Of a stretch of 34,433 nt of DNA, positions 1 to 34,433 are shown piece by piece. This stretch comes from a virus. The stretch's first letter is position 1; each line of letters opens with the position of its first letter. The notes below the pieces were generated by a model. The model ran no database searches. It had not been told where the DNA came from and saw nothing but the letters and a program-made list of their open reading frames with translations. The DNA lies in IMG/VR virus record IMGVR_UViG_3300033148_001402, positions 1 through 34,433 of that record; one strand, given 5' to 3'. The position numbers were made by a program, and so were the translations under genes.

Positions 1-37
1 ACTTTAAAACAAAGGGGATATTATGTCTCAGAATCTA
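1..37. repeat. Terminal direct repeat, left copy (circular closure)
   Basis: These 37 bases are identical to 34397-34433 and hold the ribosome-binding site (AAAGGGG) and first codons of the capsid gene. A repeat this short, cutting through a gene start, is what an assembler leaves when a circular or circularly permuted genome is opened at an arbitrary point. A genuine phage terminal repeat is usually longer and lies between genes. I infer a circular map of 34396 unique bases. Confidence 0.9.
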
Positions 38-853
38 TCAGCAGTAGAAACAGAACAGTTTGATAGCGAAGTAAAACACGCATATCAGGGAGCAAAGACA
101 CTTAGAGAGTGTATCACGTATAGAAGTGCAGAGGGCGGCAAGTATGACTTCCGTTTAATGGGTAAAGGTCAAGCAACACAAAGAACAGGTGCATCAGCAG
201 ATGTAGTTCCAATGGGAATCTCTCATGGTTTAATCGTGGCAACACTATTGGATTTTGAAGCTTCTGAATATACAGACATTTACAATCAAGCAGCAGTTAA
301 CTTCGATGAAGTAACACAGCTAGCAAGTACAATCGCAAACGCAATGGGTCGTAGAGATGACCAATCAATCATAGATGCAATGGAAGCAGGCGCAAGTGCT
401 ACACCAGTTGGTGCAGGTACACAAACACTTGATTTAGCTACTATTACAGCAGCATCAAAAGCACTTAATGCAGTTGAAGCACCAATGGAAAACAGATACA
501 TGGTTATTCACGAGGGTGGGTTAAACGACTTACTAAATGCTGAAAAAATCACAAGCGCAGACTACAACTCAGTACGTTTACTTATGAGTGGTGAACTTGA
601 CTCATTTATGGGCTTCAAATGGAAAATCATCGGCTCAGGTCGTGCAGAGGGTGGACTTCCACTAGCATCAACAGTACGTTCAGGTTTCGCATTTCACAAA
701 GATGCAGTAGGTCACGCAGTTGGTATTGACATGAAAACAGATGTTGATTGGGTACCACATAAGAAATCACATTTATCAAGTGGATCATGGAAAGCAGGCT
801 CAGTAGTTATTGACTCTGAGGGTGTAATCGAAGTTAAATACTTAGAATCATAA
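23..853 (+). CDS. Major capsid protein (HK97-fold type)
   Basis: This 276-residue protein should form the icosahedral head shell. It resembles the group of short podovirus capsid proteins that start with an acidic helical N-arm, then a conserved YQGA-K-LR segment near residues 21-29 and an MGKGQAT motif near 46-52. A helical spine follows (near 90-125, containing AMGRRDDQSIIDAM), and the C-terminus has compact beta segments. There is no N-terminal delta domain of the length seen in HK97, which fits the separate scaffold gene at 32396-33088. The start has a clear AAAGGGG ribosome-binding site 7 bases upstream. On the circle its upstream neighbour is a - strand cassette, so it needs its own promoter. 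Downstream comes a small protein, then a hairpin. Confidence 0.85.
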   Translation: MSQNLSAVETEQFDSEVKHAYQGAKTLRECITYRSAEGGKYDFRLMGKGQATQRTGASADVVPMGISHGLIVATLLDFEASEYTDIYNQAAVNFDEVTQLASTIANAMGRRDDQSIIDAMEAGASATPVGAGTQTLDLATITAASKALNAVEAPMENRYMVIHEGGLNDLLNAEKITSADYNSVRLLMSGELDSFMGFKWKIIGSGRAEGGLPLASTVRSGFAFHKDAVGHAVGIDMKTDVDWVPHKKSHLSSGSWKAGSVVIDSEGVIEVKYLES

Positions 854-863
854 GGAGTAAGTA

Positions 864-1112
864 ATGGCATATAGCAGAAAAAACGTATCAGGATCAATAG
901 GTGGTGGCTCAGGCGCACCTCAATTTTATACATTCAGAGATACAGGAAGCAATAAGGCAGCAATCGATACAGACGATTACTTCTTAGACCTTAACGATAT
1001 CCTAAAGGTAGGTGATGCAATCTATTCACAAGGCTCAGACGGAGCTTGTCTTTTAGCAGTTACAGCAGTTTCTGCTACGACAGTTACGACAGAAGAAGCT
1101 ACTTTATCTTAG
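864..1112 (+). CDS. Small capsid-adjacent protein, possible head decoration
   Basis: This 82-residue protein has a Gly/Ser-rich N-terminus (SGSIGGGSGAP near residues 10-19) and then a region rich in Thr, Val and Asp that looks beta-structured. It has no Cys pair, signal peptide or membrane span. It sits 10 bases after the capsid gene with its own AAGGAG site and is followed by a strong hairpin, so capsid and this protein could be expressed as a pair at high level. Small proteins in this position are often head decoration or head-fibre proteins. That is inferred from position only; I do not recognise the family. Confidence 0.6.
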   Translation: MAYSRKNVSGSIGGGSGAPQFYTFRDTGSNKAAIDTDDYFLDLNDILKVGDAIYSQGSDGACLLAVTAVSATTVTTEEATLS

Positions 1113-1121
1113 TGGCTACAG

Positions 1122-1139
1122 AGTCCTCTTCGGAGGGCT
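1122..1139 (+). terminator. UUCG-capped hairpin after the capsid pair
   Basis: AGTCCTC-TTCG-GAGGGCT forms a 7-bp stem with one T-G wobble, closed by the very stable C(UUCG)G tetraloop. It is followed by TTTACTAATTA rather than a clean run of T. It may act as a leaky terminator, or as a 3' block that stabilises the capsid mRNA while some transcription continues into the tail genes. A hairpin at 25258-25275 has the same stem length and wobble position. Confidence 0.65.
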
Positions 1140-1162
1140 TTACTAATTACTAAGGAGTTAAA

Positions 1163-1720
1163 ATGAGCGGATTAATAACGAGGGTACAACTTGTAAGTAA
1201 CGCCTTACTTCTCTTAGGTGGAACTACAATCACATCACTTACAGAAAACAGCACAGGTGCAAAGCTAGGCGCAAACTTATTCGAGAATACTTATCTTACT
1301 ATGCTACAAAACCATAGATGGAGATTCGCCGTTAAGACACAAGAACTAAATAGATTAGCAGCTAAACCGAATACAGGCTATGAGTATGCGTATCAACTGC
1401 CTAATGATTTTCTTTACTCAACTAAAGGTGATGCTAGAGACTTCGCAGTTTATGATAACGAGATACATTGTAATCAAAGCACTTTCCAACTTGACTATGT
1501 GCATAGAGTATCAGAGGACTTATTACCTGCATACTTCGCTAAAGCATTAGAGTTTAATCTAGCCTCACAGTTTGCAATTCCATTAACGGGTGATATAAAT
1601 AAAGGCTCATACTATGATAAAGCATATAATGACGCTATAAGAAAAGCAAAGTTTGCTGATTCAAGCCAATATCCAGAGGTCGAAGTACAAGACCATCCAT
1701 ACGTAGACATTAGGTACTAG
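1163..1720 (+). CDS. Tail tubular protein A-like (T7 gp11 family)
   Basis: This 185-residue protein matches the T7 gp11-type tail tube/adaptor protein in size, position and pattern. The N-terminus has a helical segment with N-ALLLLGG-TI near residues 12-23. An LGANLFENTYLTMLQNHRWRFA-type helix (near 30-52) carries the conserved HxWxFA feature. A Y-YAYQLPNDFL motif lies near 69-82, and a long helix with PAYFAKALEFNLASQFAIPLTGD lies near 117-139. In T7 the protein forms a ring between portal and nozzle. It is followed directly (1-base gap) by the tubular protein B-like gene, the usual order. Confidence 0.85.
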   Translation: MSGLITRVQLVSNALLLLGGTTITSLTENSTGAKLGANLFENTYLTMLQNHRWRFAVKTQELNRLAAKPNTGYEYAYQLPNDFLYSTKGDARDFAVYDNEIHCNQSTFQLDYVHRVSEDLLPAYFAKALEFNLASQFAIPLTGDINKGSYYDKAYNDAIRKAKFADSSQYPEVEVQDHPYVDIRY

Positions 1721-1721
1721 C

Positions 1722-3512
1722 ATGGGTGTTGAATTCCTGCAATCTAACCTATCAGGTGGAGAACTAGCACCAACGCTTCATGCTCGTACAGATATAGACA
1801 AGTACGGAAGCTCAGTTGCAGAAGCTAAAAATATGGTTATCGTTCCGCAAGGTGGATTAAGACGTAGACCTGGACTAGCTAAAACAGAAGATGGCTACTA
1901 TGACGAAGAGTTAAGAATAGAGCCTTTTATATTCAACCAAGACCAAAAGTATGTGATGATATTCAGGGCAGGTTTTGTAGATATTATGCGTGATGGTGCA
2001 TTAGTCAAAACAGGTGTGGTACTTCCATTCGCTACTATTGAACTTATAAACGAATTAGACATTATACAGAGTGCTGACACAGTTATAATCACACACGAAA
2101 CAGTCACACCTCAGAAGTTAGTTCGTGGTGCTACAGATGCTGATTGGACTTTATCGGCTATTACATTGGTTATCCCTGATTATGACTTCGGAGCAGGTGA
2201 TGAGCCTGTATGGAGTGCAACAAGAGGTTATCCGGGAGTATCAACTTTTCATGGTGGTAGACTATGGTTAGCAGGCTCAACTGAGAAGCCTACATCAATT
2301 TGGGGAAGTAGAATAAATGACTATTGGGATTTTACATGGGTGGCCACTAGTGGTATTATTCCTGACGACCATGCAATCTTTGACACGATAGACACAAGCG
2401 AATTCAATAAAATCGTTAATGTGTTTACCGGTAGAAAGCTTCAAGTGTTTACATCAGGCGCAGAGTTTGTTAATACTATTGAGTTCCCTACTCCTGCAAA
2501 TTCAAGTTGGCAACAACAAACAGGATATGGCTCAAAGAGATTAAGACCTATTCTAATTGATGGAGCTACGCTGTATGTAGATAGCTCAGAGAGAACGATA
2601 AGACAGTTTATCTATGACTTTAATGAAGATGGCTTCGTATCTAATAACATCACGTTACTTGCTTCACACCTACTTACAGACATAGTAGCATTAAAAGCTA
2701 TTAAGGGTACAACGCTAGACGTAAGTGACTATGTTTACGCAGTTAATTCAGATGGTACAATCGCTGTTATGAATACACTTAGAAGCGAGGGGTTACTTGG
2801 TTGGACTCATTGGGAGACACAAGGCGAATTCTTAGATGTATGTGTATTATCTAAAGAGGTTTACTTCTTAGTTAAAAGAGAAGAGAATTACTTTATCGAG
2901 AAATTAGAAGAAGATACATATACGGATCATAACGTACTTATAAAAGGTACTATGCCAACGACAAGTAATATTATTGATGGAGATTACAACATCATAGACG
3001 GTACAGACAATATAATAGAGACTGATTACTCATCAGGTACACCGGTAACTTCTATAACAACTGATTACAAAGACCTATTTTTAGATACAAAGTTTAAAGT
3101 AGTTGCAGACTTTTCTATTATGCCAGACTCTAAGCCGATAAGTGATGGTACAGACTTAAATCACTTTGAAATCACAAGAGATGCTTATAGATTAGAAGTA
3201 GGATTAGACTTTGAAACTAAGATTAAAATGTTACCATTATCAACAGATACTAAATCAGGTAGCACTTTACACAGACGCAAGAGAGTTGTTAAGGTAGATT
3301 TAAACATCTTAGAGAGCTTAGGTATCTATATAGAAGATATCTATTCACCGGATGAGCAATTCACAGTAGTATTAGATGAAGCACCTGAGCCATATACAGG
3401 CTTTAAAGAGATTTATCTATTGGGTTACCAACGCCTGTACCAGTTTGAGATAACACAAGAGAATCCACTACCATTACTTGTTAGAGGGATTGGATATGAA
3501 ATTGAATATTAG
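1722..3512 (+). CDS. Tail tubular protein B-like (T7 gp12 nozzle family)
   Basis: This 596-residue protein has the hallmarks of the gp12-type tail nozzle. It starts with a short F-x-x-N-x-SGGELAPxLxAR-D segment (near residues 5-24) that is strongly conserved in this family. A patch of VPQGGLRRRPG follows (near 42-52), then a long beta-rich repeat region. There is a YPGVSTFHGGRLWLAGS motif near residues 173-189. The protein should form the distal tail tube and hold the fibres. The gene begins 1 base after the tubular A-like gene, suggesting translational coupling. No frame disruption is seen. Confidence 0.85.
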   Translation: MGVEFLQSNLSGGELAPTLHARTDIDKYGSSVAEAKNMVIVPQGGLRRRPGLAKTEDGYYDEELRIEPFIFNQDQKYVMIFRAGFVDIMRDGALVKTGVVLPFATIELINELDIIQSADTVIITHETVTPQKLVRGATDADWTLSAITLVIPDYDFGAGDEPVWSATRGYPGVSTFHGGRLWLAGSTEKPTSIWGSRINDYWDFTWVATSGIIPDDHAIFDTIDTSEFNKIVNVFTGRKLQVFTSGAEFVNTIEFPTPANSSWQQQTGYGSKRLRPILIDGATLYVDSSERTIRQFIYDFNEDGFVSNNITLLASHLLTDIVALKAIKGTTLDVSDYVYAVNSDGTIAVMNTLRSEGLLGWTHWETQGEFLDVCVLSKEVYFLVKREENYFIEKLEEDTYTDHNVLIKGTMPTTSNIIDGDYNIIDGTDNIIETDYSSGTPVTSITTDYKDLFLDTKFKVVADFSIMPDSKPISDGTDLNHFEITRDAYRLEVGLDFETKIKMLPLSTDTKSGSTLHRRKRVVKVDLNILESLGIYIEDIYSPDEQFTVVLDEAPEPYTGFKEIYLLGYQRLYQFEITQENPLPLLVRGIGYEIEY

Positions 3513-3521
3513 GAGTCTATA

Positions 3522-3929
3522 ATGTGGGGAGCAATAGTAGGATTAATCGGGGACGCCAACAAGAAAGAATCGGCATATAGAATACAAGCTGCTCAAGCTA
3601 AAACGGCAGCAAGTATAGCAAAGATGAATGCAACTTCTACAGCGTACACGCTAGAGAGAAACTTTAATCAAAGAATGGCATCAAACGCTGTAATATCAGC
3701 ATCTCAAGGTAGACGAGGTGGCTCAGTAACAGCTATTGCAAATGCAGCACAAGCCGAACTTAATTGGGATTTAGAGTTTACTAAATTAGGTGGAGATTTA
3801 AGCTACATGAATAGATTAGCAGAAGTTACCTCTTATGAAACTGCAGCAACAACTGCTCAAACAACAGGCTATGCTTCTGCTGCATTAAGTCTGTTAAGTT
3901 CACAACAGAAATATAAGCAGATAGGGTAA
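3522..3929 (+). CDS. Internal virion protein, gp14-like
   Basis: This 135-residue protein is Ala-rich and helical, with a hydrophobic start (MWGAIVGLIGDA) and the segment ASQGRRGGSVTAIANAAQAEL near residues 64-84. Small proteins of this kind directly after the nozzle gene are the gp14-like internal core proteins of T7-type particles, which enter the host outer membrane during DNA ejection. Its place, before three large helical proteins, fits. The family assignment rests on pattern and position, not an alignment. Confidence 0.65.
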   Translation: MWGAIVGLIGDANKKESAYRIQAAQAKTAASIAKMNATSTAYTLERNFNQRMASNAVISASQGRRGGSVTAIANAAQAELNWDLEFTKLGGDLSYMNRLAEVTSYETAATTAQTTGYASAALSLLSSQQKYKQIG

Positions 3930-3938
3930 GGAGACAGA

Positions 3939-5669
3939 ATGGCACAATTACAGGGGTATCAATCTCAGACTCAAGGGCAACTAGCGACTGATGTAAACAG
4001 AGCAGCATTAGCGCCTTTACAGGCAGCATCAAGTTCATTAACACAGAGATTAGAAGCAATGTCAAATATGATGCTAGAGAATCGTGCAAGAAGCAGAAAG
4101 ATTCAAGCAGGTCAAGATGCTCTTGTTGATGTAGCAAAATATAAAAGAGAGATTAGTGATATCAGGACTAAGTATGCAGACTCTCCTGATGATATGAGAG
4201 CTAGATTAGACGAAGCAAAGAGAGGTAGATTTAAAGATGCTTCAACAATCTATGGCGCAGCATATAAGGATCAATTCAATTCTGCTTATTCAGATGAAGT
4301 AAGTTTAGATGTATTAGAAAAGTCATCACTTGCAGAAATAGCTGCTAAAGGTAACGCAGAAACGTACGCTAATGCCATGAATAGTTATGGCTTAGAAATG
4401 ACAAGAAACGCACCTAATGAAGAACTAGCAAGATTCACTAGACTCTCTTATGAGAAAGCAGGCATACAAGGCTTTAAAAAGCTTTCACTAGCAACAGGTG
4501 CAAATACATTCGCTAGAGATAAAAAGATGTCAGGGGAGACGATAGAAGCGCTTACAGGCATCTACTCTCAGTTCACACAACAAGGGGAAGTAGGAGAAGT
4601 TCAAGCAGTCGAGATTCTAGCACAAGCAAACCAAGCAATAGACTCAGCGGTAGCAAGAGGGTTTATGAGTAAGCCTATGGGATTTACAACTAAACAAAAT
4701 GTAATCAAGCAAGGACAGACACAATTAATCAAAGCAGACTACAACAGAGCAAGAGAATCTCACTCTGAACATATTTATCTTGATGAACTCTCAAGAAATG
4801 AAGATATGCTAAAACTATTTACTCCTGACGAATTGAATAAAATCATGTCAGATATTAAAGCAGATATGCAAGTGAGAAATGATTTAGCTAACGCAGAAGA
4901 AGAAGAGTATAAAGTACAGTTTGAAAAGAACAAAGAAGATGCTGTATTAAAACTTCAAAAAGAGCAAGTGTACGGCACTCTGACAATAGAACAAATAGAC
5001 TCTGCTTATAAGATGGGATATCTAAAAAAAGGTGAAGCCGATAATTGGTATTCTAATTTTTATGAGGGTCCTGCAAAAGCTGAAAATAAAGAGGTTGAGC
5101 TAATATACAGACAGGCAATATCTGCTTATGATGAAAACAGAATTGTAAATGATGAAAGAATGACACATTCTCAGAGAATAGCTTTACTGCAATTTAAAGA
5201 ACAAGACGCAACAAGCACAACAAACAAGTGGACCACATCAGTCGAGGGCAAGAACGCTATAGAGCGTATCAAAAACAATTGGAAAGAATTAATGGTTACA
5301 ATGCCTGGTATGCCTGTAAGCTCAAGAAAGATTCAAGACTTTAATGAAACATACAATGAGTTTATGAATACGATGCAAGCACTTCCTGAAAACCAAAGAG
5401 TACCAAGAGCAATAGCATACGCAGATGCAGTTCTGGCAACATATAGAGAGAAAGAGTTTGAAAGAAAGAAAGAGAATACAGCAGTATGGAGTGAAAAGAA
5501 AGCGAAATCGAAAGAAGCAACTCTTGAAGCAGATGCTCAATCTTACAGAGACGGCTTGACTGAAACTCACAGAGCATATTATGATAAAGGTGTAGCTAAA
5601 TTCAGAACAAGTTTCGGGAATACAGGACTCATCAATTTTGGTGGAACTAATAAGGATATAGAATGGTAG
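3939..5669 (+). CDS. Internal virion/ejection protein (gp15-like position)
   Basis: This 576-residue protein is almost entirely helical and charged, with long stretches that look coiled-coil. There is no signal peptide or membrane span. It lies second in the internal-virion block and overlaps the next gene by 7 bases, so the two are probably translated together. In T7-like virions proteins at this place (gp15) build the internal core and then a trans-envelope channel. I see no catalytic motif. The length is shorter than T7 gp15 (about 750 residues), and homology is inferred only. Confidence 0.6.
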   Translation: MAQLQGYQSQTQGQLATDVNRAALAPLQAASSSLTQRLEAMSNMMLENRARSRKIQAGQDALVDVAKYKREISDIRTKYADSPDDMRARLDEAKRGRFKDASTIYGAAYKDQFNSAYSDEVSLDVLEKSSLAEIAAKGNAETYANAMNSYGLEMTRNAPNEELARFTRLSYEKAGIQGFKKLSLATGANTFARDKKMSGETIEALTGIYSQFTQQGEVGEVQAVEILAQANQAIDSAVARGFMSKPMGFTTKQNVIKQGQTQLIKADYNRARESHSEHIYLDELSRNEDMLKLFTPDELNKIMSDIKADMQVRNDLANAEEEEYKVQFEKNKEDAVLKLQKEQVYGTLTIEQIDSAYKMGYLKKGEADNWYSNFYEGPAKAENKEVELIYRQAISAYDENRIVNDERMTHSQRIALLQFKEQDATSTTNKWTTSVEGKNAIERIKNNWKELMVTMPGMPVSSRKIQDFNETYNEFMNTMQALPENQRVPRAIAYADAVLATYREKEFERKKENTAVWSEKKAKSKEATLEADAQSYRDGLTETHRAYYDKGVAKFRTSFGNTGLINFGGTNKDIEW

Positions 5670-7882
5670 ACTTAGAAACAATAGAGGGTCAAGAGGGTAC
5701 AGCAAACGTAGGTGTAACTATTCCTAACCCTGATGAAGTTCAAGCAGAGCAACAAGTAAAAACAGAGGGATGGGAGAAAAGAGCATCTCAGCAACCGCCT
5801 GCCCTAGACCAAATAGAATATGATAAACTAAGACAAGAAATCTCATCAGATTTTAGAGATGATAAAGCACTAGCAGAGAATGTCGGTCAGGAATATCAAA
5901 GAACAAAAGAGTCAGAACTTAAAGATGATGAGCAGTTTATGTTTGCTGCTAATATGTTTTATGAGAGAACTCAAGGTGAGCCATATAAAGGAAATCCCGA
6001 AGAGCTCGTATCATCAACACTTCAAGATTTATCATTCATCAGAGACAATACGGTATCAATGGCTAAGACTTTAGCAACGGTAGGCTCTTTATCAACAGAA
6101 GAAGCACTTACACTTCATTATTTAGTTGGTAAGATAGATGCAACAGATGAGGATAATTGGCAAGCTGTAAAACGCTTTGGTGTATCTGTAGGGCTTGACC
6201 CAACAACATGGATAGGTTTAGGTGCGCCTGCATTTGTAGCTAAAGCAGCAACAAGAACAGCAGGAATGTCTGGATTAAAACTAGCACTAAAAAAAGCATT
6301 AACACCTGCAAAAATAGCAGCACTAGAGGGCGCAGTATATACAGGCGGATTCGTTCACGGTGAAGAGAAGATATCAGAAGAAGCAGGATATGGATATGAT
6401 GCAACAACCGTAGCAGCGGCAACCGGAATAGGTGCAGTATTAGGTGCAGGTGCAGTTAAAGGCATCGAGTCTATACCAAAGGTAGGAAAAGAATTATCAG
6501 GCTTTATTGGGAGAAAACTAGACGAAATGGAGTCAGCTTCTGGCGCAGAGTTTATTACAGGGATGCAATCTATAATGGATAGAAGATATAAAAGTGACGG
6601 ACTCACAAGAACTGCTAAAAAACACGCTAAAGAGTTTGGTTTGACTGACGAAGAGATAGCAGACTTTGATGCAGATGATTTTCAATACTTCAATAAAGCA
6701 TCACGAATGATTGATAACATGGATATACAAGCTAAAAAAACAGGAGACTATGATCCGAAGACAATAGACCAAGAGCCTGCACGTCCTATGGAAGAGATAA
6801 CTAAAGAGCTAGAAGATTGGGAAGCAAGCCAAGCTATAGAGGATAAAGGCATAAGAAAAGGCGAAGTTGTTACAGCAGAGCATGACCCTAATATTGCTCC
6901 ATATAAGAGACCAGAGAAGCCGAAAGTAGAGGCAGCAAAAAAAGTGCTTGACCCTAAACTATATGCAACTCATAGGACTAGCATTAACAACTTATCAAAA
7001 ATGTTAGATGAGGGAGTATTGCCTGCGCCATCGTTTGCACTAGCTAAAAGCTCTAAAGTATCTGAGCAATTTGGTGATATTGTAATGATACCAAAAGAAA
7101 AACACATAGACCCTAAAAAAGGTGCTTATGCGTTTGGCGGTGATGCGTGGACTCCAAGAATTAAGTTTGACCCAAATGAAGAAATGGAAATTATAGATTT
7201 AAAAGCACCTATTTTCGATATGTTCCCCGGCTTCAAAACATTAGCTAAAAACGCTTACGATAAAGATGATTTCTATAACATTATCTTAAATGAAGAAAAA
7301 TATGTAAATTGGCTTGACAAATATGGAGCAAATAGAGGCTTTGATACATACGAGTCAGCAGACAGAATAGCAAATCAAATATTTAAAACAGAGAAGCCAA
7401 GTCTTAAAAAGAAAATAGCACAGATGAAAAAGCTTATTAAAGATAGTGGTGGAGATATTAGAGGATTAGAAGATGCGTTTACTCCAAGTTACATAGACGA
7501 ATATAAACAATATTTTAATTTAGAAGATGTTGCAAAAAGAGGTAAAGAGTTAAAGACATTCAGAGATAAAGATAAATTCTATGCAGAAGCAGAAAAAGCT
7601 ATTAAAAAAGGTGAGCAGCCTCCTGCGGATTACATGGAAGCTAAAAGAATTGACTTAGTGCCAGTAGAAGATTTAGATAGAATCGTAGTGCCTGTAAATC
7701 AATATGACGAAGTCGTAAAGATGTTTGAAGAAAAAGGCATTAAAGTAGATATAATTAAGCAGAGAAAAGGCGAATCAACAAATAGCGCAATCAAAAGAAG
7801 CTCATCAGGGAAAAGTAATTTTATTTGGGGTGGAGCTTCTGTAGGGCTAATACCATTGTTTGATAAAGAGGAAGATAATTAA
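5663..7882 (+). CDS. Ejection protein with polyvalent-protein-like domain
   Basis: This 739-residue protein starts with an acidic helical N-terminus and then, near residues 170-285, a glycine/alanine-rich amphipathic region (TWIGLGAPAFVAKAA, IGAVLGAGAVKG) that could insert in membranes. After a charged linker there is a compact domain from about 434. It has a HRTSINNL start (His437), then LPAPSFALAK (454-462), FGDIVMIP (470-477) and DAWTPR (494-499). That order resembles a domain I recall from large polyvalent proteins of phages and conjugative elements, which enter the recipient cell with the DNA. The rest (500-700) is Lys/Glu-rich. The gene overlaps its neighbour upstream. A role in ejection is inferred from the block it sits in; the effector idea is speculative. 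Confidence 0.6.
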   Translation: MVDLETIEGQEGTANVGVTIPNPDEVQAEQQVKTEGWEKRASQQPPALDQIEYDKLRQEISSDFRDDKALAENVGQEYQRTKESELKDDEQFMFAANMFYERTQGEPYKGNPEELVSSTLQDLSFIRDNTVSMAKTLATVGSLSTEEALTLHYLVGKIDATDEDNWQAVKRFGVSVGLDPTTWIGLGAPAFVAKAATRTAGMSGLKLALKKALTPAKIAALEGAVYTGGFVHGEEKISEEAGYGYDATTVAAATGIGAVLGAGAVKGIESIPKVGKELSGFIGRKLDEMESASGAEFITGMQSIMDRRYKSDGLTRTAKKHAKEFGLTDEEIADFDADDFQYFNKASRMIDNMDIQAKKTGDYDPKTIDQEPARPMEEITKELEDWEASQAIEDKGIRKGEVVTAEHDPNIAPYKRPEKPKVEAAKKVLDPKLYATHRTSINNLSKMLDEGVLPAPSFALAKSSKVSEQFGDIVMIPKEKHIDPKKGAYAFGGDAWTPRIKFDPNEEMEIIDLKAPIFDMFPGFKTLAKNAYDKDDFYNIILNEEKYVNWLDKYGANRGFDTYESADRIANQIFKTEKPSLKKKIAQMKKLIKDSGGDIRGLEDAFTPSYIDEYKQYFNLEDVAKRGKELKTFRDKDKFYAEAEKAIKKGEQPPADYMEAKRIDLVPVEDLDRIVVPVNQYDEVVKMFEEKGIKVDIIKQRKGESTNSAIKRSSSGKSNFIWGGASVGLIPLFDKEEDN

Positions 7883-7884
7883 TG

Positions 7885-7893
7885 TGGTATAAT
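7885..7893 (+). promoter_or_regulatory. Candidate extended -10 promoter before the 926-residue gene
   Basis: TGG-TATAAT is a perfect extended -10 element at the junction of two large structural genes. No good -35 hexamer lies 16-18 bases upstream, which extended -10 promoters can tolerate. Transcription would start near 7900, giving an almost leaderless mRNA. It could also be chance in AT-rich DNA. Confidence 0.35.
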
Positions 7894-7912
7894 TTTAAAA
7901 ATGGAGAAGAAG

Positions 7913-10681
7913 ATGGAGAGTAATTTAATCTACACACCAGAAGAACTACAGCAAGCAGATGTTCAAGGACAGTTAGAAGCTTCACAAGTAGAAATGCCTC
8001 CTGAAGAATACGCATCTCTCTCTAGTAATCTAGCAAAGAAATCTATCGGTATATTTAAAGATATGTTCAAAAGAACTGAAGAAGAAGTGCTACCTCCTAA
8101 AAAATATACAACTACAAAAATACAAGAAGCATCAGATGCTATAGAGCCTGTACCATCTCCTGAAACATTAGTAAGCAGAAGCACATCAGAGTTTGACGCT
8201 ACAGAAACTTATCAGATGAACTTCGATACTTTAGAGAATGCTGATGATGTAAACGGTATGATTGCAGAGGTATCAGAAAGAATCAAGGGCGAGATAACTG
8301 AGGCTCGTGGAGGAATCAGAAGAGATACGGAGATTCAAGGACTAGCTGACGATTTAGGCACATCAGCGGAATTTGTCTCAGAATTTGTAAATACTCCAGA
8401 TAGTCAATTCGTTTCACCAGAGAAGATATTAGCAGCAAGAAAAGTTCTTAATCAAAGTGCTATCAAACTAAAGACTTTGGCAGATAAAGTTACAGGCAAT
8501 GAAGCAAGTGATATAGAAAAGCTACAGTTCAAGAAACAATACTCATTTCATCAACAGTTCATGATGCAGTTTATGGCTAAAAGAGCAAATGTTGGTAGGT
8601 CGTTAAGAGCATACGGAATGCCTACAGGTAGTTCAGATGAAAACTCAGATGCTATTCAAGCGATGCTAATGAATATCCATAGTGGATTAGACTACAATAC
8701 AGCAGCTAAACAGATAAGTGCAGCTCCTGGAGTTAAAGGGCTTCACCAGATGGTACAAGCTCAAGACAGCTTAATGTCTAAAGCAGGGAATGTGTTTATG
8801 GAAGTATTCATAAACAGCATTTTAAGCGGTATAAAGACGCATATCATCAACACGACAGGCTCAGCTATTATGTTGACTACAAGAACGATGGATACGTTTA
8901 TAGCAGCAAGACTTGGAACACCGATTGAAACACCTGCTGAGAAAATGGTTTCTGATGAGTGGAAAGCAGGATTATTTGGCTTAGTTAATGGAATGAAAGA
9001 CGGATGGGGAACACTTATCCAAGTTGTAAAAACAGCAGAGCCTTATGGTGGAGTATCTAAACTTGAAACAAATGGAAGACAATATATTTCTGCTGAGTAT
9101 CTAGGCATCAAAGGTGCTTCTGGAACTGCTGTTGATTATCTTGGTAATTTCATTAGAGTACCAACCGAAAGGCTTATGGGTGGCATTGATGGCTTTATGA
9201 AAACAATCGCAGAAAGACAAGTCCTTGCACAAGTTGCATATCGTAAAGCTACTAATGAAGCCAACTCTATGGGTCTGAATAAAGACGAGGCTCTGCAACT
9301 ACTTCAACATTATATGAATAGCCCAACAGATGCTATGAAGCAAGAAGCATCAGAGACAGGGCTTCATGTTACATTTCAATCACCTTTAGGTAAAGGCGGT
9401 CAGCAAATACAGACGGCTCTTGGTTTACCGGGTATTAGATATTTTGCACCTTTCGTTAAGACTCCAATCAATTTACTAAAGCAAGGTTTTTTAGAGCGAA
9501 CACCATTAGCAATGATTACTAAAGAATATCAAGCAGACATGGCAGCAGGCGGAGCAAGAGCGCAGATGGCTAAAGCTAGAATGTATGTCGGCTCTACAAT
9601 CGGACTAATGGGTGCAACAGCTGCAATGAATGGCACAGTAACAGGTGCAGGACCAGACGATTACAAACAGAAACAAGCCCTTATGGAATCAGGGTGGAGA
9701 CCATACAGTATTAAAGTTGAAAATGATGATGGAACTTTCACTTATATAAGCTACCAAAGAACAGAGCCTTTATCTTATGTACTATCTACTCTGGCAGACC
9801 TTAAAGAAGTTGTAGAGATTAGAGCAAAAATGCAACTAGGCGAAACAGAAGAGAAATTCGCAGAGAATATAACAGGCGGTTTAATCACAGCATTAAGTCA
9901 CGCAACTTTAGACAGATCATTTATGACAGGTATTCAAAACTTAATGGATGTACTAGACGCACCATCAGGTAATAAAGTGAATAGACTAATCCAAAACTTC
10001 GCTGTTTCTGCTGTTCCTTATTCTGGGTTACTTAGAGACACGACAAAACTGTTTGATGATACAAAGAGAACAACTGATGATTGGATGTCAGCACTTAAAA
10101 GAAACACACCATACTTTAATAAGTCTCTTCCTGCAGCTTTAGACAGCTATGGTAAAGAGTTAAAGTATGATACGATATTGAGTCCATTCCCTGTAGTAAC
10201 GCACAAGGAAACAAAGATAGAAAAAGAAATCCGCAGACTTGTTGAGAGTGTCCAAAAATCACCAATAAGTAAGCCGGCAAGAACATATAACGGTATCGAA
10301 CTTTCACAAGCAGATTACCATGATTGGGTATTATTAAGCAGAAAGAAAATCTTAATCAATGATATGACATTTTCTCAGACAATCACACAAGTAATGAATT
10401 CTGAAATCTATCAACAATCAATAGACGAAATGAAAGTCACAATGATACAAGGCATCAAGAGAGCGTTTGATACAACAGCAAACAGAGCGCTAATGCAACA
10501 CAGTCCATCTTATAGAGATAAATGGATTATGAGAAAGACAGCAGTAGGTGCAGCACAGTTGCAGGCAATGGGTGAAGATTCTACAGAAGTTGTACCAGAT
10601 TTTTTAGAGTCTTTAGCAGACATAGAATTTGAGATCATCAACCCAGAATCAACAGATTTATTTTATAACAAAAGGAGATAA
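7913..10681 (+). CDS. Large internal virion protein (LPD38-like features)
   Basis: This is a mainly helical protein of 922 residues from the chosen start. ATG at 7913 has a GGAGAAG ribosome-binding site; an upstream in-frame ATG at 7901 has none. The middle carries a segment beginning FINSILSGIKTHIINTTGSA and, further on, RYFAPFVKTPINLLKQGFLERTPLA. I recall this combination from very large podovirus structural proteins annotated with a polyvalent-protein-associated domain (LPD38 type). Several hydrophobic helices near the middle could contact a membrane. No lytic transglycosylase Glu motif is evident, unlike T7 gp16. It is the last internal protein before the tail fibre and is probably ejected with the genome. 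Confidence 0.65.
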   Translation: MESNLIYTPEELQQADVQGQLEASQVEMPPEEYASLSSNLAKKSIGIFKDMFKRTEEEVLPPKKYTTTKIQEASDAIEPVPSPETLVSRSTSEFDATETYQMNFDTLENADDVNGMIAEVSERIKGEITEARGGIRRDTEIQGLADDLGTSAEFVSEFVNTPDSQFVSPEKILAARKVLNQSAIKLKTLADKVTGNEASDIEKLQFKKQYSFHQQFMMQFMAKRANVGRSLRAYGMPTGSSDENSDAIQAMLMNIHSGLDYNTAAKQISAAPGVKGLHQMVQAQDSLMSKAGNVFMEVFINSILSGIKTHIINTTGSAIMLTTRTMDTFIAARLGTPIETPAEKMVSDEWKAGLFGLVNGMKDGWGTLIQVVKTAEPYGGVSKLETNGRQYISAEYLGIKGASGTAVDYLGNFIRVPTERLMGGIDGFMKTIAERQVLAQVAYRKATNEANSMGLNKDEALQLLQHYMNSPTDAMKQEASETGLHVTFQSPLGKGGQQIQTALGLPGIRYFAPFVKTPINLLKQGFLERTPLAMITKEYQADMAAGGARAQMAKARMYVGSTIGLMGATAAMNGTVTGAGPDDYKQKQALMESGWRPYSIKVENDDGTFTYISYQRTEPLSYVLSTLADLKEVVEIRAKMQLGETEEKFAENITGGLITALSHATLDRSFMTGIQNLMDVLDAPSGNKVNRLIQNFAVSAVPYSGLLRDTTKLFDDTKRTTDDWMSALKRNTPYFNKSLPAALDSYGKELKYDTILSPFPVVTHKETKIEKEIRRLVESVQKSPISKPARTYNGIELSQADYHDWVLLSRKKILINDMTFSQTITQVMNSEIYQQSIDEMKVTMIQGIKRAFDTTANRALMQHSPSYRDKWIMRKTAVGAAQLQAMGEDSTEVVPDFLESLADIEFEIINPESTDLFYNKRR

Positions 10682-10683
10682 TC

Positions 10684-13600
10684 ATGGCATTTAACAGCGA
10701 AACACCAAGGGTTGAGTACACCGCTTCGGCGAGTCAAGAACTATTCACATTCTTATTTAAGATATACGACAAGACAGATTTAGTTGTCTATCAAACACCA
10801 GTAGGTCAAGAGCCTAATGATGCAGCGGATATTCTAACAGTAGATACAGACTACACAGTAACGATTAGCGGAGACAACGGCGGAAGCATAGAGTTAACAT
10901 CAGCAGCAACAGCAGGCGATGCACTTACACTTCTAAGAGAACTACCTGCAATCAGAGATGTAGAATATCAAACAAACGGTGACTTACTAGCTGAGACATT
11001 AAACGATGACCAAGATTATCAAACGTATCTACTAGGCGACCAACAAGCGAAAGAGAGTAGAAACGTAACTATCCCTAACTCTTCACAAGGGGTAAGCACA
11101 GAACTGCCAAGTACAGCACCGGATTCTTATCTTAAATGGAATTCAGACGGTACAGCCTTAGAGAATGATGAGACTATACCGGATGCAGTAATAGAAGCAG
11201 CACAATCAGCATCAGATGCAGCAGACTCAGCAACAGAAGCAGCAGGCAGCGTTACAGATGCAGCGGCACAAGTAGCTTTAGCAACAATCGAAGCCGACAG
11301 AGCAGAAGATGAAGCAGATACAGCCGAAACCGAAGCAGTAAAAGCAGCCAACTCAGCAGCAAGTATAGGAAATTCCGCAAACAATGTAATCACAAATGGC
11401 TTAATCACATCAGGCGCTTTAGCCCTACCAACAACAGAAGTAACAGGCTCAATTCCTATACTCTATGAGGGTAATGGTACAAGTAAAGATGTAACTACTC
11501 CAATGCAGATAGCTAACGATAATGGTGATGGTACTACACTAGCTACTGATTGGGCTACAGCACAGTCTTATACAATAGATGACATTTACATAGATAACTC
11601 AACTGATGGTGATGCACTAGCTTATAGACTAACTCAAACAGATACTACTAATACAGTATCTCCTAGAACAAATGCTAATTGGACTTTAGAAACTAATCAG
11701 TATGGTGGTAGATTTTGGTTTAAAACTAGAGATGGCACACATTCTCATGCCCTATATGATTCTGCTAGACGTATTCACAATAGGCTAAAATCAGATGATA
11801 CAGCAATAGAAGCTGATACACCTACTGGACTAACAGCATTCAATGTGAATAGTGTAAGCTTAGGAAGCCATAGTAATACAAACACAAACCTTGACAACTA
11901 TGTACTATGGGTAGACCAAACAACTAGAAAGACAGCAGGTTATCGTACAGATGCTGGTGATATGCAGAATAGTAAGAATAACACTGGTACTGACTTGATG
12001 GCTACTGATAGTGCAGGTAATCCTATCATTGAACACTACAATCCTACAACAGGGTTTAGTATTATTATGGATACAGGTAATGGTGTAGCTGGCAGAAGTA
12101 TTCCACATAGTTTACAGAATAAGCCTAGCTTCTTTACAAAGAAAAGATTAACTACTACAGCTAATGATTGGTCAGATTATAATAAAATAAGTGGAGCAGA
12201 ATATTTTACTCACTTAAATACAACAGCAGCACAAGCTACTCAAACAGCTATGTGGAATGATACTGAGCCAACAGAGGAAAATCTTACAGTTGGAACATCA
12301 AATACAACCAATGAAAATGCAAATCAATACATCTCATACCTCCAAGCAGACTCAGATAACCACTACATAGGTGCATACACAGGTACAGGTGCAGTAGGTA
12401 ATGTAGTAGACTTTGGTTTAGACATGACTGTAGCTGGTAGTTATGTGATGATGAAGAGATTATCTAGTACTGGTGGTTGGTCTATAATTGATACTGTAAG
12501 GGGTGGAGATAATGTTCTGTATGCTAACTTATCAGATGCTGAAGGCTCAGCAACTATACTGGAATTTACAACAACTGGAATAATACTTAATACCACAAGT
12601 ACTACGTTTAATGCTTCAGGATATATCTACCTAATCCAAGCATACTCACCTAAATACAGCCAACCAACAGGTGGAAGTCTAATAGATGTAAACTCAGGTG
12701 TAGACTTAACTTATACACAAGGTATAGGAGAGACTAACCTACAAGAGACTACATCAGCTCATATAGTTGATTTAAGTGCTTTTGCAGGAGATATAGCTTA
12801 TATACTTAAAGAGAGAGGTAGTGACGCTTTAGGTGTAGCTACTAACTTACTTGTAGGACAGAGTAGACCTTTAGGATTGTATGGTGATGAGTTGGTAACT
12901 AATGGTACATTTGATACAGATACTACAGGATGGACAGCAGGAAATAATGCAACACTTACAGTTTCCAACGGCTTATTGAATATAGCAAGAAGTGATACTG
13001 ATTACCCTTATGCTTATCAAGGTGTTGCTACAGTAATAGGAAGAAAATATAGACTTCAATCTACATCAGATAATGGTGGAACAAGAATATACACAGAAGC
13101 TGCAAAGGGTGGGGACTTACTTTTAAACGAAGGTAATAATCCTTCTGTATCTATAGAGTTTACTGCAATGAGCACAACGTCATATATTCACTTGCATGCA
13201 GACCAAACGGCAGCAAAAGAATTTGATAATATTTCATTAAAAGATACACAAGCTGAATATCAAGGTGCTTATCTAAACACACTGGACAAAGTAGTATATG
13301 ACTCAGGTGATGTAGCTACAGACCTGGTAGCACTAGGTGAATGTAAAGTAGATACACAAGGTAATGCTTTTGACTTAGTAGAGTATGAGCCATTACAGAG
13401 TTATTTCAACTCCGCAACATTCACTGGTGAGGTATCGTTAGATAAAAACGTATTTATAGTTGACTTTGGTATAGTGTTTAATGACCAGAGAATAACTTTA
13501 GATAATCCTTTTGGTAATGAGAATTATGAAGGGTGTATAGCTAGAGCAGAAGTGTATTACAATGGAGTGTGGAGCGGAACAGGTTTTATTAGAGAGTCTG

Positions 13601-13782
13601 ATGGTAGAGGTACATCCGCTCACTCTAACTTAGAGGGGATAGTAGTTCAAACTGGTGATAATGCTGTCTTGCAAAATAATGCTGCTTTTTGTGGTAGTGG
13701 GCATGGTGGAACTACAGGAACAACAACCTCTGCACCATGTAGATGTATAATTACTAAAATAGGAGATGCAACAGATGTCTAA
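10684..13782 (+). CDS. Tail fibre / receptor-binding protein
   Basis: This 1032-residue protein opens with a T7 gp17-type tail-attachment domain. Its conserved features are a VEYTAS start, an FTFLFKIYDKTDL strand, DYTVTISGDNGGSI, L-REL and E-LND-DYQTYLLGD (within residues 1-125). An Ala/Glu/Thr-rich stretch (about 165-225) follows, probably a trimeric coiled coil. Residues near 453-655 contain a repeated motif of the type GxGxxGxxIPHxL / GTGAVGNVVDFGL with aromatic-rich strands, resembling the DUF7483 modules of marine phage fibres. A module beginning ELVTNGTFDTDTTGW (near 734) resembles carbohydrate-binding domains. The N-terminus should dock on the tail nozzle and the C-terminus bind the host surface. 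Confidence 0.85.
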   Translation: MAFNSETPRVEYTASASQELFTFLFKIYDKTDLVVYQTPVGQEPNDAADILTVDTDYTVTISGDNGGSIELTSAATAGDALTLLRELPAIRDVEYQTNGDLLAETLNDDQDYQTYLLGDQQAKESRNVTIPNSSQGVSTELPSTAPDSYLKWNSDGTALENDETIPDAVIEAAQSASDAADSATEAAGSVTDAAAQVALATIEADRAEDEADTAETEAVKAANSAASIGNSANNVITNGLITSGALALPTTEVTGSIPILYEGNGTSKDVTTPMQIANDNGDGTTLATDWATAQSYTIDDIYIDNSTDGDALAYRLTQTDTTNTVSPRTNANWTLETNQYGGRFWFKTRDGTHSHALYDSARRIHNRLKSDDTAIEADTPTGLTAFNVNSVSLGSHSNTNTNLDNYVLWVDQTTRKTAGYRTDAGDMQNSKNNTGTDLMATDSAGNPIIEHYNPTTGFSIIMDTGNGVAGRSIPHSLQNKPSFFTKKRLTTTANDWSDYNKISGAEYFTHLNTTAAQATQTAMWNDTEPTEENLTVGTSNTTNENANQYISYLQADSDNHYIGAYTGTGAVGNVVDFGLDMTVAGSYVMMKRLSSTGGWSIIDTVRGGDNVLYANLSDAEGSATILEFTTTGIILNTTSTTFNASGYIYLIQAYSPKYSQPTGGSLIDVNSGVDLTYTQGIGETNLQETTSAHIVDLSAFAGDIAYILKERGSDALGVATNLLVGQSRPLGLYGDELVTNGTFDTDTTGWTAGNNATLTVSNGLLNIARSDTDYPYAYQGVATVIGRKYRLQSTSDNGGTRIYTEAAKGGDLLLNEGNNPSVSIEFTAMSTTSYIHLHADQTAAKEFDNISLKDTQAEYQGAYLNTLDKVVYDSGDVATDLVALGECKVDTQGNAFDLVEYEPLQSYFNSATFTGEVSLDKNVFIVDFGIVFNDQRITLDNPFGNENYEGCIARAEVYYNGVWSGTGFIRESDGRGTSAHSNLEGIVVQTGDNAVLQNNAAFCGSGHGGTTGTTTSAPCRCIITKIGDATDV

Positions 13783-14197
13783 TAGAAAATTTGATGTAAT
13801 AGTAAATGGAATTAGTCAGTCAGTAGGTGAGAGTCTATTGACATTTCAAGAAGATGGTAGAGTGTATAAACATTACAATGCTGATATGAGTTTAGATACT
13901 ACTACGATAGATGCAGAGAATCTAACTAAGCTAATCCAAGATGGTGAAGCTTTAGTAACTGCATACATACAAGCAGAAGTAGATAAGTTTAATGAAGCTA
14001 ATGGTACTAAGTTTAGTGATGCTCATGCAATGGGTAGCTATAAAGATTCAACCGTGTACCCTCATGCAACAACCTGTAAAGCAATATGGGATTGGAATGA
14101 AGCTGTATGGATGGCATCAAGAGCTAAACAAGCTCAGGCAGTTGCTGAGAGTTGGAGTGCTGAGAAGTTCATATCTGAGCTTCCATCATTTAAATAA
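13775..14197 (+). CDS. Probable tail fibre assembly or fibre-associated protein
   Basis: This 140-residue protein begins inside the last codons of the fibre gene (8-base overlap). I chose ATG 13775 because AGGAG lies 9 bases upstream; an ATG at 13766 is too close to it. The C-terminal half has KFNEANGTKFSDAHAMGSYK and a Trp/Ala-rich helix (KAIWDWNEAVWMASRAKQAQ). Similar small proteins with this segment follow fibre genes in many phages and are thought to help fold or trimerise the fibre. Function is inferred from position and pattern. Confidence 0.6.
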   Translation: MSNRKFDVIVNGISQSVGESLLTFQEDGRVYKHYNADMSLDTTTIDAENLTKLIQDGEALVTAYIQAEVDKFNEANGTKFSDAHAMGSYKDSTVYPHATTCKAIWDWNEAVWMASRAKQAQAVAESWSAEKFISELPSFK

Positions 14198-14529
14198 TGC
14201 TTAGATATTCAGAAGTATCATCATATAAACGTAAGCAAATTACTAATGGCTGCGGTGGTAAGGGTGGGTGGATTAAACCGCCTAGCTTTATATTTAAGGC
14301 TTCATGTAATCAGCACGACTTCTATTATTGGAGAGGTGTTAGTGAAGAGGATAGAGTATCAGCAGACAATAGTTTTTATCGTTTTATGAAAGAAGATATC
14401 GCAGATGCTAAGTGGTATATGAAACCATACTATCATCAATGGGCTTTAGCTTATTATGTAGCAGTTAGATTATTTGGCAAAGAGTATTTTAACTACTCAG
14501 AAAATATGCGAACTTTAGCAGATTTATAG
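14197..14529 (+). CDS. Phospholipase A2-like protein
   Basis: This 110-residue protein carries the core signature of phospholipase A2: NGCGGKGG near residues 17-24 (a Gly-rich calcium-loop-like segment), then CNQHDFYY at 37-44 with the catalytic pair His40-Asp41, and ADNSFYRFM at 56-64, whose Asp57 fits the second active-site Asp. Cys19 and Cys37 could form a disulphide. There is no signal peptide. The gene starts on a TAATG overlap with the fibre-assembly gene and has no ribosome-binding site of its own, so it is probably translationally coupled. It lies between tail and lysis genes: it could be a virion enzyme acting on host membrane at entry, or help lysis. Activity is inferred from motifs only. 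Confidence 0.7.
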   Translation: MLRYSEVSSYKRKQITNGCGGKGGWIKPPSFIFKASCNQHDFYYWRGVSEEDRVSADNSFYRFMKEDIADAKWYMKPYYHQWALAYYVAVRLFGKEYFNYSENMRTLADL

Positions 14530-14553
14530 TACAATAAAGAAAAGGAGTTTATC

Positions 14554-15027
14554 GTGCCAGACACACCACTTACACCTGCTCAAGTACAATTAGACGCAGA
14601 CTTACCTAAAACACCTACGTTTATCAACATGAGCGAGAAAGTAGACCAACTCGTAATAGGTCAAAGAAATATCAACAGTTCACTAGAAAAAGAACTGATC
14701 GCACAAGACGCATTCAAGAGTTATGTTCAAAAAGAATTTAATAAAGGGAGTGACAAATTTGATAAGTTTGAAACTAGAATGGACGAAATCGAGGACAAAA
14801 TGGATAAAGGACTGGAGAAAATTGCACATAGTCAAACCGCCTTGACTACTGAGATTAAAGATAAAAAGATTGAAGAACTTACAAAGCAGATAGATAAACA
14901 AACTGAAAGAAAGTCTAATATAACTAGTGGTGTCATTATTGGACTAGTAGTATTATTATTCGGCTCATTTGTTACTATCGCTACAGACATAATCACAGAA
15001 AGACAAGTAGTTCAGCCTATAAAATGA
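14554..15027 (+). CDS. Coiled-coil protein with C-terminal membrane anchor (lysis cassette)
   Basis: This 157-residue protein starts at GTG, with AAGGAG at 14542-14547. Residues 27-118 are charged and heptad-like, so probably a coiled coil. A hydrophobic span at 123-145 (TSGVIIGLVVLLFGSFVTIA) is followed by a short tail. The architecture recalls haemolysin XhlA-like and other lysis-cassette accessory proteins that pair with holins. The gene lies in the run of membrane proteins before the endolysin and overlaps the next gene by 4 bases. It could be a holin partner, antiholin or spanin-like protein; I cannot decide between these. Confidence 0.55.
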   Translation: MPDTPLTPAQVQLDADLPKTPTFINMSEKVDQLVIGQRNINSSLEKELIAQDAFKSYVQKEFNKGSDKFDKFETRMDEIEDKMDKGLEKIAHSQTALTTEIKDKKIEELTKQIDKQTERKSNITSGVIIGLVVLLFGSFVTIATDIITERQVVQPIK

Positions 15028-15251
15028 ACTACTATAAAGGTGTAGACTTAGATAGGAATATGAACTTATATAGTTACATATCCACCTATCACAGCACAGA
15101 TTCAGAGTTGCGTGAAGTCTACATGGAAGCCGATAGCGCACTACAAAAGCTAGTAAGAAACCATCATTTAAAGATAGCACTATACAAAACAGCATTTAAT
15201 CTAAGCATATATGCTGTGTTTTATGGCACTTCAATTTTAATACAAGGATAA
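15024..15251 (+). CDS. Single-span membrane protein (lysis cassette)
   Basis: This 75-residue protein has a polar N-terminal half with His/Tyr and acidic residues and a hydrophobic span near residues 51-73 at its very C-terminus. It overlaps the preceding coiled-coil protein by an ATGA junction and is followed 3 bases later by the holin gene. A tail-anchored protein in this place could be an antiholin or holin partner. I do not recognise the family. Confidence 0.55.
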   Translation: MNYYKGVDLDRNMNLYSYISTYHSTDSELREVYMEADSALQKLVRNHHLKIALYKTAFNLSIYAVFYGTSILIQG

Positions 15252-15254
15252 GAG

Positions 15255-15641
15255 ATGGGTTGGTTTAGCGGAATATTTACAAGCGACACAATAGATAAGA
15301 GCGTAGATGCGATTATAGACACAGGTGATGCTATTTGGTACACAGAGGAAGAGAAAGCGAAAGCACTTCAATTAAGCATAGATACAAAACTAAAAATGCT
15401 TCCATTGTTTGAGCCTTTTAAACTAGCTCAGAGATATATAGCCTTTGCATTTACATATAACTTTATATTTGCTTTTTGGATAGCGGTAATAATATGGGGA
15501 TTAGGCACTAAACAAAACTTACAAGATTATCTTGCACTAATAAGTGCTTTTGAGTTAGGGTGGATAATGTTGGCAATAATTACTTGGTATTTTGGCGGTG
15601 GCTTTATGAATTCATATAGAAAAAAGGAAACAACAAAATGA
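15255..15641 (+). CDS. Holin, GTA 3-TM type
   Basis: This 128-residue protein has an amphipathic N-terminus with a conserved WYTEEEKA-A-Q-S-D segment near residues 28-43. A basic stretch with RYIAF begins a hydrophobic span at about 61-83 and a second follows at 92-116, ending in GGGF. This is the pattern of the holin family first named in gene transfer agents (PF11351). It should open the inner membrane so that the lysozyme encoded next can reach the peptidoglycan. The lysozyme gene starts 4 bases before the holin stop, so the two are coupled. Confidence 0.75.
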   Translation: MGWFSGIFTSDTIDKSVDAIIDTGDAIWYTEEEKAKALQLSIDTKLKMLPLFEPFKLAQRYIAFAFTYNFIFAFWIAVIIWGLGTKQNLQDYLALISAFELGWIMLAIITWYFGGGFMNSYRKKETTK

Positions 15642-16030
15642 GCAGATTAGTAGAAAATATAAAATCATCAGAGGGATTCAGAGGTACAGAATACTTAGAC
15701 AGCCTTGATATACCGACAATAGGTTTTGGTACACGATTACCATTAACGGAAGCAGAAGCAGAGTTGATCCTTTCATTCAGACTTAACCAAAAGATAAGCC
15801 ACTTACTAGACGAAAAGCCGATAGTGCTAAGGCTTCCACAAGATAAGCAAGAGGTACTATTCGAGATGGCATACCAACTTGGAGTAAATGGGCTACTAAA
15901 CTTTAAGATGATGTGGCTTGCATTAGATGGCTTCGATTACAAAGTCGCTGCACAAGAAATGAAGCTGAGTAAATGGTATCGACAAACGCCTAGCAGAGTA
16001 GACAAACTAGCCCAACAAATGGCAGCATGA
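15638..16030 (+). CDS. Endolysin, T4-type lysozyme (GH24)
   Basis: This 130-residue muramidase should cut the peptidoglycan beta-1,4 bond at lysis. The catalytic triad is visible and correctly spaced: Glu12, Asp21 and Thr27 (9 and 6 residues apart, as Glu11/Asp20/Thr26 in T4 lysozyme), followed by IGFGT. A helical lobe with LFEMAYQLGVNGLLNFKMM (about 70-88) and a C-terminal W-RQTPSRVDKLAQQM (about 111-127) match the family. There is no signal peptide or SAR anchor, so it needs the holin at 15255. At 130 residues it is shorter than T4 lysozyme (164), as in many phage lysozymes. Confidence 0.9.
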   Translation: MSRLVENIKSSEGFRGTEYLDSLDIPTIGFGTRLPLTEAEAELILSFRLNQKISHLLDEKPIVLRLPQDKQEVLFEMAYQLGVNGLLNFKMMWLALDGFDYKVAAQEMKLSKWYRQTPSRVDKLAQQMAA

Positions 16031-16119
16031 AACCAATACTAGATGCACTTTTTGCTGCATCAGTATCTATCTCTCTCCTTATGGCTTATTCTCTTATGGG
16101 CTACTTCCACAATAAATAA
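16027..16119 (+). CDS. 30-residue membrane peptide after the lysozyme
   Basis: An ATG overlapping the lysozyme stop (ATGA) opens a 30-codon frame. Its product is mostly one hydrophobic helix (LFAASVSISLLMAYSLMGYF). No separate ribosome-binding site is visible, so translational coupling is likely. A tiny membrane protein at the end of a lysis operon could modulate the holin. I do not recognise it, and a chance frame is possible, though the overlap and hydrophobic content support it. Confidence 0.5.
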   Translation: MKPILDALFAASVSISLLMAYSLMGYFHNK

Positions 16120-16150
16120 TCCTTTAATAATATATTTAATAATCCTTTAA
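16115..16150 (+). repeat. Two tandem 13-bp repeats upstream of the RHH gene
   Basis: AATAATCCTTTAA occurs exactly at 16115-16127 and 16138-16150. The start-to-start distance is 23 bp, about two helical turns, so both copies face the same side of the DNA. The second copy ends 10 bases before an extended -10 element and covers the -35 position. The first downstream gene encodes a ribbon-helix-helix protein, a family that binds tandem repeats cooperatively, so this looks like its operator. Confidence 0.6.
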
Positions 16151-16159
16151 GACTAATCG

Positions 16160-16168
16160 TGCTAAACT
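16160..16168 (+). promoter_or_regulatory. Extended -10 promoter of the recombination operon
   Basis: TGC-TAAACT fits TGnTATAAT with two mismatches, and a start near 16175 would give a short leader to the gene at 16198. The -35 region falls in the second tandem repeat, so a bound repressor would block polymerase. The position at the first gap after the lysis cassette supports a new transcription unit. Confidence 0.45.
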
Positions 16169-16197
16169 TCTCTTACACATAAAGAAAAGGAGACACA

Positions 16198-16362
16198 ATG
16201 ATGAACGAATTAAGAACTAAGATAAACGGCTTTCAGACAAAACCAAGTGAACATGAAAGAATTACAATAGTTGCTAAATCTCTAAATAAAAACAGAAGCG
16301 AATACATAAGAGACTTAGTTTTAAAAGATGTAGCAAAGCAAGAAAAAAAGATGAAAGGATAA
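16198..16362 (+). CDS. Ribbon-helix-helix DNA-binding protein
   Basis: This 54-residue protein has the short strand then two helices of the Arc/MetJ/CopG fold: a strand near residues 19-25 (HERITIVA), a helix, the turn LNKNRSEYIRDLVLKD (30-45) typical of the family's second helix, and a Lys-rich tail. The ribosome-binding site AAGGAG precedes the ATG. It is the first gene of the recombination operon, and tandem repeats lie over its promoter. I infer an autorepressor that controls this operon. Confidence 0.65.
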   Translation: MMNELRTKINGFQTKPSEHERITIVAKSLNKNRSEYIRDLVLKDVAKQEKKMKG

Positions 16363-16365
16363 AAG

Positions 16366-16464
16366 ATGATGCCAATAGCCATATTTATATTCACAGTAGC
16401 AGTTTTAATCAACATAGACAACTACCTAGAAAATAATCGCAAATGGGGTGAGAATTATGAGTAA
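16366..16464 (+). CDS. 32-residue membrane peptide
   Basis: This frame starts 4 bases after the RHH gene with AAAGGA before it. It encodes a short hydrophobic helix (PIAIFIFTVAVLINI) followed by a polar tail with acidic and basic residues. It overlaps the next gene by 8 bases. The spacing and ribosome-binding site favour a real small membrane protein; the function is unknown. Confidence 0.45.
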   Translation: MMPIAIFIFTVAVLINIDNYLENNRKWGENYE

Positions 16465-16597
16465 TGAAGAATCAAGAAAGTATTTTGAAATGTATTATGA
16501 TTTACACATAAACGATGAAAAAGTACAAAACAAAGAGATAGCATGGGCTATTTGGGAAAAGTCAAGAATAGTTACTGAAATGTTTATGAAAGGATAA
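16457..16597 (+). CDS. Small hypothetical protein, 46 residues
   Basis: This frame encodes a charged, probably helical protein (NEESRKYFEMYYDLHIND, then a Trp-containing helix). It overlaps the upstream membrane peptide by 8 bases and ends 3 bases before the ERF gene, with AAAGGA at its end serving as that gene's ribosome-binding site. The tight packing supports expression. I recognise no family. Confidence 0.45.
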   Translation: MSNEESRKYFEMYYDLHINDEKVQNKEIAWAIWEKSRIVTEMFMKG

Positions 16598-16600
16598 GAG

Positions 16601-17203
16601 ATGAGCAACGTAAGAGGAATATACAAAAAGATAAACTCAATTATGAGAAAAGTAGAGTTTGTTACAAAAGACGGTCAGTTAGGTTTTGGAAACAACACAT
16701 TTAGAATAGTTACACATGATAAAGTTTTAAGTGTGGTTAGACAGCACTTCGTAGACGAGGGTGTAATCGTAGTACCTCACCAGGTAGATAAAGGTATCTC
16801 AGTAGAGGGAACAACTAAAAATGGTGGTAAAAAGATACGCATGGAAGCACTCTATGATGTTTCATTTATAGATGTAGAAGATGGAAGCGAAATCATAATC
16901 AGAGCAGAAGCTCATGCAGAAGATAACTCAGATAAAGGCGCAAACAAATGTCTTACATACGCAGTTAAAAATGCTATTCTTAAAGTGCTGATGCTTCAAA
17001 CTGGTGACGATGCTAACCAAGAGGTCGCAAATAAAGTTAATGATCGTCAAAGAGTTATGTTACAAAACCTAGTAGATACAACAGATACAGATATGGGTGA
17101 ATTTCTAGCATACTACAACGCACAAACTTACGCAGACTTTCCACAGTCATACTTTCAAGGTGCAGTAGATATGTTACAGAAAAAAGTAAAGAAAGGAAAA
17201 TAA
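16601..17203 (+). CDS. erf: ERF-family single-strand annealing protein
   Basis: This 200-residue protein should anneal complementary single strands during phage recombination and genome circularisation. The family core is visible: a region of paired strands ending VSFIDVEDGSEIIIRAEAHAEDN-type sequence (about 86-109), then the signature DKGANKCLTYAVKNAILKVL (111-130) and LQTGDDAN (132-139). The last matches the LPTGDDD-type motif of ERF. The C-terminus is helical with a basic tail. It is followed one base later by a Gp157-like gene, a common partner. Confidence 0.8.
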   Translation: MSNVRGIYKKINSIMRKVEFVTKDGQLGFGNNTFRIVTHDKVLSVVRQHFVDEGVIVVPHQVDKGISVEGTTKNGGKKIRMEALYDVSFIDVEDGSEIIIRAEAHAEDNSDKGANKCLTYAVKNAILKVLMLQTGDDANQEVANKVNDRQRVMLQNLVDTTDTDMGEFLAYYNAQTYADFPQSYFQGAVDMLQKKVKKGK

Positions 17204-17204
17204 G

Positions 17205-17699
17205 ATGAAATTACAGCAGAGATACGAAACCAAACTAGAGACAGCGAAGATAGAAAACATAGGTGCTATTTTAGATGCCAAATTAGAAGCAACAAGCCCT
17301 GAACAACTTACAGACTATGTAGCGTTTGGGTTAGACAACTTAGAAGCTACAAAGCAACGTATGAAAGATGCGATAGTTGAACTAAAATCTATGATAGCAG
17401 AAGTTGATAGTCAGGTAGAGACAGTAAAGACTGGTGCTGCTGAATGGCTTACAGATACAGGCATCACTAAACTTGATGGCGATATTGTAAGTTCAATGAA
17501 AGTGCAAGAAGCCAAAAGCGGAGAGGTGCTAAAGATCACAACAAACGAAGCCGCACTTATCAATCAGGGCTATTTCAAAACAAGCGTAGACAAAACTGCA
17601 ATCAAAAAAGCCCTACTTCAAGGCAGAGAGATTGACGGTGCAGAGTTGGAAATGACTCATTTTGAAGCAAGTTTAACTGTTTATAAAAAGAGAAAGTAA
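17205..17699 (+). CDS. Siphovirus Gp157-like protein
   Basis: This 164-residue protein has an N-terminal two-helix coiled coil with acidic and basic heptads (about residues 1-80). A compact C-terminal part follows with ITKLDGDIVSSMKVQEAK and DKTAIKKALLQGREIDGAELE. This is the layout of the Sipho_Gp157 family (PF05565), which is repeatedly found beside phage annealing proteins and SSB and has been linked to phage resistance. The gene shares its stop region with the following start (TAATGG), so the two are coupled. Confidence 0.7.
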   Translation: MKLQQRYETKLETAKIENIGAILDAKLEATSPEQLTDYVAFGLDNLEATKQRMKDAIVELKSMIAEVDSQVETVKTGAAEWLTDTGITKLDGDIVSSMKVQEAKSGEVLKITTNEAALINQGYFKTSVDKTAIKKALLQGREIDGAELEMTHFEASLTVYKKRK

Positions 17700-18106
17700 T
17701 GGATTTAATATTCAAAAAAGTTGACGGAGGGTGTATCCCAATAGGAGACACTTCTGTTGGAACATTTAATCGCATCAAAGTGGGTGATGAGTTTATGGTG
17801 AAATATGCACCAAGAAGAAACACTAAGTTTCATAGAAAGTTCTTTAAATTAGTAGAGTCTGTTTTTTTAAACCTACCTCACAACTCAGAACTAAAATCAA
17901 AAGAGGAGTTAAGAGAATACATAACATTTAAAGCCGGGTATTATTCGACTATATTTGTTAATGGAGTGACTATTCATAAAGTGCAAAGTATCGCTTTTGA
18001 TAAAATGGATAACGCACAGTTTGCTGAGTTTTGGGATTCAGCTTTAGATGTTTGCTTTGCAGAGATTAGTGAAGATGCAGTAAACGAAATTATTAAATTT
18101 ATGTAA
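17699..18106 (+). CDS. DUF1367-like phage recombination-region protein
   Basis: This 135-residue protein has the motif KYAPRRNTKFHRKFFKLVESVF near residues 36-57, typical of DUF1367 proteins (RN-xx-HRKFF). A basic stretch and a C-terminal acidic helix (AEISEDAVNEIIKFM) follow. Members lie in NinB/recombination regions of phages; their biochemical role is not known to me. It starts in the overlap with the Gp157-like stop. Confidence 0.6.
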   Translation: MDLIFKKVDGGCIPIGDTSVGTFNRIKVGDEFMVKYAPRRNTKFHRKFFKLVESVFLNLPHNSELKSKEELREYITFKAGYYSTIFVNGVTIHKVQSIAFDKMDNAQFAEFWDSALDVCFAEISEDAVNEIIKFM

Positions 18107-18116
18107 GGAAAACAAA

Positions 18117-18419
18117 ATGAGTAAAAAATTAGCAGTAGCAAACGGAAGCTACATGAAAGACGGTCAAGAAAAAACAAGATGGGTAAACGTTGGAGTTATC
18201 TTAGAAAAGAATGGTAAAGAGTTTGCATTAATAGATCCGACAATCAACTTTGCAGCATTTCCAAGAGAGCAAGGTAAAGATATGGTGATGGTAGGAGTGT
18301 TTGAAGAAAATAATCAACAACAGCCACAGCAACAAGCACCAAGAGGTCAACCAGAGTACGAATATCAAGACAAGCAAGGGCATCAAACTCCACCACCACA
18401 GCAAGGTTATCGTAGATAA
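18117..18419 (+). CDS. Candidate single-stranded DNA-binding protein
   Basis: This 100-residue protein has a beta-rich N-terminal two-thirds (WVNVGVILEKNGKEFALIDP near residues 22-41) that could form an OB fold. A disordered C-terminus follows, very rich in Gln, Pro and Gly (QQQPQQQAP, PPPQQGYRR). That is the usual plan of SSBs, except that the classical acidic C-terminal tip is absent. Its place next to annealing and Gp157-like genes supports the idea. Plausible but not certain. Confidence 0.5.
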   Translation: MSKKLAVANGSYMKDGQEKTRWVNVGVILEKNGKEFALIDPTINFAAFPREQGKDMVMVGVFEENNQQQPQQQAPRGQPEYEYQDKQGHQTPPPQQGYRR

Positions 18420-18508
18420 TGGCTATTAGAGTGCGACTACACATCAATAAATATGGTGTGGTTATCGCTAAAAAAGTTTATATAATAAAGTATAGGAGGA
18501 TAAAGTAG
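18419..18508 (+). CDS. 29-residue basic peptide
   Basis: An ATG overlapping the previous stop (TAATG) opens a 29-codon frame encoding a basic, beta-prone peptide (RVRLHINKYGVVIAKK, then VYIIKYRRIK). There is no ribosome-binding site of its own. The coupling junction is the only evidence beyond the open frame, so it may be chance. Confidence 0.3.
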   Translation: MAIRVRLHINKYGVVIAKKVYIIKYRRIK

Positions 18509-18527
18509 AGGGAGATGAAACCCTCTA
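18506..18527 (+). other. Perfect 7-bp hairpin between micro-ORFs
   Basis: TAGAGGG (18506-18512) pairs fully with CCCTCTA (18521-18527) across the 8-base loop AGATGAAA. No T-run follows, so it is unlikely to be a simple terminator. It lies in a 131-base gap that otherwise holds only tiny frames, and may be an mRNA processing or stability element before the antirepressor unit. Confidence 0.45.
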
Positions 18528-18534
18528 AAAGGAT

Positions 18535-18585
18535 ATGAGTTTGGTTTTAGACACCTTAAACCCAAAAGATGAACCAGAAGCGTAA
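18535..18585 (+). CDS. Possible 16-residue leader peptide
   Basis: A 16-codon frame (MSLVLDTLNPKDEPEA) follows the hairpin with AAAGG three bases before its ATG, which is closer than usual. It could be a leader peptide coupled to downstream genes, or meaningless. Nothing in the peptide identifies a role. Confidence 0.2.
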   Translation: MSLVLDTLNPKDEPEA

Positions 18586-18639
18586 GCAAAAGGAACATCG
18601 TTATAGTAGCCAATAGTTACTTAAAACAAGGATAAAAAG

Positions 18640-18756
18640 ATGAAACGCATAGAAACACTAATGAAGAAAATGTTAAAAATGGATAGCACTATCACAGTTG
18701 GGCAGTTTGCTCGTATATTAAACGGTCAATCATTACGTATTGATTTAGTAGTATAA
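18640..18756 (+). CDS. Small basic protein, 38 residues
   Basis: This frame has a good AAGGAT ribosome-binding site 6 bases before the ATG. It encodes a basic helix (RIETLMKKMLKMDS) followed by a segment (TITVGQFARILNGQSLRIDL) that could be part of a DNA-binding fold. It ends 10 bases before the antirepressor start and is likely in the same unit. The family is unknown. Confidence 0.45.
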   Translation: MKRIETLMKKMLKMDSTITVGQFARILNGQSLRIDLVV

Positions 18757-18766
18757 GGATATAAAG

Positions 18767-19480
18767 ATGAATTTAATAAACATACAACAAATGGTTATTG
18801 CAGGAAACAAAATAAACTCAGTAGATGCAAGAGAGCTACACGCAACACTTGGAGTTAAAAAAGCTTTCACTACTTGGATCAAAACAAATCTTGATGCAAT
18901 GGGTGCAATTGAAGATGAAGATTATATGCAGTTTAAGAATTCCCTCGAGGGAAGTGGATATAAAAAAGTATTCATTCTTACAACAAACACCGCTAAACAT
19001 ATCGCCATGATGTCAAAACTTCCAAAAGGTAAAGAAGTTCGTGATTACTTTATTAAAGTGGAAGAGGAATCAAAATCAACAGCCCTAATGTCACCAAACC
19101 AAATCACAGAAGCCTTAGCACTAACAGCTCAGAGTCTAACGCTCCAGGACGAAAGACTTGACTCTCAGCACGAAAGAATCCAAGAAGTAGAGATTCAAAC
19201 GAACTCACAAGATGAGAGACTTATCCAACTAGAAAACAACGTAAGGCTCACAAATCAACAAGAGTATGAACTTATACAAACACACCACAAGAAAGTCTAT
19301 GAACTTGCAAAACTATACGGTAAAGACTCAGAAGATAAAGCACTCCACAGAAAGCTACATAGCAAAGTATGGAGTATCTTTAAAAAACGTTTTATGTTGC
19401 CAAGGTTTAACGAGTTAAGGGCAATCGAGTTTGAAGTTGGGATAAACTTTTTAAATAAAATAGCACTAAAAGATATATAA
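18767..19480 (+). CDS. Antirepressor, AntA/AntB domain plus ORF6C domain
   Basis: This 237-residue protein combines two recognisable domains. An AntA/AntB domain spans about 17-99, with VDARELHATLG, TTWIKTNL, DEDYMQF, FILTTNTAKHIAMMSK and GKEVRDYFIKVEE all in family order. An ORF6C-type C-terminus spans about 160-235 (AKLYGKDSEDKALHRKLHSKVWSIFKKRFMLPRFNEL in spirit). A coiled coil links them (QDERL repeats, 124-152). Such proteins inactivate repressors or act as regulators in temperate phages. No CI-type repressor is seen here, so the target may be host- or prophage-encoded, or one of the - strand genes. Confidence 0.8.
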   Translation: MNLINIQQMVIAGNKINSVDARELHATLGVKKAFTTWIKTNLDAMGAIEDEDYMQFKNSLEGSGYKKVFILTTNTAKHIAMMSKLPKGKEVRDYFIKVEEESKSTALMSPNQITEALALTAQSLTLQDERLDSQHERIQEVEIQTNSQDERLIQLENNVRLTNQQEYELIQTHHKKVYELAKLYGKDSEDKALHRKLHSKVWSIFKKRFMLPRFNELRAIEFEVGINFLNKIALKDI

Positions 19481-19516
19481 TGATATAATACCAATCTCTT
19501 TCAAAATAAAGCATAT

Positions 19517-19544
19517 TTCCTAATTTGTCGTAGCATTTTAGGAA
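19517..19544 (+). promoter_or_regulatory. Operator-like inverted repeat
   Basis: TTCCTAA (19517-19523) and TTAGGAA (19538-19544) form a perfect dyad with arm centres 21 bp apart, two helical turns. The dyad covers the -35 position of the promoter at 19550-19558. It suits a dimeric repressor that controls the replication gene. Confidence 0.5.
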
Positions 19545-19549
19545 GTTTG

Positions 19550-19558
19550 TGTTATAAT
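19550..19558 (+). promoter_or_regulatory. Extended -10 promoter of the replication gene
   Basis: TGT-TATAAT is a perfect extended -10 element. The expected start, near 19565, is the first base before the structured leader, so the RNA would begin with its 5' pairing arm. No consensus -35 is present, and that position lies inside the dyad. Confidence 0.6.
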
Positions 19559-19566
19559 TGTTTTAC

Positions 19567-19653
19567 GAGTATATAAAGGTTACCAAGCTGAGGTTATCTT
19601 TTTGATAACCTTTATACACTCCGATACACATCAGTCGAGAAGCTTGGTAACCT
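19567..19653 (+). promoter_or_regulatory. Leader with competing inverted repeats (RNA switch or origin)
   Basis: Three pairings are possible. (A) GAGTATATAAAGGTTA at 19567-19582 with TAACCTTTATACACTC at 19606-19621, 15 of 16 paired. (B) AGGTTACCAAGCT at 19577-19589 with AGCTTGGTAACCT at 19641-19653, 13 of 13. (C) AGGTTATC at 19591-19598 with GATAACCT at 19604-19611, 8 of 8 over a T5 loop. B and C can coexist; A excludes both. At RNA level this is a two-state leader just downstream of a promoter. At DNA level it could be a replication origin or operator with dyads. No known riboswitch class is recognised. Confidence 0.6.
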
Positions 19654-19691
19654 CTCCCCTGATTGAGTGTAAATCCAAAAATACCTATAAA

Positions 19692-20393
19692 ATGAAGATA
19701 GACAAGAAAGCTATCAATTACTATCATTCCTTTTTTGAAGTGTCTAAAGACCTTAATCAAAAACAGTTTTATGATTTTAATATGGCAATTTACAAAGTGA
19801 TGTTTTTTGAAACACATATAGACGAAGTTTCATTTAATGACTCAATGCTCACTATTTTATGGAAGTCCGTAAAACACAGCATCAGAGCAAGTGTTGATGG
19901 GTATTGTACTAAGAAATCTATCCCTTACGACCAATGTTTTATACCCCTTAGTAACCCCCTTGACAACCCCCTTACTAACAAGGACAATGAACAAGGAGAA
20001 GAGAAAGGAGAAGAACAAGGACAAATAGTAAGGGCAACAAAACAAGATGTTTTTACTTTCTCTCTTAAAACTCAAAAACTACTTTCTTCTACAAGTAAGA
20101 TTTATCAATCTGAACTAAAAGCATATATTGATAACTCAGATAAACAAATGACTTATGAAGATTTTTATAACCAATGTGAAATGAAGCCATATAAATACAA
20201 GAACTTTAAAATGGCTTATGACTCATGGAATAAAGACAATAAACTTAAAAAGCATCAAGTTAGCTTCCAGGAGCAAGAGAGACAGAGAGTAGATGCGATA
20301 GCTGATGTTGTTTTAACTCAGGGTATAAATCCATTTGATCCTGCAAATTATCAGCAAGAAGAGGAGTATACAGATGTACAACTTACGAACTGA
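19692..20393 (+). CDS. Replication protein, DUF6291-like N-terminus
   Basis: This 233-residue protein starts from ATG 19692. The frame runs open from a TTG at 19602, but that codon lies in a hairpin loop and the added residues look non-coding. No ribosome-binding site precedes 19692, so translation may depend on the leader. Residues 8-75 read like the short helical domain of DUF6291 replication proteins (FFEVSKDLNQKQFYDFNMAI, then W-S-K-SI-A-VDGY). A linker rich in Glu, Gln and Gly (about 95-110) and a C-terminal helical domain with DFYNQCEMKPYKYKNFKMAY follow. I infer an initiator or helicase-loading adaptor that recruits host replication proteins. Confidence 0.55.
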   Translation: MKIDKKAINYYHSFFEVSKDLNQKQFYDFNMAIYKVMFFETHIDEVSFNDSMLTILWKSVKHSIRASVDGYCTKKSIPYDQCFIPLSNPLDNPLTNKDNEQGEEKGEEQGQIVRATKQDVFTFSLKTQKLLSSTSKIYQSELKAYIDNSDKQMTYEDFYNQCEMKPYKYKNFKMAYDSWNKDNKLKKHQVSFQEQERQRVDAIADVVLTQGINPFDPANYQQEEEYTDVQLTN

Positions 20394-20751
20394 GTTAATT
20401 AAATCTACACTTAGTAGCCTAAAGATTGATAATAATCCATTTAATCAGCAGATAATAAGAGACAAGATAGCACATATCAAAGATGCAGACTTGCAAGACT
20501 TCTACGGGAAACTGTTTGGTAACGAACACGACTACCTAAATGGAATGGATAGAGTTGCTAAAGTTGCAGAGCAGTTTGAATCTGAGATAGATGAGTCAAT
20601 GAAACTAGAAGCTAGAAGATTGATAGACCTGGTAAGAGAAATTAATCATAAAGTGTTTATGGATTCAGAGAAGATGTCAAGAACATTTAGCGATTTAGTT
20701 AATTATTTGACACTAAGTGAAATGATAAGCGAACACAGTAAAGCCACATAG
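20374..20751 (+). CDS. Hypothetical protein after the replication gene
   Basis: This 125-residue protein starts at ATG 20374, with GAGGAG 7 bases upstream; longer in-frame starts lack one. It overlaps the replication gene by 20 bases. The protein is all helical with many acidic residues (FGNEHDYLNGMDRVAKVAEQ, LEARRLIDLVREINHKVF). The overlap implies a joint role in replication, perhaps a loader partner. I recognise no family. Confidence 0.55.
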   Translation: MYNLRTELIKSTLSSLKIDNNPFNQQIIRDKIAHIKDADLQDFYGKLFGNEHDYLNGMDRVAKVAEQFESEIDESMKLEARRLIDLVREINHKVFMDSEKMSRTFSDLVNYLTLSEMISEHSKAT

Positions 20752-20764
20752 AAACGCCAAAGTA

Positions 20765-20899
20765 TTGATTAGCGAGATAAACACCTTCCAAGATGGAAAT
20801 ATTCAACTACAAGCATTTATAGACGCTTTAAAATATGCACCATCAGATGCTATTCAGATAGCCAACCCACTAAATAAATTACAGATAAAGAGAGGATAA
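20765..20899 (+). CDS. Possible 44-residue protein with TTG start
   Basis: The gap between genes holds an open frame whose only plausible start is TTG 20765. The product (FQDGNIQLQAFIDALKYAPS near residues 8-27) has natural-looking composition and ends in KRG just before the next start, with AGAGAGGA at the junction. There is no clear ribosome-binding site. Treat it as tentative; otherwise this 149-base stretch holds nothing else I can name. Confidence 0.3.
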   Translation: MISEINTFQDGNIQLQAFIDALKYAPSDAIQIANPLNKLQIKRG

Positions 20900-20900
20900 G

Positions 20901-21038
20901 ATGAAAGGCGAACAAACTTGGGGTACTAAGATGCACCTAACGAGACAGAGCAAAGAGAAGAAGCACGCTAAGAAGAGAAGAGAAGATTTTCGTAACTATG
21001 ATGAATACCCATCATCTAAGTATAGTAAAGGAGAATAG
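20901..21038 (+). CDS. Small basic protein, 45 residues
   Basis: This short protein, preceded by AGAGGATAAG, has a Lys/Arg-rich centre (RQSKEKKHAKKRREDFRN) and could bind nucleic acid. It ends directly against the next ATG. Compact packing and a good ribosome-binding site support expression. The function is unknown. Confidence 0.45.
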   Translation: MKGEQTWGTKMHLTRQSKEKKHAKKRREDFRNYDEYPSSKYSKGE

Positions 21039-21290
21039 ATGAACACACTACCACAGCAGATAAGACAGAAATTAAAAAGCAACATTCAGAAAATAGAGAC
21101 ATTAAACAGCTCAGAACTTTTAGAGTATTCTAAGACGCTACAACGAAAAAAAGACGAAATAGGTATCGAAGTATGCGATTATTTGTTCGAGGCGATAGAC
21201 GCAAGGAGAGATACGTTTAACATAGCACAGAAGAGTGTGGAATGTCGAGATAGTGAGATGGTTAGTAAATTTATAAAGGGTAGAAGATGA
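21039..21290 (+). CDS. Hypothetical helical protein, 83 residues
   Basis: A helical protein with basic N- and C-termini, preceded by AAAGGAGAATAG. It has two Cys residues (near 46 and 69) without a metal-site pattern. It overlaps the next gene by 4 bases (ATGA), as usual in this early block. I recognise no family. Confidence 0.5.
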   Translation: MNTLPQQIRQKLKSNIQKIETLNSSELLEYSKTLQRKKDEIGIEVCDYLFEAIDARRDTFNIAQKSVECRDSEMVSKFIKGRR

Positions 21291-21514
21291 CAAGAAGAGA
21301 AGCTAAAGATATACTGTTTTTAGATGAGGATGGTTTTTTTGTTCAAGATGCTTTAGTAGATAAAATCTATGATGATTTTGAATCAAGGACTTGTGGGAAT
21401 TGTAAATGGAATTATAAAGATAATCAAATCACTTGTGAGACTGGAGTTGAAAGACCTTTACATTTTAAATCTATTAAACAATTTAGTTGTAGTGAATGGG
21501 AGGAAATAAGATGA
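21287..21514 (+). CDS. Cys-motif (zinc-site-like) small protein, 75 residues
   Basis: The N-terminal half is acidic (LFLDEDGFF). The C-terminal half carries C36-GN-C39, C50 and C68 in the order CxxC-x10-C-x17-FSCSEWE, which could bind one zinc. A related layout is seen in the protein at 24460. The gene overlaps its neighbours on both sides. Proteins of this type are common in phage early regions and have no known role to my knowledge. Confidence 0.55.
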   Translation: MTRREAKDILFLDEDGFFVQDALVDKIYDDFESRTCGNCKWNYKDNQITCETGVERPLHFKSIKQFSCSEWEEIR

Positions 21515-21714
21515 ACAAGACAGATTACACAATAGAGAGTTTTGACAACAGCGATTGGAAAAGAGTTAAGAAAGGCGATAAGTTCTATTCGCTTTGTATG
21601 GATGAAACATCAGCACTTCATAGCGTGTGGATGAACGAGGGGAAAGTCTTTGATGATTTTTATGTTTGTGATAGCGAGGGAAGCGTGGCAAGAGTAGACA
21701 GGGGCGCTCTATGA
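21511..21714 (+). CDS. Hypothetical protein before the methyltransferase, 67 residues
   Basis: I use ATG 21511 because GGGAGG lies 7 bases upstream; an earlier in-frame ATG at 21496 overlaps that site. The protein is acidic and aromatic (DYTIESFDNSDW, FDDFYVCDSEGS) and looks like a small beta fold. It overlaps the methyltransferase start by 4 bases, so the two may be coupled. The function is unknown. Confidence 0.5.
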   Translation: MNKTDYTIESFDNSDWKRVKKGDKFYSLCMDETSALHSVWMNEGKVFDDFYVCDSEGSVARVDRGAL

Positions 21715-22334
21715 AAGCATTAAATCTATACGCAGGAATAGGTGGTAACCGTAAACTATGGGATGAGGTCGAGGATATTGAGGTCACAGCAGTTGAGTAT
21801 GATGAAAACATATCTAAGGCATATAAAGGCAGATATCCAAATGATATAATGATTGTTGCAGATGCAAAACAATACCTATTGGATCATTATAAAGAGTTTG
21901 ATTTTATTTGGATCAGTCCACCGTGTCAGAGTCATAGCACTATAATAAACAGTCAATACACAAGAGACAGCTATAAGCCAGAGTACCCAGACTTTACGCT
22001 TTATCAAATAATATCATTCCTGCAGCTACACGGGAAAAATATAAAATGGGTGGTAGAAAATGTAAAGCCATATTACGAGCCACTAATAAAACCGAGCGCA
22101 GTAATAGACAGGCATTTATACTGGAGTAACTTTAATATAAGCGAAATCAAGATTGAAAAACTGTATGTAATTAAACACGTCACAATAGATACACTAAAAG
22201 ATTTTGATCTTAGTAAATATGATATACCAGATAAGCGACAAGTAATTAGAAACCAAGTTGATTACAATGTGGGTAAACATATCTTTGAGTGTGCATTAGA
22301 TAAAATATCATATAAACAAGGGAGTTTGTTTTGA
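21711..22334 (+). CDS. DNA cytosine-C5 methyltransferase (orphan)
   Basis: This 207-residue enzyme should transfer methyl from SAM to cytosine C5. Visible motifs: motif I LNLYAGIGGNRKLW (4-17) for SAM; the motif II acidic residue in VEYDENI (28-34); motif IV SPPCQSHS (69-76) with catalytic Cys72; and motif VI VVENV (114-118) with Glu116. It is short for the family (about 300-400), and the region that holds the target-recognition domain is reduced; a conserved C-terminal NQVDYNVGKHIF may supply motif X-like contacts. No restriction enzyme is adjacent, so it probably protects the phage DNA from host restriction. Confidence 0.8.
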   Translation: MKALNLYAGIGGNRKLWDEVEDIEVTAVEYDENISKAYKGRYPNDIMIVADAKQYLLDHYKEFDFIWISPPCQSHSTIINSQYTRDSYKPEYPDFTLYQIISFLQLHGKNIKWVVENVKPYYEPLIKPSAVIDRHLYWSNFNISEIKIEKLYVIKHVTIDTLKDFDLSKYDIPDKRQVIRNQVDYNVGKHIFECALDKISYKQGSLF

Positions 22335-22678
22335 AAAAAAGTAAATACAACAACAAACCAACATACAGAATTATTAACGGTGAGTCAGTACGCTTCGACT
22401 CAATCAAGGAAGCTAAACGATTCGACCAACTAATCCTAATGGCTAAGTCAGGTATTATAAAAGACCTGACGCTACAGCCTGAGTATGTCTTACAAGACGC
22501 ATTTAGAGATAGAGATGGCAAACACCACAGAGCGATAAAGTATGTAAGCGACTTTAGGTATAGACTAGACGGAAATATTGTTGTAGAGGACTGTAAGGGT
22601 TTTTTGACTGATGTGTACCGCTTGAAGAAAAAGTTGTTTTTACACAAGTATAGGAATCTTATTTTTAAAGAAAGTTAA
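22331..22678 (+). CDS. DUF1064 nuclease-like protein
   Basis: This 115-residue protein starts at TTG 22331 with GGGAG 6 bases upstream, overlapping the methyltransferase stop. Family hallmarks are KYNNKPTYRI at the start, FDSIKEAKRFDQLILMAKSG (about 22-41), I-DL-LQPEY-LQ, then IKYVSDFRY (67-75) and VVEDCKG (82-88). The spacing of Glu28, Asp72, Glu84 and Lys87 fits a PD-(D/E)xK-type nuclease core. DUF1064 proteins replace Holliday-junction resolvases or similar nucleases in some phages. Activity here is inferred. Confidence 0.7.
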   Translation: MKKSKYNNKPTYRIINGESVRFDSIKEAKRFDQLILMAKSGIIKDLTLQPEYVLQDAFRDRDGKHHRAIKYVSDFRYRLDGNIVVEDCKGFLTDVYRLKKKLFLHKYRNLIFKES

Positions 22679-22695
22679 ATTCTTTTACAAAAACC

Positions 22696-22724
22696 TTGAC
22701 ATTGTTAAAATATCGTACTATAAT
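22696..22724 (+). promoter_or_regulatory. Consensus sigma70 promoter
   Basis: TTGACA (22696-22701) and TATAAT (22719-22724) are both perfect and separated by the optimal 17 bases. It is the only full consensus promoter I find in the window. It drives the run of small genes from 22751, probably as a strong immediate-early promoter read by the unmodified host polymerase. Confidence 0.9.
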
Positions 22725-22750
22725 TAGGGTATAAGAAAAGGATGGAAAAG

Positions 22751-22954
22751 ATGATTTTAGACGCTAGAAAAATGATAACAACAGATTTAAAAAAAGCTAA
22801 CGAGATAGCTACACTTTACAGAAAAACTGATTTGAATAGTTTTGAGTTTGCAAAGAAATATTTTAGTGAATATCCTTATAGATTTGTGAAAAATACTATA
22901 GATTTTACAAGGCTTATTGAATGGAAAATTCCTTTTGTTATAAAGGAGTGCTAA
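22751..22954 (+). CDS. Hypothetical early protein, 67 residues
   Basis: First gene after the consensus promoter. ATG 22751 is preceded by AAGGA at a spacing of 8; an in-frame ATG at 22742 is too close to that site. The protein is basic and helical (DARKMITTDLKKANEIATLY) with a more hydrophobic end. As the first strongly transcribed early product it is a good candidate for a host-takeover protein, which is inferred from position only. Confidence 0.5.
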   Translation: MILDARKMITTDLKKANEIATLYRKTDLNSFEFAKKYFSEYPYRFVKNTIDFTRLIEWKIPFVIKEC

Positions 22955-22955
22955 A

Positions 22956-23183
22956 ATGGGGGACTATTCAAAAGTATTTAAAAGCAGTAAAATAATAGCA
23001 TACACAAATGAAATGATGAAAGATGAAAAGCTTAATAATAAATATAAAAAAGAGCTCCTTGATTCTTGGGCGTGGAAACTAGAGAAAAACATATATGAAA
23101 ATGGTGTTTTACATTCATCTGAACTATCGGAAATAAATCTATCAATTAGTCACATTAAAGAATGTAAGGACCGCTTAAAATGA
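22956..23183 (+). CDS. Hypothetical early protein, 75 residues
   Basis: A charged helical protein, Lys- and Glu-rich (NEMMKDEKLNNKYKKELLD), preceded by AAAGGAG and overlapping the next gene by 4 bases. There is no motif I recognise. Confidence 0.5.
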   Translation: MGDYSKVFKSSKIIAYTNEMMKDEKLNNKYKKELLDSWAWKLEKNIYENGVLHSSELSEINLSISHIKECKDRLK

Positions 23184-23308
23184 AGCCAACCAACACAAAC
23201 CTAGCTGAGTTTTACGGACTCACTAGGCAGACAATAGGGACATATAAGAAAAGCAAACAGAGACTTTATGAAGCTATGAAAGAATACTTCATTAAGATTA
23301 AAGGATAA
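23180..23308 (+). CDS. Helix-turn-helix DNA-binding protein, 42 residues
   Basis: This short protein is almost only a helix-turn-helix: NLAEFYGLTRQTIGTYKKSK (about residues 7-26) reads as helix, tight turn at G13-L14-T15, and recognition helix. A second basic helix follows. The ATG overlaps the upstream stop region. It could regulate early transcription. I infer DNA binding from the pattern. Confidence 0.6.
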   Translation: MKPTNTNLAEFYGLTRQTIGTYKKSKQRLYEAMKEYFIKIKG

Positions 23309-23311
23309 AAG

Positions 23312-23551
23312 ATGAATCAAAGTACAGCAGACAGACACTACGCAAATGGTGATGGCAATTTATACGCACTAGACAAGCACCTAGACGCAGAGGATGAGAG
23401 AGCTAAACAGCTAGAGGAATTTCAAGAGCTAATCAAACAACACTTAAACACGATAGAAGAAAGCATATTCCATATTCGCAACATTAGTGAGTCGTTTGAG
23501 GACTTAGACTTGGATGATGAGATAAAGTCTAGCATATTGGAGATGTTATGA
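23312..23551 (+). CDS. Acidic coiled-coil protein, 79 residues
   Basis: After AAAGGATAAAAG the frame encodes a helical, strongly acidic protein (LDAEDERAKQLEEFQELIKQ; ESFEDLDLDDEIKSS). It overlaps the next gene by 4 bases. Such acidity could mean a protein-binding or DNA-mimic role, but nothing specific is shown. Confidence 0.5.
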   Translation: MNQSTADRHYANGDGNLYALDKHLDAEDERAKQLEEFQELIKQHLNTIEESIFHIRNISESFEDLDLDDEIKSSILEML

Positions 23552-23889
23552 ATGAGATAATATCTAAAGAGTTATTGAGTTTGGTTTTAGGTAAGAATAT
23601 CACTGAAATAAAATACGTAGAATTGACAAACTCAATTAAATGTGAGTATGGCAAAGAATGGAGAGATTTTATCACAGTAAACCTAGACACTCTAGGTAGA
23701 TTATGTAAAGAGTGGTGTTGGATAAAGCACTACAATCTTATATCAGGTAGATATCTACCAAACGACAAGTTTTTTTGTGACGGAGAAACAGATTTTAAAA
23801 ATAAGTGCATTACAATATATGCAGATACAGAATTGGAAGCAACAATATTGGCTACTGAATGGATAGCTAAAGAGAAAGGCTTACTATGA
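23548..23889 (+). CDS. Hypothetical phage protein, 113 residues
   Basis: This protein has a mixed alpha/beta composition with several Trp and Cys residues (LCKEWCWIKHYNLISGRYL near 52-70) and an Ala-rich C-terminal helix (ADTELEATILATEWIAKEKG). The pattern resembles small conserved phage proteins with a C-terminal helix ending AT-WI; none has a function known to me. It overlaps neighbours at both ends. Confidence 0.5.
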   Translation: MNEIISKELLSLVLGKNITEIKYVELTNSIKCEYGKEWRDFITVNLDTLGRLCKEWCWIKHYNLISGRYLPNDKFFCDGETDFKNKCITIYADTELEATILATEWIAKEKGLL

Positions 23890-24032
23890 CTCTCAAACAA
23901 GAAAACATTAAACTAAAGCAACAAATCAAACACCTCAGAGCCACTATAAAGGCTTACGAGGACAAGTTTAAAGACGCTAAGGCTTATTTATACGAGCAAC
24001 TAGGCGAGATAGAGAAGAGGGGTGAGAGATGA
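23886..24032 (+). CDS. Short coiled-coil protein, 48 residues
   Basis: A single Lys/Glu-rich amphipathic helix (LKQENIKLKQQIKHLRATIK then YEDKFKDAKAYLYEQLGEIE) with heptad spacing. It overlaps the previous gene by 4 bases and the next by 4 bases. It could be a dimerisation module or a small lysis regulator. The function is unknown. Confidence 0.5.
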   Translation: MTLKQENIKLKQQIKHLRATIKAYEDKFKDAKAYLYEQLGEIEKRGER

Positions 24033-24352
24033 TGAGCAAGAAAGTAACCCACTCAAAGCTAAGACCAAAAGCAAAGAAGCTTCCTGAGTATCTAAGTTGG
24101 CTACATAACCAAAGCGACATAGTATGTTTCTCATGCGGTAAACAAAACGGATTAGAAGCACATCATGTTAAACAGGCTTCGTCAGACGAGAGAGATGATA
24201 GTAAGGTCTTGATGCTTTGTGGTGAAGAGTGCCATAGAAACGGTATGAAGTTATCACCACATTCGACTCCAAGAGCTTGGAGAAAGACATATCCAACTAA
24301 TATGCAGTTGGAGTATGCTGCGGAGTTGTTTAGGAGATATAATGAAAGATAG
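24029..24352 (+). CDS. HNH-type zinc nuclease (Ref/DUF968-like)
   Basis: This 107-residue protein has Cys33-x2-Cys36, His45-His46-Val-Lys, and Cys64-x3-Cys68-His69, the zinc-ribbon plus HHV(R/K) layout of small HNH nucleases such as the phage Ref protein and DUF968-type recombination nucleases. A C-terminal SPHSTPRAW and helical end follow. A Lys-rich N-terminus could bind DNA. It likely helps recombination or DNA processing; unlike a homing endonuclease it sits in a run of coupled phage genes. Confidence 0.65.
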   Translation: MMSKKVTHSKLRPKAKKLPEYLSWLHNQSDIVCFSCGKQNGLEAHHVKQASSDERDDSKVLMLCGEECHRNGMKLSPHSTPRAWRKTYPTNMQLEYAAELFRRYNER

Positions 24353-24452
24353 TTTAGTAAATATTATATTCTTAGTGGTGCTTGTATTCGTGATGGCAAG
24401 CATTTATGTAGTTAATCATGAAGAAAGTGCTATAATAGCAGACACAAAATAA
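24342..24452 (+). CDS. 36-residue membrane peptide
   Basis: TAGGAGAT precedes this frame, which begins inside the end of the nuclease gene. One hydrophobic span (VNIIFLVVLVFVMASIYVV) fills most of it, followed by a short acidic tail. It opens the envelope-directed cassette. A role in membrane regulation or superinfection control is possible but unproven. Confidence 0.55.
   Translation: MKDSLVNIIFLVVLVFVMASIYVVNHEESAIIADTK
24427..24435 (+). promoter_or_regulatory. Extended -10 promoter before the envelope cassette
   Basis: TGC-TATAAT is a perfect extended -10 element located just before the Cys-motif and outer-membrane genes. There is no consensus -35. It would allow the exported-protein genes to be transcribed separately from the early operon. 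Confidence 0.5.
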
Positions 24453-24459
24453 AGGAGAG

Positions 24460-24693
24460 ATGATGCCAGAAGAAGCATTAGAGACAGACGTAACAGAAGA
24501 AGAGGTAGAAGTTGAGCCATTTATGGTTGAGGATGAAGATGAAGCGGACAACGTATGTTTAACGTGTACTAATCACAAGGTAGGAAGTAAAGTTTGTGGT
24601 ATTTTAAAACCATTCAGAGATTACATGAGACTTAACGGTCACACAGACACAGAAGAAACATTCACGTGTAATGAATATAAAGGGGCAGAGTAA
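24460..24693 (+). CDS. Acidic Cys-motif small protein, 77 residues
   Basis: The first 31 residues are extremely acidic (EALETDVTEEEVEVEP, EDEDEADN). Then come C33-LT-C36, C46 and C70 in FTCNEYK. The C-terminal layout CxxC-x9-C-x23-FxCxEY parallels the protein at 21287 (FSCSEWE), so the two are probably distant paralogues binding one zinc. AAAGGAGAG precedes the double ATG. It shares one base with the next start. Confidence 0.55.
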   Translation: MMPEEALETDVTEEEVEVEPFMVEDEDEADNVCLTCTNHKVGSKVCGILKPFRDYMRLNGHTDTEETFTCNEYKGAE

Positions 24694-25250
24694 TGAAAAA
24701 AGTAATTTTAGCAATCGCATTAGCAGTATCAGCATTTGCAGGTACAGTAATTAACACAAGTGTTTCGTATGGTAACGTAGAAGCAACAGTAAGCGCATTA
24801 GGTCTTGAAGCAACAGGGACAACAAAGACAAAGTCAATCCGTCAGGATGTTGGTTACGCATGGACTCATGTAAGAGCTACAGGTTATGTTCAACTAGACA
24901 AGTACCAAGATGAAATCATGTCAGGTACAGAGGGTGACGCAGTATCTTATGGTATTGAAGTAGATTACATTCACGCTGTTAATGATAAATTCGGATTCTT
25001 TGTAGGTGGGCTAATAGGCAAAGGCTCAAAAGATTTAGGTAGTGAGGGTGATTCAGCAGGCATTAGTAAGCTAACATTTACAGACAGAGCAATCAGAACA
25101 GGTGTAGCATTCCCGGTTGGCTCATGGAACTTCGAGACAGGGTTTGAGAATAAGATCAGAGACTACGACAATGAGACGATAGACGGTGTTTCAGTTGGAT
25201 TAGAAGAAAAGATACAAAGTATTTTTGTAAGCGCAGGGTATAAGTTTTAG
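24693..25250 (+). CDS. Phage-encoded outer-membrane beta-barrel protein
   Basis: This 185-residue protein has a clear Sec signal peptide (MKKVILAIALAVSAFA, cut expected before Gly17). Alternating strands with aromatic girdle residues and Gly-rich turns follow, and it ends in SAGYKF, with the C-terminal Phe that the BAM complex recognises. The size suits an 8-stranded barrel. It should be inserted in the host outer membrane during infection. A phage may use such a protein to block superinfection, change the surface or aid release. The gene is followed by a hairpin, and a Tat-signal protein comes next. Confidence 0.75.
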   Translation: MKKVILAIALAVSAFAGTVINTSVSYGNVEATVSALGLEATGTTKTKSIRQDVGYAWTHVRATGYVQLDKYQDEIMSGTEGDAVSYGIEVDYIHAVNDKFGFFVGGLIGKGSKDLGSEGDSAGISKLTFTDRAIRTGVAFPVGSWNFETGFENKIRDYDNETIDGVSVGLEEKIQSIFVSAGYKF

Positions 25251-25257
25251 TTAATAG

Positions 25258-25275
25258 GGTACTCGACGGAGTGCC
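25258..25275 (+). terminator. Hairpin after the outer-membrane protein gene
   Basis: GGTACTC-GACG-GAGTGCC is a 7-bp stem with one T-G wobble, followed by TTAGTTAGTT. It has the same stem length and wobble position as the hairpin after the capsid pair. It may be a partial terminator or may protect the upstream mRNA. Confidence 0.55.
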
Positions 25276-25302
25276 TTAGTTAGTTAAAATAAAGGATGAT
25301 AG

Positions 25303-25587
25303 ATGAAAAGAAGAGATTTTCTAAAAGTATTAGTAGCGGTAGGTGTAGTTTCAATAACAGGTGTAGATTCATTTAATGAGAAGTTACCAGAGTTTAATGA
25401 TTACCCAAATATTACATATATGAAAGATTATATTACAGATAAAGGATGCTATTTGCATCAAATACGATTTACAAATAATAAAAGTGAACAATGGGCAGTA
25501 TCAGATTTTTCATTCGATGAAGAATTAAACCCAGAGTTAGTAGCAAATATGTTGAAAGAAGCTCATAGAGTTGGGCTAGTTAGTTAA
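25303..25587 (+). CDS. Tat-exported small protein
   Basis: This 94-residue protein begins MKRRDFLKVLVAVGVVSITG, a textbook twin-arginine signal (RRxFLK) with a moderate hydrophobic core. No clear AxA cleavage site follows, so it might stay anchored. The remainder (about 70 residues) is acidic, with one Cys and an HQIRFTNNKSEQWAVSDF strand pattern. The Tat system exports folded proteins, so the product would fold in the cytoplasm first. It has its own AAAGGAT site and lies right after the outer-membrane barrel gene, suggesting a shared envelope function. The family is not recognised. Confidence 0.65.
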   Translation: MKRRDFLKVLVAVGVVSITGVDSFNEKLPEFNDYPNITYMKDYITDKGCYLHQIRFTNNKSEQWAVSDFSFDEELNPELVANMLKEAHRVGLVS

Positions 25588-25598
25588 AAGGAGAAAAG

Positions 25599-25796
25599 AT
25601 GAGCAATAGAATAAGCGATATTTTAGATGCAGCAGACATTTTAAAAGAAATGGGACTAGAACAAAATGATGATTATTGGTGTGTTTACGGAGACAACGAG
25701 ATAGGATGTTTTGAATTTACGTTCACAGACTTTGATATAAAAAACATACTAGATGGAAACTGCTTTAAGACGGAAGCAGAAGCAAAGGGAGAATAG
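25599..25796 (+). CDS. Acidic small protein, 65 residues
   Basis: The frame follows AAAAGGAG and encodes a protein with 16 Asp/Glu against 5 Lys/Arg (LEQNDDYWCVYGDNEIGCFEF). The strong negative charge recalls DNA-mimic anti-restriction proteins, but many unrelated small proteins are acidic. It is the last gene before the terminase and may belong with the envelope cassette or simply be an early gene. Confidence 0.5.
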   Translation: MSNRISDILDAADILKEMGLEQNDDYWCVYGDNEIGCFEFTFTDFDIKNILDGNCFKTEAEAKGE

Positions 25797-25802
25797 CAAG
25801 TA

Positions 25803-26291
25803 ATGGCATACACTAAAGAACAATGGAAAGATGCAAGAGGGTATTATGAAGCAGGACTCTCATTGTCGAAGATTGTTATTAAGACAGGTATAGGGAAAAC
25901 AACCATATCCCAAAAAGCAAAAAGGGAACAATGGGAACACGGGCGGAATACCGACTATATCGAAGCTAAAGAAATAATTGTGTCAAAAAAGGGAACGATT
26001 TCGGAACAGTCACTAGTAATAGCGGACGAAATAGCACATGAAAACGTACGGTTTAAGAATTTAATCAATGGAAATGCAGAGAAGTTAGCTAATAAGTTAG
26101 CACTAATGGCAGACAGGATTGAAGATGCACAAGACATGAGACACTTAGTAGAAGCTAATGATAAGTTATCTATCACGCTAAAGGTCAATGAGAGACACGC
26201 ACCTAAGCAAGTTACAGCTATTCAAGTAAACAATGAAGAGAAAGAAGTTAAGAGTGGTGTAGGTGAGTTGTATAAGGCTATTAATGAATAA
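25803..26291 (+). CDS. terS: Terminase small subunit
   Basis: This 162-residue protein has an N-terminal helix-turn-helix (YYEAGLSLSKIVIKTGIGKT near residues 15-34) for recognising the packaging site. A helical centre with an Ala/Leu-rich oligomerisation region follows (NAEKLANKLALMADRIEDAQ). The ending, HAPKQVTAIQVNNEEKE, is a common feature of TerS. A small helical gene lies between it and the large subunit, which starts 224 bases downstream. Confidence 0.75.
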   Translation: MAYTKEQWKDARGYYEAGLSLSKIVIKTGIGKTTISQKAKREQWEHGRNTDYIEAKEIIVSKKGTISEQSLVIADEIAHENVRFKNLINGNAEKLANKLALMADRIEDAQDMRHLVEANDKLSITLKVNERHAPKQVTAIQVNNEEKEVKSGVGELYKAINE

Positions 26292-26303
26292 AAGGATGAA
26301 GAG

Positions 26304-26522
26304 ATGATTAATTTAAACAAAGATGAAGTAGACTTTTTAAAAGATGTGATAGGGATGGACGACCCATTTAATACAATAAAGAGTGCAGAATCTCGCTTGA
26401 AAGAAATGGAATATCGCTTAGAAAAAGCAAAAGAAGAGGTAAAGAAAGCCGAAGCCGAACTTTTGAAGCTACAACAGAGAGATGATTTAATTAAAAAACT
26501 AAAAGAAAAACTAAATGAGTAA
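26304..26522 (+). CDS. Coiled-coil protein between the terminase subunits
   Basis: This 72-residue protein is mostly one long amphipathic coiled coil (SAESRLKEMEYRLEKAKEEV and beyond) after a short hydrophobic start. It overlaps the large terminase gene by 8 bases. A terminase accessory role is a guess from position. Confidence 0.5.
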   Translation: MINLNKDEVDFLKDVIGMDDPFNTIKSAESRLKEMEYRLEKAKEEVKKAEAELLKLQQRDDLIKKLKEKLNE

Positions 26523-27810
26523 CCTAACCTGCATAGACGGATTAAAACCATTCTGGCGAAAACCATCAAGGATTAAAGTCTTATATGGTGGTCGTGGTAG
26601 TGGTAAGTCATACTCAGCAGCAACACACGTAATGATGTCATCTCGTGAAGTTAAACTAAACATACTATGTCTCAGACAACTACAAAACTCCATTAAGCAA
26701 TCAATCTACACACTAATCAAAGACTTAATCTATCAAGAGGGCATACAGCATGAATTTCAGTTCACTATCGCAGAGATAAGACACTTACGCACAGGCTCAG
26801 TATTTAAGTTCATGGGTATCAGTCGTAACGTAGATGAGATTAAATCAACAGAGAATATAGATATATGCTACATAGAGGAAGCTCACGCACTCAACAAAGA
26901 GCAATGGGATGTAATCAGCCCTACTATTCGTAAGGAACACTCAGAGATAATCATTCTATTCAACCCACAGCATCGTAATGACTTTGTGTTTCAGACATTC
27001 GTAGAGCATCCATCTAGGAACTCAATAGTACGCAAGATCAATTATGATGAGAATCCTTACCTATCAGATACTATGATGGCAGTTATTGAAGAAGAGAAAG
27101 AAAAAGACATAGAAGAATACAATCATATCTACTTAGGTGTACCAAGAGAGGGAGATGATAGAGCCTTATTTGCTTACAATGACATAGAATCAGCAATGGA
27201 TGGAGACTTTACAGGTGTTGATACATCAGGAGTATGCAGCATCGCAGCCGATGTAGCACGATACGGTAGAGATAAGTCAGTTACAAGTATTAGAGAGGGT
27301 CATAGAATCCACACACTCCAAGAGTACAAAGGTTACAACACTATGGAGTTTGCAACAGTAATCAGCAATGACTACTCAAGAGGGATCAGTAAAGATGCTG
27401 TATTTGTAGATACAATCGGAGTTGGTGCAGGTGTCTATGATAAGCTACTGCAAATGGGCGTCAGAGGTGTTGTAGAAGCTAACGTATCTATGAAAGCAGA
27501 AGAGGTAAAGGTGTATCAAAACAAACGTGCTGAGATGTACTTCAATCTAAAGAAGTTTGTAGAGATGGGCGGTAAGCTACCTAACGATAAGGAACTCAAA
27601 GAAGAGTTACTAGCACTTAAATACTTTTATAACCCTACAAGTGGTAAGATACAACTGATAAGCAAGGATGATTTAAAAGAAGAGTTAGGACGTTCACCGG
27701 ATAAGTCAGATAGTGTAGCACTTCACTTCTTTAGACGTGTTAGACCAATGAGTATGAGAAATCAACACCAACCACAAGGGCGTACAGACGATTGGAGTCC
27801 GTATGACTAG
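26515..27810 (+). CDS. terL: Terminase large subunit (Terminase_3 / PBSX type)
   Basis: This 431-residue packaging motor has both active domains. ATPase: Walker A GGRGSGKS (25-32), Walker B ICYIEE (117-122) with catalytic Glu, and a coupling motif in ILFNPQH (about 142-148). Nuclease: Asp246 in AADVARYGRDKS, Asp299 in FVDTIGVGAG and Asp399 in DKSDSVALHF, the three-acid RNase-H-like centre. It resembles terminases of headful-packaging podoviruses such as Sf6 rather than T7, which fits a circular assembly. Length is normal. Confidence 0.9.
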   Translation: MSNLTCIDGLKPFWRKPSRIKVLYGGRGSGKSYSAATHVMMSSREVKLNILCLRQLQNSIKQSIYTLIKDLIYQEGIQHEFQFTIAEIRHLRTGSVFKFMGISRNVDEIKSTENIDICYIEEAHALNKEQWDVISPTIRKEHSEIIILFNPQHRNDFVFQTFVEHPSRNSIVRKINYDENPYLSDTMMAVIEEEKEKDIEEYNHIYLGVPREGDDRALFAYNDIESAMDGDFTGVDTSGVCSIAADVARYGRDKSVTSIREGHRIHTLQEYKGYNTMEFATVISNDYSRGISKDAVFVDTIGVGAGVYDKLLQMGVRGVVEANVSMKAEEVKVYQNKRAEMYFNLKKFVEMGGKLPNDKELKEELLALKYFYNPTSGKIQLISKDDLKEELGRSPDKSDSVALHFFRRVRPMSMRNQHQPQGRTDDWSPYD

Positions 27811-27819
27811 GAGCAACAG

Positions 27820-27999
27820 ATGGAAGTAAAAAAGCTAACATTCAAAACCAAGCATGATGAACGGAAATACGATAACTGGACTAAAGATGATATTTACAAA
27901 GCGTATCTCTTAGAGTATGAAGCGAGAATGACACTAAGTAAAGAAGTCAATAAGCTAAATCGAATACTAGCGGAGATTAGATACCATGCAAGAGGATAA
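27820..27999 (+). CDS. Hypothetical small protein, 59 residues
   Basis: The frame begins 9 bases after terL, with TAGGAG just upstream. It is charged and helical (WTKDDIYKAYLLEYEARMTL, SKEVNKLNRILAEIR). It overlaps the next gene by 14 bases. I know no family. Confidence 0.45.
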   Translation: MEVKKLTFKTKHDERKYDNWTKDDIYKAYLLEYEARMTLSKEVNKLNRILAEIRYHARG

Positions 28000-28315
28000 A
28001 TTCAGAGAGATAGTGCGTAATCATGTGCCATGTGTTGGTGATGTAGAGATAGAGTTACAGCGATTCTTTAGTCATGACTACACTATCGTTCAGTTAAAGG
28101 GTGATGGCGTCATAGGATACACTAAACACAGAGGACATTATTTCATTTGGTTTGTTTATATTGACAAAAAACTATCTAACGCAAAATTAGTGTATAATAC
28201 TGCATTGGAGTTGTCTAAAGATATGCCTGTTTTGTATAGTGGGGTAAAAGACTTTTATAAGAATAACTCTATTAAATTGGCTAAAGACCTTTATCAAATT
28301 AACATAGGAGAGTAG
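27986..28315 (+). CDS. Hypothetical protein before the portal region, 109 residues
   Basis: A mixed alpha/beta protein with a strand pair in TIVQLKGDGVIGYTKHRGHY (about 34-53) and FIWFVYID. The strand pattern loosely recalls the small GNAT-like proteins seen near podovirus packaging genes, but I cannot confirm acetyl-CoA-binding residues. It is followed one base later by the next gene. Confidence 0.45.
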   Translation: MQEDKFREIVRNHVPCVGDVEIELQRFFSHDYTIVQLKGDGVIGYTKHRGHYFIWFVYIDKKLSNAKLVYNTALELSKDMPVLYSGVKDFYKNNSIKLAKDLYQINIGE

Positions 28316-28316
28316 T

Positions 28317-28793
28317 ATGCAGTTTACAAAGAAGTTTACAGTAGAGCAGCCAGAAGTATATCGTGGTGGTGGAGCAATGTTTGACCTCGGAAAAGGTTGG
28401 GAAGGTATGCAAAAGAGTTGGGACACGCAATGGAGCAGCGTAACTAAAGGTGATATTGGAGCAATTGCAGGTGATATGTACGAGGGTCACAAGTATGTAC
28501 ATGATCCGGTTGGTTTATTTGGTCTGAGTGACCAAGAGGGCTTTAAAGAAATGCAGCAAAGTGCAGACATTTTTAGCCAAGGTGCAAGACCAAGAGAAGA
28601 AGCCGAAGTAGCAGAGAAAGCAGCCAAGAAACAACAAGCAGCAATAGCTAAACAACAAACAGCAATAGAGAAGAAACGTAAAGCACAACAAGCAGTAATA
28701 GACGAAAGAGCATCACGTATGGCTAAGAATCAGTTACTAACAGGCAAAGAGACAGGCATCACTAATGGCTCAACTAGCTTACTAAAGGGTTAA
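28317..28793 (+). CDS. Hypothetical structural-region protein with Ala/Gln/Lys coiled coil
   Basis: This 158-residue protein has a Gly-rich N-terminus (YRGGGAMFDLGKGWEGMQKS near 15-34). The C-terminal half contains AEKAAKKQQAAIAKQQTAIE and similar repeats, typical of small virion-associated proteins with flexible helices. AGGAGAG precedes the ATG. It lies in the head operon upstream of the portal, so a minor virion component is likely. The family is not recognised. Confidence 0.5.
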   Translation: MQFTKKFTVEQPEVYRGGGAMFDLGKGWEGMQKSWDTQWSSVTKGDIGAIAGDMYEGHKYVHDPVGLFGLSDQEGFKEMQQSADIFSQGARPREEAEVAEKAAKKQQAAIAKQQTAIEKKRKAQQAVIDERASRMAKNQLLTGKETGITNGSTSLLKG

Positions 28794-28794
28794 T

Positions 28795-29016
28795 ATGTTT
28801 AGAAGTAACGAACTAATAAAGCTAACAAAAGGTGATGAAGAAATCACAATCAATCCCAATACAGAGTTTAATAGCATACCGGCAGGCTATAAGATATGGA
28901 ATTCAGCAATCATACTTAAAAATGAGAAAGTTGTCGTAGTATTAAAGCCCGGACAAATCACAACTGAACTCAAAGGCGAGATAGTACGCCCTAAGAGAAG
29001 AAAAAGGAGTGCATGA
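28795..29016 (+). CDS. Small beta-rich protein upstream of the portal, 73 residues
   Basis: A short protein of alternating hydrophobic strands (YKIWNSAIILKNEKVVVVLK) with a basic end (RPKRRKRSA). It overlaps the portal gene by 4 bases (ATGATGG). It may be a minor head protein. Unknown. Confidence 0.5.
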   Translation: MFRSNELIKLTKGDEEITINPNTEFNSIPAGYKIWNSAIILKNEKVVVVLKPGQITTELKGEIVRPKRRKRSA

Positions 29017-30245
29017 TGGCTGATAGCTATGAACAGATAATTAAACGCTTTCATTCTGCTAAGTCTAACAAGCAGATATGGGAACATCACATTAGAGAGT
29101 GTTACCGTTATTTCATGCCAGAGCGTAACACAATAGACGAAAGAGAGAAAGGTGCTAAGAAGCGTGAGTATGTATTCGATTCTACAGCACAAGACTCATT
29201 AGAAGACTTTGCCACACGCATGGAGTCTGAACTTATACCAAGCAATATTAATTGGATGAAGCTAGAATCAGGCTCAGATATCCCCGAAGATAAGGTATCA
29301 GAGACAAATGAGTACCTAGATGAGACTACTGAGATAGTATTTAATCATATAAGATCATCAAACTTCGCATCACAAGCTCACACAGCATTCTTAGACTTAG
29401 GTATCTCAACAGGTGCGCTTATAGTTGAAGAGGGAGATGGCATACAGTCGAATCTTAACTTTAGATGTGTAAGTTTATCTGAATTAGTTATCGAGCAATC
29501 ACAACAAGGGATAGTTAAAACAGTATTCAGAGAGTTCAAGCTACCTGCTGCTGATATAAAAGAGATATACCCTAAAGCTAAATTGACTCAGAAGTTAAAA
29601 GAGTTGATTAAAAACAAACCTACAGAAGAAGTAAGTTTTATCGAGGGAACTATTTTTGATGGCAAGATGTATGATAATGTTGTAATGTATCCTGATAACA
29701 AACACTTCCTGATTCAAGAGAAGATAGAATCTAGCCCTTGGATAGTGTTTAGAGAGTCTACAATACCTGGCGAAACTTATGGACGTGGCAGAGCAATGAC
29801 AGCACTTCCTGATACTAAGACTTTAAACATAATGGTAAGAGATTACCTAAAAGGTCTAGCATGGTGGAGTAATCCATCGTTTACTGCAACTGATGATGGT
29901 GTAATTAACCCTCATAACTATAGAGCTAAGCCCGGAATAGTTCACGCAGTAGGAAGTAACGATAGAGCAAACCCTACCCTACAACCGCTACAAGTAGGTG
30001 GAAGCCCACAAATAGCTATGGATGCAATATCAAGACTACAAGACTCAGTTAGACGTGTAATGATTAGTAAGCCATTCGGTAATGTAGAAGAAACACCTGT
30101 TAGAACTGCAACAGAAATGAGTATTAGACAAGCAGATATGGCTAAGACTTCATTAGGCGCATCATCTCGTATTCAGAATGAACTAATGGAAACTCTTATA
30201 GCTAGATGTGTTTACCACTTCACCAGCTGCACGTTTACAAGATGA
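29013..30245 (+). CDS. Portal protein, N-terminal and central part (frame broken)
   Basis: This 410-residue frame is the head-tail connector family of T7-type portals. Features include NKQIWEHHIRECYRYFMPER near residues 18-37, FDSTAQDSLEDFATRMESEL (54-73), LGISTGALIVEEG, PGETYGRGRAMTALPDTKTL and PVRTATEMSIRQADMAKTS. The portal ring at one vertex is the DNA gate and packaging nucleation point. The frame stops soon after SRIQNELMETLIARCVY; the expected C-terminal continuation appears in the +1 frame from 30208. Portals of this family usually exceed 500 residues, so part of the C-terminal region appears to be missing and out of frame. Confidence 0.85.
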   Translation: MMADSYEQIIKRFHSAKSNKQIWEHHIRECYRYFMPERNTIDEREKGAKKREYVFDSTAQDSLEDFATRMESELIPSNINWMKLESGSDIPEDKVSETNEYLDETTEIVFNHIRSSNFASQAHTAFLDLGISTGALIVEEGDGIQSNLNFRCVSLSELVIEQSQQGIVKTVFREFKLPAADIKEIYPKAKLTQKLKELIKNKPTEEVSFIEGTIFDGKMYDNVVMYPDNKHFLIQEKIESSPWIVFRESTIPGETYGRGRAMTALPDTKTLNIMVRDYLKGLAWWSNPSFTATDDGVINPHNYRAKPGIVHAVGSNDRANPTLQPLQVGGSPQIAMDAISRLQDSVRRVMISKPFGNVEETPVRTATEMSIRQADMAKTSLGASSRIQNELMETLIARCVYHFTSCTFTR

Positions 30246-30483
30246 GCAAACACTATCTGCAATGGGTAGAGCTATGGAATTCTTTGCTATGTTACCACCT
30301 GAATTAGTCAATGCAGAGATAAGAATAGAGGACTTTCCAAGTGAGATTGTGGATGTGTTAGGTTTACCATCGAAGTTTAAACGCTCAGATGAAGAGAAGA
30401 TGCAGATGCAACAACAAGCAGCACAACAAGAACAACAGCAACAACAAATGGCTGCTGAACAAGTAGCACAGGAGCAAGCATAA
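30208..30483 (+). pseudogene. Portal C-terminal fragment in the +1 frame
   Basis: This frame encodes TTSPAARLQDEQTLSAMGRA and a helical, then Gln-rich tail (MQQQAAQQEQQQQQMAAEQV). The (T/S)PLA-QxxE segment is the normal continuation of the portal after a beta hairpin. It opens just after a TAG in its own frame, and its only upstream start codon is the GTG at 30208. No ribosome-binding site precedes it. Either a deletion joined two distant parts of the gene out of frame, an assembly collapse did so, or a +1 frameshift is used. Confidence 0.7.
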
Positions 30484-30728
30484 TGTATAATGATGACTTA
30501 GGCTTATTTGACAGCGAAGAAGAAGCTCAAGAGAGTCAAGATGAGATACATGGACTGTTTGAGGGTACATTCAATACTAAGTTAGGGGAAAGACTCTTAG
30601 AGCATCTAATTTCTGTATATATTGACAGAGATATGTACCAACCTGGCATGACACTTGACCAAGTAGCATTTAGACAAGGTGAAGCAAGTACGATTAAAAA
30701 AATAATTAAGGAGTTAAATAATGGCTGA
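30483..30728 (+). CDS. Bbp19-like small head-operon protein
   Basis: This 81-residue protein has an acidic N-terminus and then the sequence of a short conserved phage domain: FNTKLGERLLEHLISVYIDR (about 30-49), a loop with Pro-Gly, and VAFRQGEASTIKKIIKEL (about 61-78). This F-T-G-xxL-xxL...FR-G-R/A pattern matches the Bbp19-like family, found beside portal genes of podoviruses. It overlaps the start of the next gene. The precise role is unknown. Confidence 0.65.
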   Translation: MYNDDLGLFDSEEEAQESQDEIHGLFEGTFNTKLGERLLEHLISVYIDRDMYQPGMTLDQVAFRQGEASTIKKIIKELNNG

Positions 30729-31776
30729 TTTACCAAACAGAGAACTAAGTACAAAACTAGCATCAGGTGAGATAACTGTAATCAAGCTAGGTGGTACAAG
30801 TGCAGGCGATAGTGTTGCTAAAGTTGGAGATATTGCAGTAGCAGCAGCAATAAGAGATATTAAAATCGCTGCCAACACAACACAACTAGGAACAGAGTTA
30901 ATAAGTGGTGGCGAACTAACAATAGATAGTGGCAACCTAACATTCACAATAGCAGCGGCAGTTTACCATCATGTAGACACTTGGACTGATCCTGAAAATC
31001 CGGTAGTTACAAAAGTCTCAACTGTTCAGCAAGCAGGAATAACGCCTACTTACTTAACAACAGCAGCAACAAGTGTAATCACATTTGATAAGCTAGGAAG
31101 TGTAGTACAGTTTGATTCTATACCAACGGGCGAAGATGTAAGAGAATATGCAGAGTTAGGTGTAATTGTTCATACTAACCTCACTACAATCTCAGGTGTA
31201 AGTAATGCAGTACAAGGTAACTCAGCTAACATACCTGGAACTTTTGCAGACTTTAGAGCAGCATTTGGACAAATCAATCTTACGGGTAATGAATTCTCAG
31301 TAAAAACACTACTGTCAATCAAGAAGAGTGCAGGAACGGTATTTGGAATAGGGCAAAACTTTAAAAACAATCCTAAAGACCCTAACACAGTTTCAACAGC
31401 AGCAGCAGACCCACAAGCATTACTTTTAACTTATCAAGATGGTGCAGGAGATTGGACTAACGTTGCAGCAACAGACGTAGACCCTGCAAACTATGATGAT
31501 GGAAGTGGTACACTAGCAAGCGTATCAGTTAACAACTGGACTGTTCAGCCTGTGTGGTTAGCTACAGGCTCAGGTACAGTAGTTATTGGCTACGGGCAAA
31601 AGACATTCTCAACAAAAGACGATGCAGTTGCAGCGTGTACTAGATGTGAAGCAGTAACAAACCCAATAATAGATAACCTTATTTTAAGAGCTTGGGTAAT
31701 AGCAAGAGGTGGTGCTTCTGATTTAGCAGTAGATACAGATGGAATAATCACTCACGCTAATAAGTTTGGACTCTAA
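30721..31776 (+). CDS. Structural protein of unknown family, 351 residues
   Basis: This protein is rich in Thr, Ala, Gly and Val with few charges, typical of a beta-rich particle component. The N-terminus resembles starts of head proteins (ADLPNRELSTKLASGEITVI). A middle GTFADFRAAFGQINLTGNEF and a segment with two close Cys (ACTRCEA, near 313-319) are notable. It is placed between the Bbp19-like gene and scaffold, with AAGGAG before it, so a head decoration, head fibre or adaptor protein is likely. I do not recognise a family. Confidence 0.6.
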   Translation: MADLPNRELSTKLASGEITVIKLGGTSAGDSVAKVGDIAVAAAIRDIKIAANTTQLGTELISGGELTIDSGNLTFTIAAAVYHHVDTWTDPENPVVTKVSTVQQAGITPTYLTTAATSVITFDKLGSVVQFDSIPTGEDVREYAELGVIVHTNLTTISGVSNAVQGNSANIPGTFADFRAAFGQINLTGNEFSVKTLLSIKKSAGTVFGIGQNFKNNPKDPNTVSTAAADPQALLLTYQDGAGDWTNVAATDVDPANYDDGSGTLASVSVNNWTVQPVWLATGSGTVVIGYGQKTFSTKDDAVAACTRCEAVTNPIIDNLILRAWVIARGGASDLAVDTDGIITHANKFGL

Positions 31777-31777
31777 T

Positions 31778-31816
31778 ATGGGTTGCAAGAAGAAAGGCGG
31801 CGGCAAACGCAAGTAA
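31778..31816 (+). CDS. 12-residue Lys/Gly peptide frame
   Basis: A complete frame MGCKKKGGGKRK follows the structural gene by one base. Its composition is extreme: seven Lys/Arg, four Gly, and one Cys at position 3. There is no separate ribosome-binding site, so expression would be by coupling to the upstream stop. It may be chance, yet random AT-rich DNA would rarely give such a GC-rich Lys/Gly tract. Confidence 0.3.
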   Translation: MGCKKKGGGKRK

Positions 31817-31817
31817 T

Positions 31818-31826
31818 ATGCTATAA
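31818..31826 (+). promoter_or_regulatory. Extended -10 promoter of the HNH gene
   Basis: TGC-TATAAT is a perfect extended -10 element. The transcript would start near 31833, exactly at the 5' side of the pseudoknot. No -35 consensus is present. It gives the inserted endonuclease its own promoter inside the head operon. Confidence 0.6.
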
Positions 31827-31833
31827 TGTCACA

Positions 31834-31868
31834 CCTCAGTCCTTACACTGGGGTTTATCTGTAAGGAG
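31834..31868 (+). promoter_or_regulatory. Predicted H-type pseudoknot over the HNH ribosome-binding site
   Basis: CCTCAGT (31834-31840) pairs with ACTGGGG (31847-31853), leaving the loop CCTTAC (31841-31846). That loop is perfectly complementary to GTAAGG (31861-31866), which contains the ribosome-binding site of the gene at 31874. If the loop pairs with it, an H-type pseudoknot forms with a 7-base crossing linker and translation is blocked. The hairpin alone could be a terminator for readthrough from the head operon. Confidence 0.6.
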
Positions 31869-31873
31869 ATAAC

Positions 31874-32368
31874 ATGACACAAGAACTTTTAAAATCAATA
31901 CTACACTACAATCCTGACACAGGAATCTTCACACGACTGAAAATAAGTAATAATAAGCAAAAGATTGGTGATGAAGTTGGCACACTGGCACACCATACAG
32001 GCTACACTTTTATGCGAATAAACCATAGGCGATACTCTGCCCATAGATTAGCGTGGCTATACATGGTAGGAGAGAATCCTAAATACGAGATAGACCATAT
32101 CAATAGAATAAGAAATGATAATAGATTTGAAAATTTAAGAGAAGCTACAAAACTAGAGAATATGAAGAACGTAGGGATGTTCTCTAGTAACACAACAGGG
32201 ATAAAAGGCGTCCAAAGATTTAAGAGAATAATTAACGGAACAACTTATTTGAGTTGGATGGCAATTTTAAGAGTTAATAAAAAAATTGTCTTAAAGAAAT
32301 ATTTTCAAGATAAAAATGAAGCAATTAAAGCAAGAAGAGAAGCAGAAGTATTATACGGCATAGCGTAG
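31874..32368 (+). CDS. HNH homing endonuclease with AP2-type DNA-binding domain
   Basis: This 164-residue protein has the HNH_3 arrangement: AHRLAWLYMVG (56-66) with His57, YEIDHINRIRNDNRFENLRE (71-90) with Asp74-His75 and Asn83, then TKLENMKN. An AP2-type three-strand domain follows (SSNTTGIKGVQRFKRIINGT, 104-123, and WMAILRVNKKIVLKKYFQ). Proteins like this are free-standing homing endonucleases that spread by cutting related phages lacking them. It is inserted between the 351-residue structural gene and scaffold and has its own promoter and leader. Confidence 0.85.
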   Translation: MTQELLKSILHYNPDTGIFTRLKISNNKQKIGDEVGTLAHHTGYTFMRINHRRYSAHRLAWLYMVGENPKYEIDHINRIRNDNRFENLREATKLENMKNVGMFSSNTTGIKGVQRFKRIINGTTYLSWMAILRVNKKIVLKKYFQDKNEAIKARREAEVLYGIA

Positions 32369-32395
32369 ACTTATAAGCCCGAAAAAGGAACTATA

Positions 32396-33088
32396 ATGAG
32401 TGAAGAGATATCACAAACGACAGAGACTCCTAGCGAGTCTACAGAAACAACAGAGAATACAGAGGGGACACCAACTACATATATGCAAGGGAAATATAAT
32501 TCCATAAGTGCATTAGAGCAAGGCTATACGGAACTACAAAGCACATTCAGTAAGAAAACAGCAGAGTTCTCAGAAGCAATGGGTGGCAGAATCGGCGCAC
32601 CGGAAGCTTACGAGATGAATGAGGGATTAGACGCATCAGACTCATTACAAGCATACGCTAGAGAGAATCAGTTTAGTAATGAAGCTCTTAATGGTTTAGT
32701 AGAGTTTTACAATAGTGATAGAGCAACAGCAAGTGAAGCATTCTACGCTGAACAGAAAGAACTGTTAGGTAAAGATGCAGATACTAGACTTAATAACGTT
32801 CAAGACTGGGCTAAAGCTAATCTAGGTGCAGATGCTATGGATGCGTTTAAAGGCATGATTAATAGTGCTGCAAGCGTAGAGATGTTTGAATCAATTATGA
32901 AAATGAACTCAGGAACAGCGCCTGCTAAAGTAGCACAGCCTAAAACTATGGTAGATAAAGATACTATCCATGAAATGAGATTCGCTAAAGATAACTTCGG
33001 TCGTAGACGTATGAGTAGTGATTCAACATATCGCTCTAAAGTAGAAGCAATGGAGAGAGAGTTTATAGGTGGAGGTGGGAAGCTTTAG
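32396..33088 (+). CDS. Capsid assembly scaffolding protein (T7 gp9-like)
   Basis: This 230-residue protein has an acidic, Ser/Thr/Glu-rich disordered N-terminus (TETPSESTETTENTEG). A short motif follows (YMQGKYNSISALEQGYTELQ) and then RIGAPEAYEMNEGL near residues 65-78. A helical domain and a basic C-terminus with AKDNFGRRRM and a terminal GGGGKL complete it. This is the gp9-type scaffold layout, in which the C-terminus binds the capsid protein. Its usual neighbour is the capsid gene; here a - strand cassette intervenes. It overlaps the end of the convergent - strand gene by 4 bases. Confidence 0.8.
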   Translation: MSEEISQTTETPSESTETTENTEGTPTTYMQGKYNSISALEQGYTELQSTFSKKTAEFSEAMGGRIGAPEAYEMNEGLDASDSLQAYARENQFSNEALNGLVEFYNSDRATASEAFYAEQKELLGKDADTRLNNVQDWAKANLGADAMDAFKGMINSAASVEMFESIMKMNSGTAPAKVAQPKTMVDKDTIHEMRFAKDNFGRRRMSSDSTYRSKVEAMEREFIGGGGKL

Positions 33089-33108
33089 GGCTTCTCTCTC
33101 TTCTCTAA
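33080..33108. terminator. Possible weak terminator at the convergent gene ends
   Basis: GAAGC-TTTAGG-GCTTC gives a 5-bp stem over the two overlapping stop codons, followed on the + strand by a pyrimidine run TCTCTCTTCTCT. It could slow polymerase from either side, but the stem is short, so termination is uncertain. Confidence 0.3.
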
Positions 33109-33342
33109 AGAAGCACCGTATATCTTTTTATAAGCTTTTTCAACTCCTATTTCATCAACAAGTTTCATAAACGGTGAGTCTTTACGGTAGCAAAAGCCTT
33201 CTTCCTCTTCTTCAAACTTATCAATCATAACTCTAAGCGTTAAGCTAAAGTTACCCTCATAGTCTTTCTTAGCTACTCTCATAACCTTTTTAATTTGTGT
33301 AGGTCTTAGTGTTACTTTAACTGCTTCTGTTTTATTGTTCAT
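33085..33342 (-). CDS. Ribbon-helix-helix-like protein (- strand cassette)
   Basis: This 85-residue protein starts with a strand-like AVKVTLRPTQIKKVMRVAKK (about 7-26) and then SLTLRVMIDKF, the spacing of a ribbon-helix-helix domain. An acidic linker (EEEEEGF) and a C-terminal helical part with a basic end follow. Its ATG overlaps the previous stop (TAATG), so it is coupled to the gene at 33342-33584. It is the last gene of the - strand unit. A repressor or early regulator is plausible. Confidence 0.5.
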   Translation of the reverse strand: MNNKTEAVKVTLRPTQIKKVMRVAKKDYEGNFSLTLRVMIDKFEEEEEGFCYRKDSPFMKLVDEIGVEKAYKKIYGASLEKREKP

Positions 33343-33584
33343 TATAACTCCAATGTAGGGATAGATACACCTACTCCATCAATATTCTTTTTATTTCTAG
33401 TCATAGTTTTCATCAGTTGCATCTCAATGCGCTTATTCTCAATATCTAGTCTTGAGGAATACACTATCTGACTTGCAGTTTTTACAACTACTCTAGCTTC
33501 TTTTAAATCTACTGATCCGTCTTGGATGCCCTCTAGTTGCTTAAAAAGCATCTCTCTAAGTGTTTTTGTTGTATTCTTTTTCAT
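33342..33584 (-). CDS. Small helical protein, paralogue 1 (- strand cassette)
   Basis: This 80-residue protein has AAAGGA before its ATG on the - strand. Its core (LFKQLEGIQDGSVDLKEARV onward, about 13-57) lines up without gaps with the protein at 33968-34192 (LFDIISGLKDGKVSTEEAEL). The two share the LF...G..DG.V...EA pattern, so they are distant paralogues. All helical and charged; function unknown. Confidence 0.55.
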   Translation of the reverse strand: MKKNTTKTLREMLFKQLEGIQDGSVDLKEARVVVKTASQIVYSSRLDIENKRIEMQLMKTMTRNKKNIDGVGVSIPTLEL

Positions 33585-33966
33585 CTTCTATCCTTTGTTT
33601 GTTAAGTTTTCTTACTAATCTTTGTCTTATTAGTATTTTTTCAGGGTTTGCTTGATAGCGTTCTTTTGATTTTCTATTAACTTCATCTCTATCTCTATTT
33701 TTAGAAACTTTTTCTCCTAAATCTTTTCTTCTTTCTCTTTTTTGTGAATCGCTAAGTTTATCTAAATAGAGCGTTCTAAATAACTTACTCACAACGTAGC
33801 TATCTATAGACATTTCTGTTCTCGTAGCAGATATTATGCAAGGGAAGCAAGGAGGTTGTCCTGTGTATTCTGAAACAATACGTTTAAATCTTCTAGTTGT
33901 TTCGGTAGTTTTCACATATTCAAGATGTTCTCTCCTCTCATCATGTCCACATAACTTACAAAACAT
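33556..33966 (-). CDS. Zinc-ribbon-like basic protein (- strand cassette)
   Basis: This 136-residue protein has Cys3-x2-Cys6-Gly-His near the start and Cys40-x2-Cys43 (QPPCFPC), a two-knuckle zinc ribbon. A highly basic helical C-terminus follows (KERRKD, KSKERYQANPEKILIRQRLV). The latter resembles DNA-binding arms of HNH-type mobile endonucleases, but no catalytic HNH motif is visible. It overlaps the start of paralogue 1 by 29 bases. A DNA-binding protein, perhaps a worn-down endonuclease between the paralogues, is my reading. Confidence 0.5.
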   Translation of the reverse strand: MFCKLCGHDERREHLEYVKTTETTRRFKRIVSEYTGQPPCFPCIISATRTEMSIDSYVVSKLFRTLYLDKLSDSQKRERRKDLGEKVSKNRDRDEVNRKSKERYQANPEKILIRQRLVRKLNKQRIEDEKEYNKNT

Positions 33967-33967
33967 A

Positions 33968-34192
33968 CTAATTTAAAGCCACTACAGCATCAGTATATCC
34001 AATACCCTTACTTTGTAGTTCTCCTGCTACTTCGCATCCTTTAATCTCTACTCTAAAAGTGTCAGTTATTTCGTGACAGGCTTTAATAGTTAGTTCAGCT
34101 TCCTCAGTAGACACTTTTCCATCTTTTAACCCACTAATAATATCAAACAAAGCTTTTCTGTTTGAAGCCATTGACCTTTCTTCTGTTTTCAT
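33968..34192 (-). CDS. Small helical protein, paralogue 2 (- strand cassette)
   Basis: First gene of the - strand unit, 74 residues, with AAAGGAGATAAG before its ATG. The core LFDIISGLKDGKVSTEEAEL pairs with paralogue 1. Such short helical proteins with a DG-(K/S)-V turn occur in phage early regions without known function. Its position next to the divergent promoter region suggests an early regulator. Confidence 0.55.
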   Translation of the reverse strand: MKTEERSMASNRKALFDIISGLKDGKVSTEEAELTIKACHEITDTFRVEIKGCEVAGELQSKGIGYTDAVVALN

Positions 34193-34212
34193 CTTATCTC
34201 CTTTATGTTTAG

Positions 34213-34221
34213 ATTATGTAC
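34213..34221 (-). promoter_or_regulatory. Candidate promoter of the - strand cassette
   Basis: On the - strand TGC-TAAAGT lies about 20 bases upstream of the ribosome-binding site of the first cassette gene. It resembles the TGC-TAAACT element at 16160. A nearby ACATAAT is an alternative. There is no consensus -35. Some promoter is required here because the cassette faces away from all others. Confidence 0.4.
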
Positions 34222-34255
34222 TTTAGCACACATACTATTAAATTAAAATAAAGTG

Positions 34256-34261
34256 TATAAT
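34256..34261 (+). promoter_or_regulatory. Candidate promoter of the capsid transcript
   Basis: TATAAT is a perfect -10 hexamer on the + strand with no clear -35 and no TGn. The capsid gene needs a promoter in this region, since its upstream neighbours are on the opposite strand. The transcript would carry a leader of about 150 bases across the circle junction. Confidence 0.4.
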
Positions 34262-34329
34262 AATGTAACGATATTTAAAACACCTACACAACGAGACACC
34301 TCTTTATAGAGCCTTGACGTTTAGAAGTT

Positions 34330-34382
34330 TATAGCCGAAAGCTATGACCTCCTGAATTGTCAGGAGCTACCCTAAGCCTGAC
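34330..34382 (+). promoter_or_regulatory. Structured capsid leader with competing hairpins
   Basis: ATAGC-CGAAA-GCTAT (34331-34345) is followed by CTCCTGA-ATTG-TCAGGAG (34349-34366), a perfect 7-bp hairpin. The 3' part of the latter can instead pair as GTCAGG (34359-34364) with CCTGAC (34377-34382). The two pairings exclude each other. The element sits 37 bases upstream of the capsid start at 34419 (= position 23). It could regulate the capsid mRNA, or be a protein or packaging site. No known RNA class is recognised. Confidence 0.5.
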
Positions 34383-34396
34383 GCATAATTATCAAA

Positions 34397-34433
34397 ACTT
34401 TAAAACAAAGGGGATATTATGTCTCAGAATCTA
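34397..34433. repeat. Terminal direct repeat, right copy, with start of capsid gene
   Basis: Exact copy of bases 1-37, holding the ribosome-binding site and the first five codons of the capsid gene (ATG at 34419). It is assembly overlap, so the gene should be counted once. Confidence 0.9.

Follow-up and report, generated by a model that had tools for sequence, protein, structure and literature searches.

The DNA analysed here, hereafter the window (the whole stretch of 34,433 nucleotides), is a phage genome in which the gene of a predicted outer-membrane barrel with a Sec signal lies beside that of a protein with a twin-arginine (Tat) signal. Both are real accessory genes, and they occur independently of each other among related phages. 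A preliminary description of this DNA had taken them for a pair that remodels the host surface, in which the Tat protein would partner the barrel from the periplasm. The adjacency in a phage genome stands; the notion that the two act as a pair does not, given their mostly independent occurrence, and a joint function is unlikely. Our own reading, which we hold tentatively and with somewhat less than even confidence, is that of two independent envelope accessory genes: a host-derived barrel that would alter the cell surface, and a separate protein exported by the Tat route.

A probably complete podovirus-like genome

The IMG/VR record spans 34,433 bases, and because its ends share a 37-base overlap, the 34.4-kb podovirus-like genome is probably complete. 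It encodes a Terminase_3-type TerL, a T7-like head-tail connector (phrog_332), an internal virion protein, tail fibre-like proteins and a lysozyme. By portal and capsid, the nearest isolates are the Methylophilales phage MEP301 and phages of Vibrio and Pelagibacter, at ~30–40% identity. No integrase was noticed among the proteins examined, and a lytic lifestyle is likely. A portal-profile scan yielded 80 related viral loci, and no relative of the portal was present in 399 Campylobacterales genomes. Between the tail and lysis genes of the window lies an ORF for a 110-aa protein that reaches 29.7 bits, against a cut-off of 29.4, with the prokaryotic phospholipase A2 family PF09056.

The gene block ahead of the terminase genes

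All ORFs named in the preliminary description are present on the plus strand, and a further one precedes the small terminase gene (Table 1). A sigma-70 promoter matching the consensus at 12 of 12 positions is, judging from its location, the probable main promoter of the block 22742–26291. The string TGNTATAAT is no commoner in the window than chance allows (6 occurrences versus 3.1 expected). A TATAAT lies about equally far upstream of the four-Cys gene in the window, L006, L007, L009 and L011; this element belongs to the four-Cys gene, which the barrel-less relatives L009 and L011 also have (60% identity). Family searches returned no match for the four-Cys protein and no significant one for the one-span peptide, at whose corresponding position L009 encodes a one-span peptide of different sequence. 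Among window ORFs of at least 60 aa, a simple scan found export-signal-like N-termini in the barrel and the Tat protein only.

Table 1. Positions of the features discussed, in the numbering of the record named
Record	Feature	Position	Strand	Remark
Window	Phospholipase A2-like protein, 110 aa	14197-14529	+	
Window	Sigma-70 promoter, TTGACA-17-TATAAT	22696-22724	+	perfect consensus
Window	One-span membrane peptide, 36 aa	24342-24452	+	45 aa if in-frame ATG at 24315 is used
Window	TGCTATAAT, -10-like element	24428-24436	+	
Window	Acidic four-Cys protein, 77 aa	24460-24693	+	
Window	Sec-signal outer-membrane protein, 185 aa	24693-25250	+	predicted eight-stranded barrel, C-terminal Phe
Window	Tat-signal protein, 94 aa	25303-25587	+	
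Window	65-aa ORF between Tat gene and small terminase	25599-25796	+	absent from the preliminary description
Window	Terminase small subunit, probable	25803-26291	+	phrog_1206, 3e-4
L002	Small terminase	1011-1547		
L003	Small terminase	735-1211		
L006	Small terminase	2196-2687		
L007	Small terminase	5263-5784		
L009	Small terminase	5312-5839		
L011	Small terminase	5273-5800		
L007	22-bp tandem duplication in barrel gene	~3490-3540		breaks the frame
L141 (G310)	Sec-signal protein, 129 aa	19179-19568	-	
L147 (G321)	Membrane protein and lipoprotein, overlapping	16007-16526	+	

The small terminases listed in Table 1 differ in their N-terminal parts and have a common C-terminal tail, GVGELYKAINE, when the same type of large terminase follows. 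L003, whose portal is 92% identical to that of the window, combines a window-like small-terminase N-terminus with another tail and another large terminase. The pattern suggests that the terminase contact is exchanged as a module.

The barrel: a new family of a known kind

The outer-membrane barrel with a Sec signal and a C-terminal Phe that had been proposed from the letters of the sequence is borne out. The N-terminus carries a Sec-type signal with a likely signal peptidase I cleavage at AFA|GT (heuristic scan and sequence), and the protein ends ...YKF, as befits a C-terminal beta-signal; the last residue of its relatives is F or L. An AlphaFold2 model built with five related phage sequences (mean pLDDT 82.9) predicts eight long antiparallel strands joined by short periplasmic turns. 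Searched against the PDB with Foldseek, this model retrieves NspA (1.9e-7), Ail (3e-7) and OmpX (7e-6), and also OmpA and OmpW.

At the level of sequence, known families lie farther away. The window barrel has no match above cut-off in the curated families of Pfam and NCBIfam; its relative in L006 (39% identity) reaches 4.5e-5 with PF13505 (OMP_b-brl), at 24.1 bits versus a cut-off of 28.7, and Phage_OMP (PF24653) is matched at 0.017 only, below its cut-off. The family profile retrieved no PDB chain sequence at E up to 1, Ail and OmpX included. For the barrel and the Tat protein alike, PHROGs gave no significant match and 50,697 annotated phage records held no credible relative, and PADLOC matched none of the window proteins. 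In BFVD there are 26 matches at E up to 0.001, many of them proteins of uncultured tailed phages named outer-membrane beta-barrel, although their sequence identity to the window barrel is low (7–18%). Small barrels of phages are already known, and the present one is a new family of this known kind.

Origin and evolution of the barrel gene

The five-sequence barrel profile finds full-length proteins of Campylobacterales, the only order searched, with a best E-value of 5.5e-16. Aligned with hhalign over its full length to a profile of six such proteins, it reaches a probability of 99.4% and an E-value of 6.5e-22. These small outer-membrane proteins (180–200 aa) have a Sec signal and a C-terminal Phe like the phage barrel, from which they differ in being only ~27% identical and in standing alone in chromosomal surroundings rather than in a phage; all three of the homologue loci examined are chromosomal. 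Full-length homology to chromosomal outer-membrane proteins suggests that the barrel gene probably came from a Campylobacterales-type host; since the search was confined to this order, it points to homology and a plausible source, not to an exclusive one. A scan of genome contigs gave a single barrel match, in L018, which proved to be a stretch of strands within a TonB-dependent receptor and was set aside as a chance likeness.

Between the window and L002, the barrel has a dN of 0.20 and a dS of 0.98 (dN/dS ~0.21), as against 0.048 and 0.67 for TerL (0.07) and 0.035 and 0.62 for the portal (0.06). By these sequence comparisons the barrel is under purifying selection, yet evolves faster than TerL and portal. 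Substitutions between the same two barrels reach a density of 42% in the modelled extracellular hairpins versus 22% in the membrane strands (Fisher p = 0.01), a comparison of two sequences only, with extracellular boundaries set by the analyst, to which we give little weight; the excess is lost in the five-sequence alignment (0.41 vs 0.40).

The identity of the barrels is out of step with the relatedness of the phages, as expected of a gene that is gained, lost and swapped. L006, with an 85% identical portal, has a barrel of only 38–39% identity, about the same as that of G331 (~40%), whose portal is 54% identical; G005 and G006 (portal ~80–90%) have no barrel, and the distant phages G322 and G331 carry one at the same locus as the window. 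The barrel gene of L007 has lost its frame to a 22-bp tandem duplication, and its part downstream of that is 93% identical to L006. Recent loss, a reversible switch or a fault in the assembly could each explain this.

A phage protein with a Tat signal

The RRxFLK signal noted beforehand is present: the window protein starts MKRRDFLK, and a hydrophobic stretch follows the motif, as predicted for a Tat substrate. The three family members read KRRDFLK, NRRSFLK and NRRNFLK, MxRRxFLK being invariant at 37–38% overall identity. The window protein itself reaches 15.7 bits with the Pfam TAT_signal model, below the 22.7 cut-off, so the assignment leans on its relatives, of which that in L007 clears both curated thresholds (Pfam, 23.4 vs 22.7; TIGR01409, 20.8 vs 16.7). 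In 20 of 21 sampled Campylobacterales genomes Tat-signal proteins are encoded, and the Tat system would hence be on hand in such a host.

Phage genes for Sec and Tat export side by side had been considered rare. The scans of related phages showed no Tat signal outside this family, and its occurrence is more than chance would give: PF10518, run over 48 phage records, recovers the three family members plus one weak match, and a motif scan of ~1.5 Mb of phage loci finds the same three as plausible genes, along with five short or spurious frames. The literature searched describes no phage-encoded Tat substrate of this sort; the twin-arginine motif of Mu gp25 has a reversed topology (PMC9239132).

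Beyond the signal, the protein has no significant family match. Its mature part is modelled at low confidence (pLDDT 61) as three strands and one helix, and the best PDB match, at an E-value of 0.43, assigns no fold. Campylobacterales matches to the Tat profile (E 0.003–0.01) are mainly the signal peptides of ordinary Tat substrates or chance, and a PADLOC hit of the G002 relative to Cas2b (0.0044), weak and 26 residues long, was dismissed. The Tat protein family is in none of the family libraries searched and is less expected than a phage barrel.

The two genes mostly occur apart

On one reading, the barrel and the Tat protein form one functional unit, the latter serving as periplasmic partner. 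Their genes are adjacent in the window and lie within ~1 kb of each other in L007. The search for the gene pair elsewhere did return co-occurrence, yet in the window and G004 only: among 41 related records, some of them fragments that can miss genes, the barrel profile matches 7, the Tat profile 4 and both profiles 2. Most carriers hold the barrel or the Tat gene alone. In G002 (34.4 kb, complete), which has no barrel, the Tat gene is encoded on the opposite strand, between capsid and scaffold genes, and in L007 the Tat frame is intact although that of the barrel is broken. We therefore see little chance of a single unit.

The constant neighbour of the barrel gene is instead the small terminase, encoded in the region directly downstream, which marks the locus in barrel-bearing relatives. 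G003, G322 and G331 have the barrel, the small terminase and the region between them, but no Tat gene. A coiled-coil-like ORF of 65–71 aa follows the barrel in G003, G004 and G331, with a weaker likeness in G322. One contig tried as a further carrier of the cassette, G055:C71, has only TerL in common with the window (54%) and no cassette.

Possible roles in the infected cell

What might these two proteins do? The account that follows starts from what was computed, namely genes, signals in the sequence, a predicted fold, chromosomal homology, conservation and independent occurrence; from these we infer expression, localisation, host and function. The two accessory genes sit in a variable segment ahead of the terminase genes, and the podovirus-like phage that carries them is probably lytic. 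Probably taken from a Campylobacterales-type host, the barrel gene would be expressed during infection, and its product would be exported by Sec and inserted by the host BAM machinery. Its four predicted extracellular hairpins would then change the cell surface, which most likely hinders the adsorption of further phage, be it by superinfection exclusion or by receptor masking. The Tat protein would be a small periplasmic or inner-membrane-anchored member of a new family, exported via the host Tat system; its gene would be a separate accessory that may adjoin the barrel gene and does not need it.

For the barrel, an altered surface that excludes further phage is the most likely role by analogy with Lom, Llp and Cor. 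Members of the Ail/OmpX/PagC group, to which lambda Lom has been assigned (PMC4198210), are likewise small Sec-exported eight-stranded outer-membrane barrels, and Lom is also phage-encoded. They differ in having no significant sequence match to the window barrel, which falls short of homology, and Lom belongs to a temperate phage, whereas in the window phage no integrase was noticed. The role reported for Lom is, moreover, adhesion and not exclusion (PMC4198210), which counts against our reading. T5 Llp, which blocks FhuA (PMC9586334), and phi80/N15 Cor, which inactivates it (PMC11436027), are phage-encoded receptor-blocking envelope proteins and as such possible working analogues of the barrel; Llp, however, is a lipoprotein and not a barrel, and is likened to it by function only.

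For the Tat protein, a separate periplasmic accessory is likely. T4 Spackle is a small phage-encoded periplasmic lysozyme inhibitor and offers a possible working analogue, although its export route differs and the Tat protein has no match to the Spackle PHROG. A bolder version makes the Tat protein the first member of a family of phage Tat substrates that counter competing phages from the periplasm, in some phages alongside a host-derived barrel, such that Sec and Tat routes both guard the infected cell; it strikes us as very unlikely.

The barrel might instead be a fitness gene rather than an exclusion factor, a small channel or stabiliser that lets the infected cell stay supplied or intact. 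Its homologues are ordinary chromosomal genes, and cells that lose the eight-stranded Ail are reported to be affected in membrane lipid homeostasis and in their integrity (PMC8508112). Fast evolution and the swapping of alleles suggest, not conclusively, an arms race, which speaks against such a housekeeping contribution. Eight-stranded barrels, besides, usually have no open pore, and we consider this alternative unlikely. The barrel, perhaps together with the Tat protein, might also weaken the outer membrane and in this way aid lysis or release. In favour of this, a simple scan found export signals in these two window ORFs only, neither with a lipobox, and no spanin-like lipoprotein, though so crude a scan could miss a spanin, and in G310 a different small barrel-like ORF stands beside holin- and amidase-like genes. 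Most relatives, however, lack the barrel and yet must lyse, and the lysis genes of the window, at ~14.5–16.0 kb, are far from it; we hold this reading to be distinctly unlikely. The position of the barrel gene near the terminase genes, in the reading direction of the virion genes, would also fit a virion or tail component. Its Sec signal, however, would take the protein out of the cytoplasm, where virions are assembled, and the lack of a barrel in most relatives argues against a structural part as well, making this extremely improbable.

Small-barrel genes of phages are widespread, mostly without an experimentally tested role; the family described here has a fixed locus in a podovirus-like group, is swapped and lost there, and shows clear homology to bacterial proteins, and this opens its role to tests by expression. 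The Tat route normally carries folded proteins, and if the signal works, phages join its users.

Two observations concern lysis genes and small envelope proteins in related loci. In L147 (G321), the genes of a membrane protein and of a lipoprotein with the lipobox ISGC overlap; the two resemble a spanin pair, for which the simple scan showed no counterpart in the window. In L141 (G310), the gene that directly adjoins the holin- and amidase-like genes encodes a different 129-aa protein with a Sec signal, which ends ...FRF and is probably another small barrel.
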